Source: Gyrodactylus bullatarudis
Taxonomy: Eukaryota; Platyhelminthes; Monogenea; Gyrodactylidea; Gyrodactylidae
DNA length: 64,000 nt
Direction of reading: 5' to 3'
NCBI GenBank assembly: GCA_012064415.1
Contig: SSNU01000327.1
Coordinates: 213,984-277,983 of the forward strand
The translations under genes were made by a program, and so were the position numbers. Below the pieces are notes generated by a model that was given only the letters and a program-made list of their open reading frames with translations, had not been told where the DNA came from and did no database searches. Shown piece after piece: positions 1 through 64,000 of this stretch; the first letter of the stretch is position 1, and the number at the start of each line of letters is the position of its first letter.

Positions 1-538
1 CTTCAGAACACACGAGGCTCTAAAAATATTTTTGAAAATTAATGGTCGTACTCATGAGTAATCAGGTAGAAATATTTCGATCGATTATTTTTCGGATAAT
101 ACATTTTCTAGGAAGTTTAGTGTAATTACAGAATCTTAAGCTAAAAATAGTAATTCAGCTATTTGTCAAACGTTTCAACAGTAATTGCCTCCCAATAATT
201 TCTTCAGTGGATCAACAAGCTTATTAAAAATACTATTAAAAAGTATTTTATTTCATTCTTATCAGTTTTTCCAATCAGACCAAAGAATCATGAGGTTTAT
301 TTTCTGATGAACTGTAAAATTATAATTTCTAATTGACTAAGATTATTTCGATGCATTACAACTTGACTCATGAGAATCAATGATTAGTAATCATTGGTTA
401 CACTTCACTCCGTTTTATTGGAAGAAAAAACAAGCTTGATAAACTTAGCCAAATTTTTTAGTATCTTCAAAAATCTCTAGCATTATGTAATTACTTATTT
501 TCACATTTTTTTCTGTAAATTGACAATATTTTGACCAG
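1..538. other. No gene seen; probably intron or flank
   Basis: This is AT-rich sequence with no open frame of note. It ends in a good splice acceptor (TTGACCAG at 531-538) leading into the first exon of the unrecognised plus-strand gene, so it is most likely intron of that gene. Confidence 0.5.
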
Positions 539-3500
539 AATCTGATCCCGAAAGAAGTTTGACAAATACTCTGCAACAGAGAAATTCAACTCAACAAACA
601 CCTTCACAAAATACAAGCCAAGACTTACCTGAAAGTAAGTTTCTTTGTTTTTGTTAATATTATATATTAATTATTATTATTATTTTTCTTTTGTGATGAT
701 GATCGATAGATAAACACACGAAATACGTTCAACTAAATGATTGGTTGATTTTTCTATAAATGGGTAAATAAAAGATTTCGAGACTTGATTGAATCAGAAT
801 TTATACAATTTTGATAGTTAATTTTATAGCATTTAAATTTCTAGATATGTTTAAAATTATTCAATAATTCAATTAAATTCCTTTCTTATTTTAGGGGAAA
901 AGTATCAAAATGTAGAATGTTTTCATTTTCGATGAAAATTGATCGACTATCTTCTGGAATTTCAATGAAATTTGCAATTCACACTTTGATTCGGTAGTGA
1001 TTTTCGTGGAGATTCATCAGGTTTTCTTGAGTAAATGTTCAGGAAATTATCTTTTATTCTCTTACTATTGGAACTTATAATTATGTCGAAAGCTTCCATT
1101 TTTAAATAGAATTGCCATATAAACGGGAAACCATTAAATTCATAAAGAAAATCTTAACGTCATGAAATGCAATAATCTTCTCAAAATTGACTTCTATCAG
1201 GCTATATAATTGGAATTTATTCTTCTCACATAATTGTTATTTATCATTGGTTCTGAGCTGGGTCGCCGATGTCATGAGATTTAAAGTAAAATGATGCCAG
1301 GATTTTTCTCATAAATAAGGCGTTTATTTCGGGCATACTGATTAGTGTGATGCATGCCAAATATACAGGTTTTAAGAATTAAATTATTGGTTGACATTGT
1401 TTCTAAAATTTGATTGGATCATACCTGTTGCCAGATATGTAACAATATTTAGTAAAATTGATCTTTGGATGTGTTATTGTTATGAGGCTAATAATAATTA
1501 TCTTATAGTAATAGAATTATAACGATAAATTGTAAATTTTGTCAAGGTTTCATAATGAAAGTTAATGTCCATAAGAAAGAAGGTGATGTCAATTAGTAAT
1601 AAGAATACAGCTCTTTTATTTCGTGGCATACTCATCAGCTTTTACATGCCAGATTTATATAAAGAAAATGTGTACAAAATATTGGTTTTGAATCTGATTG
1701 GTCAGTTTTCGGTGCGTAAGTCCCTCTGTTTTACACGTAATATATTGGGCAGCTTTGGGATATACATGTAAGAGTCATATATATCCCTATCACATTGGTT
1801 GGTGTGAGTAACATACTTAGAAGTCTATGCTATCATAAATAATAGGGGGGGGGGGTTATGTACAAAGGTATTTGGTGTTAGTGATGAAAAAGATCTGAGA
1901 AAGTAAAGTGTGGTTCCATGAAAACTAAAAAACCCAGGCCAACTCTGATAAGTTCACAGCCAGTTCTGGTCTCAACACCAAGGAAAAGAAACAGATCAGA
2001 GGACGACATAGGACAAAACAAGATAACCAAATATTTCTCCCAAGTGTAAAAAAAAAATTATTTTTTAGTTTTCATGGAACCACACTTTACCTTCTCATAT
2101 CTTTTTCATCACTAACACCAAATACCTTTGTACATAACTGAATAATGCTGCAACAGGTATGATCCAATCAAATTTTAGAAACAATGTCAACCAATAATTT
2201 AATTCTTAAAACCTATATATTTGGCATGCATCACACTAATCAGTATGCCCGAAATAAACGCCTTATTTATGAGAAAAATCCTGGCATCATTTTACTCTAA
2301 ATTTGTTCTCTCATTAAGAAATTTTAACATTTTCAGATTTCAATGACAGAACAAGCTTGACAAGTCCTTGGTTTCAGCGAAGAATGTCAAACCTAAGGAG
2401 AAATTCACAAATAAATCAAAGTAAGCGTCTCGAATTTCAAATAAAAATTTTTAGAGAGATAAATTAGGGAAATAAAATTTTTTTCAAGATAAAAATAAAA
2501 AACATCGAATTATTTTAGGATTTATTCTGACAATTAGCTAGTTATTGATAGTTAATAAAGAAGAGCTTTAATACATGGAATTTTTCATTCTAAAAAATAG
2601 TTCCACATCAATTGTAAATATTTTAATTATATTTTCTCCACAAAACTTTGAAATTATTTACAAACCAACTGGGAAAAACACTCTAAAAGCAGCTAAAGCC
2701 TACCTAATCAACCAACAAAAACCCAAACTTAGCGTCCAAAAGAACCATGTAAAGCCGATGAACTTGCCGAAACCAAGAGAAAGAAACCAGATGGCCTCCC
2801 AACCCCCTTCCAGGAAAAGAAAACGAGAAGAGTCGGAAACAAATTTACAAATCACTCAAATTTTCCCCACAATCCAATAATTAATTGTCCCCCTTCTTTT
2901 CACTTTAAAAAACCCTAAATACGTATGATATAATATTTTAATTATATAAATTCTCAACATTGAATTTCGTTTAAATTCAATCTAGTTCTTCTCAGCGTTC
3001 ATATGGTTTATGAGAACATTGGATAATGCTTGTTCTTGAATTATAGTTCCAGAAGTGCATTTTAGTAAGCTTTTTTAATTTTTCGTCTCAATTCAAATTT
3101 CAACATTTTTTATTTATTTCCGTAAAAAGTTATTTTGATAAAATTTTGAATTTATATGTCTACTTGTATTTGATTTTTATGGAGGGCTACAATTTATCTG
3201 CCTACACAAAGTACATTAACAATGTCTGTACTATAACTTTTCTATGTCACCTACAGCACACAGTGAAAAAACCTTAATAATTAAAAACTACCTAAATATA
3301 TCGTAATTTTGGTAATGGAAACGCCGCGGGCGTATCACACACGAGCCAATAAAAATCAAGAATGTTCTTGAGTATTGAAGTAGCCTTATCGTTATACAAT
3401 TGTGTAGCTGAGGAAAGAATCTAACTTTAATCATCTTTCAACTCTTATTTGATTACAATCGAAAAGATTGCTAGGCCTATCTTATCATGCTAAACTCCCA

Positions 3501-6500
3501 TGATACAATAACCTTTTCGATTTTCATTGGCTTATGGGCAATGCGCCTGTTCCAGAAACAGAACTTTTTCAAGATTTCAAAATCAATTTTTTAGAAGATT
3601 AAATTTATTATAGTGAATGTTAAGCTATTCTTGATTAATTAATGATTTTTATGAAAATCTCATCATTATAATTTTACATTTCAAAATCCGAATCAATAAG
3701 CAAAGTTTTACTGCAATGACTGCAATGACCAATAAGTGTCGAACAAATCATTATTACGTGTTAAACCCTATGGGGGAATGGTAAATTATCAGAATATACC
3801 TAGAATACACCGAATTCTCCATATTCACTTCTAGCAAGATCTTTCATGAATTAAGAGACAAGATGAATAGAGAAGAATTCCTGTGGGATATATTACCTAA
3901 CACCTAGAACGAAATATTTCTAGAAGAGAAGAATTTATTGAGTTTGGATCAGAAAAAACTGGTGCACTGGTTTGTTATGACTTGGAAAATTAAACTCGAA
4001 ATATAGATCATAATCATATGGAGTTAATTTTTCACAACAAGAATATTGAGTTAGAGACTAGACCCCAAACATTATTGATCCCTCTGTTAATGTACATTGT
4101 TAATGGTAGTATTTTTGAAAATAATTTTAAAACAATAGAATAATTAGAATAAACAATAGAAACCGAAATTAAAAAAACCAATTGTTAGGACTTAAGAAAA
4201 TTAATTTTAAAATTGAATTGCAATCTAATTATTTAAAAAAAAGAATTTTACTGAACCTCTTTTGAAGTATTGACATACAGGTGAGTATGGAGAATTCGGT
4301 GTATTCTAGGCATATTTTGATAATTTATCATCCCCCCATAGGGTCCAACACATAAAATTGATTTGTTCGACACTTATTGATCATTGCAGTCATCCCCCCT
4401 GAAAAGAAAATTTTCGCTGAATTTTTTTTGAACCTAAAAATCTTTAAAATTGATATTTGTATGTAGAATTTAGATTTAGCAAATCTGGCTTTATTTTTTT
4501 AATACTAATTTAAATATTTATTCAATACGACTCATTTTTTCAGTATATAAATTAACTCTCGACAATCGCGAAGAAGAAAACGTAATGGAAGCCGACTTCA
4601 ATGGATCAACAGTAATGTTCAAAACTGACAAAAGAACTGTTTCTTTCGATCTTTCTCATGCTTCTGCGACTGTTTGGAGAAAAGAGAAAGAAATCCTTTC
4701 GATAGTTTTTATCCATGCTGAAATGAAAGAAAAATTTTCAGCATTCTTGTCATTTACTCTAGCGCCCTTAGTAGGTTGTAGGCGAAACATAGAAACGTTT
4801 TACGATCAAATGAGGAGAATTTTTTGTAAGTCAATTTCATTGTTAAAAAATGATTTTCTTAAGAACCTTGAATAAATCATAACTCAACAGTAATCTCTGC
4901 CAAGGTTATGGTTAATATTTCCAGCATTCACTTTCGACTACAACCTAAACTTACCATTTTTTAAATTTAAGATATAGACCTATCCGGATATTTTTTCTCA
5001 TACATTACATCATCTGATGAGGAAAATTGTTTAGAAAGAGAACATTTGATGAGAGTCACCTATATTAATGATAATAGAAACTGTAAATTCGCTGCTTGGT
5101 TCTTTTTGCACGAACAGGAATTTTTCGTAGGCGAATTTGATATTACGAATTCAGTGATCAATTGCGCTAACGATTTAATTACTATTGAAAATGCTGTTAA
5201 TGAAAGTGAAAAGTTTGAAATTGAAATAACAGCAGACAATTTACAAACCATCTTTGAGGAAATAAGTAAGATAAAGCTTAATTTCTACTTTTGATTTTTA
5301 GTTTAGTTGAATTATTTTTAAAATTTTTGTTTTATAACATGGTTTTTATTTTCTGATGACGAAGGTAACTTCATAAGGAATTAGAAGTCAAGTGAATATT
5401 TAGTGATTAAGCTTATATTTCACCGGATCTCATCAGACTATTACACCGGCTTGATATTTATATTAAATTTTAGAGCATATGAAAATTCCTCTTATTGGTT
5501 GAAATGGTTTTTAGGGTTCAAACATAGGGGGTGAGGGTTGATTAAAATTGTAATAGTCTCCAGGGTTAATTGAGTTATCTTCTCTTCACGAATTCATCCA
5601 TCGATAATTGCCCACTGTATCTTTTTCGTTTTTTCCCTCTTTTTGTGTTGTTGGGAGGGAGGTTTGGTTTCTCTGTACTAGCATTAATTACGGGCTGAGA
5701 CTTGATTTGATTACTAACTTCAGTTAGCTTCTCCTGGTTTGCACTTCCATTCTCACTTGTAATTGTTGCTGGGGCAGAGACATCGGGTTGATTGCATTCA
5801 ACTACTTGCTCGTTTGATTCACTAATTGGTTTTGCATCAACTTTTTGGCTCTCTGCAGCTTGGGTTGAAGAACAAAGAGGTGGGTCATTGAGGATTTTAG
5901 AAACCTTTGCAAGCTTTTTCATCATTTTGAATCGTTCCTTTCCTTCATAGCCTAACTTTGTAGCTAGCACTTTTTGTTTGCACAGGACAGGTTCGAGTTT
6001 GTTTATAAAGTGGGCTTCCGCCTTACTCAGCTCTTTTTCCCTGACCGGACGTGGATCATTTGGGTTGGCCTGGTAGAGGATACTGAAGTTGTTCACATCT
6101 GCCGTGTGATTTGTAGCTTCAAGATGCTCCTGAACTGCTGACCCCTTGTTCCCCTTAGTCAAATGTTCCTTGAACCTTGCTTTCGCGGGTCTCACTGTTT
6201 GTCCGACGTACGATGCACCACATTTGCACTTGAACTGGTAGATCACCCCCTTTCTTTCAAGCCAGGGTATCTGGTCCTTGTTACGATCTGGTAACAGCTT
6301 CGTTGTCTTATTTAAGATTTGTAGTCTGTATCCAGGGAACGCCTTCTTTGTTACCTCCTGCAGCTTGTTGTTCAGTACTTGATGGGCAGCATCTCCTTTG
6401 AACGGCACTTTCAGGTAGATTGGAGTCAGCTCCTCGACATCATTTTCGGCTTTCTGTCGCAAACTTGAATGTTTTTCTATGAACGCCTCAGGGTACCCAT

Positions 6501-9500
6501 CTATCATTAGCAACTTCTTCAGAATCTCTTTGTCTTCAGATTTTTCCGCTTCGGACGTTATTCTTTCTATTTTCAAAAACTCGTTTCTGACTAGACTTTT
6601 CTTCTGACACGCGGGACTGTAACTCAAGAAGGGCAAGAACTGCGTTGGTACTGATTTCTTCCTGTAGATTCTCGTTTGAGCTATTTCGTTCACTTTCGTC
6701 ACAAGAACATCTAGGAAATTCAGGGAACCCTCATCTTCCTCTTCGGACGTGAATTCGATATTTGGATGCATGTTGTTCAACTTATCCAAGATCATCTTTG
6801 TATCGGCATTCTGATCAAGAACTAGGAAGGTATCGTCTATGTATCGGGAGTAAAGGCGACATTCAACAACCAAATCATTCATCTTGCCTAATTCCAGTGA
6901 TGCGAGGAATATATCAGCAAGCAGTGGACCGATTGGACTACCCATCGCGACTCCATCGATCTGTTTGTAATAATTGCCACAAAATTTAAAATCAATATTT
7001 TGAACGGTCATCATGATCAGGTCCGAAATAACGTTAGGAGGAATTCTGCAAATAGATGGTAATGTGTTAAGTTTCTCACTTATAAACTCGACCGTTTCTC
7101 TTAATGGCACTTTTGTAAACAATGAGCTAACATCAAAGGACATCATTTTGGATGATTCAAAGTTCACGTCTAGTAGTTTGGCCACAAACTCCACTGAATT
7201 TTTCACCGAATATTTACACAACTCATTTCTCAGGGGGGTCAAGACTTCGGTTAGCCATTTTACCAATTTATGCTGCGGAGTGGCTGACATGTCGAGAATT
7301 GGTCGGTATTTCGGTATGGTTTTTATTGTTAAAATTTTTACAAAAAAAGTTATGGAGTCAATCGATGTTATCCTTTTTAAAAAGACGTATCTTCATTCAC
7401 AGGGGAATGTTTCAGTAAGCATAGTATTTATCGTTGCTGTTAAAAATTATTTTCCGAGAATTTTCCACGTTTTCGGTAATACTGAAACAGGTCTTGAGTT
7501 AGAATATTACTAAATACAGAAGAGTAAAAATTGTATAAATCATTTTATACTAGTTTTCGTAGATAATACAATCAGTATTTTTATTGGGTTAATTCCAAAA
7601 ATCTCCCCAAAAATCACCCCAAATGAGAAATTTTTCCAAAAATCTCCCCAAAAATCACCCCAAAGCAAAGAATGACCCAAATGAAAATTTCAGATCTTTT
7701 ACTCATTTCAGTTATAAATAACAGCGAATATTCTTATTTTAAAGTTTTCCTTTCTACTTTTTCATCACAATTATCTCCCTCAATACTATTAATTATAATT
7801 AGAATCAATTAGCTGATAAAATTAGATTTACAGGTAAAAGCTCTGTAAAGTGACACGACTTGTGTGAAAATTGAAGTGTAACTTTCACTCCAATTTGTAC
7901 CAATAGAATTGCGTTTTTGTTGGGCCAATCAGAATGGAGCAATATTCTTCAGAAAAAATATTACCAAGTATAATATGTTTCAAGGAATGTCCTTGTTTTA
8001 CTAGATTTTTTAGATAATCTCAACTTATATTTCTGATTAATTTCCACTTCCAATTATCTTTCTATCATACCAGGAAGTAGCTTTAGCAAAGAGAGCTAAG
8101 ATATTAACCTGATGCACTAAATTTTAGTATCACTAGATTCTGCGAAAAATTCAGAGTCAATGGGTAAAATTTCAACCCTTTATTTAAGAATTTGTGGCTA
8201 CAACTTAGTTTTAAAATTTGTACGAGATTAATAATTTCAATATATTTATTTTTCTCCATCATACATAATCACAGGATGTGTCATCCGTTGTTGAATGCTC
8301 GTATAATGTGGGTGTGTGTGTGTGATGTACATTGATATGTGAAAAGATGTCAATCATAGCTTGAATCTCCCCCCTTCCCTGCAATACTTTTGTAATGCCT
8401 TTTTGTTTGTCAAACCTTTTGTGTATCACGTTCTTTTTCCCATGCATAAACCTATGTATCCCGTCTTAAAATTTGGGGGAACTCAGAGAGATAGACAGAC
8501 ACACATTGACATGACTAATTTAAAATAAGATTGTATAGTAATAACATTTTATTGAAAATCATATACAGTCGAATTTAAGATAGGTGTCTTAGTAACAAAA
8601 TCTAGATTTTTCAAAATATTTGCTGATCTTTTTGTCATCCATGAAGACTTATCATGCGAATACTTAATCTTGTGTAATATATCTGGCCTGTTTTTGAAGC
8701 ATCTTGGGTTCTTATGCTTCCCAATAATCCAAAGTTCCTCTTCTGTCCAGTAGCACTCACTGCGACAACGAGAGTGAATCTAACTTTGGATTTCTTACGC
8801 CAAAATCTTTAGATCCTTTTTTGGCCAGGACTTTTGAAAAGAAGTTGTAAACATAAAGACCCGCTTCATCAAGGTTCCAAAGTTGTTTTGGTTGGTAACC
8901 TTCAGTCACTGATGGAAGAGCATCTCGAAATGCGGCTATTTTTTCGAGAGGGGCATCCAACTTATCACCACAAGGCTTAAAAGTCATAAAAACTAACTTA
9001 CAGCTCTAACAACCAATCTATGTCTTTTTTTTGAAGTTTTTGTAGAATGATTTGCTTACCCGAAAAAATACTCCTTTAGAAACAGCTATTTCCTTACCAA
9101 TCAGTTCCAAATCGTCATTACTAATATTTGAAGAAATCAGCTGATTTATTCTCTCATTGATTGAGGAAGATATTTCACTTCTAGAAAGAAGACGCATTTG
9201 CCTGTCTGCTGAGGCTTCCAAGATGACTGCTTTTTTTCAACAGTTTTGTTAACTGTACTAGGCGGACAATTGAAAACACATGATAAAAATTGAGCATAGA
9301 GAGTTATAAGCTGTAACCTTTCTGGTATAGAAAGATAGCAACCTATTCGCTAAAATTTACAATTAATTTTTCTATTTTAGTTTTAATATAAATGTTAAAA
9401 CTTACTTTAGCTTTGAAAAACCTTAAAAAGCGACATGTAAAGTTTTCAAAAATAGGGAAATGGACTTTTCTAATCCAATCGATAAGAATCTTATCCCTCC

Positions 9501-12500
9501 AATATCCAAGCTCTTTGAGATTACTACTGATAACGAGTAATAGATTGAAAATCCTTTCTTGATATTCGTTCTTGAAAAGTTCGGAAGAAACCAAATCATA
9601 ATCTTTCAAATTCTTGAGAATTGCGATATTATGGTCAGGAAATCTCTGTATCAACTCATCGTAAGTCAACTCTGGAAATCTTCGTTCAATATCAAGTTTT
9701 CGCTTAAAAAAAATTATATCGAGCCGAGGAAACATCAATGAACAGCGATATAACTGCTGCCCTACAAACTCATTTACGTTGACAAGAAGGAATACTTTAT
9801 AATCCAGACTTTGATTGAGGGTGAAGAAAAACATGAGTAAATCCTTCAAGATGTAATACTGGTTCTTCACGCGAACTGCATGTAATCCGGGGATAGAATT
9901 ATTGGCAAAACTTATGGAATTTGACAATTGGGAATCAAATCGTGCTATTCTTACAGTCAGGAAGAAATTCTCCTGTTTTCTGTAAAAGTCAGTGCGTAGA
10001 TAAAAGAATTTACATAACTCCTCTTCTGATGAACCCGCAAAGTACAAGATATTGGTAAGTTTCTTATCCTCCTGAAAAATATTTTTTAATGAGTAGTTTG
10101 ATCATCGAGCCTTCAAACTTATGTTGAAATTTTGAATGTTGTGGTCTTTCAAAATCCGAGAAACGTAATGAGATTCACCATACAAACGTGATAAATTTCG
10201 ACTATGGGCCACAACATCTACGATGTCACGGACATGTCTTGCCTCAATAACTTCATTTCTATTGAGCTTGAGCTCCTCTACTTGCTCGTCAATGTGTTCA
10301 TTAAGGCGTTGGAATCTATTGGCATAATCATATCCAATATTTGCTGCGATACGAGAAGATGCTTTCTGCCAAATATATATAGCTGACGGAAACTTCATAT
10401 TTGTTAGCTATTACTTTGGCTGAATGATTTGTTTCATTCATTTCTTCAAGAATCTCTAGTTTCTAGACAATTAACCTACTAGCAAAGTGTGGTCACTGGT
10501 AATTACTATATCCATGTGAAGGATCCATAGCCAGGATTCGAACCCAGGTCTTCAACGTTGCGAGACGTAGTGGTTAGAAGCGTTGCCTCACAACGTTGAA
10601 GACCTGGGTTCGAATCTTGGCTATGGTGTACTGACGAGTCCTAATAAGGACGAAACGCGTCTACATCTGCCACCGTGAGTTGAATATTATTCGACTCTCT
10701 TATGGAATTGACACTTGCTTATCCGAATTTCTAAAATCTAGGTGTGAGAAGACAATCTCCATCAAGTTAGAGTTCACATGGATATAGTAATTACCAGTGA
10801 CCACACTTTGCTAGTAGGTTAATTGTCTAAAAACACTGTAATCTCTAGTTTCTGTTTGTTTGTATACAGCATGGCATAATCAAGATGAATGTATGACGAA
10901 AAGTTATTCTAAAATAGTCATGTCAATGTGTGTCTGTCTATCTCTCTGAGTTCCCCCAAATTTTAAGACGGGATACATAGGTTTATGCATGGGAAAAAGA
11001 ACGTGATACACAAAAGGTTTGACAAACAAAAAGGCATTACAAAAGTATTGCAGGGAAGGGGGGAGATTCAAGCTATGATTGACATCTTTTCACATATCAA
11101 TGTACATCACACACACACACCCACATTATACGAGCATTCAACAACGGATGACACATCCTGTGATTATGTATGATGGAGAAAAATAAATATATTGAAATTA
11201 TTAATCTCGTACAAATTTTAAAACTAAGTTGTAGCCACAAATTCTTAAATAAAGGGTTGAAATTTTACCCATTGACTCTGAATTTTTCGCAGAATCTAGT
11301 GATACTAAAATTTAGTGCATCAGGTTAATATCTTAGCTCTCTTTGCTAAAGCTACTTCCTGGTATGATAGAAAGATAATTGGAAGTGGAAATTAATCAGA
11401 AATATAAGTTGAGATTATCTAAAAAATCTAGTAAAACAAGGACATTCCTTGAAACATATTATACTTGGTAATATTTTTTCTGAAGAATATTGCTCCATTC
11501 TGATTGGCCCAACAAAAACGCAATTCTATTGGTACAAATTGGAGTGAAAGTTACACTTCAATTTTCACACAAGTCGTGTCACTTTACAGAGCTTTTACCT
11601 GTAAATCTAATTTTATCAGCTAATTGATTCTAATTATAATTAATAGTATTGAGGGAGATAATTGTGATGAAAAAGTAGAAAGGAAAACTTTAAAATAAGA
11701 ATATTCGCTGTTATTTATAACTGAAATGAGTAAAAGATCTGAAATTTTCATTTGGGTCATTCTTTGCTTTGGGGTGATTTTTGGGGAGATTTTTGGAAAA
11801 ATTTCTCATTTGGGGTGATTTTTGGGGAGATTTTTGGAATTAACCCAATAAAAATACTGATTGTATTATCTACGAAAACTAGTATAAAATGATTTATACA
11901 ATTTTTACTCTTCTGTATTTAGTAATATTCTAACTCAAGACCTGTTTCAGTATTACCGAAAACGTGGAAAATTCTCGGAAAATAATTTTTAACAGCAACG
12001 ATAAATACTATGCTTACTGAAACATTCCCCTGTGAATGAAGATACGTCTTTTTAAAAAGGATAACATCGATTGACTCCATAACTTTTTTTGTAAAAATTT
12101 TAACAATAAAAACCATACCGAAATACCGACCAATTCTCGACATGTCAGCCACTCCGCAGCATAAATTGGTAAAATGGCTAACCGAAGTCTNTTTCTGAAG
12201 AATATTGCTCCATTCTGATTGGCCCAACAAAAACGCAATTCTATTGGTACAAATTGGAGTGAAAGTTACACTTCAATTTTCACACAAGTCGTGTCACTTT
12301 ACAGAGCTTTTACCTGTATTATCAAAAAAAAATCAATATATTTGGGGTATAGTAATTTGTGACTCATTCATAGAGTGATGGAGGGGTAGGAGAAAAATTT
12401 ATAATTTGATGAGATTATCATTGAGATATTCGTTATTATTCGAAACATGTCTTCACTAACGAGTCGGTCTCAGTTACGAAACCAAAGAAATTTAAAAAAT

Positions 12501-15500
12501 TTTCTGAGTCTTATTCCGTTTCCGTTAATAATTACAACCTCAGAAACTCAAAATATGAATTTTATTATCTATTATCTACCTTCAACTCTATTAAATCAAA
12601 ATATGAATTATCTGATTGTGATGATTTGACTAATCTTAAATCTGTCATGTCTCACATCAGATCTAAACTTGATTACACTAAGTCTTTGCTTTACTCGTAT
12701 CTTCATTAACCAGATGATTTTCGTTTTTCTTGCAGACACTAGTGTTTCATACTCATTACCTTTTTATTATCACCTCTCAAATTGATGAAATTGATCGAAC
12801 ATTATTTTTATTTAATAATTTTTTTTTGTAATGTGAAACTCAACAATGATTATACTATTTTATTTATTATTTTTATTGAAATATATGTTATTTGTCTAAA
12901 AAAAAAATTTAGTGTTCAATATAATTATAATTATTGCTTGTTATTTATAAAAGTATTTTCTTTTGAAAATTTTTGTTGAGATTTTTGGAAATTTTTGGGG
13001 TGATTTTTGGAATTAACCCTATTTTTATACATCATAATAAAAATAAAATTGAGTCAGTTTTTGTCTTGTCATCAGTGATGACTTATCACATAATGATTAT
13101 GAACAGATTTAAATTATTGGATTTTTTAAAATAGAAATGCGTTTTTCGCCAGGTCTTATCAATCTCTAATCCTGGTCTGATATATGTTTATAAAATTACG
13201 AATTTTAATGCTGTGAAAAAAAACTTCCAATTGAAGAAAAACCAAAAAACTTCTCCATTCTTGATTTAAATTTCTATTCATTTTCCTAGCCTCAAAACTT
13301 TATATTATAATTTTCTTTTCTTCAGATGATAAGGGTAAATATTGCACAATAGAGATAAGAGAAGGAAATGAAATTGAAATGCAGAAAGTATATGTTATAG
13401 AAAAAGAAACTGATAGTATAACCATTAAATCAAACGAAGATATTAAAATTAATATTTCTCAATCAAAAGTAACACTTCAAGATACTATAAAGATAGAAAA
13501 TATTTTAACTTCCGGGAGGATTGTAGAACTTACTGGACCCAAACCCAGCTTAGATGTATTTTTAGAAGTTATTCGTGAGTCTGAAGTGAAGTCAATTCTC
13601 ATCACTACTTCGATAAAAAAATCATCTTTACTTTATTTCAACTCTATAATTCTAAACCCTGTAATTAAGATCCTTCTGTAATAATTTCAAAATCCATGAA
13701 TTATAAATATGTTAACTAACTTGGCTTACTCTCCTTATTGTGGTATTTCAATTTTTATCGCTTCTTACTCAGGCACGATGAAGAAAGACGGAAATATTTC
13801 TTAAGATTGAATTCAAAATAAACACGAGTTCCAAAAATTGTAAGTATTTAAAACCATTAATCACACTATTTGTTTAAGTAATTTTATTTTTTATGTTCTT
13901 TTGGTCCTTTTGGTAAAGTTGGATAAGAGCTAGTATATATCAGTGATAAACTGTATATTTTGCTGGGTTGCTTCCCACTCAACTCCATTAAAATTTAAAT
14001 ACAAAAAATTTATCGCTTCCATTTCATAATTGTAATTCAACTCTCGCTACTTTGTGATCTGGTTATTGACCTCCACCTCTGCTCTGAGTCTCTTACGGGG
14101 TGGTTGTTGGGAGGATTGTGGAATCTGAGCTTTAGCTTTGGGGAGGTTCATTGGCTTCACATACTTCAAAAATGAATATTTCCAAAACCAATAAAAGTGG
14201 GATATCAATTTTTGTAAATTTGTACTTATATGGCATGTATCACACTGTTGAGTATGCCCGAAATAAAGGCCTTATTTGTGAAACTCTTGGCATCATATTC
14301 TTAATTTTTTTACATCATTAATACTTTAAATCTTGAAATTATACTTCACTGGAAAGAGAATATTCTCCTCTTTACAATGTAATTAAAAAAATAGTCTAGC
14401 ATGACAGTATAAATTATCTCTGTAACTTCAACGTATTACGAAGAAAGAACAACATTTAATTTATCTTGAGAAATCATGTTTGAAAATGTTCTAGGTGGTT
14501 TAACATTAAAATTTTTAGATTGCATGTACAAATAGTCTACCGCACGAATAACCATGGGGCGATGGAATTTGGAAAATGAAATATTTTGAATAATAATCTC
14601 AATTCTTTCGAAACTATGGACTAAAAACATATTCTGGAAACATGGAATGTCGTAGAAAGAATATTTCATGATTCTTATTGGTCTACTCGAATACAATCGG
14701 TCTAAATGGGATATAATTTGAGACAGGAATGGTACATAAATAGATTTCACTACCTATTTCATCTATTGTGTCACTTAACAGACCTTTGACTTTATTTTTT
14801 CGATCAAGATCGAAAGTATTATCGTTCAAATTTATTTTTTATATTTTTTAGAACAAGCATTTAGTAAGTTGCTAAATCAATAAAATATAATTTATTTCGA
14901 AGTTTGAGCTTATCTCTAATCTTCAAGAATCGTTCATTTCTACTGATTTAGTGTTGATGATCAGACTCAAGATGTTTATGTTGTATACTGTTTTTATGCA
15001 AATTAAGATGAAAAAAATTTTATGTTTTGAATAAAAAATATTTTGTTTTGGGCATATCCAGTATTTACACGTCAAAAGCAAAATAATTATTTTACTATGA
15101 TATCAGGTTCAAAGTTATAACTTATAAGGTTTTAAATGTACAATTTTGAAGATAAGTAATTAAAACATAGATAGATAATTATAGCATGATTTCATTCATA
15201 TCAATTATCTAAACCTTGAACATAATAATTTTTAAATTCTCTCGATGTTATTGTTCAATTTCAACATTTTTTTGTTAGAATAAAGATCTATACAGTCAAT
15301 TGGATAGATAACTCCTCGAAATAAATGTACAAGCAAGTAAATCTGTTACTTATAACTCTCTGCCCCATTTTCATTGACCAATGAAATTAAAGGTAGAATT
15401 ATCATTAGCCGTTTGATTCACTCTCAACTTTAAGGATCCATATCTTCACAATTTCTCAAAACTCTATAGATCATTAAACATCATTTTATAGCAAATTTTC

Positions 15501-18500
15501 TATTCTTTCTTATTGTATGAAAAATATTTCTCTAGGATCCTTAATAACCGATATACAATAACTTTGTTGTCCAGGATTATATTGTTTTGAGATTTACACC
15601 ATTAAATAGAGGATTGAAATTTACGTCTCGTGACCAAATTTCATTATAGTTGTTCAACAATTCGCTGAATAATAAGGATTTGAAGTATGACTTGGAGCAT
15701 TATCAACAAACAACAAAATCTTTCTTCTGTCTTTTCTCAGTTCCTCATCCCATTCAACTAAACTCTTTGTAAAAAGATTCTTAGTCATCCATCTTTAGTG
15801 TAAGAATTTAAGATAAAAAAGGAGGTCTATCACATATCCATGTTAGTGTTTTTAAAAACGATAAGGGTACTCTATACACTATAGTATACAGTAATGTGAG
15901 GCGATCTATTATTCATGACATCATATATGAGAGAGTTTTGTAATGTTTGTCTAGCTTAGGATAAAGAAGGGGGAGGTGGAGCGAGAGAATGAAACTGTAT
16001 TTTAGGATTTTAACCTTTTCCTAAAATATTTTGGATCGAATCATTATTATTCAGCGAATTGTTACTTGCTTGTACATTTATTTCGAGGCGTTATCTATCC
16101 AATTGACTGTATTGAGATTATGGTAATATATAACATTAATTATAATCTCATATTTTTATTCAATTAATGCAATATTTCTTTGTTAAATTTGTGATAATGT
16201 AAACCTAACTGATATGAAGATGAGAATTTACTATTTTTACAATAAACCCAATATTTTTCTCCGGATTCAGAGAAAAATAATAATTTTTTGTATTCTAAAA
16301 CGGAATGAGCTAATAAGATGAGGATATTCGAAAAAATTCCGAAAAAAATTCAATTTGACCCTTTTTTGAATTTCGAAAGTGCACCAAATTTCCACTTTTT
16401 TAATTTTTTTTAATCCAAAATTTTTATCGATTTCGAGGATTCGAAGCAGTTAAGTGATGATATTTGGGATCAACTAATTTTGTCAACGAATCCTAGAATA
16501 TCGAAAAATTGTCGACTAATTTCGTAAAATGACTGTAAACAGACGTTAAGCCAAACTTCAATGAGGTTGATTTGAATATAGCATTGCATTTACTGAGAAG
16601 GCATGATCAGAAGGCCTCAATGATAATAAATTCCTTGAATAAAGGAATATTTTCTAGATTATAAATATAAACTTTTTAATGAATAGCATTGACCAAAACA
16701 TTCTTCTTATACTAGGCTTGAAATTCTCTTTCAATTGCAGAAAAAATTACATTTCTATCATTTATAATAAAAAAGTTATGGGGGTTCAAATTTTGACTAA
16801 AAATGAACTAAATTTATTGAATAAGGGGTATTTACAAAAATGGTATGGTGCCCCCTCCAATTTACTCAAATGGTATAAACGATCTCATCATCATTTTTTA
16901 TTCTCAACTCAATTCGATGGATTTATTCGTTAAGAACCTCGAATTTGAAACAATTCAATCAGTTGAAGAAGCTGTACAAAACTACAATACCGATTGCATG
17001 AAAGATTTCCGAGTGGTCAGGCGGAATATATTAGGCTACACGAGCAAGTGCCCTCAAAAAGATTGTCAGTACGAAATCCGATTGAGTAAACACATATATA
17101 GTTCAAATTTTATGGCTGTAGATACTGATTATGTACCTAAAGCAGATTTAATCGATAAATTCTTGTGTTTTACAAATATACCATAAATGTAAAAAAATAT
17201 ACCATATGTTAAAATAATTGTAGTATGATATAGGGATATCTATACTATAATAGAAAAATGTTTGTAATTATAGCTATTGTTCATACCATAAGAGAAATAT
17301 ATAATTGCATCATACTACGTCTGCACGTTAATTACTATACCACATCAGAAAATACCATAATCCTGTTATACCATTTGAGTAAATTGGAGGGGGGACCATA
17401 CCATTTTTGTAAATACCCCATTGAATAATGTTTCCAAAGTCACTGAAAAGACTTTAGATAGAATTCTTTATTGATTTTTAATTTAACAAGGTGTAATTAT
17501 GAAACAATTTGACCTTAAATAGACAATTTGTGACTGAAATGTAATGCATAATTAGTAAGAAACTTGAGCTCAACTTGTAAATTAGGGGAAAGGGTGACGC
17601 ATTAATTTTTCATCAAAATTTCGAAGTTTATTTTCAAAGGTTTCCATACTTAATGAACGAAATTGATAGGGTTTAGTGGTACTGATCGAATCAGGAGAAA
17701 TTTCTCTACAAGTTGAGACCAAAAACTAGAAAAATGACAGAGTTTGCCCAAAATATTAAATTTTAAATATATTTGTGCTAGCGGAAACGTAAGAGAAATA
17801 GTGGTCAGTTGCTAATCGATGGATTCTTGAAAGGCCCTAATCTAATGAAGAGACAAAAGTAATGAGTCCATGGATACAGGAAGACCTGTGCTCCCATCCA
17901 CCCCTAAGGGATTTCTTAAACCAATGGAAGAGCAGAAATAATTGCATTGTAAAAGTATATAATTCATGCCCGGGATTAAGTCTGAAGAGACCCGGCGAAA
18001 TAAAACGTTTATCACTTATTATTCGCTTGTTTTCTAATCTTCCTTATGAATCTAAATCACAACTGTAATATTTGTGCTACTTCTTAGTAGTTTTCAAATA
18101 CGAACTCTTATTTTTAGCTGGAAAATCAGGGTGTGCACATTCTCACACACCAAAACTGGTACAAAACTGTAACTAAATTAGCTCTTAACAGGTAATTAGG
18201 ACCATTAGCAAATCAACAATATTTAATAATTCTACACGTGCAATGAAGAAAAAAGCTAGAAAACTCGAAAGTTTAATTGGCCAACCTTTAATGAGCAGAT
18301 AAAGGGGAAATAATGACCCTGGAGATGAGCGGTGAGATCCCCTTCTCATTAGTGCATGATATTGATTCAACCAATCAGAGGATGAGTACGTACATTTATC
18401 TGTTACATTTTACTATAACAAGCCGGTGTAAGAGATCTGGCGAAATATAAGCTGTATTACTAAATATTCTCTTGGTTTCTAAGTCCTTATCAAATTCTGA

Positions 18501-18960
18501 AAAATCCTGAGGGATAAATCGAAACTCAAAAGATCATTTTGAAAAATATTGAGATTTTTTGTAAAAAAAGTCCCATCTTCATATCAACTAGCTTTATTAA
18601 ATTTTGTTTACGTGAGTTTCAAGACAAATGAGGCTGAAGAGACCCAAGATATGACGATTCTATGCTTAAGACGAAATAAAAATTAATTATAATTCTTTTT
18701 AAATTTCAGTGTCGAATCTGGATACTCCTTTTATGCAATATTCTCGAAAAGATATTTCAAGATTAGTTAAACTAGATACCTTTGTAAAGTTTGAACGATT
18801 GGTTTTTGTTAAAATTTTGGATTTTGTCGTGGACGAAATACGAGATTTTGATTCGGTACAAAAAATTGGAAGCGAACTATTCATCTATACGGGTGAAAAT
18901 GATATAGCAGTTGTGTATGGAAATCATTTGGACCAACTTAAAGAACAACTGAGTAGGAAA
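539..18960 (+). CDS. Unrecognised multi-exon gene, exons spread over 18 kb (partial)
   Basis: I do not recognise this protein. Six exons join with matching phases and consensus splice sites: 539-634, 2337-2420, 4544-4825, 4972-5265, 13326-13574 (donor GTGAGT) and 18712 to about 18960. The first exons are rich in Ser, Thr, Gln and Asn, the later ones in charged and aromatic residues with alternating hydrophobic strands (for example VTYINDNRNCKFAAWFFLHE in exon 4). No signal peptide, membrane segment or known motif is visible. The start codon and the last exons were not found, so the model is partial on both sides. The introns are hosts for Penelope, Tigger, Mutator and MITE insertions; a MITE at 19003 sits right after the last exon seen. 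Joining exon 5 to exon 6 across 5.1 kb is the weakest link. Phase agreement and splice sites are observed; that it is one gene is inference. Confidence 0.5.
635..1278. other. Intron sequence without a gene
   Basis: This is the first part of the intron after exon 539-634. It holds short AT microsatellite stretches near 660-690 and nothing else that I can identify. Confidence 0.4.
1311..1370 (-). ncRNA. Hammerhead-like family D, decayed copy
   Basis: On the minus strand the sequence keeps GGCAT, ATGCC and CGAAA, but the core box reads CTAATCA instead of CTGATGA, so it should be inactive. It lies in the left arm of the fold-back PLE relic and is the inverted twin of the copy at 2222-2290. Confidence 0.45.
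1596..1652 (-). ncRNA. Hammerhead ribozyme candidate, family D, intact core
   Basis: On the minus strand the boxes CTGATGA and CGAAA are intact. Stem I can form from GTAA plus AAG (5' side) with CTT and TTAC (3' side), leaving one bulged A. Stem III pairs ATA with TAT, and cleavage would follow a UU. There is no ordinary stem II; instead TGGCAT upstream of stem I is complementary to ATGCCA between the two boxes, as in the other D and A copies. Folding is by eye only. The D unit recurs at 1311, 2222, 14231, 56499 and 56632. Confidence 0.55.
1921..2049 (+). pseudogene. C-terminal tail of a Penelope-like protein
   Basis: An open frame ends in the peptide PRKRNRSEDD...NKITKYFSQV and a TAA stop. 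It matches the layout of the PLE tail at 5575-5700: Pro-Val-rich linker, basic patch (RKRNR), then a terminal QNKITKYF, which is a textbook Q-x-x-I-x-x-Y-F PCNA-binding-like motif. The upstream reverse transcriptase and endonuclease are missing, so this is a 5'-truncated remnant. Confidence 0.6.
2222..2290 (+). ncRNA. Hammerhead-like family D, decayed copy
   Basis: This is the plus-strand twin of the copy at 1311-1370. GGCAT, ATGCC, CGAAATAAA and the following stem III are kept, while the first box is CTAATCA. It lies about 170 nt downstream of the PLE tail stop at 2049, the position expected for a PLE 3' terminal ribozyme. Confidence 0.45.
2575..2880 (+). pseudogene. Penelope-like C-terminal fragment
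   Basis: The reading frame is open for 101 codons, but the part before about 2660 is probably not PLE. The recognisable portion is VKPMNLPKPRE, followed by the basic cluster SRKRKREE and the terminal NLQITQIF, then a TAA stop. The VKPMNLPK block also occurs on the minus strand at 14.1 kb. It lies in the intron after exon 2337-2420 of the unrecognised gene. The function of this tail in PLEs is not established; see the PCNA-motif finding. Confidence 0.5.
2881..3710. other. Intron sequence without a gene
   Basis: This is AT-rich intron sequence. I see no coding potential, no tRNA and no recognisable repeat apart from short homopolymers. Confidence 0.4.
3711..4392. repeat. MITE-like element with inverted ends of about 120 bp
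   Basis: Left end 3711-3830 and right end 4272-4392 are inverted copies with a few mismatches; both carry the block AATAAGTGTCGAACAAAT and the run ACACCGAATTCTCCATA. The interior (about 440 bp) has no open frame. I could not identify a target-site duplication, so the superfamily is unknown. Confidence 0.6.
5388..5452 (-). ncRNA. Hammerhead ribozyme candidate, family A, 3' of PLE1
   Basis: Read on the minus strand, the boxes CTGATGA and GAAA are intact. Stem I pairs TAGT before the first box with ACTA after the cleavage dinucleotide TC. Stem III is AT-rich and imperfect (TATAAGCTTAA). The segment between the boxes is only GATCCGGT, leaving at most one G.U pair for stem II, while its CCGG is complementary to the CCGG lying 9 nt before the first box. 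It starts about 120 nt after the PLE1 stop codon. The same layout follows the stop of PLE2. Confidence 0.6.
5575..7290 (-). CDS. Penelope-like reverse transcriptase / GIY-YIG endonuclease
   Basis: The 571-codon frame encodes a single-protein retrotransposon enzyme that nicks target DNA and copies the element RNA in place. RT signatures are visible in order: MSFDVSSLFTKVPL (motif A aspartate), GVAMGSPIGPLLADIF, and RYIDDTFLVL with the catalytic YxDD. The C-terminal third has the GIY-YIG nuclease of PLEs: KGVIYQFKCKCG, SYVGQTVRP, then KEH and QEH supplying the conserved Cys/His set. The tail is basic (KRGKKRKR) and ends in QLSMDEFV, a PCNA-motif-like peptide. The ATG chosen is too late: the conserved KYRPILD block continues upstream in frame, and the frame then meets a stop near 7.37 kb, so the N-terminus is truncated or broken. 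Known full PLE proteins are longer. Confidence 0.85.
   Translation of the reverse strand: MSATPQHKLVKWLTEVLTPLRNELCKYSVKNSVEFVAKLLDVNFESSKMMSFDVSSLFTKVPLRETVEFISEKLNTLPSICRIPPNVISDLIMMTVQNIDFKFCGNYYKQIDGVAMGSPIGPLLADIFLASLELGKMNDLVVECRLYSRYIDDTFLVLDQNADTKMILDKLNNMHPNIEFTSEEEDEGSLNFLDVLVTKVNEIAQTRIYRKKSVPTQFLPFLSYSPACQKKSLVRNEFLKIERITSEAEKSEDKEILKKLLMIDGYPEAFIEKHSSLRQKAENDVEELTPIYLKVPFKGDAAHQVLNNKLQEVTKKAFPGYRLQILNKTTKLLPDRNKDQIPWLERKGVIYQFKCKCGASYVGQTVRPAKARFKEHLTKGNKGSAVQEHLEATNHTADVNNFSILYQANPNDPRPVREKELSKAEAHFINKLEPVLCKQKVLATKLGYEGKERFKMMKKLAKVSKILNDPPLCSSTQAAESQKVDAKPISESNEQVVECNQPDVSAPATITSENGSANQEKLTEVSNQIKSQPVINASTEKPNLPPNNTKRGKKRKRYSGQLSMDEFVKRR
7242..8517. repeat. Left arm of a 1,276-bp near-perfect inverted repeat
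   Basis: This segment reappears in reverse complement at 10915-12190, with exactly the same length and no indel seen by eye. It covers the N-terminal RT codons of PLE1 and its upstream region. The arms enclose a 2,397-bp spacer that holds a Tigger relic, an unknown coding region and the tRNA-hammerhead element. Confidence 0.85.
7592..7663. repeat. Two direct copies of a 29-bp unit
   Basis: The unit TCCAAAAATCTCCCCAAAAA plus TCACCCCA occurs twice with a period of 41 bp inside the PLE1 5' region. It is inverted in the second arm at about 11769-11841, and a shorter variant is at 12978-13015. The role is unknown. Confidence 0.7.
8564..9260 (-). pseudogene. Tigger/pogo-type DNA transposase remnant
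   Basis: Minus-strand fragments read YQPKQLWNLDEAGLY (8757-8987), the first catalytic aspartate region of Tigger/jerky DDE transposases, then KNPRCFKNRPDI and SSWMTK in another frame towards 8600. An N-terminal fragment lies at 9018-9221. The end at 8564 reads TACAGTCGAATTTAAG, the typical CAGTCGAA terminus next to a TA target. Frames are broken and the catalytic C-terminal half is missing. The opposite terminus was not found. Confidence 0.65.
9343..10398 (-). CDS. Unrecognised coding region, two probable exons
   Basis: I do not recognise this protein. The upstream exon (10398 down to about 10110) begins MKFPSAIYIWQKASSRIAAN, and a second exon starts after a clear acceptor (TTTTTCAG, about 10075) with EDKKLTNILYFAGSSEEELC and runs to a stop at 9343. 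Together they give about 330 residues, rich in Leu, Phe and charged residues, with no signal peptide or catalytic motif that I can name. The donor of the first exon is unclear. It sits antisense in an intron of the gene at 539-18960 and within the spacer of the large inverted repeat. It could be a captured host gene fragment or an unknown mobile-element gene. Confidence 0.4.
10451..10464. repeat. Target-site duplication, left copy (14 bp)
   Basis: AATCTCTAGTTTCT here and at 10840-10853 flank the tRNA-hammerhead fold-back element exactly. The last T overlaps the first base of the inverted arm. Confidence 0.75.
10561..10617 (+). promoter_or_regulatory. tRNA-like pol III promoter head (A and B boxes)
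   Basis: TAGTGGTTAG (10568-10577) matches an A box of the tRNA-Glu/Asp type and GGTTCGAATC (10607-10616) is a perfect B box, at normal tRNA spacing. An anticodon-like hairpin CGTT-GCCTCAC-AACG lies between them. No acceptor stem closes it, so it is not a functional tRNA gene but a tRNA-derived promoter of the kind found in SINEs. Confidence 0.75.
10618..10672 (+). ncRNA. Type I hammerhead ribozyme candidate, family C
   Basis: All parts are present. CTGACGA is at 10631-10637; stem II GTCC (10638-10641) pairs with GGAC (10648-10651) around a TAATAA loop. GAAA is at 10652-10655, followed by a minimal stem III CGCG and the cleavage dinucleotide TC (10660-10661). Stem I pairs GGTGTA (10625-10630) with TACATC (10662-10667). 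After an asymmetric internal loop TGGC (10618-10621) pairs with GCCA (10669-10672), the place where tertiary contacts to loop II are made. Predicted cleavage is after C10661. It follows the B box of the tRNA-like head directly. The very short stem III is typical of retroelement hammerheads, some of which work as dimers. Confidence 0.85.
10840..10853. repeat. Target-site duplication, right copy (14 bp)
   Basis: This is identical to 10451-10464. Confidence 0.75.
10915..12190. repeat. Right arm of the 1,276-bp inverted repeat
   Basis: It is the reverse complement of 7242-8517. It ends at the last base before the single N (12191), within the RT reading frame. The exact equality of arm lengths points to a very recent duplication or to an assembly artefact. 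Confidence 0.85.
12191..12318. other. Assembly gap base followed by a 127-bp direct duplicate
   Basis: Base 12191 is N. The next 127 bases (12192-12318) repeat 11477-11603 in the same orientation. A repeat copy joined after an ambiguous base is what a scaffolder leaves when it bridges a repeat, so distances here should not be trusted. Confidence 0.8.
12319..13325. other. Intron sequence without a gene
   Basis: This is a very AT-rich stretch leading to the acceptor of exon 13326. It contains a short variant of the CCCCAAAAATC repeat near 12978-13015 and a decayed family A hammerhead-like copy at 13140-13186. Short open frames here look like AT-rich noise. Confidence 0.4.
13140..13186 (-). ncRNA. 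Hammerhead-like family A, decayed copy
   Basis: On the minus strand CCAGG, ATTAGAGA, TTGATAA, GACCTGG and CGAAA line up with family A. The first box is mutated (TTGATAA). The flanking pair CCAGG/CCTGG differs from the CCGGG/CCCGG of the copy at 17968 but is still complementary, which supports the long-range pairing. Confidence 0.4.
14051..14172 (-). pseudogene. Penelope-like C-terminal tail, decayed
   Basis: The minus-strand peptide VKPMNLPKAKA, then RKRLRAEVE and NNQITK before a TAG stop, matches the tail at 2700-2880. The stop falls where a Tyr-Phe pair would complete the PCNA-like motif. No RT part remains. Confidence 0.5.
14231..14300 (+). ncRNA. Hammerhead-like family D, near-intact copy
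   Basis: It reads GGCAT, GTATCACA, CTGTTGA, GT, ATGCC, CGAAA, a TAAAGGCCTTA stem III, TT and TGTGA. Stem I pairs TCACA with TGTGA. The first box has one change from CTGATGA (A6 to T), probably inactivating. GGCAT/ATGCC gives the long-range helix. Downstream TTGGCATCATATTCTTA is shared with the copy at 56.6 kb, so the repeat unit extends past the ribozyme. Confidence 0.5.
14301..15290. other. Intron sequence without a recognised gene
   Basis: A 104-codon minus-strand open frame at 14436-14750 has no recognisable motif and no supporting splice sites, so I do not call it a gene. The rest is AT-rich. Confidence 0.35.
15293..16109 (-). mobile_element. Defective Tigger/pogo transposon with TA duplication
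   Basis: The termini are inverted over about 54 bp: left CAGTCAATTGGATAGATAAC, right its complement ending at 16109. Each is flanked by TA (15291-15292, 16110-16111), as for Tc1/mariner-pogo. The minus strand from about 15810 to 15660 encodes WMTKNLF, then RKILLFVDNAPSHTSN, the second catalytic aspartate region of Tigger transposases. The rest of the gene is deleted or frameshifted. The element is 0.8 kb against about 2 kb or more for intact relatives, so it is non-autonomous. Confidence 0.75.
16110..16815. other. Intron sequence without a gene
   Basis: This is AT-rich sequence with no feature that I can support. Confidence 0.4.
16825..17419 (+). mobile_element. Mutator-type element with perfect 9-bp duplication
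   Basis: The termini GGGGTATTTACAAAAATGGT (left) and the inverse ending ACCATTTTTGTAAATACCCC (right) are inverted over about 54 bp. ATTGAATAA flanks both sides (16816-16824 and 17420-17428). A 9-bp duplication is the signature of Mutator-like elements. The interior carries a short frame with a FLYWCH/WRKY-like pattern (see next entry) and many subterminal ATACCAT motifs. At 595 bp it has no transposase core and depends on a partner. Confidence 0.8.
16917..17186 (+). pseudogene. FLYWCH/MULE N-terminal-like fragment
   Basis: The frame from MDLFVKNLEFETIQSVEEAV to a stop at 17186 includes FRVVRRNILGYTSKCPQKDC, resembling the zinc-binding DNA-recognition region that precedes the transposase core in Mutator-like proteins. 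Only the two cysteines of the C-x4-C pair are clear. It lies inside an element with Mutator termini, which supports the reading. It is too short to be a full transposase. Confidence 0.45.
17782..17862 (+). pseudogene. Penelope-like C-terminal tail
   Basis: The frame RKRKRNSGQLLIDGFL...KRQK ends with TAA. It aligns with the PLE1 ending KRKRYSGQLSMDEFVKRR: basic cluster, Ser-Gly, then Q-L-x-I/M-D-x-F. A family A hammerhead-like sequence follows about 105 nt downstream, as in PLE1 and PLE2. The RT part is absent. Confidence 0.6.
17968..18030 (+). ncRNA. Hammerhead ribozyme candidate, family A, best-preserved copy
   Basis: CTGAAGA (17982-17988) and GAAA (17997-18000) are intact. Stem I pairs TAAGT (17977-17981) with ACTTA (18014-18018). 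Stem III pairs A-TAAA (18000-18004) with TTTA-T (18008-18012) around ACG, and cleavage would follow TC at 18013. Between the boxes G17989-C17996 closes a six-base loop ACCCGG; its CCCGG (17991-17995) is complementary to CCGGG (17970-17974) just 5' of stem I. So helix II is a single pair plus a possible loop-to-flank pseudoknot. All pairing is by eye. Confidence 0.65.
18420..18480 (+). ncRNA. Hammerhead-like family A with deleted core box
   Basis: GCCGGTGTAAGAGATCTGGC, then GAAATATAAGC and ACTAAATATTC, align with family A. The segment TCTGATGAG is missing, as if removed between two short GAG repeats. It cannot be active. GCCGG and CTGGC are still complementary. Confidence 0.5.
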
Positions 18961-19002
18961 TGTAGAAATTTCTTTTTTTTATTTTTCGAAATAAAAAAGC
19001 CT

Positions 19003-19395
19003 GGTAGGACTGGAGCAAACCTCACAACTTTCCGTCCGGGTAGAGGGGAATATACCGTATATGCGTGTATATGCGGGGGTATATATGCGCGATAATTTAT
19101 TATTTATTTTCGTCAACCATATATGAAAATACCAATAACTTCAAGCTTTAATAAAATAGCTTCTGAAAATAGTAGAGCAACAAACGACCCATCAAATTGA
19201 AGCTTTTAAAAAGCTGATTCCAATGAAATGATTCTGATCTAATAATTTTGAGAATTTAAGACACTTTTAGTTGATATAATATTGTACATATTAAATAATA
19301 AATTATCGCGCATATATACCCCCGCATATACACGCATATACGGTATATTCCCCTCTACCCGGACGGAAAGTTGTGAGGTTTGCTCCAGTCCTACC
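19003..19395. repeat. MITE with inverted ends of about 103 bp
   Basis: 19003-19105 and 19293-19395 are inverted copies with no mismatch noticed, starting GGTAGGACTGGAGCAAACC and containing the alternating TATATGCGTGTATATGCG run. The interior of about 190 bp is non-coding. No clear target duplication was found. It lies immediately downstream of the last exon seen of the unrecognised gene, so it may supply part of its transcript end. Confidence 0.75.
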
Positions 19396-20840
19396 AAAAG
19401 ACTATTTATTTAGGTCCTTTATTTATGAGATAGATTAGCAAGGTTCAAGATCAATGCAATTTTCTTTCAGTCCTAGAGAAAATAAATTGACACTAAATGC
19501 ATTACAAAAATTATCTATTAAAGCACGTACTTACTTATGAGTAGGATCGTTATTTTTAAAAAAAATCTCTCTTTCTAGAAATCAGTAATTAATTAACCTT
19601 CAAGTCCTTGTCCGTAATCTCTAATAAACACTGATCATAACTAATATCTTGACGAGTTTTAAAATAAAAGAGTGTTAAAATACATCAATAAGTTCTCTAA
19701 GAAAATGTCACAATATTTTTTACGGAAGCGCATTTTTTCAACAATACTATGTGCGAATTTGAAAAAAATCATGTTTATTTTTCTTAAAATTTTATCAAAT
19801 CAAGATCTTAAATATTTTTCATTGCAGATGCTTATTATGATTTTCCTGTTTCTCCATAAAATAAAGTTTGATGCACGTTGAAGTCTATTATTAATTTAGA
19901 AATTTGCGCTGGTATTTTCTAAATTAAACAAAAGTAGCATTTTATTATTAAATTGTATTCGTAAATTTGGTTTCACGGATATTTCATTATGGTGGTAGGC
20001 CATGTAAAAATTTTGGAAAAAAGGGGGTCTGTTTGAATTACGTCATCTTTATGAAAATAAACGGGGGTCTGTAACTAAATTCTGAATGATTTTTTCCCAA
20101 ATTCATTTGAAAAACTAAAAATGAAATCATATGAACTTTAAACTCGTCTAGTTTTTAGCCAGAGTTATATTTCTGGCTGCGATTTAAGGAGGTGTAACAG
20201 TTTGTCATTATGCTTCTATGAGAAGAAAAAATTATTCTTATTATTACTTAAGCTAAGATTCTGGAAAAAGCTTGAGGAGAAAGTACTATCTAGGTTTAGT
20301 GTAAATTCAAAATTTCATCAAATTTGACCAAAAATTAATCCATCTTCGGCACTAAAATCTCTCAAATCTCAAATAAATTTATTATATTTTCATTATAATA
20401 CACATGAGTAAGCCATTGAATTGAATTCGGGTTTTCCAGTCATACATTTTTTAGAGAGTTTAGTGTACTACTTTTCGATAAAAATAAATTTTAGTGAAAT
20501 AATAAGTTTGGATATCTTTAGATCCGAATCTATGTACGACCAACCAATTCTTCAGCAAAAGAAGCTCTTTCGAATGAATGTTGGTAGAATCAAAGTTATT
20601 ATTTTTGCTCAGAAAATTTAAGGTTTATACAGAAACCCTACTCAAAAGTATGATGATGATTTCGAAAACTAAATTAAAAAGGGGCAGAGGGAAGAGGGTA
20701 ATTTTTGGTTCATAAGTCAAAGGTCTAACTGTATTATTTTAAGAATACTTTGTCAGGAGAGATAAATAAAAATTTATTCAAAATTGAGTAGACACATGCC
20801 AAGAGTATTTTTGCACGGTTACATGAAATTCTGTTGCAAA
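19396..20840. repeat. Intergenic stretch with one dispersed repeat copy
   Basis: 20465-20712 is nearly identical to 38450-38710 (blocks GATATCTTTAGATCCGAATC and AAAAGGGGCAGAGGGAAGAG). The rest is AT-rich with no gene seen. The repeat family has inverted ends in its 37.5-38.5 kb copy. Confidence 0.55.
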
Positions 20841-23800
20841 TCATTTATCAGAACTTTTCTTGGAGGGATCTTCAGAATTCTTGGATGTATCCATAGGTTC
20901 GTTAGATGACTTGTTCGCTTTATCCTCTTCTCCTTCCGAGGAATACTGGAAAATCTCGGGGGGACTTGGTTCTTTTTGATTTTCCTTTTTACTCTGTGGA
21001 GATCCAACCATGTCAGAGGGACTCATTGGATTTTTATCATTGTTACCTGTCTCATTTGTATCAGCATCATCGTCGTCTTCTATCTGATTAACTAAAATAA
21101 ACAAGAGAGACAGATGTAGTTTTCAATAAGTTACAATCTATTATCATTTACAAAGTTAATTAAAGTGCTTACTCAATTCTTCGTCAATCATATCATCATC
21201 CAAATCAATATTTTCTCCATGAATTGGATTAATGCCATCTTCATAAGCCCCCAAAGTGGAGGCTAAAACATTAGTAGGGCAATCTTCAGCATCTGGGCCT
21301 TTGGATGAGGAGTCAGCTTTACCACTGCCACCCAAATCTTCACCTCTACCGCCAGTATTGAAGAACTGAGTTGGTCCATGACCTGTTAAAGTCTCAACTA
21401 ATTTCTCGGGTTCATCAGGCTTCTTGTCGACAACAATGATAAAACCACCTGAAGATAATGGTTTCAGTGGTTGATAACGAGAATCTGATGGAATAGAGAG
21501 AACTCTCTGTTGAGCTCGCATTATTCTAGCTGGATTCTCCAAAAGACAAAAAGTGGGCTCTTTCTCTTGAACAGGAGCAGAGTCCTTTTCTTCTTTTTTG
21601 TCCCTATGAATAGTATCAAACTATTAGTATTTTTCAATAATTACTTTCAAGTATATATTCATAAATATATTAAAATTTTACTTACACCTCCATTTCCTTG
21701 CTAGTGCTGCTGGTACTTTTAGAAGCCTTGAGGGCCTTCTTTTCAAGTTCCTTCTTCTTTTGTCTGGCTGCAATACTCAAGACAGAGGTTTCAATTTTTT
21801 CCTTCTTCTTTTCCTTTTCAAAACTCATTCTTGGAGGATAAGCGAATGTTGAAGGTTTAGCATTGGATAAAAACTGCATTTGCGGCATTTTCAAGTCTTT
21901 ATTCAGAGCAATAACTGAGTTTGGCGTGAGGGCCAACGAGAGGATATTTGAAAGAGGATACCAAAACCAAAAGTTTTGGAAAATCAGTAAACCTACAGCG
22001 GCACTCATGTTTACATTTCCTGTTCTGGATTGCAAAGAAATTGTCATGTTACATCCTCCAGCATCAATAATGGATCGTGCAATAGTAGCTCCAAACTTAA
22101 CCATTTGATCTTCATGTCGATCAGAAATTATTTTTAAACATTTCTCTCTAAATTCAGTTGACTTAGGACAAGAAGTTCCGTTTTGTTGAATGAGAACCAT
22201 AGCTTGAGCAACTAGGGCGCCTTGTCGGACAAATGCCACTGTTCCGTCAATGAGAGTATCTAGAAGATTAATTGCTTCTTTATTAGCTGTTCCAGCACAG
22301 GCAATACCAACACCCATAGCTGCACCATATCTAACATGAGGATTGTAGGATTCGGAGAGAAGACTCAAAAGTGAAGGTACAATCTCAGGATCTTTAAATA
22401 AAATAAATCCAACAGCGGTGAGAGTCCATCTTCGTACATCATCACTTGTATCACTGACTGCAGCACTAAGAAGTTTTCTGATCGCCTTATTATTACCAGT
22501 TCCACAATAAGCCATTGCCAATGTTGCCATACCAGCCCATCTGAAGATAGGGTCACTATCCTAAAAGAAATATTTTTAATTTTATTTAAAACTTTAAAAA
22601 ATAGAGATTTACTTTGGTCAATGTTTCAATTAACTCATCAGCTTCTTCTTGTTTACCAAACATGATAAGAGCAATGCCAAGAGCTAGACCCCTGTTAATC
22701 TTTTCATGAATAGTTTCTTTTCCAAAGCACATCAGATCGTTTATAGCTTTACTGCTACCACTAGCCAACATTACTAAACCAATGGCAATACCAGCGGCTT
22801 CTCCAGCAATGGCTTCATCTTTGTCAAGATTCTTCTTCAACATATCGTAAATTTCTTCATTCCAAGTTCCCATAGCAGCTAAACCGATACCAAGGAAGGC
22901 TCCGTGCTTAACAGGCTCAGATGTAGCTTCATTGCACTTTTCCAAAAGATATTTTGTAATATTTTCTCCATGGCCAACATGAATTAAGCCAAGAGCGTAT
23001 AGTCCACCACCTTCAGTGTAAACAGACCCTGTAGAACCACTAGAGTCATTTGGAAGGTAAGCAGACATTAATTTCAGGGCATCCTTTTCATGGCCTTTGT
23101 GAATAACACCAAGAGTAGCAGTTGCAGTGAATTTTGCCCAGTTTACCGCCTTACCTAGCCAGCTAAGATTTTCTCGGAGGAATGAGTCACTAGTTGTACC
23201 ACAGTGCAAAATACCATTGGCGATTATAGTAGCATTGTGTGTAACAGCTGATCTAGCTTCATCTTTAATCTTTTCCATAAGGTTGAGATCGGCAGAGTTA
23301 TTCTTGATCAAGAGTTGAAGATTCATTTCGATTACTTTATCTCCAGAGAGAATAGTAACCAGATTATTAATTCTTTTGGATAATTCCAGTTCCTGGCCAG
23401 TAAGAGGGGCTGCCTCTTCAGCTGCTGGTTTAGTTTCATTTCCCTCAGTGTTGGATGAGCTTGAAGTTGCAGGTTCTGGTGACTTTTCAAAATACTTTTT
23501 CAACTCTGAATTATTCTTTATCGCGTGAGTGAGGGAAGTTAAAAATTGTTGTGTAGAATTCTCGTATAGATCAAAACAAATTTGATACGCCAAGAGGCTA
23601 GACTCTTCACTCTTTTTGGTTAGAGTAATCAATTGTTTTGAAGTAGCTAATGGATTATTCAGTAGTATAAGACACTGGCAAATATTTGCAGAGTCTCCAA
23701 CAGACGAGCGTTCGGTATAAATAGAGACAAGAACTTCTAGGAGACGATCTCTCAACTTTACAGAGTCTGTCAAGGTGAGGACAACTTTGAAGGCGTATTT

Positions 23801-24362
23801 GAGCATCTCATCAATGTTATCAGACTTTGAGATGGCCTGTTCGAATATGTCTAATCTGCGTGACTCTATGGCGATACCCATTAGTTCATGAAACTGTTTG
23901 GCATGAAAGCAACGTTCGAATATTTTATTGACTATCGTCTCCAATTGCACAAAGGACTTTTCACTTTTCTTTAACTCTTCAACATTCTCTGATTTTGAGC
24001 GTAGAGAAATATACTTGTCGATACATTTTGAGAGGATTTTCTCAACGTACTCAGAATAACCTTCATTGTCGAATTGATCTTTGGAATTCAGGGCGAATTC
24101 GAGAGCATCATCATATTCACCAAGATGATAGTAGACTTTAGATGCTAAAAGAGCAGCTTTGTGACGATTATCAAATTTTTGATCTTCATGTAGTTCTTCA
24201 ATTACAGATACATTTTCTGAAATTTCAGCCCAAAATTCATCAACAAGACTAATGAGACTTTCCAGAGCAAAAGACTAATGTAAATTTGAATTAAATTACT
24301 TTTATCTCAGGAGATTTATCTTCCAAAAGAGCAATGTATCCAGCGGTAGTCGTGACTGCCAT
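20841..24362 (-). CDS. PSMD1: 26S proteasome regulatory subunit PSMD1 / Rpn2
   Basis: This is the large scaffold of the 19S base, which holds ubiquitin receptors and helps feed substrates to the ATPase ring. Five exons join in phase: 24362-24300, 24274-22613, 22560-21686, 21603-21173 and 21091-20841, giving about 1,093 residues (human about 950). Toroid PC repeats are obvious: [73 protein letters not shown] and [14 protein letters not shown]. The C-terminal domain holds [15 protein letters not shown] and NPARIM...RYQPLKPL. Past the usual acidic end the protein continues for about 90 residues of Ser/Asp/Lys-rich sequence. The first intron is only 25 nt. It is divergent from DBT with 109 bp between start codons. 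Confidence 0.95.
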
Positions 24363-24471
24363 TTATGATAATGATTAATAACAAATTTCAAAATTAAGTG
24401 AAATTAAAACAATTCAGATTTCACACAGAATTCAAAATTTTGTTCAAATTTCACTCAGTAAACTCTTCAAA
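24363..24471. promoter_or_regulatory. Shared promoter region between PSMD1 and DBT
   Basis: Only 109 bp separate the two start codons on opposite strands. The segment is AT-rich with no TATA box that I would trust. Part of it must be 5' UTR, so the core promoters overlap or are shared. Confidence 0.5.
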
Positions 24472-25997
24472 ATGCGAATAAATTTCCAAATAGCCACAAG
24501 AAGCAAATTTTTCTTCCGTAATTGTCTCTTGTATAGAAATTTCGGAGTTATTCCGTTCAAATTGTCAGATATTGGAGAAGGTATTAAGGAAGTAACAATT
24601 AAAGAATGGTTTGTAAAGAATGGAGATAAAGTTTCAGAGTTTGATGAATTATGTGAAGTTCAAAGTGATAAAGCTACAGTTACTATTACTAGTAAATATG
24701 ATGGAATAATTCAAAAGATTTGTCATAGTGTTGATGAAATTGTTCAAGTAGGAGATAATCTTGTTCATATTGAAACAAACATCGAATCTGAAAAGAAAGA
24801 AAAGTTTGAGGATTCTAAAACAAATTTTGTTCAAGAGTCTAAAACTACTGTAAATGAGACTTTTATAAGCTCTGATAAAGTTCTCACAACTCCCAGTGTT
24901 CGAAGAATTGCAAGAGAAAACAACATCGATTTATCAACTGTCAAGGGAACTGGAAAACAAGGACGCATCCTGAAAGAAGACATACTCGAGCATTTAAAAG
25001 GACCAAGTCCATCAAATTTATTTTCAAGCAATAATAAAATTCAATCGGTTATGATAGCTGAAGATAAAGTAGTACAATTTACAGGAATCAAAGCCATCAT
25101 GAAAAAATCCATGACTCAAGCCAATGAAATACCAGATTTCGGCTATTCCGATGAAATTCTCATGAATAAAATGATTGAGACAAGAAAAACTTTCGTTGAA
25201 CCTATTCAAAAAATGTACAATATTAAAATTACAATGATGCCATTTTTCATTAAAGCCTTATCTCTGGCCATCAATCAATATCCAATTTTAAATTCCGTCA
25301 CAGATGAAACCTGCGAAAGTTATACAATTAAAGTACAAATTTAATATCAGCTAATCTCTATCTAGGGTCAACATAATATTGGTTTTGCAGTTGACACTGA
25401 GAATGGTCTAATAGTCCCGAATATTAAGAATGTCCAGTCTCTGTCGATAGTAGAAATTGCCCAAGAAATGAATCGACTCATAGACCTGGCCAAAATGAAC
25501 AAGCTTTCCCTTCAAGATCTTGGCAATGGAACAATATCTCTATCCAACATTGGATCTGTGAGTGACTTTTACTATTTCTTTCATAATTTGTAAAATACTA
25601 TCTTGAATGAACTCATTTTCTGATGATGCTTCGAGAAATGTACATTTGGTTTTAAAATATCTTCTTTCAATTTTCAAGATTTGAAAAGATTCTAGGCTGC
25701 AATTCAGGTGTTTTTTCGCAAAATGTAGTTCAAAATGCAAATATTTTTAATATACAGATTGGTGGAACCTATACAAAGCCCATAATTAAGCCCCCTGAAG
25801 TGGCCATTTGTGGTATAGGTCAAGTTCGTGTAATGCCAAGATTTACCCCGAATAATGAGATTTATCCTGCCAGTGTCATGAAAATTGCATGGAGCGCTGA
25901 CCATCGCGTTGTCGACGGAGCTACAATGGCTCGTTTCTCAAATCTCTGGAAGAGTTTCATTGAAAATCCAGAATCTATGATCTTGAGCATGAAGTAG
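24472..25997 (+). CDS. DBT: Branched-chain alpha-keto acid dehydrogenase E2 (DBT)
   Basis: This mitochondrial enzyme transfers acyl groups from lipoamide to CoA in leucine, isoleucine and valine breakdown. Three exons (24472-25332, 25366-25557, 25758-25997) give 430 residues. The N-terminus is basic with few acids, as in a mitochondrial presequence ([16 protein letters not shown]). The lipoyl domain carries the modified lysine in [11 protein letters not shown] (about residue 67). The E3/E1-binding domain reads [20 protein letters not shown]...GRILKEDIL. The catalytic domain ends with [20 protein letters not shown], holding the active-site His and Asp. The first intron is just 33 nt; the second is 200 nt. 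The linker is shorter than in human DBT (about 480 residues). Confidence 0.95.
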
Positions 25998-27125
25998 GCG
26001 TCGAATAGAGACAGTGAGAAAGAGCCAAGAAAAAGTCTTGTTTATTTCAAAAAATTTTATTTTTTAATCATTTTCACTACTGTTTCCTCAGTCTTGTGTA
26101 TTAGTACATAATGGTATATAAATAAGTTATTTTTGTATTATGCTTTATAATAACAATAATAAGGATTTATCATTTGATCAGGTACATTGTCAAGTACGCT
26201 ATTGTAGTTTGCTGATTTTTACTTTGTAACAATATATTATATATTTAATGATTATAATAAATAACAATATATAAATGTGAATATTTTCCCTATATTTTCA
26301 GTGATTATTTACGCATATTCTATACTACATGACATGTAAAATTCAATAGATTTACAACTTTCAATGAGTAGTGAAGAGTATTGAAAAAAAAATTCATTAC
26401 CAATTACAAGAGTTTACAAAGAAAAATTACAAACAGTTTAATTACAAATAGGGCTTAATTACCATTTCATTTTCTTTTGAAAAGATGAAATTTTTATAGG
26501 AAAGTTCTGGAATGAATCAGAGAAAATAATCTATTGAACTGAGCATACTGCACTAAAAAATCTATTTTATCCTGGTTTATAAGGGGAGTTGAATATTTCT
26601 TTTGAAAAAAATTGTCTGGAAATCGACAAAAATCACAACCAAAAAGAGGAGAAGAAAGAAACCTGTTTCTCCTTTTAGGTTCACAATCATTTGATTTTGA
26701 CGTATACTGTTTTTGGTGAAACATTACGCTGAAAGATTTTGTTAAGTTTTTAAAAAAATCCATACAATACTGTATGATCAATTCAGGTGGGATCATTGTA
26801 TTCATTTTGAAGTTGAGTTTGAGCGAAAGGAATGCAAATAGAAATTGTCCTCTTCTGCTTGAATTGAGAGACATGATGGAATCAAGAACTTGGTTATACT
26901 GTAAATTGAGCATCATCTTTTATCTTTTAGGTATGATAATTGGAATAATTATAGTCATGGGTATGGATAGAAACGAGAGAGAGAGTTGACCAAACATTGA
27001 ATACTAATGTCTATCTTCTTTTCGTTTGGCACAAAAAAGCTAAAAATATCATCATCATATTTGAGCAGAATTTGTAATAATTTCTAATCCTGCGTTGGGA
27101 AATGTACAAGATATCTATAATATTT
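25998..27125. other. Convergent intergenic region, no supported gene
   Basis: This lies between the 3' ends of DBT and the receptor gene. A 140-codon minus-strand open frame at 26494-26916 has no motif that I can place. The rest is AT-rich and probably contains both polyadenylation sites. Confidence 0.4.
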
Positions 27126-30100
27126 TCAATTCTTTGGAAAGAACTCTTCTGTAAATTCTGAGACACGTTCATCAATCTTTTTATTCTGTCTAGGAATGAT
27201 AAATAAAACGGCCAAAAGTTGTATGATAAAGTACATGGCAAGAAATATTCGATCGAGAACTGTGGCAACACATCGCCATTCCTTTGAAATTCGTGCAGCT
27301 ATTTCTTTTTGATGAATTTTCTTTTGAAAGTCCTTAAGAGATGTTTGAATCTCTTTCAGGCTGTTCTCCCAATCACTAATGGGTTTCTGTTGACCGGGTA
27401 CATTTGATGAATGATGATGATTATGACCTCGATTTGGGAAATTCTTACAATTCCCATAGCTACTATTATTGATAACAGGGTTGTAATTTGTGTTACCATT
27501 GAGGAATGGTGGCGATGACATGATTTGATTGTTGGGACTCTTACATAATGGACAATTCATCATTTCATGAGGACAGTATGTATTCTCGTGGGTTAACTTG
27601 TTCATGTAGGATTCTTGAGCGCATAATCGACAAAAATTACCATTGCCGGCAGCTTCGACGAAATTCTTCTGATAATCTGTTAGATATGAATCGGAATTGA
27701 AGAAAATATTCTCTCCACAAAAACATGAGCCAAAGCCCATGGAACAGCAGTCCTTGTTCATATTGTTATTTCCATTTGAATTGGCCACATTGTTATTAGA
27801 GGTGGAGTTGTTGTGCTGAAGTTGATGATAGGCGTGATGATTATGGTTACTAATTCCTTTATTGAGTTCCTTTATAAAATTTGGGTCTGGATCGAGATCC
27901 GGATTCCTTCGACGAGTCAACGAATTGCTCTTTGCTGACTTGACTGGCTTTGAGGGACGTTCTTTATTCTTGAAGTTCTCAAAGATGACAACAGACTTTT
28001 GTGGGACGTCTAGATTCTCCTCCTTTTTAGTGAGAAATTCATCAGTTTTCTGTTGCTTCTTCTGACCACGTCTACGAATGAGACTGCGTCTATTGGAGGA
28101 ATACCGACTGAGATCTTCTCTTAGGAATTCGGGAACTGGTTGCAAGGCTCCTATTCGTATGAGAATCTAAAAAAGAGAATTGTGCTTGTAATGATTGATT
28201 TTATGAAATCGAAATTTTACAAAGGTCAGCTTATGGGTGTATTTTAGATGAAAAATCTTCATGACCTACAAAAAAATTGCTCAATTCGAATAGTATCATT
28301 TTCTTAATCAAAAATCGTTCTATTAATATTTAGTCAAGTGAATTTCTCTAAATAATAATTACAGGTTAAATGCCTCCGATTCTCAAAAATGTTTCATCAT
28401 TCAAAAAACTCATAAGAAAGGAAACCAATTATAATTTAATTAAATGACAGACTCCCTATTTACAGCTGATCATTGAAATTTCCACCAATCTTCAGTTAGA
28501 ATGAAATCGAAATTCACGATTGGACTATATTTTGACTTTGATTTTCTAGTCTAATTTTGAGTGTAAAAAAATTATTTGACGATCCTTCGAAATCAATAGA
28601 ATTTGCAGCTCAAAGTTCAAAAGCGGCAACTTGAAATTTCAAAAATTTTGGCCTTTCATTTTAAAATGGTAGATAGCATAGCCAAAGTAAAAGATGATAT
28701 TGCTGTTCATCTGTTAGAAACAAAATTTCTCATATTTTTCTTCGATTAGCAAAAATGCAACTAAAATTCTGAATTTTAGTAAAATCTTCATCATATTCAA
28801 ATTCCTGACCAAAAAACAATTTTTTATGGTTAAACTTAATACCATTTTAAAGACATCAAACTTTCATCATATTATCTATCAACGAATTGAAATTGATCTC
28901 GGTACCGAAATCTGTTAATCATCGTTTGTTACTCGCTAAGTTAAATTTAAAAAATCGAATAACTAACTTAAAGCCAAGAAAAATGTTACATTTACCGGAT
29001 AAATTTTACCCTCTAAAGTACCTTGTTCGTAACAAAAGAAAAAATACAGATAATTCCCAATGATATCTTGACCATTCAGACTGACGTAAAAAGTATTAAG
29101 AGAAAATTTCTGGTATTCCGTTAAGAGATAAGAAATTTGATTTTCAACTCACTCTTAGAATGCAGTCTGGAACACGATTCGTATTGTCCCCACGAAAATA
29201 TGAATTGATAACGCAGACAGTGAGGAAGGACGACAAAGTTATCAGCATCATATTCATACAGAAGTATATGCCCAAATGTGGTACCCGTGTAGAGGCCTGT
29301 GGAGTATTGTCGGCCAATAGGAGAAGTAGCAAGAAGAAGGCGACAAAGATATTCATGCCTAAATTAAAACAAAACGTGATATGATGAGTAATTGATCAAT
29401 GTTATTCATGGTAATTCTATCCAACTTACCGAGAACCATTTTTGCTGGGGATTCAGGTGGAAGAAGAAAAATGACCAGAGTTAAACTTGCTAGCAGAACA
29501 CAGGGTAGAACAAGGAGGCAAGCTGTGAATGCCGATTTTCTACGTAATCTATGTTGAATAATAATATATTTACTTGTAAGTATATCGATAAAATATTAAA
29601 AATTATTTAGAAGTTTCAATAAGTGATATATTAACACTGCATTTTTTATTATATCATTCCAACATCGGTAAAATGAAAAAAATTAGAAAACTTTTGACGG
29701 TAAAAGAAGAGAAATAATTAATTTCGTAATATTTAATGATTAATTTTTTATACTCCAATTCATCCTGCATCCATTTTCGATAGGTAAATTTTATTTCCCC
29801 CCTATCAATGACCCATTAATTAATTCACAAAAAACTGTAAAATCCGGATAATTGAAATATTGCAAAATCAATTCAAAAAACTTTATTTTTTCATATTCAA
29901 TGGAGTTTTTTTATAATAGAACATATTCCAAAACATTTCAATAAATAATGTTTTATGAAAACTTGACAGGTTTTAAATTCATTTTTATTTGTTTCAGTAT
30001 TGAGTTTATAGGGAATCTTTAAAGGGGCCAACAAATAAACCTTGAAAAGAATGATAAATAAAGATATACAACAAATAATATATCAAAAAATATGAAAAGA

Positions 30101-32197
30101 AATTTGGAGCTATTTTTGAGAATAACCAAACATTTATATTTTTCAAAATTCTGACTAGACCAACGTCTACTTCTGCTAACCCTTCCATATCTTCCACAGC
30201 TTCTACTACTTCTTAGGGAATAACAAATCTTAAGGAGCAAACATTCTCCTAATTTGATCAATCATGAGAGAATGCAATAAATTGTTTAGCTACACTCTCT
30301 TCCTGTCTCTCGTTGCTCTCTCTAATGATGGTAAGAGGAGAGAGTTCTCATCTTTTACTGCTATCTCAATTCAGTTCTCTCCTATCCAATAGTTGAGAGA
30401 CTTTCTCTATATCTCTCTGATGATTATAATCTAAGAATAGATCAAATACAAGATCCGACACTCGAGTCAAATTGCTTTAACAAAAGAGAGAGAGAGCTAT
30501 TCTTTCTATTATCATTATCATTGTAAAAGACAAAATAATAATGACCTCTATTATTTTATGATCTTGACTCTCATTAAAATTCCCTTAATTTATGAAACAG
30601 AGGAAATTTCTATTCTCTACTATTGTTGAATGAGGTGGACGGAATATTTACAACAAAAAGTTTAATTCGCAATTCTATTGAACTATGCAGTTGGGAAGCT
30701 TATAAAATTCCAAGCATTTTTGCGACATTTAAAAGGCAAATACCAAGTTAAGTTTATCGTTCAAGATAAATAGGAATCAAGCTTGTTCTTGAATTTTAAT
30801 ACAAATTTCGAATTGCTTACAAATTAATTGAAAGCTTGAGACAAAATCCATAGAATCTTTTCAGTCAATGAAGCTTCCCTGTGAAGGATAGCTTTTTATA
30901 TTTGTCTCTTAGTTACTATTAACTTTTGAATGGTAAAGAAAATCAAGTGTTCTCTTAGTTCAAAATTAATAGAATTTTGATTTGATAGAAGAAGGTTATG
31001 GATAATACAAAAATCTTAACTACTAATAATCACTATGTGAAATTGGGATAACTTACAATAAGAAATAAATGAGATATGGATATCTATCATCAAAGTAATT
31101 CGAGACGAATAGTCGACCAGGACTCTCAATTAAATCCCATTCATTACTGACTGTGTAATCACCAAGGTTCATGGGCCTGGAATCATTTTTAAACGAAATA
31201 TTCAATTGTCGTTCAGTATAGGTCCAAGAACCCAATTTGATAAAGCAAAATTGCTCATCAAATGGAAAGTCTGTTATATCGATTCGGCAGTAGGATTTGT
31301 AGATGGCTGTTGGTATCCAATTAATGGAACCGTCATGTGATAAGATCAGCATTGCATTCCTCTGTTCCTGGAGACGTTCATCAGCACTAGAAGTATTCGA
31401 ATTAGTGAACTAGGTATTACAGAGATTAAGTAAAATAATTATTTTATTGCAGTAAGTATTGCCGAGATTCTTCGAAAAAATTTATTTCTGATTATGAGTT
31501 AAAATATATTTTGAGGATTTGAAGACAAGAGAATAAACCTTTTATTTCGCCGAATCTCATTAGATTCTTACGCCGATTTGATTTATAGATAAATCAATAG
31601 AATTTGTTTCTTCTTATTGGTTGGTTTGAGAATGCGATTAGGGAGTGAAAGCTTCATCACTAATTATAATTACATTCGTCTTGTCTTCAAAATAAGTTCC
31701 AACTCATCATCAGAAATATAAAATTGAGTGCTATATTCAACCTATGGGTTCCATCTGGCATATACATGTATTTAGAATATATTACATGAAGGGATACTTT
31801 ATCAAACATTCAAATAGTTCATGAAATATCAAACTAACTAGTTATAGAGATAAATATCTGGAGTCCACAGGAGTGACTTGTCAATACTTATCCGAGTAAC
31901 GTTATCATAATCGTTTGGCTTCCATATTGCAGCAGGATCATTCCAGCTCTGAAGTAAAAAAAAGATTATTTAAACATGAAGAGATAAATTAAAAACTGAA
32001 ATATCTTACCATAGTTAGCCAAACATTTGTGGTGAGCACTTGGTTCTTCTCATTCAAATTGAGAATCTGGATGAGGTACAAGTCTAGTTCTAAGTGAACT
32101 GTACTATCACTGTTTAGGACTGGACGACCCAATTGATTAGCTCTTGTACTTTTCTCAACAATGGCTGATATTAAACGTTTCTCGCCAGACGGTTCAA
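27126..32197 (-). CDS. Nicotinic acetylcholine receptor-type Cys-loop channel subunit (5' end missing)
   Basis: This is a subunit of a pentameric ligand-gated ion channel of nerve or muscle membranes. Exons in transcript order: 32197-32010, 31948-31839, 31386-31057, 29548-29430, 29358-29153 and 28166-27126. The extracellular domain shows TTNVWLTM, WNDPAAIW, DKSLLWTPDIYLYNYADE and a Cys-loop C-x13-C (CRIDITDFPFDEQFC). No adjacent Cys pair is seen in loop C, so it is a non-alpha type. M1 is FTACLLVLPCVLLASLTLVI, then M2 AFFLLLLLLADNTP, M3 HLGIYFCMNMMLITLSSF, and M4 VLDRIFLAMYFIIQLLAVLF near the end. The M3-M4 loop is long and holds a Cys/His cluster. Exons for the signal peptide and first strands were not found upstream. 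Pore residues differ from typical cationic subunits, so ion choice is uncertain. Confidence 0.85.
28167..29152. other. Receptor intron
   Basis: This is the intron between the M2-M3 exon and the last exon. It is AT-rich; around 28560-28680 it has weak similarity to the repeat that flanks PLE2 near 47.1 and 49.2 kb (block GCAACTTGAAATTTCAAA). Nothing else is seen. Confidence 0.4.
29549..31056. other. Receptor intron with CT-rich low-complexity tract
   Basis: The intron lies between the Cys-loop exon and the M1 exon. From about 30290 to 30500 it has dense TCTCTC/GAGAGA tracts. No gene seen. Confidence 0.45.
31510..31595 (-). ncRNA. Hammerhead-like family A, decayed copy in receptor intron
   Basis: On the minus strand, which is also the receptor's sense strand, it reads ATCGGCGTAAGAATCTAATGAGATTCGGCGAAATAAAAGG in pieces that match family A. 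The first box is CTAATGA and the stem I partner ACTAAATATT is deleted, so it should be inactive. It lies between the exons ending at 31839 and starting at 31386. Confidence 0.5.
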
Positions 32198-32262
32198 CTG
32201 AAATATTAAAATTGTCTTTTTTACATTTGGATGATAAAATTTTTTAAAATTTGGTTGATATG

Positions 32263-32625
32263 GAGTTGGGAATCTAGGATTTTTACAAAGAACCTCGATT
32301 TTTTCATCAAGAATATGTTAAAGATTTTTTGAAATCCTACTCATGTTGCCCACTCTTACGATTTGAAGAAAAAAATTTTTCATTGATTTCAAAGTAAGAG
32401 AGTGATCAAAAGTTGATTTTCAGGATCAAAATAAGACAAGAAAGTCAAATAACGCCGCCAAATCGAAATTTGAAAAATGATCATACTTTTTATATAAATA
32501 AGTTTTTTTAGAATTTTTTCTTCAAATGGTAAAAGTGGGCAACATGAGTAGGATTTCAAAAAATCTTTAACATATTCTTGATGAAAAAATCGAGGTTTTC
32601 CCAACTTCATATCAATTGGCTTTAT
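32263..32625. repeat. Inverted repeat of an unnamed dispersed family
   Basis: 32263-32390 and about 32510-32625 are inverted copies with mismatches (shared block TCATCAAGAATATGTTAAAG). Related sequence is at 39355-39480, and weaker matches occur at 18.55 kb. Open frames inside come from the palindrome, not from a gene. Confidence 0.5.
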
Positions 32626-33689
32626 AATAATTCTATTCTCCAATGGAGAATCTTCATGTTTTCTTCTGAGAAATCTTTCAATCTATTCATCGATAGAATT
32701 GCAGTTGTTCTATAAAACCTTGAAAACGTTATTTATTTAGCAATTTTCTATTTAACGAAAAAACAAAGAAATTTTCCAAATCTATTAAGAAATCTTCCGG
32801 AAAGGAATAAAATGGGATGTATGCTTCAATAGAGACTAATGTTTGCTATCATAATAATTCCTTAGATCTAATCTAATGTCTTTTTATCTTCCTTAATGAA
32901 GGTATCCTTTTGATATCTGCAGAGATGAAGAGAAATATTCTCTCTGAGGATGGCACTTGAGATGTTTAACTCGAGATTGTTTAGCATACAATACTTTTGG
33001 AATTCTTACTCAGTAGTTTAACCTTTTGTTTCCAGTTTTTCAGATCAATATGGATTCCCAAAAGTAAAAAAGTCCAGTTAATTTTCAGATCCTCCATTCT
33101 CAAGAATAAAACGTTGAACTACAAGATCAATCGAGAAATTAAATTATTTATAATTAGGTTTCAAAACCGACTATCACGTTAAAGATGTATAAATTATAGG
33201 TCTTGGCCTTCAAAACTTAACTCTAAATAAAACAAGGAATATTTTATAAAATAGTTCAGACAGTTAGTCAAAATTATTATCGAAAGATTTTATTTTACTT
33301 TAAAGTGATTCGAATTAATTGCATAGAAATTACACTGATAAGCTTACAAAAAAATAATAAAATGGCCATCATTAATTCCGATGAACTTTTCAGATCTTTT
33401 TTTATTTTTCCAAATTGTGTTCATTTGATGATAAAACATTTAAACTGGAGGGCTCTTGATTCAAGAGTATTGAGGCATTCATTAAAATTGCCTAAAAAGT
33501 TGCAGTACAGGGCATGATATGAGTGGGAGATGACGATGGGAAATTTCATCAAAAATTTTCCGTGTTTTTCTAAAACATAAACAGCTTCACTAACAATTTC
33601 CAATTTGAGCCCAAACCTTGAAAAAAGATTTCCATTTATGAATTAAACAAGTTATACATTATTTAAAAATAGATTACATTTATCTACGG
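32626..33689. other. Intergenic region without a gene
   Basis: I looked here for the missing N-terminal exons of the receptor and did not find one that I could defend. It is AT-rich with no clear repeat. Confidence 0.35.
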
Positions 33690-33795
33690 GGCTTGAGTGC
33701 TTACCCAACGAGCATTAGGTTTCGACTCTCGGAGAATAGACTTACTGACCATCCCTAATGAGGGTGAAACTATAGTTAGGTTCTCGATTTGGGTG
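33690..33795 (+). mobile_element. Second tRNA-hammerhead relic (family C)
   Basis: A tRNA-like stretch with GAGTGCTTACCC and the B-box-like GGTTTCGACTC (33718-33728) is followed by CTGACCA (33745-33751), a CCCT-AATG-AGGG hairpin and GAAAC. The order and spacing copy the element at 10561-10672. The core has a G8 to C change, so activity is unlikely. An outer stem I helix GAGAAT/GTTCTC can still form. No inverted ends were recognised here. Confidence 0.5.
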
Positions 33796-34339
33796 TGTGA
33801 AATTTAATGTAAGGCTTACATTGTAAGCTTCATTCTGAGTCAGTCATTTGAGGTTTGACTAGAGGTATTATATGATAAACTTTAGCAGAAGTCTTATTAG
33901 AAACAAGCATCCTTCGGCGGTTCTAGATAAGACTGAAAGTTGGATCGTATGATAGCAGAAGATTATTTATCTGGAACTACTTTCATATTTTTGTCAATAA
34001 CAGTCTTAATTTCAGAGATGAATTTTATTGTCTTTCTCAAAGAAATTCGTTTCTGTCAAACCTTTTTATGATATTGTAGTTTCTTTATTGATTTTGAAAA
34101 ATTACTACAGGACACATGTTGTTGAAATACAATAGAATAGTGATCATTGATTACCATTTTTGATGTGGAATCTTCCAACATAATACGAAAAAATTGAATT
34201 TTTATAGAAAACACGAATTTGGATATGCAAAGAAACATGAATATTTCCCAAGTAATAAAATATTTTGTAAAAATTTAATTACTCCATAATTAAAGAGTAG
34301 ATATTATACGTTTCAAATTTTCTTTTTTCAGTTTTATTT
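33796..34339. other. Intergenic region without a gene
   Basis: No feature that I can support. There is a short palindrome AAGCTTACA/TGTAAGCTT near 33812-33830. Confidence 0.35.
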
Positions 34340-35166
34340 TGATTATTGGTATCTTTGGAAATGCCAGACCTCATTCAGTACTCTGTTCCAAAATCTTGTT
34401 TCCCATCCTATTAGGTGCAGTTCCTTTGGATAAATGTTTAGCTATCGGTTAACTTTTTTATGGCGAAATAATTCTTTCATTATCAGGATAACGAGCTTCG
34501 ATATAGTTGTGAATTTCTACTCTTTCTTATTATAAGAATTAGTTTTGACCATAGGTTCGGCGGGAATATGAGTAGTGATTATATAGACTGGTCTTTTATC
34601 CATCCACTTTAGTAGGACTAGGTTCATAGCGAAGATCGTATTTCAGTTTATTCTTTCCGAGATCTTTATCTGATTTGAATTTGATTTTTGGTATCCTGTT
34701 AGATCGTATGATTCCTGTGTATTGGAAACCCTTATTTTTCAACACCAGAGAAGAAGTTATCAGAAAATATTTTATAGTTCTTGTTCTATGGCAAATGTTT
34801 AACAAAGCGAATAACTGCATCTCCTCCTATTCCAAGATCTGATTTTGGAATTTTAGAAGGATCTTGGTATGATTCAAAATAAATATCCTTCAGGACCACA
34901 TCTCGCCCGAAATTTGATCCCCCAAGGATTAGGCTTTCCTTTGATGTACTGACGAATAGGACAAAACTTCCCTTTAGTTGGAATCATGATCTCATCAATA
35001 GAGTTGGATTCCTCAGCACCGCTAATGCAAGAAATTTGGAACATTTCAAGCTTGGTCTTCACGGGTAACTTTCAAGTGGTCAACAAAGTGCAAGTTCTGC
35101 AGAAGCTTTCGATAGCGATTTCGTGTCATATATCTTTGGAAATGCCAGACCTCATTCAGTACTCCA
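34340..35166 (-). pseudogene. piggyBac-type transposase remnant
   Basis: On the minus strand, MTRNRYRKLLQNLHFVDHLK, then NSIDEIMIPTKGK and YIKGKPNPWGIKFRARCGPE match the central piggyBac transposase (the SIDE aspartate is part of its DDD triad). KNKGFQYTGIIRSNRIPK and KSDKDLGK follow downstream. Several stops and frame changes break it. A direct repeat containing GAATGAGGTCTGGCATTTCC (minus strand) bounds both ends (34348-34385 and 35127-35166), suggesting a tandem copy or recombination. Confidence 0.7.
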
Positions 35167-36200
35167 TCAATTATTTTAATGAGTAATACGTGTAAATTAG
35201 ACAATTAGTCGGAGTACCAACTCTGAAAAACATACTAGAAAAGCATAAAAATTCACTTAAATTTTCACTATACAATCAAGGGATTACAAATTCCACATCA
35301 AAAATGGGGGTCATCAAGCAAAACTCTGTTTTATGAATCCCTCAATGAGCCAGTAAAAATCTCTGAGAGATCTTATTTATCAGATACTGCCTCTAGAAGC
35401 TCTCTAAAACTCTCTTGAAACTATCAAATATGCATCATCTACTGCCTCTTTTTATAGCAAACGATAACCTCCTCAATTGTCTAGATAATAATCTAAGATC
35501 TGGAATTGGTTTTGCAATACTCCTACACTCAATATTGTCATTAAGAGCGCGCAATAACTCTATCAATTTATCCCAGAAAACCATAACTATTTTTGTAATC
35601 TTTAAAAATAAATGTTGAAGTAAATAGAAAATGTAATGTATATGTAAATCATCATATTGTTTTTTTTAGTTTATAACAAGATCAAATTGGTCATAGAGTT
35701 TGAGATTATTGATTCACTCGAGTCTACCCACACCACTAATTCTCCTCTTTTTCCACCTACATTACCCCCTAATATTCTATGTATAAGCTCTTTTTTTCCT
35801 GAGATAATTGTGATCAAATAATGTGTGTGTACTCCCTAAGATCTGTATGTTGATTTCATTTTTATTTTTCATCTCTTCCTCCAAATACCACTAGTACATC
35901 CCTTTTCTTGTATTTATCTATTCTTCTCCACTCGTCTCTTAGGGAACCGCCAACTTTTCCTTTCTTGTAAGTAACATCTACAATAGATAAATTTGATTAC
36001 GCAAAGTAACTTATTCAAGTGGGAAATTTTGTATTTTATTTTTTAACTTGCCCCAAATTTCTCTATGGCTTCCTTCTCATCTCTCTGATGATGTCGAAAA
36101 AAGAGTTAACGATTGAAGTGAAATGGGGAGTACACTCTACAGTGTAGCACAGAGGAGAGAGAAAAAGGAGACAGGAAAAATGCAAAGAAAATGATGATGG

Positions 36201-36241
<41 letters not shown>

Positions 36242-36689
36242 TAGAAGAAAGGCACAGTTCCCCTTTGGTGAGAATAAAAATGTCTTTTGTAAAATATAAT
36301 AATATGGGGATATGAGGTAATATTACGCCTCGTTTGAGAAGTAGTAGAAAACTTGAAAATAAACACCCTTTAGTATGTCAACTTTCATTTAGATAAAGTT
36401 TAAATCTTAAAACCTATTCTGTTCTGCAAGGGAAGAGATTTTGAGGATTTATTTGAGAAATCACAGAGAATATCGATTTCTAATGAATAAAAGAGAGCAG
36501 AAAACAATTTCTTGACAATGTTTATCCAAGGAGGGAAATTTGATCTTTCCTGCCTTTGTTTGGTATCTAAAAGACTTTTTTGAAAACTTCAAGAGAACTT
36601 TTGTCAAAAAATTTGTAATTCAGAAATACCATTCTTGTGGGGAAATTTTTGCATCAGAGAGAATAGTGCGATAACCGGCGTAAGAGATT
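35167..36689. repeat. Intergenic region with GAT microsatellite
   Basis: About 14-15 GAT/ATG units lie at 36191-36241. CT-rich and TG-rich low-complexity stretches occur around 35700-35950. No gene seen; the minus-strand poly-isoleucine frame at 36106-36366 is the microsatellite read as protein. Confidence 0.6.
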
Positions 36690-37000
36690 AAAATTTTCAT
36701 AAATATAAGTAAAAGTAGACCATTTTTCAAAGTCTCTACCAGAGGTTTTGGTAATGAGATAGTCAAGTACCTTTTTCAGTGGATAAGATGCTTGTAAACT
36801 GAAATGTATTCAATTTTTTATCTATTGATTCAGATCTGAAAAAATCATAGAAAATTAAATAAACCTTGAAATACATGGAATTAACCATCTGCTAGATCAA
36901 TAATTTATGAAAAATTTTAAGGTTTATTGAATTTTGAATGGTTTTTTTAGATCTGAACCAATAGAAATACTAAGGTTTTTGAGTTCAGTTCACAAGCGTC
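36690..37000. repeat. Fold-back copy of the family B repeat
   Basis: A minus-oriented copy (36690-36860) including the hammerhead-like part is followed by a plus-oriented partial copy (about 36930-36998, block AGATCTGAACCAATAGAAAT). The same unit occurs once in plus orientation at 56220-56390. Confidence 0.55.
36728..36805 (-). ncRNA. Hammerhead-like family B, decayed copy
   Basis: On the minus strand CCACTGAAAAAGGTACTTG, later ATTACCAAAACC and TCTGGTAGAGAC line up with the copy at 56300-56356. The boxes are CTGAAAA and CAAAA, both damaged. It preserves GGTACT in stem II, which helps to rebuild the family's original stem II. Confidence 0.45.
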
Positions 37001-37539
37001 CACTGGTGTTCTTAGTTTACACTTTTTATTTTTACATCTATCAAAAAAATTCGAAAAATTCAGGAAAAATCCAGTTTACTGATAACACTTCTATTGAGAA
37101 TTCTCAAAATGTGCCTATGCATGAAGAGAATCAATGATTACAGATTTGGGAGAAATTCGAGAACGAAATTTCAAAAGTGTAATACATTTGGGTAACAATG
37201 TTCCATGCCTTAATCCAAAAAATTGATGTTTTAACCGAGAAAAATACATTTTTGAAAAACAAAATAAAAAATTTTATGTTTTTATTTATAAAAATCCCAT
37301 TTTCCCTAAAATCATGAGTTAACTTTCTAGGAATTTCTTTCAAAATATGAAAAAAGACTAAGGTTTTACTAAAGAAACTTTTTTTAATGTTGCAAAATCT
37401 ATTTTAAAATCATAATTTTGTCAATTCTCGTTGTAAAATTCATTGTAAAAATCTTGTCATTTTCAATTGAAAATTTGTATATCAGAATAAACTCGAAAAC
37501 GTATGGTTTTATAATACGTTTTTTTGCTGAAGAATTCTC
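37001..37539. other. Intergenic region without a gene
   Basis: AT-rich; short open frames only. Confidence 0.35.
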
Positions 37540-38525
37540 TATAATTGGTTGGTCGTACATAGATTCGGATCTAAAGATATCCAAACTTATATTATTTCAC
37601 TAAAATTTATTTTCATCGAAAAATAGCTTTTTCCCAAGTTTGGTGACGGAGTAGGGGGTCTTTTTGTCGCCTACAAAACAAACAAATAACAAGCCTAGTG
37701 ACCATCTGGATGTACTTACACTGTGTGTGTTACTCATTACACTATACTCTTCTAAACATCCTAACTTTCCCCACCCTTTCGGAAATCTTATTCTAAAAAC
37801 CTTTACACTTTTTTTAGTCTATACCTTCCAAAGTGGAGTCTAAATAGACTGTCTAAGTCAAGACTATCATTTATCAACTGGGTTATTACCATATTTTAAA
37901 AAGTATCTTCGACCAGTTTTGTTAGAATAGTGACTGATCTAATAAACAATGTTGCCTTAACCATAATTTTTGATGAGGAAAATAGAGTTCAAGATAAAAG
38001 GAGTAAATGTTTATTGGGAAAAATTGACGATTTCAAAAAAGTTCATCAAAATGACGTTAGGACTGATTTCAAAGAGGCTGGTCCATTCGAAAGTCATCCG
38101 GGAAGGCTAAACACTGCTTGAATATAGAATAGAGAGATACACAAGAATGGCTCAAAGCTCACCAGTATGATCAAGAAAATTTCAAAGGTGAGAAAAAGAC
38201 ACTCCCTACCCTCCTCATCAAGTAATTTAGACTCCACTTTGGAAGGTATAGACTAAAAAAAGTGTAAAGGTTTTTAGAATAAGATTTCCGAAAGGGTGGG
38301 GAAAGTTAGGATGTTTAGAAGAGTATAGTGTAATGAGTAACACACACAGTGTAAGTACATCCAGATAGTCACTAGGCTTGTTATTTGTTTGTTTTGGAGG
38401 CGACAAAAAGACCCCCTACTCCGTTACCAAACTTGGGAAAAAGCTATTTTTCGATGAAAATAAATTTTAGTGAAATAATATAAGTTTGGATATCTTTAGA
38501 TCCGAATCTATGTACGACCAACCAA
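37540..38525. mobile_element. Large inverted-repeat element with arms of about 300 bp
   Basis: 37540-37848 and 38225-38525 are inverted copies with very few differences. The loop (37849-38224) holds a 63-codon frame (37930-38121) with no recognisable motif. The outer part of the right arm and its flank recur at 20465-20712, so this is a dispersed family. No target duplication was found. Confidence 0.6.
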
Positions 38526-41237
38526 TTCTTCAGCAAAAGAAGCTCTTTCGAATGAATGTTGGTAGAATCAAAGTTATTATTTTTTCTCAGAAAATTTAAG
38601 GTTTATACAGAAACCCTACTCATAAGTATGATGATGATTTCGAAAACTAAATTAAAAAGGGGCAGAGGGAAGAGGGTAATTTTTGGTTCATAAGTCACAG
38701 GTCTAACTGTACTTGGTTTTCAAATATCTTTAAAATGAGATTGGTGGGCTGGGAAAAGTTTTAAAATTAGGCTTTCTCTAGTACACATTTATGCTTCTCA
38801 TATTGGATTAGAAAAAAAAGACATTTTTCACTGTATCTCATGCTTGCCATAACTCTTATTTATTTCATAAGACAGGGAATAATACGCTGTCAGGGAGATT
38901 TATTTTTACAAACTGTTTTCTTTCACTTACTCTCCCACTCTCTCTGTATGTATGAGGATCGTTGAAAAGAGAGGAATGAGATTGAGAACTATAAATGATC
39001 ACATTCACCAATATCATAGACAGACAGAAGATAAATTGCGCCTTTATTAATAAAAAAAGACACTGAGAGAACACGGAGTAATATCTATGGAAAAGCAATA
39101 TTTCTACAAGAAATATGCAAGAGTCTCTAGATAAGAGAAAGGAATCACGAACATTTTTAAGTTTGTACAAATTCAGCTTACTCTTCGTTACATCTTATTC
39201 ACGTTTACAGTATTAAGGAGTAGGAGTAGGGATAAGGAAGATGAAATTGAGAGTAGGCAAAAATATCTGAGAGACTCAAATGTCCCGAGAGAGAGTTATG
39301 ATTGTTATAACCCCTTGCAACCGGACCAGGTTTTCAATGATATCAAAATAAAGTTGGTTCATATGAAGTTGGGAATCTATGATTTTTACGAATATCCCGA
39401 TTTTTTTCATCAAGAATTCATAATACGTGTCAAAAGATTTTTGGAATCCTTTTCATTTTACCATTCTGAAAAAAAGTTATTTTTAAGAGATTTTTCAAAT
39501 TTCGGTCTGACCGCAAATTCCCATTTTTATAGATTTGAAGGTGAGAGGGGAATAAAAAGAAGTACTGGTATTTCAGGATCAGAGGTTATACATTAGAATG
39601 TTTGTGTTTTTCTTGTAGAATTATTTTATCGAAAGATTTAAATCTTGACAAATTCAATCAATAAAGAGTCTGTTGAGACTGAAAGCATCTCCCAGTCTAG
39701 AGGAAGAAGTAAACACATGATTTATTTAAGCATCATTGCGAAAAAATAGTTGTGATAGTCCTACTCTCATCATGTCCATTAATTAAACATGACATTAAAA
39801 ATTGTTGTTTTCTTGTATTTTCTCTTCATAAAAATTTGTACTTGTAAGAATTTATAACAGACAAACGAAATTAAATAATGGGGAATTTTATACAATAAAC
39901 TGAAGAAGAAGATGATGATGACGATGTTGTTTGTATATCAATAACCATAAATTGTTTGTTTTCTCTCCTCAATTCAACAAGGAAATTTTATTTTCAATCT
40001 TCCCTCCACCCCATACTACCCTGGTCCTGTTTTGAAGAGTATCATAACACACACGCACGCAGGCACATAGACTCAAAGTGTTTCTGATACACACACACTG
40101 CATTCAAAAAGTTAGAATTTGTTCTTTTTATCTGTCGAGTATACACACACACAGTGTCCTAAAACATCCAAAAAATTAACTTTTCAACATTTGCTCTCGT
40201 TCACTGTATCATCAGAAGGAGGTATTTAATATGTTTAATCTTTCTATTATCTTTTAAATAGCAAGAAGGGAGGACGATGAATAGACGATGTCATTTTTAA
40301 ATCGATTTCAATAGCATAAATTCATCAAGAAGCTAGTTAAATTTCTCTAGTGGTTTTCTATATTTAACCTAACCCATGAGAGATTTCTTATCAAGTCTTG
40401 AGCAACAGAAATCTCGAAAAAATTAATCAGACAAAATGGTTTTTTTACTCTGCTAAAATAATAAGATTAGTTCATGACTTTTTGACTGCCCAATTCGTAG
40501 AAACGATAAATCGAGAATGACTCACTTTCTAGTTTGACACATGAGACCACTTGTAGAAAAAGGCTGAAGCATAAATTTCCAAGTACAATCAACATATTCC
40601 TTCAAATAAAGTCTGGCCAATTAGATCATCCGCTCATTTCACCTTGAACTTGTTGCTAGTCAATGAACATATTTTTTTTCTCAGGGTCGAAACTGTTCCA
40701 AAATGCTCTATGCTGTCTCTATCTCGGTCTTCCTTGGCCTTTAATTTAGGATGAGAGGGGAATTTTATCTGGGCAGAGATAAATCTGTCGTTTTCCAGTG
40801 TGTTTTTTATTATTCAATATACACTTGAAAGATATTTGTTGTTTCAAAACTAAAATTGATCAATTGAGAGTAGCATTGGGGAATGCTGACTTGTGATTGG
40901 CCGAGATGATCATTGGAAATTCTCTCAACCAATCAGGGCTGACTAGAGCATTTAATTTTTCTCAATTCTAGTAAATACATACATCCCTTCTCTGCCCCCT
41001 AAAATATATACCATTTCATCCTTTTATCCTGTGTGAGCTTTTTTCCCTAAGATGTACACAATGTACTTTACTAATATAATAGAGGATACACGCTAAAACT
41101 GTCTCCTTGATCTGATATACAAGCATACAGATATTCTATTCCTTTTTAGAGTTATCCATGGAAAATGCTGAGTCAAAAAAATTAAAATTTTTATCAGTAA
41201 AAATTTGCATATTTACACAGTCAAGTCCAAGTTAGAT
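38526..41237. other. Intergenic region without a gene
   Basis: It contains the tail of the dispersed repeat up to 38710, a weak copy of the unnamed repeat at 39355-39480, and CA/CT microsatellites near 40050-40160. No coding region is supported. Confidence 0.4.
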
Positions 41238-41300
41238 CGACCATTACAGATCTTCCAGACGTTTCGGTACCTTATTCAGTCGATGAGAACAACCGATCAG
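41238..41300 (-). ncRNA. Hammerhead-like family B, short-stem copy
   Basis: On the minus strand it reads CGACTGAATAAGGTACCGAAACGTCTGG in pieces: first box CTGAATA (one change at G8), a minimal GGTACC between the boxes, then GAAA and CGTC. Stem I outer pairing GATC/GATC differs from the copy at 56.3 kb. Probably inactive because of the G8 change. Confidence 0.45.
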
Positions 41301-41855
41301 TTCCGAAATAGCTGGAAGAGGCTTTTGAATTGTTTTTGTGTTGTTAAAGATACTTTTGAGCGTTAAATATTGTCAATTACAAAAAAACGAGTTTTGATTG
41401 TGAGAGACATTTCTTTTAGATGATGGAAATAATGTTTACATGAAGAATGATTTAATCTGTCAAACTATTCAAAATAATACAAAATTTGCAAAGAGTAAAC
41501 AGAGCTCGTCTAAATAATAATAAAAAAAGTCAAGTTTCACCTCAAATACCTGGATTCAACAATCAAGAGACCAAGAGTGAATAATCTCACGAGAAATTTT
41601 ATTCTAATCAAACTTTGAGTAAAAGGACATGTTTGAGAGAGAATTAACAACTCCATAGAGAGAAAAATGATAGATAAGATTTTTTTTCAATATAAAATAA
41701 CAAATTGCGTGTGTATAAAAGAGAAAGTGTTTAGATAAATCATTGTGTCACATGTATATAGATTTGTACATGAAAATTCACTTGGATCATCATAATGTAT
41801 ACTTTATCTTCATGTTGTACAATGATGTAAATGATAGACTTGATCGTTAGAAAAA
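41301..41855. other. Region downstream of the MFSD2-like gene
   Basis: No coding region; it probably includes the 3' UTR of the minus-strand gene. Confidence 0.35.
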
Positions 41856-44097
41856 TTATTTTGTCTCTGGTTTTTCGTTTTCTAAGAGAACTTGTTTGCT
41901 GGGATCAATTGAAGGATCATCATCCCTTGACGTTATACTTTCAACATCCTTTTCAACACTAAATAAATAGATTTTTTTGTTATTTCCTCAAGCAATTAAT
42001 TAACACTAAAATTTTAAGTTTACTCTTTTGCATTACAGTCTGAATGAACAGTTACTTAAAATACTTGATTTAAAAATTTATCAAAAAGTTTAACAACTAG
42101 CGACTGTGATTATTGTAAAAGAGCTGTGAACTTTTTGATCGATATCTTTCTTATTAATTTTAGAGGCTCCTGGACTAAAATAATACTTGATGCAGATTCA
42201 GAACTAGAAGTTTGAACATAAACGATAAAATCCAGACAATAGTTTTGTGAAAGTGAAAAACGAATGGCCGAATGAAAGTTTTAATAACTAAATTAATCTA
42301 ATACTAGTATTAAGAAAAAAGTTACTATCAGCACAGGTTTTGTAAATTTTAATCGTAAAATCAAAAAAACTTACAACACGGCATTGGATCCAAGATTCTT
42401 TGGGTATAAACATAGGAATACTAGTGAAAGACACAGGAATAACATGGCCACTGGACCAGTTACATAGCGAAGGACTTTGCCAACATTTTCAGGCATATCA
42501 CACAGTCTATCTTTATCATATCCAGCATATCTAAAAACATAAATTAACGTAATTAAAATGTACTTGAAATAGAGTTTGAAACTAACTGAAGAGATAAACT
42601 ACTAATGGACATTGAAACTCCGACTGACAACTTGGTAAAAAATACAAAATAGGAATAAAACACTGGACAATTATCAAAGCCTTTAACAAGTTCAAAATTG
42701 GCAACAGTATCTGGTAGCATGGACCATGGTAGGAGAAAGATGAAGCCAATACTTATTCCCGTTACAACCCATGTTCCATAAAACAAGTATATATTGACAT
42801 CCCTGGGCATAAAGACAGTCCAAGCCAGAATAGGTAACATCATCTTTTGGGTTAACAAGAGAACTTTATGAAATTTTTGTTAACATCATCAATATTGATA
42901 AATAAATCTTGGCTAAATACCACTATGGAGGCACCAATTTCTATTTCAACTTGGGTTAAATTATTTAACGTATCTTGACTAATTTCAGGACGAAAATCAA
43001 TTAAAATTATGGAAATCTGACTAAGAACTTACACAAATTGCAAGAATATAGGTGATTTTTTTTCCAATTCTCTGCATAACAAAATGAGCTATTGGCAAGA
43101 ATAACACAGAGACTACCATGACAGTTAAAAGAGATTTTTCAACTCTTTCCGGTGTTTTCATGGAATGAGTGAGAAAGAGTTGAAAGTTTATCTGGGTCAG
43201 TTGAATTCCCATTGAACAAAATAGATGCGTTAGCATGAGAAGATAAAAAGGCTTGAAACTGAGAGCAGCCTTCACATGAGACATGTAATTTTTATTCATG
43301 GTTTTCTCGGCAGATCCATTGTTGAAATTGGAATTTTTCTTTTCCTGAGTTACACAACCACAAATTAATCCTGATATCAAGGCTATTGCAGCAATTGATG
43401 TGGCTCCATAAAGATAATTGTCTTGCTGTATGTATGAAGTTTATACACTTTAATACGAAAATTTAATAGGAAATTACTCACTTCAGCTTGAACTAATGCA
43501 GGGTCGTTCACTGATATAGAATTGTTGAATGCTTCCTTACAAAGATTTGCCCGTCGATTCTTATGGGCAAAAGTCGAAAATATTAAAAGACCAACAAGTG
43601 TCATTGTAGCTTCGTTTAACATTCTAGCTGTAGAGAGTCTATCGATTTCTTTAGGTTTAACGGTCATACGCATAATAAGCGAAGTATAAGGCACATGATA
43701 GGCCTTGAAATTGAATTAAAATGTTTATGAAACTCACAGTTAGAACAGCTGTAAAGATCAGTAACATAACATAATAATAAATTTTATAACCGAGATTGCC
43801 AACGAAAAATAGAACAAATGTAATTGATACAAGAGGACAGCTTAACAGGAGCCAAAATCTGATACTCTGAGAGTAGTTTCTTGTTCTCAAAACGAAGTAT
43901 CCAATGATCGGATCTGTCAAAGCGTCCCAGACACGCTGTGAGAGAACGAGAAATGACACAAACCATGGCTCTTTCTTCAATACTTCTAAGATGTATAGCT
44001 GAAGAAAAAAATTCAACGAATTAGTGAGTAGAGGACTCGGACTACTTCCTATACCATAGGCAATTATCTGAAGGTAAGACAAGCGTTTTTCAGTCAT
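41856..44097 (-). CDS. MFSD2-type sodium-dependent lysophospholipid symporter
   Basis: This is a 12-helix major facilitator of the glycoside-pentoside-hexuronide:cation branch; vertebrate MFSD2A imports lysophosphatidylcholine with sodium. Exons: 44097-43738, 43703-43482, 43425-43033, 42843-42587, 42530-42375 and 41958-41856, about 495 residues. Family motifs: YGIGSSPSPLLTNSLNFFLQLY, QRVWDALTDPIIGYFVLRT (the RxWDAxxDPxxG signature with cation-binding Asp), AYHVPYTSLIM, FLLPWSMLPDTVANFE and FYSYFVFFTKLSVGVSMSIS. The C-terminal tail is short and charged. The first intron is only 34 nt. I chose the ATG at 44097 because homology starts there; an upstream in-frame ATG would add about 25 residues. 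It is divergent from DOCK, with starts about 150 bp apart. Confidence 0.9.
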
Positions 44098-44249
44098 AAA
44101 ATTAAAAAATAAATTTGTACATGTGTAGCATTTAAACAAAATATATTTTACTTGCGTAAATAACTTAAACAAAAGTTTAACAAAATTAAATTTAATAATT
44201 TTAGTGGGAAATAAATGAACTGAAAACTGCTATAGAAAATTCTTGTAAA
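44098..44249. promoter_or_regulatory. Shared upstream region of the MFSD2-like and DOCK genes
   Basis: About 150 bp separate the proposed start codons of two divergent genes. No core element is obvious. The status depends on the DOCK first exon, which is tentative. Confidence 0.35.
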
Positions 44250-47200
44250 ATGTACTTGAATAAAAAATTTGGTAAAAGTAAGTCATTCCATTAACTTCAG
44301 CTGGTCTACTGTCACATGAAAGTCATAAATCTTTGGAAAATATAGGAAATCCTTTTATTGTTTGCAAAGAATACAAAGGTCAGTTATTTAACTAAAATAT
44401 ATGATTAAGTAGACTTTGTTGAGGCTATTGTCATTCCTAATTTCAAGACAATTGTGAAGCTAAACAAAAACGAAGTAACAATTTTCGATCGTGATGAAAT
44501 CGCAGAAGTATCCTTCGAGTTGTTCTATCTCTTCCATGAGTATCTAAATAAATATGTTGTAAGTATTATTTTCATTCAAATCCAGAACTGCGATAAAAGA
44601 TATCATAAGATATTTATTCTTTTGTATTCAATTGTTAATGAGACCTTTGTCAATCCGGCCAGCAGGCTTGAATTTGACAAGATTTTTCTTCAGCTCAATC
44701 AGATTAGAAAAGAACTGGAACTACCTATTCATGTTAGAGATGAAAGGAATTTAACTCAGAGTCCTTATAGCTTCTCACCAGTGAAATATTTATTCTCACA
44801 TCATCGTTTGGTGAATAAAATCGGTCAGAAAGAAGTATGCATTGTTTTTGTTTACTAACTTTACATAGTTTCAAGGAGATAAAAAAAAATTCAGTCTTTT
44901 TATAAGTCTTGTTGCCAGTCAGGATCTAGAGTATAATATTCAGCTCGCAAGCGAAAAGACAAAAGCTCAAACTGATAACCAACCCAGTTTAACGAAAATC
45001 TCCTCTATTATTAGAATCCCGCCGAATTCACAAGGAAAGGAATATGTAGTCATTTTCACGAATATTTGCTCATTTAATTGTGATCAAGAACGTTTGCTAA
45101 TCCTAGTTTCAGCTGTAAAGAATGGCAAGATAACCGACAAGAAAATTCCAGTTGATAGTTCGAAAAAATTCCGTATTTGTGTTGGTCATGAAGTTATAGA
45201 TGTAACCAGGGAAGTCATGCCATTGTTGGATTTGAAACATTCGGATTTCTTTAGTGAATATCTAGAAAAGTCATTCGCCAGATTAAAACTTGACGCTAAA
45301 CATCAGAGTGAAAATAGCAGATTCTTAACACTGACCCCTTATGCTGTTGGCTATCCAACTGATGTCAATTTAAAGTTAATTTCAGAGACTCCATTTTCAT
45401 GCAAAAATGAATACCGATCATCAGCCTATCCAAAATGCCTCAGGTCCTTTCAAGTTGACGAGAACCTCTTGAAGCAGAGGCCTGATATTCTGGAAGTACT
45501 CGATATTCACTACCTCTTTCTCAAGTACGAAGAAATTAAAGAATTTTGCTTAGTAAGTTTCATTTTCCAAATGCATAACTCAGTACTGCTTATAAGTGAT
45601 GATAATTGAAACTTTTTGGTGAGAAAAATTCCATTTTTAAGAAAAATCATTGATTTTCGTCGGTCAAATGAGAAACGGTAGTAGTTTGTCTTTGCTTGCA
45701 AGTATGATGTAACAAATCAATATTTAAATCAGTAAAAATATTTTTTTTAAATTAGTATAACACTTGTTTGATGAATGATATAGCTGACCCCTTTGTGTAT
45801 ACCAGGAGATTAATAGATTTCCTATCGAATGGGTGGTAAACAAAGTATTTTCTGAGCCTTGAAGGAATAATAATGTAGAAATAATAATTTAAGGGTTAAA
45901 TATGGTTAAATGGATAAATCTTGCATCATCCTTAGAAAGCATCATCCAAATATGAAAGCTTTATTTCTTTTAAATAAAATATATCTTAATCAACAGAAAG
46001 AAATACTCGATGGAAATCTTTTCATTGAACGTTGTAGATTGAATCAGTACAATGATTTAAACTCGGAAGATGCCGATTACAATGACCTTCATGTTAATCT
46101 AACCGAGGGCTTCTTCCAACGCAACCACAAAAAGCAAGAATGTAATGTCCAGGTGGAAATGTCCCTTCGCTATAACGACGGAAGTCTTGTTGAATGGCTA
46201 GATGAATTCGGTAGACCCATATTGAACACTCAAAAAACATGTATTATTTATCATTCCAACAATCCGAAATGGGAAGAGACCCTTAGAATAAGTTTACCAC
46301 CAAGGCAGATAATTCCGCCAAGTCGAACAAGTCAAATAGAAGAGTTGTTAGAGGAAAACGTAGACTTGAAATCGAAGCCAGTTAAAAAACCATACATTCA
46401 TTTACGATTTGTTTGTACCCATGAAAGTACTCGAGTTGGTGAGTCCTTTTCAATTTAGATTTACATTTTAAAAGATGAAAATTTTAGCCAACAAATCTTA
46501 TAATTCAAATACAGTAGTATAGTTTTAAAAAACAACTGTGTGGCTCTAATGTATCAGAAAGGTTGAGACGATATCTTAAATACCTTTGAAAATATTCTTT
46601 CTTTAGAGAAATAGACTGAGATCCTAAAACACTCTTGGAATTCTTTTATTTATAATTCATGTGTATTTACAAAGGCATCACTTGAGTAGAATTATTAGTT
46701 ATAAGTTATAACTTATCATTATAATTACACGTGTAGATTCAACTTGTAAGTGTAGAAAATAGTTGCACACATTTGTCTGGAGATGAGATTACAAAATTTG
46801 ATTGTACATTAATTAATAAACTCTGTAATTTTATTAACAAATTTAGAGAAACCATTCTCAGAGATTATGTTTACAGAGAATCATTTGATTTATTATTATT
46901 CATATTTCTTCATTTTATACACTAACAAGGAAAATTATTAACACATCTTTTATTTAACTCAATATTGAAAGTAGAATGCTGCCTCTGAGATGCGATAAAG
47001 AAATCTTATATTTTTATCCAACTCTCGATGAATTTGGAAATTAATGATTTTTACAAAAATTTTTTTTCCAAGTATCAAAATTTTTTGGTAACTTATTCAA
47101 AATACACTCTCTTACTGATTTAATTTGAAAATAAAATTTTATTTCGAGCTGGTGCGATATTCTCATTTTTTTAAACTTTGAGTTGAAAAATTTTGTTACA

Positions 47201-50200
47201 AACCTCAACTCCATCCATGAGAACATCTCATTCACGAAGGAAGATGAACAAGGAAACGCATTGAATTTTCTTGATGTCCTGGTGACAAAATCTAACGAAC
47301 TCGTACTCACGAGCATTTACAGGAAAAAGTCAGTACCCAGTCAATTTATACCGCTCTTAAGCTACAGTCCTGCCAGTCAAAAGAAAAGTGTGGTCAGAAA
47401 TGAGTTTTTGAAGATTCAAAGACTCTCATCAGAAGCCAACCAATCTAATGACAAAAGAGTATTGACTAACCTGCCAATGAAAGATGGTTATCCAGAAGCT
47501 TTCATTGAGAAACATTCGAACGTTCAAGATAAAGCTGAAGATGACGTTGAAGAGTTAACACCAATATACCTTAAATTGCCGTTTAAGGGTGGTGCAACTC
47601 AAAAAATCCTCACAAACAAATTATTCGAAATAACGAAGAGAACGTTTCCAGGCCACAAACTCCGAGTCCTTCCTAGTACAACCAAGCTCCTTCCCGATCT
47701 GAATAAAGACCCAACCCCTTGGTTAGACAAGAAAGGTGTAATTTACTTATATATATTTTTTTCTTTGAAGTTGTACATTTATTAAATAATAAAAGCATGA
47801 AAATATTATACACAGAAATAGATGGTGTTCACAAGATTTAAAGTTAGACCTCATAAATGTAAATGTGGCTCGTACGTAGGACAAACAGTGAGGCCCGTGA
47901 AGGCAAGAATAAAAGAACACCTGAGAGTTGGTAACAAAGGATCATCGATTCAGGAGCACATTGCCAAGACAAATCACACTGCTGATGTGAACAACTTCAG
48001 CATTTTGTATCAAGCAAATCCTGGTGATCCTAAGTCTCTCAAAGAAGGGGTCTTAAACAAAGCGGAATCCCACTTCATCACCAAGTTAAAACCTTATTTA
48101 TGTCGACAAAAGGAATTGGCAAAAAAACTGGGTATCAAAGGGAAAGACAGATTCACTAAGAAAAAAAAATTGGTAAGATTGGCTAACCTACTTGATAATG
48201 TCCCTAAATTTAGTTCCACTCAAATGTCACAAAATCAGAAGAAGTCCCTTGATGAGAACCCATTTTCAACTCCACCCAAAAAGCTGAGACAAAAGTTGTT
48301 GAACCAAATTATGAAACAAATGAGCAAGTAGTTGAAACTACGGCTCCAGGTAATCAACTTCAGATTTCATCCCCAGAAACAGTTACAGTTGATGAAAATG
48401 TACACTCAGAGAAGTCAACAATAGTTGATAAAAATTATTTCTCAACCAGTAATTATCAGTTTCAAGCCAATTAATAAAAAGCCTGCAATTAGGAAAAAGG
48501 TAACGAAAAGGAAAAGATGCAGTGGGCAGTTACAAATAGACTCCTTACAAAACAATAATTGCAGTCCCTACCCCTCCTCATCAACATCAACTCAAAAGTT
48601 GAACCTGATCAACTAATCAGAGGATTCCACAAATTTACTAATTTTCTGTATAAATATCAAGCCGGTGTAAAAGTCTGACGATATCCGGTGAAATAAAAGC
48701 TTTATAACTGCATATTCACTAGTCTTCAAATTCTCTTTATGAATTCTTCATTAAATAGTTCAATAAAAATTTGATTACAAGGTCTTAAAGGAATCAAACT
48801 TTATTTTCACGATCATCATTTTTTTTGTTAGAAATTTTTATTAAATATATATAATAGACAAAAATAATTTAATCTGGACAATCATTATAAAAAATAAGGT
48901 TTATTATTAGATAAAGAAAATTATTAATCATGTTCATTTTTTTAAGAAAACCCGTTATTTTTAACTGATCGTGGATCATCAGCAGTAAAAATGAACGAAA
49001 AATAGAAAATAGACTTTTGCAGGTAAATGGAGGGTTTTTTGAAAAAAATGAACAAGAGTAAATATTTTCTTTATCTAATGATGATTGTGATATATAACGT
49101 TTGATTCCTCTAAGACCTTGAAATCAACAAAAATTTTGCAACTCAAAGTTTAAAAAAACGAAAAAATCGCGCCAGCTCGAAATTTGAAATTTTTTTTCTT
49201 CAAATTAAATCAGTAAAAGAGTATATTTTGAATCAGTTACCAAAGTATCTTTAAAAAATTTTGATACCTAGATGAAAAAATGAGGTTTTTGTAAAAATCC
49301 TGAATTTCCATATTCACCGAGAATAGCTGTATTTTAGATTCCATCTAGCTCAAACCATTCACAGTAATTCTTTCCTCCTTATTGTACTTTATTATTGTAA
49401 TTGACTTCCATCATTGAGCAGTTTAGATAATGCTTTACATTTGAAAAAAACAACTAGTAGACATCGGTCTTTGTAGAAATTAATTAATTATTCTTTGGTG
49501 AGTTTAATAAATCATATTTTTGAATACAATTCTCTTTTGTAAATAATAATCAGTGATGCAACTGTATTCTATTAATTTCAGTGTCTAATAATAAACTATT
49601 GGGTGTGACATACTTACCTCTATTCGATGAGAATATGGATCAATGTCTCATAAGTGATCGTCCAATTTATTTGAACATTCTTAAAGTGAGTTTCCTACTC
49701 AATGTCTATATAATGCAATTAATTTGACTACGATAACTGATTACGATAAAAGTATTCACGAAATTTTATTTTATTCACATACACTTGAACATGAAACTCA
49801 AAAAGAGTAGCTAGCAGTAATGTTTACCATCTCAAAACTTAAATTTTAGATGACAAACTATCAAAAATGTGAATACTTAAACGAAGATGTTTTAGTCAAA
49901 TCTGACAAGGAAGGAATCAGTACCAGTAGTGAAATTATAAGGACTTCAATATTCAAGGGAAAACCGACTCAATTAGATACGCTAAAGGTATCATGTGGTC
50001 TTATCTCATCTTCATATCCAAAAAATCGTATGTTTCTTAAATCCATCTATCATGCTTGTTTTTTGAATGAATTTAAATATTTTTAAAAACGTTTTTTACA
50101 AGTTTTTAGTAATAACTCTCATTTCCGTGTAATTTAAATATGCAATCAGCAAAATGTTTGGTCATCTAAATTGAGGGATTTTCTTTCTCATAAAAAATGC

Positions 50201-53200
50201 ACTGACAATAATAATATGTATTTCTTAATTTGTATCAGTTTCTGATGAACTTTTTCTCTCAAGTTAGGTCATTTTACTATGAATTCATTGATTAATTTGA
50301 TAACCAAGCTGAATGAATCATCGAAATTTAATTATAATAAAAAACATTTCTAAATTCTATTGATCAAATAAATGAGAATTCTTTCTTTCTTATAAAGAAT
50401 ATATTGCAATGATTCTGAGCTGGAATAGAAACTTTCACGAAGTTAAAACCTGTATTGATTGCGGGCTGACAAACTATACAAGCGCATATGGCAGCCCTGA
50501 AAAAAGTTACAACGATAAAGAAATCATCATGGTAATTTTACATGTTATATTCTTATTTTTTATTCAAAAAATATTTATATTAAGATAATTCAGTCAATAA
50601 AATACAGGCAAATATCTCTCAATAGTTCTGTCCAATTTCACCCATTTTTTAATTGAAATTCAAACAAATTTTAGTATCATAACAAGAAGTCTGTTATTGA
50701 TCTGTTACAAAAACTGTAAAAGAGACGAATAAAAACCTTAGGAAAACCCCTAAAGATCATTTTTACATCAAGTTTTTAAAGTATTTGAAAATACTATTAA
50801 CAGGTAGAAGAAGGGTTTAAAAATTTATTTTCAGTTTAGTCTGCCCCTTGTCGATTCCATTTTGAAGGTTTTATCATTCAGCCTTGACAATCCCCATGCT
50901 GAGAGGACGTCCAGTCTCATTAGATCAGGGATAATTGGTCTTACAAGAATCTTTGATCTAGTTCAGAATTTCCGAGAGAACCAGATAATTGAATATCTTG
51001 ATGGAGAATGTGTTAAAAATCTCAAGTTCACCCAAGGCAATTTGCACATGGCAATTCTGGAAGATTTAAAATCTATTCTAATAGCCAAGAATTCTGATAG
51101 TTTCATAGAATTACAAAAGGATTCAAGTTTAATACTCAAAAAGATCAAGTTATTCGTCAAAATTATAAAAATTTCCCATGTAAGTTGCTTCACTTGCATT
51201 GGCCTAGTTATGATTATTAAATTTCCCTTAAGCTAAACTTCCAGGAGGCCAATGCTGATGATCCTGCAGTCTGTAATAATGATAAAACATATTTGGTTCA
51301 TCAAGTTCAACAACTATTCATCATTCTAACCAAGGTTAGCCATGAAACTACACTAAATGTAAGTTTAAACAAACTACAGTAAATATTGTAGAGTATGACT
51401 CATGAAATACCACTTTATACTAAATACATGTATTAGGATAAACTCAAACTTCCGGTTGAAAAAAAAGTCTTTTCTCAAATAAACTTTAATTTAAAAATGT
51501 TTTGAAGTATTGAAAACAGGGAGTTTATTAATGTACATTTCAGAAAGCTTCATCAGCAGTGTAAATTTAAAAATGAAAATTAGATAATTATCTAAAGATT
51601 CATTGAAATAATAAAATTACAAATTAGAATAAGTTCGATAAAATGAAGAAAACGCAAGCTGAAAAAACACCTAAAAACTCAACATTAGTAGCAAAAATGA
51701 AGAAAAATGGATGAAAAAGCTCACAGGGTAGTATGAGAGAATAAGTAGTATGGTTCTTTTAAACAAGCAGATCTGGTTTAGTAATGTTGATAAAGAATTT
51801 CTTTTTAATCCACAGATCAGTGCTATCATCACTTGGGTTCTTATAAAACATTTTTTCAACTTGCATTATCTTCTTTTCATCGAACTTGCTTCTAACTATT
51901 TTCATTCTAATATTTGTAATTTTATTATTTCAATGAATCTATAGATAATTTTCATTTCTAAATTTACATTGCTGATGAAGCTTTATGAAATGTACATTTA
52001 GAATGTTAATAAAATCCCTGTTTTTCAATACTTCAAAACATTTTTAAATTAAAGTTTATTTGATTTTCGGACGTAAAATTATGTGAATAGCTATCGTATA
52101 ATAAACTTTAATTCTCCTCTTATCGAAGGCCTACGTCAATCGATATGTTGGAGAGAGTGTTGAAGATTTATCCGATATCATCCCAAACTCTGATCTTATT
52201 GAATGTTTAAAGTCATTTCTCCTGGATACTCTAAAGAATGAAAAGAATGCGCCGTTGAACCTTGTTTGTGATATCATTGAGTCCAAATTATTTCTCAGTG
52301 TCGAATGTCGAGAATCTCTCAACAGCATTCTGATTGAGAATATAAAGAAATATTTTTTCATCAACTTGGACAAGGTAAGTCCTTTTTAACCATATTTTTT
52401 TCAGGATTAAAGTTAAGGATTGTTTAGTAAAAGTAAATTTGATCAAAATTAAGCAAATTTTTTTCGAAAGTTCCATGAGACCTATATAATCAATACTGTA
52501 ACTGTGAAGAGACTTTCATTATAAGTTTTATAGGTGATTAATTCCATATGTTTCAACTCTAATTCGTTATTCAAGTTTGAATGGTTCTGAATAAGAATGC
52601 TTAAGTCATCTAATAGAGACAATCTCAAAAAATAGGCTATTATCCATGTTTTACAAACATTGTATTATAATTTTACATAATATTTAGGTTGTACATGAAT
52701 TTAATAATGAGAAAATTTGTGAACTCTGGTGCCATGCTCTTATGAAATTTGTGGAACGCTTCATTACTCTAACAACAGAGAATGATTTGCACGACGAGTT
52801 CAACTTACTCATCATCAAGAATGGCCTATTGAGATGGCTTATGAAACGTCTAGCTGATATTCTCATCCACATTCAAGATAATGATCCCAATTACAAGGGA
52901 ATATATCCAAAAGACTTTTTGAAATTACAACCCTTTATGGTAAGTTTTCTTTTCTTCCTTCATTACACGAAGTTAATTTTATTTCCTATTAGAATACAGT
53001 TCTCTTGGCCATTCTCTTTATTTACACCATGTCAATGATTTGAAGAGAATTTGTACTAGCTATCAGAATTCTTACTTATAAGCATACTTTCATTGATTTA
53101 AGAAAAATAACTTTTTTGGTAAAAATTGGAGACAATTAAATTTTCGTGATTTCTACATTTTTTTAAACTTTAATTTTCGTCGATTGGGAGGGATTGATAT

Positions 53201-56200
53201 TTTAGGAAATACTTCATTATCGTGCGAAAGTCTACTTTATATTTTTGTTCCGAATCCATTCATATTGTTCTAGACACAGTAGCTTGTTCAAATCTTATGT
53301 TTGCAAATATTAGTTTTCTAAACTCACTATTATAGGAACTTGTGCAAAGATTTAATCACTGAAATTTTGTAGATGAATGATTGAATGAATGATTTTTTCA
53401 GGGTTACTTAACCGCATGCTTGATGTTAATTTTCAAAGAAATGTCTCGTTCTGATTGGATAGAGGTTGCTGGACCACAGTCCTCGGATGACTCAATCTAT
53501 TTGGAGTTCCCCCCACCATTCCTTCTATGTTCCTGTGATAAATGTCATCGTAATTCCATGATTGATAGTTATGACTTTATCCATGAACTATTGAATATTT
53601 TCATTCTCTGGCATAAACTGACCCCGTTCCCTGGAATGCCACCAAGTAAAGATTTGATAATTCGCGAGGAGAATGAATACTCGGACATGCAGGATATCAG
53701 AAATAGCGTCAATTTTTATATTCAACCATGGCCAGAAATGCTCGCCTCTCTCTCCCTGGCAGAATTTCGTGTTTTGGATATTCTCTATGAGTTAATACTG
53801 AAGAAATATTACCTCAAAAGTGAATATACAATCGATGAAAAGGTTTGTATCGTAAATTTAACACTTTTTTAATCTTAAAATTTTCATCAAAACTTTTTCA
53901 GAGGCCTAGTATAGCTTGTGAAGACAAGTTATCATACGAGATAATTACTCTCTTTACAGAGTGCCTCAAATCCTTTGCTAGTGATCAGTCTCATCTGACC
54001 TTTAGTGAAGAGCATTGCGGAATAGAGTTCATCTCGATAATTCGTAACCCAGAGACACAAATCATTCGAGAGGAGAACCTGTATTCTGATGAAGATCTTG
54101 GAGACGGTAGTGAACTGGGTGATTTACGAGCTGAGTCTAGTAAACTGTTGATTCGCTTATGGAATTCAATTAATCCTAAACAAAAATCTTTGTTCATACC
54201 AAACTTTATCGAGGCTGCTGTCATACTGGGTACTGTGCCTCTTGGAAGTGAGCAATGATAATTTTCAATAATTTTTCAACCAAATAGTTCTTCAGAGAGG
54301 TGTTCGGCGATAGATAACTATGTTCGCTTGTATTGGTCTATCTGTAAAAAAAGAAAAGGGTGTATTACTTCTTAAAATACAAGGTTTATAGTAATTGTAG
54401 GAAAATTGAAATTGAGATTAGAATAAAAAATTGTTTTCAAACTTTGATTTAAAAATATCTGATGATTTCAAAGTAAAACAATTTTTTTTAATTAGATAAT
54501 CGGAGTGAATGCATCGATTTGATTTTTGACGCTATTCAATATGATCAGAAAAAAGTTCAAAGCAATCTAGTCACACAAATCGATCGTGTATTACAATGGG
54601 CAGATCGGGATTATTGTACTGACTTTATTCAGTATTTCTCTGAGAAAATTAATCGACTTTCCGAAAGCTATAAGGGAAATATCGGTGAAACATCGGAAAA
54701 TTCCATCCTAGAAATAGTCCAAAAACAAATGAATAGTCTTTTAGATTATGGAGATTTCTCTGGCAAAGACTCTGAAGTTAAGGATCTTATGGCCCTTTTC
54801 AATGTTAGAGTGAGTGGTAGAACAGACTTTTACCAAATTAACCATTTTTTGTCCATTATTTATCTTTTTTTAGAGTTTTTATGATGCAAAAAATCGAAAA
54901 GACATGTCAGTACGATACTTGTTTAAACTTGAACGTCTCCTGGCCAAATATCGTAAGACGCGTGAAAGAGCCCATACCCTCTTAAAAATTAGCCAATTTT
55001 ATAGTGCAAGTTTTTTTAAATTTTTCTAAAATACTTGAATTTTTTATGACTTTTATTTTTAGTGGAATGATGAAAAACAAAATTTCCCAGAAATCTCACG
55101 AACATACAAAAGGAAGAATCTCAATTCTCAGTTAAAGTTGAAAGAACGCCTTCTCGTTGAAAGTAAAGAGTACTTTGAGCATGTCCGAGATTGGGAGAAA
55201 ACCATTGAGATAATCCAGACACTCATCGAGCTATATTCAGTTATTAAGCCGGATTATGTAAAATTAAGTGAAATGCATGTAAGAGATTCAATCAAAATTA
55301 TTTATAACTAGGAATTGATTAAATATTTCCATCTCAAAAATTTAGACTGTTAAAACTAAACAACTTTGAATTCAAATATAGACAAACGCTAAATTTATTC
55401 TTCGATTTTAGTTGAAAAGGTTCTAAAATTAGTTTCAGAATAGAATTTATAAAAATTCAAGTCAACATTAGAATTCTCAGACTTTCAAATGTTTCGTCTT
55501 AACTTCCGACACGTGTGAATAAATTTGAATAATATCTAAGAATATTCTTTTATTTCGAAGGCCTCTCTAGCCAGACTGTACAGATTAATAAATCAAAAGT
55601 ATCGTGATCAAGTGATAAATTATTTCTTGGTAGAATTCATCGGTACAAATTTCCCTTCATTCCTCTCAGAAAAAATGGTCTTTAGGACACCGGAACGTCG
55701 TGAAGAATTGGGTAATCGTTTAACAAAGGAATTTCCTAGCGCTGAAGTTCTTCTGACGAGACCCAAGGTATTCGATAAAAATCAATATGTTATTGTTAGT
55801 CAGGCACTATATCCCGAGCCAGATCCACCTCGACATTTGAGATATGATGTCCCGAGTATGCTCAAAATGTATGTTCTTAAAAACATTTTGCCAATAGTTC
55901 ACAAACTAAACTATTAAATTTTACTTTTAATTAGATATTACACGATAAATTACGTCAAGAAATTCCATTTGTATTTAACTGTAAGTTTTCAATAAAAAAA
56001 ATTTGCTTTTGCAAATATTTCATGTCGTGCTTAGATTCTCTAGAACTAAGTGGAGAGGTAGACTTAAAGTAGATTTAATTAGGATAAAATCAACCTTTTT
56101 CCAAAGTCTCTTCCAGACGGTTGCGATTTTACGGAAAAAGAACAAGACTTTTATAAACTATTGATTCAGGTTTTTTGATTTTTCAATAGTTAATCGGTTT

Positions 56201-59200
56201 GATTTTATGGTTTATTTTATTTTGTATGGTTTTTCAGATCTAGACCAATAGGAATACTAAGGTTCTTAGATAAAATTGAATAGAGTTCAGGTTACAAGCG
56301 TCTCACCCACTGAAGAAGGACTTGAATATCTCAGTACCGAAACGTCTGGAAGAGACTTTGGAAAAAGGCATGTTTTAATCCAATCAAATCTACTTTAGCT
56401 GATATTTATTAAAGAACTTTTATTGGGTAACTCTATAAAAACCTTTGTTTTGAGCTGAGTCACTAAAGTTACCATTATAAAAAATAAGAAGATGATGCCA
56501 ATCGTCGCACAAATAAGGCACAATTTCTGGCATACTCATCAGTTTGATACATGTCATATAGGTACAAATTTACAATAAGTGGTATCCAACTTTTATTGGT
56601 TTTTACAAGTTTTAATTAAAAGTTGGATCCCACTTATGACCGAAATAAAGGCCTTATTTGTGAGACGATTGGCATCATATTCTTATTTTTTATAACTTTT
56701 ATTTATGAATAATTCAGAAATTTGAAGAGCTTGGCGATACAATACCATATTTTTTTCATGTAAAGAATTATTGAATTTCAATTTCTCGTTCAGAAAAATG
56801 TCGATACTGATGATACAATTACAACTCAGATAACCTACGAAGTTAACCACCAACTGCCCAATATCATTCCTTATGCAAATGTCATCAATGTTGAAGAGGT
56901 AAACTGGTCTTTATCTCTTAGAATCTGATTAGTATAATAACGGAAAAATTTCTAATTTCCAGAAAGTCTTGACCAAAGTTCAAAGTTCACATTGGCAAAT
57001 CGAGAAAATGTGTCAAAAGTTATCTCAGGGTATGGACAAGGTCATCCATGATCCTGATTGTGAAACGAAAATGTTGGAGATGGATTTGACTTCTTCAATC
57101 ATGTCATCAGTTGGAGGTGGTATTAGTATGCTATTGGTAAGAGAGTATCTTTCTCCTATTATGTAATGATAAAATTTAATTTTTTATTCTGAAATTCATT
57201 AAAAATCTTGATTATTTTATCAAAATTATAGAAGAACATCGAACCATCTAACGGGACTTATGAGGCTCTTGAAATAACAGAATTGAAACATTCCATATCA
57301 GAACTTCTGCATTTGCAATATTCTGGATTAAAACTCTTGGTAGAACGAGACAAATCCAAAATCATAGATCGTATTGGTGTGTTTGTGGAATTTTTCGAGA
57401 AAAATCGTCTTGAAATCGAAGTTAAGTTTGGCCTTCGCTTCAACGACCTAGTCGATATTACTGATATTATAAAGAAGCCTGAAAAACTGGAAAAGAACCG
57501 CAAGAGTTCTGATGCTTCCACATTTAGGTATGTTGCTCTTATCCAATGAAAAATATTTTAAATTATTTGTAAAATAGAAAAATTGTAAAATGTTCTGATA
57601 CAAAAATTGCATTTTCCCTAAAATCATCCTAAATTTACATAATTTCCTAGGAATTTCTTTCAACATGTGAATACTCTATTTTTATTATTCAAAATTTTGC
57701 AAAAGTATTCAAAAATCTCAATTTTGTCCTATTTCGTCGTAAAATTCAATGAAAAAAATCTTGGCGCTTATTCAAAAGTTTTCATTTTCAATCGAAATTT
57801 TGTATGTCAGAATAAACTCAAAAACAAATGGTTTATAGGAAAAAATGCTGAGTTTTCGATTATCTTCAAAATAAGATTAAGGCTGGGGAAAGTTGAAAAG
57901 TTTGGTCTACTCTAATGTCAAATAATTCGCTTTTTGTGGTTAAATTCGTATTAAACTCTGATAAATTTTTAAACTCAAGCAAATTTATTTTCTTTTTAGC
58001 ATTTCCACAGAATCAAAGATATTTACACGCCCATCAATGTTGGATCTTAACGAGCAAGCTGACAGAAGATCTGTAGGTTTATTATTTCTCTTCTCATAAA
58101 TATTATTCAACGTTAGAAATTCTAACTTGGAGTTATAATATTAGCATGCGAAACAAGATTGTTCTCACTTCAAGTATTTTTCAATTTAAGGATAATTTAT
58201 TTGTGTTTTTTACAGACTTAGAGACTGTTGAGTATGTCTGAAATGAAGCACTATATTTCACTTGAAATTAAAAAAGAAGAATTTTAAAAACAAGAAGCTA
58301 ATTCCACAAACCTTGAGTATTACTCAATAAGTAGTGAATATCTCAATTTGTTTAGAATTCGAATCGATAAGTTTGTTTGTTTATTTATTATCGAGTGTTT
58401 ATTCAAATTATAACGATTAGTTGATCTACAAAAAATTGATTTTTCGCTTTCTAATCCAGTCATCTTCTGGTTAAGGTAAAAGTGGAAAAAATGAAACAGA
58501 AAGTAGCACCCTTTAAAACTAATTTACTTATTTTCTTGAATTCGAATTTTTTAGTGGGAAAATGTCTAAATTCTATGATTTGCTTAATCTTCTTCAAAGT
58601 TACTTTTTATCAGGTTTCATTATACATTTTTTCATTTGACAATCTAGAATATCATCAGGAGAAGTTTGTCACCCTCATTATCACCTTATATATAAGTATA
58701 CCAATAATCTCACGTTAATATTAATTTATCCAGAAAATAGTTCTTTCTTTTCACTATCCCATCTCAAATTTATAATTCTTCTAGAGTGATGGGAATTTCT
58801 GGATTATTTTTTGATTTATTATTTGATAAAGCTTTTGTTGTGAAGCATCTTTTAGTGATGAATAGAGCACCAGATTTGCCACTAGATGTCAGTTATTTCC
58901 AAAAAATTCGATCATAATGAATTAATATTAATCCCATTTTGATTGGCTTACAAGGTAGGATATAGGAAATCAATAAATCTCTTTCATTGGTTTACGCGCA
59001 TCATATCAATTTCCTTAGTTATCATTTAAAAAATTGAATGATTGATTTTAAATGTACTCGAAATTAGTCTTTTTTAATTTTCTTGAAAATTTCTGACTAC
59101 TCTCAAAACTGTAAAATACTCAGCAAGTTGTTATGAAGGTTTCTTTGAACGCTACAATCATGAGATATTCTCAGAAATTCGTATTCTAATCCATAACTTT

Positions 59201-62200
59201 TTCATAGATCAAATTTTAGACAATTTCGATGAAAAATTGATAGATTCTCAACTAGCCTAAAGTACGCTGATTTATGCTCAGTTGAAGTTGAAAAAACCTT
59301 GCCAGTAGATCAACTATTAAAAATAGAGCCAATTAAGGCGCTATTATTTCTTTCAATAACTCTATCTTACAAGTCTCTGGTCATTTTATAAAAACTCTTA
59401 ACGTGTTATAATATAAATAGAGTAGTCGTGGGAGTTTACATGAAATGATTCTAAAAACTGGACGATAAATTTGGACAAAAATGAGTAAAAAATGATACAG
59501 TGAACATCTTTAAAAAGTTGTAAATCAAGAAGTGGAACTTGCTAAAACATTTTAATCTTTCTACTCATGAGTAAGGATATGAATTTAATATTATTTTCCT
59601 CCATTTTGATCTATTTGATTGATTTTCTGTGTCATATCTAGGGCGGTAAAAAAAATCGCAAAATTCTTGAAAAAATAGCAAAAATATCCCTATTTTAGTT
59701 TTGAGAAATCGCAAAAAATGGCATTTTCGAAAAACTCTATTTATCCGCATACAATATGAAATATTTTTTTAAAGAATAGTTTTAAAAAATTTTACATTTT
59801 TGTATAGAAGTATTTCATTTTTGAAAAAGTTCTTTCTACATCTGCAGATGTAGGATTACAGCCTATCAAATAATTGTATTGTTCAGGACTAATTTTATCA
59901 TCCGCCATTTCAATGATTTTTGTCGCATCATTATCGCTCAGTCTTTCGTCCATGTACTCTTTTATTTTAAACGGATCTTCGTGGAAATCGATTTGCCCAA
60001 TGATATCAAACGCCTTTTTGAGAGAAGTGCTTGGATTTTCAATTACCTTTATTGCACCAACCAATGAACCGTAACACCTTTGTATCTTTGATGTGATCTT
60101 TGTTAGCTAATGCTCTTTTAACATTTGAAATGATAATCCCATCGTCTTTCTCTCCTTGAAATATTTTTCTTACTGATGGAAGATTTTGGCTACAGCCTTA
60201 AGCCATGTTCCACACCTAGTAGGTACTGGAGTTGGAGGTGCTGCTATATCTGAAAATAAATCTCTTCGGGATTTACATTTGACTGTCGCAGCTTTAACAG
60301 AAGAGATAAGCCGATCAACATTTAGCATAGATTCTTTGACTATCATTGAGCAGTTGTGAAGAAATGAGCAAAACAGGTTATATGGGATAGCATTTCATAT
60401 TCCATTTTCAAGTGAAGTTTGGCTTTCATCATGTAACTCGCTGCATCTGATAGTAGAAGAAGAAAGTTTTTACTATCAATATTGAAAAATTCAATAACGG
60501 TTTTGATAGATTTTATAATGAATTTGTAATCCAATTTTTCTTCTACTTCAATAAAATCGCAAATTTTTATCCGGTATCTCTAGGTTCCCTATAAGAATGG
60601 CACAAATCGGCTTGTCATTAATTCTGCTCTCATCTATTTGCATAAAAATCGGTTTATCTTTGACATGTTGTTTGATAATTTCAATCTCTTCTTCATATAA
60701 ATCATTCAAATAACTTCTGGCAGTGATACTTGAACACGACTTGAGACCAAGTTCTTCAAACATTTCTTTGATGGCAACATTTTCTAATTTATTCAGGGGA
60801 ATACCAGCTTTGAGAAATCCTTTAGCAATTATTTTGCTTGCATCTTTCTTATTTCCAAATAAAATTTTAGTTTGACGTTCGGCTATTGTTTGAGCATACT
60901 TATGTTTATCTGTTTCCATATGTTTGAATATGTATTCCTTCTTAGACCCTTTGAAAGTTGCTGGGCATATTGTACAGGTAATGAATCCAGCTTGAACCTT
61001 GTCAACCTTGAATATTTCTCCAAAGCTTGATATAAACTTTAAGACATTCCTTGGTAGAGACATTAGAAGTAATAATTTTAAAGAATTAATATTTAACTCT
61101 TATCGAAATCTCAGCCAATGAAACTACAGAAGGCTCATAAAAGCTAAATAAAGAAAATGATTCAACTAGTAACTGAATGAATGTAAAAAAGGGTTAGGCA
61201 TAGTTACTCGATGCTTAATCTAGTTGCCTTCTTTTCTTATCAAATAGAAGATGAAAAAAAATCGCAAAAAAGTCGCAACTAGTTACAAAATCGCAAAATT
61301 ATCTTGGTTACTAGCAATGTTAGAAATAAAATTTTTATTTTATTTGAATAAGGAAATAGAAACAAGTAACATATCAAAAATCGCAAATTTACTGCCCTAT
61401 ATGACTCATATCTCTTAAACTCAATAAATTAAAGACCATTTAATGAAAAATTGAGAGGATTACCTTTGAACAGTTTTAAACAAAGTTGAAACCAGTTTCT
61501 GACTTTTTAAACTCATTTCAATGTTTTTTTGGAAAAGTCGTTATTACATTGTAATAGTATTACAATAAATGACATATTGAACTTAAAATAAGGTAAATAG
61601 AAACCCTCAAAGTAGATCAACTTAAGGGAAAATAATCTCAACTTCATCTGATTACTCATTCTTTTACTTTTTTTAGAAAACTCTCTGAATAAAATTTTCA
61701 GAATTTTTTTCCAACTGTCTCTGTATTGCATTCGCGAATAGACCTTCATGATTATGAGCTCAACTAACATGATAAAACTATGTAATAAAATTTGAAAAGG
61801 TGTGTGTCTTCATCAAGTTTTTGTGCGGTTGTATAAATTCATTCATTTTTTAATTAAAATTTCTAATTGATTTCTAAGAGAACTCAAAGTGAATAGAATT
61901 ACAATTTGAAAATTCAGATCTTTTATCTTTTCGATTTAGAATCTGGCCTAAAATCAAATTGGTTTGTTGAAAATTATTATGCTGATTCTAATTTGAATTA
62001 AAGTTAGCATCGATTCGACATACAGACTTGTATCCTCAAAAAACACAATACGAATATTCCCTTAGACAAAGATAAACTAGATAGGTCAGTTGATCTGAGG
62101 GAACTGAGAAAACAGATTAAATCATCATGAATTGATATTTATTCATCACCCTGATTTTTCGAACGATATCGTTTTCTTGAAATCACTTTAAACAAATGTA

Positions 62201-63587
62201 GAAAATGAGGACATTTTCAGAATTTCTTGTTGGCACCAAATCTCTTATGAAAATTGAGCCAAAAATTTGTTTATGATTAAAAAACTGGCCATTTTTCATG
62301 AATCTATTTTCCAGCAGTAAAAGTAATCAAGAAATTAGAATTTCATTTGATAATTATTTGTTTATTTCCTATAATTTTGTTTTTATTATTCTTTTGATCA
62401 TCCTTTTAATTTGAACAAAAAAATTAATTTGGTGTCGACTCGGAAAAATGTCCATTTTTCTTCACATGCCAAAGATGTCTCTTATAATCTGGTCTTCAAA
62501 AAATCTTGAAAAATTCATGAGCTCTTGATTTAGATTTATGTGAAAACTTCCTATCGACTACAGCTTTAATGCTTTAAATTATCTCTAGACATTGTTAACG
62601 AGAAGACAAATATCAGAGATTCAAAGTTCAGTAAGTATTTCCTGATCTATTTCCTCCCTTTTTTATGATTCATATTTTTCTATGGAATTCAATTAATTTC
62701 AGGTTCAGCATCGAGTCTCAGCAAAAAGCCTGGACGACCTTGGTCAATTGAGAACACCTAATACTTTCTCGGGTAATTTCATCAAGTGTATTAAAATTTG
62801 AAAAGATTCACTGAAAAACCTTGTTCTAATATAGACTATAAATAATAAAATTAATTATTTTAACATCATTCCACCAGATTTCGCTCCAAAAGAAAAAAAT
62901 TAATCTATTAAGAACATTTTTAATGTTTTATTTTCATGATTTCTTCGAAAAAAAGTTGCAAAAATGACCTAAATCTAATTTTTCAAGAACAATTCTGATT
63001 GGTTAATGCATACTAGAATGAATTTTAAAAATTAAAAAAACCCAGCCTTTCCCATGTCTTAACATTACATTATTATATAATACATGTAGACATACAAATT
63101 CATTCTATAAACAAATGTCAGAAGATCACAAGTCCTTTTTTAGGAGCATCCACCGAATTTTTATACCTAAAAAATTGACTAAACTGTAAACATTTTTTAT
63201 TTGAAAATTTTCATAATTTTGTTTAACTTATTACACAAGTGTAAAAAGATAATTTGGAGCGAAATTTGGTGGGATCGTGTTAAAATACTTTATCAATTTA
63301 TCGAAAGATCTAGTATGTATTAGTGTAGTTTCTCTAAAAAAGGATCACAACCATAGTTGAAGATGGTGGAACAAAGCATAGATTAGTCACTTAGACGTAC
63401 TTTTGTTCCATCATTTAAGACCACGATTGAAATATAAATAAAGAGAGTTTTTCAAACCTTTATTACATCAATTTTAGAGCCAAGATTGTGCACAATACCC
63501 TCAGAGAACGAGGTAAACAAGATAACTTCTCCGCCATTACCTCTACGACGACATAGCAGACTAAATCCAAGTATTGATAATGACTAA
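44250..63587 (+). CDS. DOCK1/2/5-type Rac guanine nucleotide exchange factor
   Basis: DOCK proteins activate Rac through DHR2 and bind phosphoinositides through DHR1. Exons: 44250-44277 (tentative), 44413-44558, 44586-44834, 44869-45552, 45997-46438, 49582-49685, 49850-49987, 50398-50531, 50835-51179, 51245-51358, 52129-52374, 52688-52939, 53402-53842, 53902-54247, 54496-54809, 54874-55005, 55063-55278, 55561-55868, 55935-55980, 56794-56898, 56963-57136, 57232-57527, 58000-58072, 62589-62630, 62703-62772 and 63478-63587, about 1,850 residues. DHR1 starts at YNDLHVNLTEG and includes LRFVCTHES. DHR2 runs from MSVRYLFKLERLLAKYRKT over FLVEFIGTNFPSFL to about 57527. The tail has SPPLPLRRHSR, like Crk-binding sites. 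No SH3 domain is encoded. Exons 7 and 8 do not join in phase as drawn. One intron uses GC-AG (after 55005) and one is 34 nt (44835-44868). Confidence 0.9.
45553..45996. other. DOCK intron
   Basis: Intron of 444 bp, AT-rich, no feature seen. The frame open across its 3' end (from 45910) shows that the acceptor could also lie upstream, but homology favours 45997. Confidence 0.4.
46439..47039. other. DOCK intron before PLE2
   Basis: AT-rich intron sequence with no gene. It precedes the repeat that flanks PLE2. Confidence 0.4.
47183..48616 (+). pseudogene. Penelope-like element 2, truncated RT/endonuclease gene
   Basis: The first frame (47183-47750) matches PLE1 from NFLDVLVTK through YRKKSVPSQF, YPEAFIEKHS and DVEELTPIYLKLPFKGG to WLDKKGVIY. 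The RT core with YxDD is absent. After about 100 bp of unrelated AT-rich sequence the GIY-YIG part resumes at 47852 (HKCKCG, YVGQTVRPVKARIKEH, QEHIAKTNHTADVNNFSI). A further frame change near 48330 separates the tail KRKRCSGQLQIDSL. Similarity to PLE1 is about two thirds by eye, so it is an older, different copy. Confidence 0.8.
48659..48722 (+). ncRNA. Hammerhead ribozyme candidate, family A, 3' of PLE2
   Basis: CTGACGA and GAAA are intact. Stem III is a clean TAAA-AGC-TTTA style hairpin closed by A-T, followed by TA as the cleavage dinucleotide. Stem I pairs AGT with ACT, then GTGT with GCAT after an AAA bulge. The inter-box segment is TATCCGGT with CCGG complementary to CCGG upstream. In this copy the closing G-C pair of stem II is T-T. 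It starts about 45 nt after the end of the PLE2 reading frame. Confidence 0.6.
48778..49130. repeat. Fold-back MITE
   Basis: The ends AAGGTCTTAAAGGAATCAAAC and its inverse (49106-49128) match, and the interior is also largely self-complementary (AGATAAAGAAAATTATTAAT region against ATATTTTCTTTATCTAATGA region). It has no coding capacity. Confidence 0.6.
51359..52128. repeat. DOCK intron with an internal inverted repeat
   Basis: The block CTCAAATAAACTTTAATTTA...ATGTACATTTCAGAAAGCTTCATC (51474-51560 region) recurs inverted near 51965-52060 (GATGAAGC, ATGAAATGTACATT, AACTTTAA). The two arms enclose about 400 bp without a gene. Confidence 0.5.
53040..53401. other. DOCK intron
   Basis: AT-rich, no feature seen apart from a possible branch-point region and the acceptor TTTTTCAG at 53394-53401. 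Confidence 0.4.
56095..56400 (+). repeat. Family B repeat unit in DOCK intron
   Basis: The unit contains AGATCTAGACCAATAGGAAT (also near 36945), then ACAAGCGTCTCACCCACTG and the hammerhead-like core. A second, partial inverted copy of the core is at 56098-56130 (AAGTCTCTTCCAGACGGTT), so this unit is also a fold-back structure. Confidence 0.55.
56300..56356 (+). ncRNA. Type I hammerhead ribozyme candidate, family B
   Basis: CTGAAGA (56310-56316) and GAAA (56339-56342) are intact, followed by C-G, then TC at 56345-56346 as the cleavage dinucleotide. Stem I is very good: CCA (56307-56309) with TGG (56347-56349), internal loop AC/AA, and GTCTC (56300-56304) with GAGAC (56352-56356). Between the boxes, GGACT and AGTACC can pair with one bulge; the sister copy at 36.75 kb has GGTACT there, which would pair perfectly. 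One extra A follows the first box. Stem III has almost no loop, as in other retroelement hammerheads. It lies in a DOCK intron, sense orientation. Confidence 0.65.
56499..56557 (-). ncRNA. Hammerhead-like family D in DOCK intron
   Basis: On the minus strand CTGATGA is intact, followed by GTATGCCA and GAAA. The upstream partner is GACAT instead of GGCAT (one mismatch to ATGCC). Stem III is altered (TTGTGCCTTA). A partial plus-oriented copy lies at 56632-56690, so the pair forms a fold-back. Confidence 0.5.
56632..56690 (+). ncRNA. Hammerhead-like family D, 3' half only
   Basis: CCGAAATAAAGGCCTTATTTGTGAGACGATTGG in pieces is the 3' half of family D; the first box is missing. It pairs in inverted orientation with 56499-56557. 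Confidence 0.45.
58073..59638. other. First part of the 4.5-kb DOCK intron
   Basis: AT-rich, no gene. Around 58222-58262 the string GACTGTTGAGTATGTCTGAAA is a possible remnant of family D. Confidence 0.35.
59639..61399 (-). mobile_element. hAT DNA transposon, decayed
   Basis: The termini TAGGGCGGTAAA (59639) and TTTACTGCCCTA (ending 61399) are inverted, and ATCGCAAA motifs crowd both subterminal regions, as in hAT elements. I could not match an 8-bp duplication exactly, so the borders may be slightly off. The gene inside is on the minus strand. The insertion is antisense to DOCK. Confidence 0.75.
59792..61063 (-). pseudogene. hAT-type transposase, broken
   Basis: It starts MSLPRNVLKFISSFGEIF and has a BED-type zinc finger (CTICPATFKGSKKEYIFKHM plus ETDKH). 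Next come a segment with MQIDESRINDKPICAIL (first catalytic Asp region) and SDAASYMMKA...CFAH. The C-terminal dimerisation motif NPTSADVERTFSKMK ends the protein at 59792. At least three frame interruptions (near 60545, 60340 and 60065) break it. The layout resembles CGGBP1-type hAT proteins. Not functional as written. Confidence 0.75.
61400..62588. other. Last part of the 4.5-kb DOCK intron
   Basis: AT-rich, no gene or clear repeat seen; ends in the acceptor CTCTAG at 62583-62588. Confidence 0.4.
62773..63477. other. Last DOCK intron
   Basis: AT-rich. ATTTCGCTCCAAA near 62879 and TTTGGAGCGAAAT near 63253 bound an inverted-repeat-like segment of about 385 bp with no coding capacity, probably a small MITE. 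Confidence 0.45.
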
Positions 63588-63711
63588 TGATCAAGATGAA
63601 AAAAAGAACATTTTATTACACTACTCGTGTATTTTTTTAAATTATCATATAATAAATTTTTTTTGTCATTATATATATAATAAGAGGAAATTTTTGGTGA
63701 AAGATTTTATT

Positions 63712-64000
63712 CTAAATTTTCTGAGCACTGATCTGTATGAAGGATCTAGAGACACACAAGTTTTCTGCCTTATTCTCAGTCTTACGAAATACATACTCCT
63801 TCTTCTTAACGACAAGACCAGCTTCTGAGAGAAGTTCAGTCATCTCTTCTAGTGTGAAAAAGTAGGTCAATGTATCATCTTGACGTCGATAACTATTCAT
63901 TGTGGAAGATAGACGAGAGCCTCTCCCGAATCGAATTTGGCTGTGATCATTGAGGGCGTAATCTCTAATGAGAAGCATTCCACTTTTCTTCAGAAGGCTG
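63712..64000 (-). CDS. METTL2/6/8-type tRNA m3C methyltransferase, C-terminal part
   Basis: These SAM-dependent enzymes make 3-methylcytidine in tRNA anticodon loops. The visible 96 residues read MLLIRDYALNDHSQIRFGRG, then YRRQDDTLTYFFTLEEMTEL, YVFRKTENKAENLCVSRSFI and a stop at 63712. They align with the family's RDYGLYDHAMLRF, RQDGTRSYFFT, and NKKEGLCVPR-type blocks. The frame is open to the window edge, so the SAM-binding half lies outside. Which paralogue it is cannot be told from this end. It is convergent with DOCK, 124 bp between stops. Confidence 0.85.
   Translation of the reverse strand, partial: SLLKKSGMLLIRDYALNDHSQIRFGRGSRLSSTMNSYRRQDDTLTYFFTLEEMTELLSEAGLVVKKKEYVFRKTENKAENLCVSRSFIQISAQKI

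Follow-up and report, generated by a model that had tools for sequence, protein, structure and literature searches.

Hammerhead ribozymes carried by tRNA-related SINEs are known from Sm-alpha and Sj-alpha (PMC2770079, PMC4918200). These Schistosoma elements share with the one described here a tRNA-related SINE joined to a hammerhead, many dispersed copies and a flatworm host (PMC2770079); the preliminary description of the present locus had proposed an undescribed kind of element, a claim that these SINEs take away. The available part of that account makes no mention of head-to-head insertion with a one-sided tail, and the likeness we draw is one of plan. Metazoan non-LTR retrozymes are likewise reported to have a type I hammerhead, RNAs of ~170-400 nt, tandem copies and larger target-site duplications (TSDs) (PMC7229834). 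They are described as seemingly lacking promoters or a motif that would reveal a helper (PMC7761336), whereas the family analysed here, family A, has A and B boxes and a helper-type insertion pattern. Finally, Penelope/Poseidon elements share inverted partial copies, partial tandems, a tail of ~30-40 nt at one end and priming of both strands (PMC3846280, PMC11167929), an inverted partial copy with a 31-bp tail being given as the typical Penelope structure (PMC3846280). In vitro, a Penelope-like element (PLE) protein is reported to cleave and extend both strands, using two adjacent internal starts with the tail lying between them, and this tail-giving, dual-strand, two-start-site reaction is termed unique to PLEs (PMC11167929). 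Unlike PLEs, the SINE encodes no RT or endonuclease. The tRNA-hammerhead plan, retrozymes, PLE tails and inverted pseudo-LTRs are already known, then, and the new part is the fold-back of the SINE; a search of titles and abstract starts in the open-licence PMC literature found no link of retrozymes or SINEs to the PLE tail.

The window, that is the whole stretch of 64,000 nucleotides of Gyrodactylus bullatarudis DNA that was analysed (contig SSNU01000327.1, positions 213,984 to 277,983), has a GC content of 0.285-0.363 in 4-kb windows and belongs to a genome of 77.3 Mb; for gyrodactylid genomes, 67-91 Mb and 31-39% GC are reported (PMC12677651). The RPN2 protein encoded in the window is closest to that of Schistosoma curassoni (54%). 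The features of the copy in the window and of the neighbouring PLE are as follows, where m gives the position in the family-A monomer (the reference monomer carries one extra T):

5347..7312, minus strand: neighbouring PLE copy, RT ORF 5575-7392, with a 12-bp duplication ATGGTTTTTATT
10451..10464, no strand: left target-site duplication AATCTCTAGTTTCT, paired with the right copy
10465..10520, minus strand: outer piece of the left arm, inverted monomer m331-276, without tail
10525..10564, minus strand: inner piece of the left arm, inverted tRNA-like half m129-90
10568..10839, plus strand: right arm, covering monomer m71-342; its 5' truncation falls within the A box, and at the 3' side it stops short of the tail
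10568..10577, plus strand: A box, right half only, its consensus broken at the fold-back junction
10607..10616, plus strand: B box GGTTCGAATC
10625..10667, plus strand: type I hammerhead with short helix III, predicted cut after 10661 (RF00163, 26.6 bits)
10827..10835, plus strand: AC-rich zone CTAAAAACA (m330-338), where reverse transcription starts without a tail, used by many family members
10840..10853, no strand: right target-site duplication AATCTCTAGTTTCT

The inverted ends and the 14-bp direct repeats outside them (10451-10464/10840-10853), both recognised in the preliminary description, are confirmed: the outer arms (10459-10520/10773-10834) span 62 nt at 98% identity, and the inner arms (10525-10564/10587-10626) 40 nt at 95%. 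The tRNA half is indeed repeated inverted, as the 40-nt arm, but this is no clean mirror, with m130-275 (146 nt) missing between the outer and inner pieces of the left arm. The outer ends of this copy lie at m331 and m342; the terminal start site was used by neither, and there is a tail at neither end. No ORF of 180 aa or more lies within 10451-10853, and the ~369-nt element lacks the RT and GIY-YIG ORF by which a PLE is recognised; it is not itself a PLE, and is PLE-like only in its insertion. Other near-perfect inverted pairs in the window stand without a long target duplication (37543-37845/38225-38527, 1279-1431/2150-2302 and 19002-19127/19271-19396).

The hammerhead of the window copy is of type I, as had been claimed, and is matched by RF00163 at 26.6 bits (E 2.5e-4 in 501 bases) against a gathering score of 34; a whole-window Rfam scan at the gathering score listed no hammerhead. 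Compared with the Rfam consensus, helix III of this copy (GAAACGCGUC) lacks 2 nt, with no loop left; the short helix probably explains the low score, and "complete" was therefore too strong a word. The cut predicted after 10661 (m164) agrees with the end of the GUC. Of the promoter boxes, the B box is intact, with its core GTTCGAATC beginning at 10608, while only the right half of the A box survives at the fold-back junction. The consensus for an A box is TRGCNNARYGG; in relatives, the A box TGGCCTAGTGG fits it in 19 of the 24 mapped pieces that reach it, and the B box is found in 38 of 51 family-A pieces. The hammerhead directly follows the tRNA-like part. ARAGORN found no tRNA in the window or in 21 loci, and Rfam gave no tRNA match for the window copy or the loci scanned; judging by the boxes in the tRNA-like head, the element would be transcribed by pol III. 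Rfam scores of miRNA type on the inverted tRNA half (mir-345 at 32.3 bits, cut-off 65; mir-1473; MIR5643) are an effect of the inverted repeat. The copies lend no support to the idea that self-cleavage is a step of insertion: the cleavage site is read through in 62 mapped family-A pieces, and an end within m160-170 was seen in 4. Hammerhead mutants are reported to leave PLE insertion unaffected (PMC11167929).

A search of the genome with the element gave at least 183 matches (best 40 of 930 candidate places scored), and the core pattern CTGANGAGN{8,14}CGAAACGCGTC occurs at 126 exact places, against 0 for the reversed pattern; the view of a many-copy, non-autonomous retroelement whose tRNA-like head is joined to a hammerhead is upheld. 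The family-A monomer of ~369 nt, which the flanks of the copies reveal to be longer than the unit first proposed, consists of a ~70-nt leader, the tRNA-like part, the hammerhead, a unique body and the AC-rich 3' end TTATTTACAAA. It has the make-up by which retrozymes are recognised (a non-coding monomer of 170-400 nt, a type I hammerhead and a TSD). RF00163 itself has at least 57 matches in the genome, 29 of them over the cut-off (best 73 of 11,180 candidates scored); places above the gathering score are mostly, and the 30 matches that were fetched (L061-L090) all, members of a second tRNA-hammerhead family, family B, with a different tRNA-like head and a ribozyme near the Rfam consensus. A variant such as CTGAGGAGTCTCAATAAGGACGAAAC (L049, L051 and other core-pattern places) matches the SINE only around the ribozyme and is possibly a third hammerhead family. 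Family A was sampled at 60 loci, namely the 30 best matches and, going through the contigs in order, the first 30 hits of the pattern, which is not a random sample; merging of overlaps left 48 stretches, in which 59 insertions, including short fragments, were mapped. The family-B sample comprises 35 clusters in 30 loci.

The fold-back is a trait of the family, common to many copies in the genome. Adjacent pieces of family A lie head to head in 27 cases among the 59 insertions, tail to tail in none and on the same strand in 23; for family B the corresponding numbers are 19 (18 distinct places, L080 and L090 being one), 0 and 7. A TSD of at least 11 bp (11-16 bp) encloses 16 of the 27 head-to-head insertions of family A, compared with 0 of 698 swapped flanks, so that further copies with duplications of their own, as sought by the preliminary description, do exist. 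Around the insertions that are not head to head, such a TSD was seen in 2 of 31 (swapped flanks 1/924); a recognisable duplication is rare in these and usual in head-to-head insertions. As the duplication encloses both arms, the pair must in those 16 insertions have been laid down in one event. The 14-bp flanking repeat of the window copy is not due to chance, given the result for the swapped head-to-head flanks and given that none of the 10 pairs tested (in 9 tests) among the 14 other inverted pairs of at least 60 nt in the window has a flanking repeat longer than 8 bp.

The 3' ends of family A fall into two classes, with 46 at m361-370, 34 at m326-350 and 0 at m351-360, the remainder being scattered; trimming at the duplication shifts single ends by a few nt, and two then fall at m356 and m360. 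There are, accordingly, two classes of cDNA start ~35 nt apart, and we call the last ~35 nt the tail; family B and the resident PLEs have two end classes as in family A. Predicted folds of the 3' ends would place hairpins near the start sites in some RNAs. To count tails we used a filter, set after the data had been seen, that keeps pairs with both outer ends at or beyond m300 (family A) or 270 (family B). It retains 21 of the 27 family-A pairs (in the 6 dropped, one end lies elsewhere), of which 15 have one tail, 1 has it on both arms and 5, the window copy among them, have none; for family B it retains 11 of 19 pairs (eight dropped), 10 with one tail and 1 with none. The inverted pairs of the resident PLEs have exactly one tail in 6 of 6. 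Taken together, with the filter applied to the SINEs, 31 of 38 pairs have one tail (binomial p 1.2e-4 against 0.5), while the SINE pairs alone give 25 of 32 (p 0.002) and family A alone a p of 0.047; with no filter the counts are 18/27 for family A, 11/19 for family B and 35/52 with the PLEs included (p 0.018). Two tails occur in only 1 of the 38. This pattern would follow if a single RNA offered each site once, whereas two independent RNAs should give two tails more often.

The edges of the duplications also carry a trace of priming. Over 32 ends of 16 insertions, microhomology to the element RNA amounts to 2.41 nt per end, with 3 nt or more at 15 of the 32. A control with swapped ends gave 0.69 nt, which is too lenient, as the TSD finder itself pulls in matching bases; we therefore used simulated insertions that had no priming homology and were passed through the same finder, and these gave 1.21 nt (sd 0.25, max 2.0), with 0 of 300 runs reaching the observed value. 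The first four bases of the duplications are rich in A (34 of 64) and their ends are rich in T (34 of 64), as expected if target strands ending in T pair with A-rich RNA. By comparison, the PLE in vitro is reported to start at a site that shares no homology with the cut DNA (PMC11167929), in contrast to the slight microhomology in the SINE copies.

A candidate helper is resident in the same genome. Most of the named sequences among the 120 listed relatives of the window PLE protein are from flatworms (Trichobilharzia, Dicrocoelium, Sparganum, Spirometra, Schistosoma, Paragonimus and Heterobilharzia); three come from bins labelled as bacterial MAGs, and the majority are nameless. A 222-nt query from the 3' end of the resident PLE gave at least 42 matches (best 40 of 778 candidates scored), with opposite-strand pairs within 3 kb at six loci, all head to head and with ends at 219-222 versus 180-192. 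Single PLE copies have duplications of 13 bp (L091) and 12 bp (window copy), and the one head-to-head PLE copy that was read for it (L092) has no clear duplication, the best being 8 bp. The resident PLEs encode RT and have hammerhead-like 3' motifs: after the ORF, the 3' ends of L093-L106 show a conserved motif like CCGGG-GTAGAGTCTGATGAGA-CCCGG-CGAAATATAACG in 11 of 14 by regular expression and, on visual inspection, in 13 of 14; L099 has what looks like a compensatory change (CCAGG/CCTGG). The motif is probably the minimal PLE hammerhead; Rfam did not list it at E values up to 1. The neighbourhood of the window copy also contains an inverted duplication (7242-8528/10904-12190) of 1,287 bp and 99.8% identity, with a 2,375-bp spacer that includes the SINE; one of its breakpoints falls within the PLE copy, and a stretch of 127 bp (11477-11603) is found again at 12192-12318.

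LINEs provide the comparison. The 3' region of one LINE family, the only one used as a control and again with the 40 best candidate places per query scored, gave at least 46 matches (best 40 of 187 candidates scored); of the 45 non-self matches, 34 have their end at q492-531 and 11 stop earlier with no pattern, and there are no opposite-strand pairs within 3 kb among the listed matches. Alu is a SINE mobilised by L1, with a pol III head like a small RNA, non-autonomous and target-primed; family A differs from it in having no poly-A tail, in its overlapping inverted arms and in its two classes of cDNA start.

Head-to-head inversions flanked by target duplications are also a product of L1-style twin priming, in which a LINE enzyme works on one linear RNA, and LINEs of the APE type are present in the genome (PF14529, 90 matches). 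Classical twin priming gives arms that do not overlap, however, whereas in family A every one of the 15 one-tail pairs has arms that share part of their element coordinates; the LINE family tested has no inverted pairs, and the tail is reported as unique to PLEs (PMC11167929), and so we consider this route quite unlikely. In another reading, a target-primed cDNA folds at the tRNA-like head and primes its own second strand, giving an inverted copy. Such self-priming has been proposed for Penelope palindromes (PMC3846280), and here the joins are at the heads, with 5' ends peaking at m61-70 near the tRNA-like part (16/96). It requires, however, that the arm with the tail always reaches further 5', and in the 15 one-tail pairs this was the tail arm in 7, the other arm in 7 and neither in one; moreover, microhomology to the target shows when the two ends are pooled. 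We regard this folding of the cDNA as unlikely.

Direct family-A copies join exactly at m370|m1 in 13 loci, and such seamless junctions fit a circular or multimeric template, as would be expected of a retrozyme spreading through a circular RNA made by its hammerhead, with the fold-back as a later rearrangement; animal retrozymes are reported to make circRNAs (PMC7229834). A multimeric RNA explains these wrap-around junctions equally well, and a circle rather than a multimer may be read into them; we count them for the PLE machinery, as they resemble the partial tandems of PLEs. Circularity alone does not yield two end classes, and the duplication encloses both arms, which means that the fold-back was formed at insertion, making a later rearrangement very improbable. 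Least credible of all is a fold-back or MITE-like DNA transposon that captured the tRNA-hammerhead sequence: the window copy, with its long inverted ends and flanking repeat, does look like one, but its relatives have no fixed termini and include arms of variable length, single copies and wrap-around direct repeats. Against insertion by a PLE stand the absence of a tail at either end of the window copy and the lack of detectable similarity between the SINE 3' ends and 15 resident PLE 3' ends (plus-strand blastn, best E 0.88); with no shared 3' sequence, recognition would need structure or A-richness. The weaker one-tail count obtained with no filter, the rarity of duplications around insertions that are not head to head and the absence of a clear duplication at L092 also speak against it.

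We consider it quite likely that the element is a ~369-nt non-autonomous hammerhead SINE inserted by PLE machinery and primed from both target ends, the insertion pattern of the copies pointing to a PLE as the enzyme. Anatomy, duplications, two end classes and microhomology are there in the copies, and the resident PLEs have the same pattern; the family combines two starts 30-40 nt apart with the extension of both strands in one TSD (16/27), the marks of PLE insertion. Template switching, the origin first suggested for the fold-back, was a fair guess; a better account of the copies is that both 3' ends of a single staggered break primed reverse transcription, in view of the microhomology at two ends, the two start classes ~35 nt apart, the overlapping arms and the lack of bias towards a longer arm. 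In such a reaction the PLE endonuclease would make a staggered cut in AT-rich DNA, and the two exposed 3' ends would pair over a few bases with A-rich sites in the element RNA; typically, one of these would be the terminal site (m~356-370) and the other would lie ~35 nt further in (m~317-342). Both primers may sit on one RNA. Extension of each primer would proceed towards the 5' end of the RNA, and the cDNAs would then be joined head to head, giving the fold-back and the 11-16 bp duplication.

The chances seem about even for a more specific model, a PLE-dependent SINE: one PLE complex, which might be a dimer, primes both cut ends, and the two A-rich sites that it uses belong to the same RNA molecule. 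If true, one mechanism would account for the one tail per pair, for the SINE fold-backs and for the inverted pseudo-LTRs seen in PLEs. Short SINE inserts hold both junctions of a single event within one small piece, and insertion scars, read in place of sequence motifs, would be direct evidence; the count of end classes can be applied to schistosome, mussel, coral and salamander genomes. If the model holds, PLEs would be the movers of Sm-alpha-type elements and of animal retrozymes.
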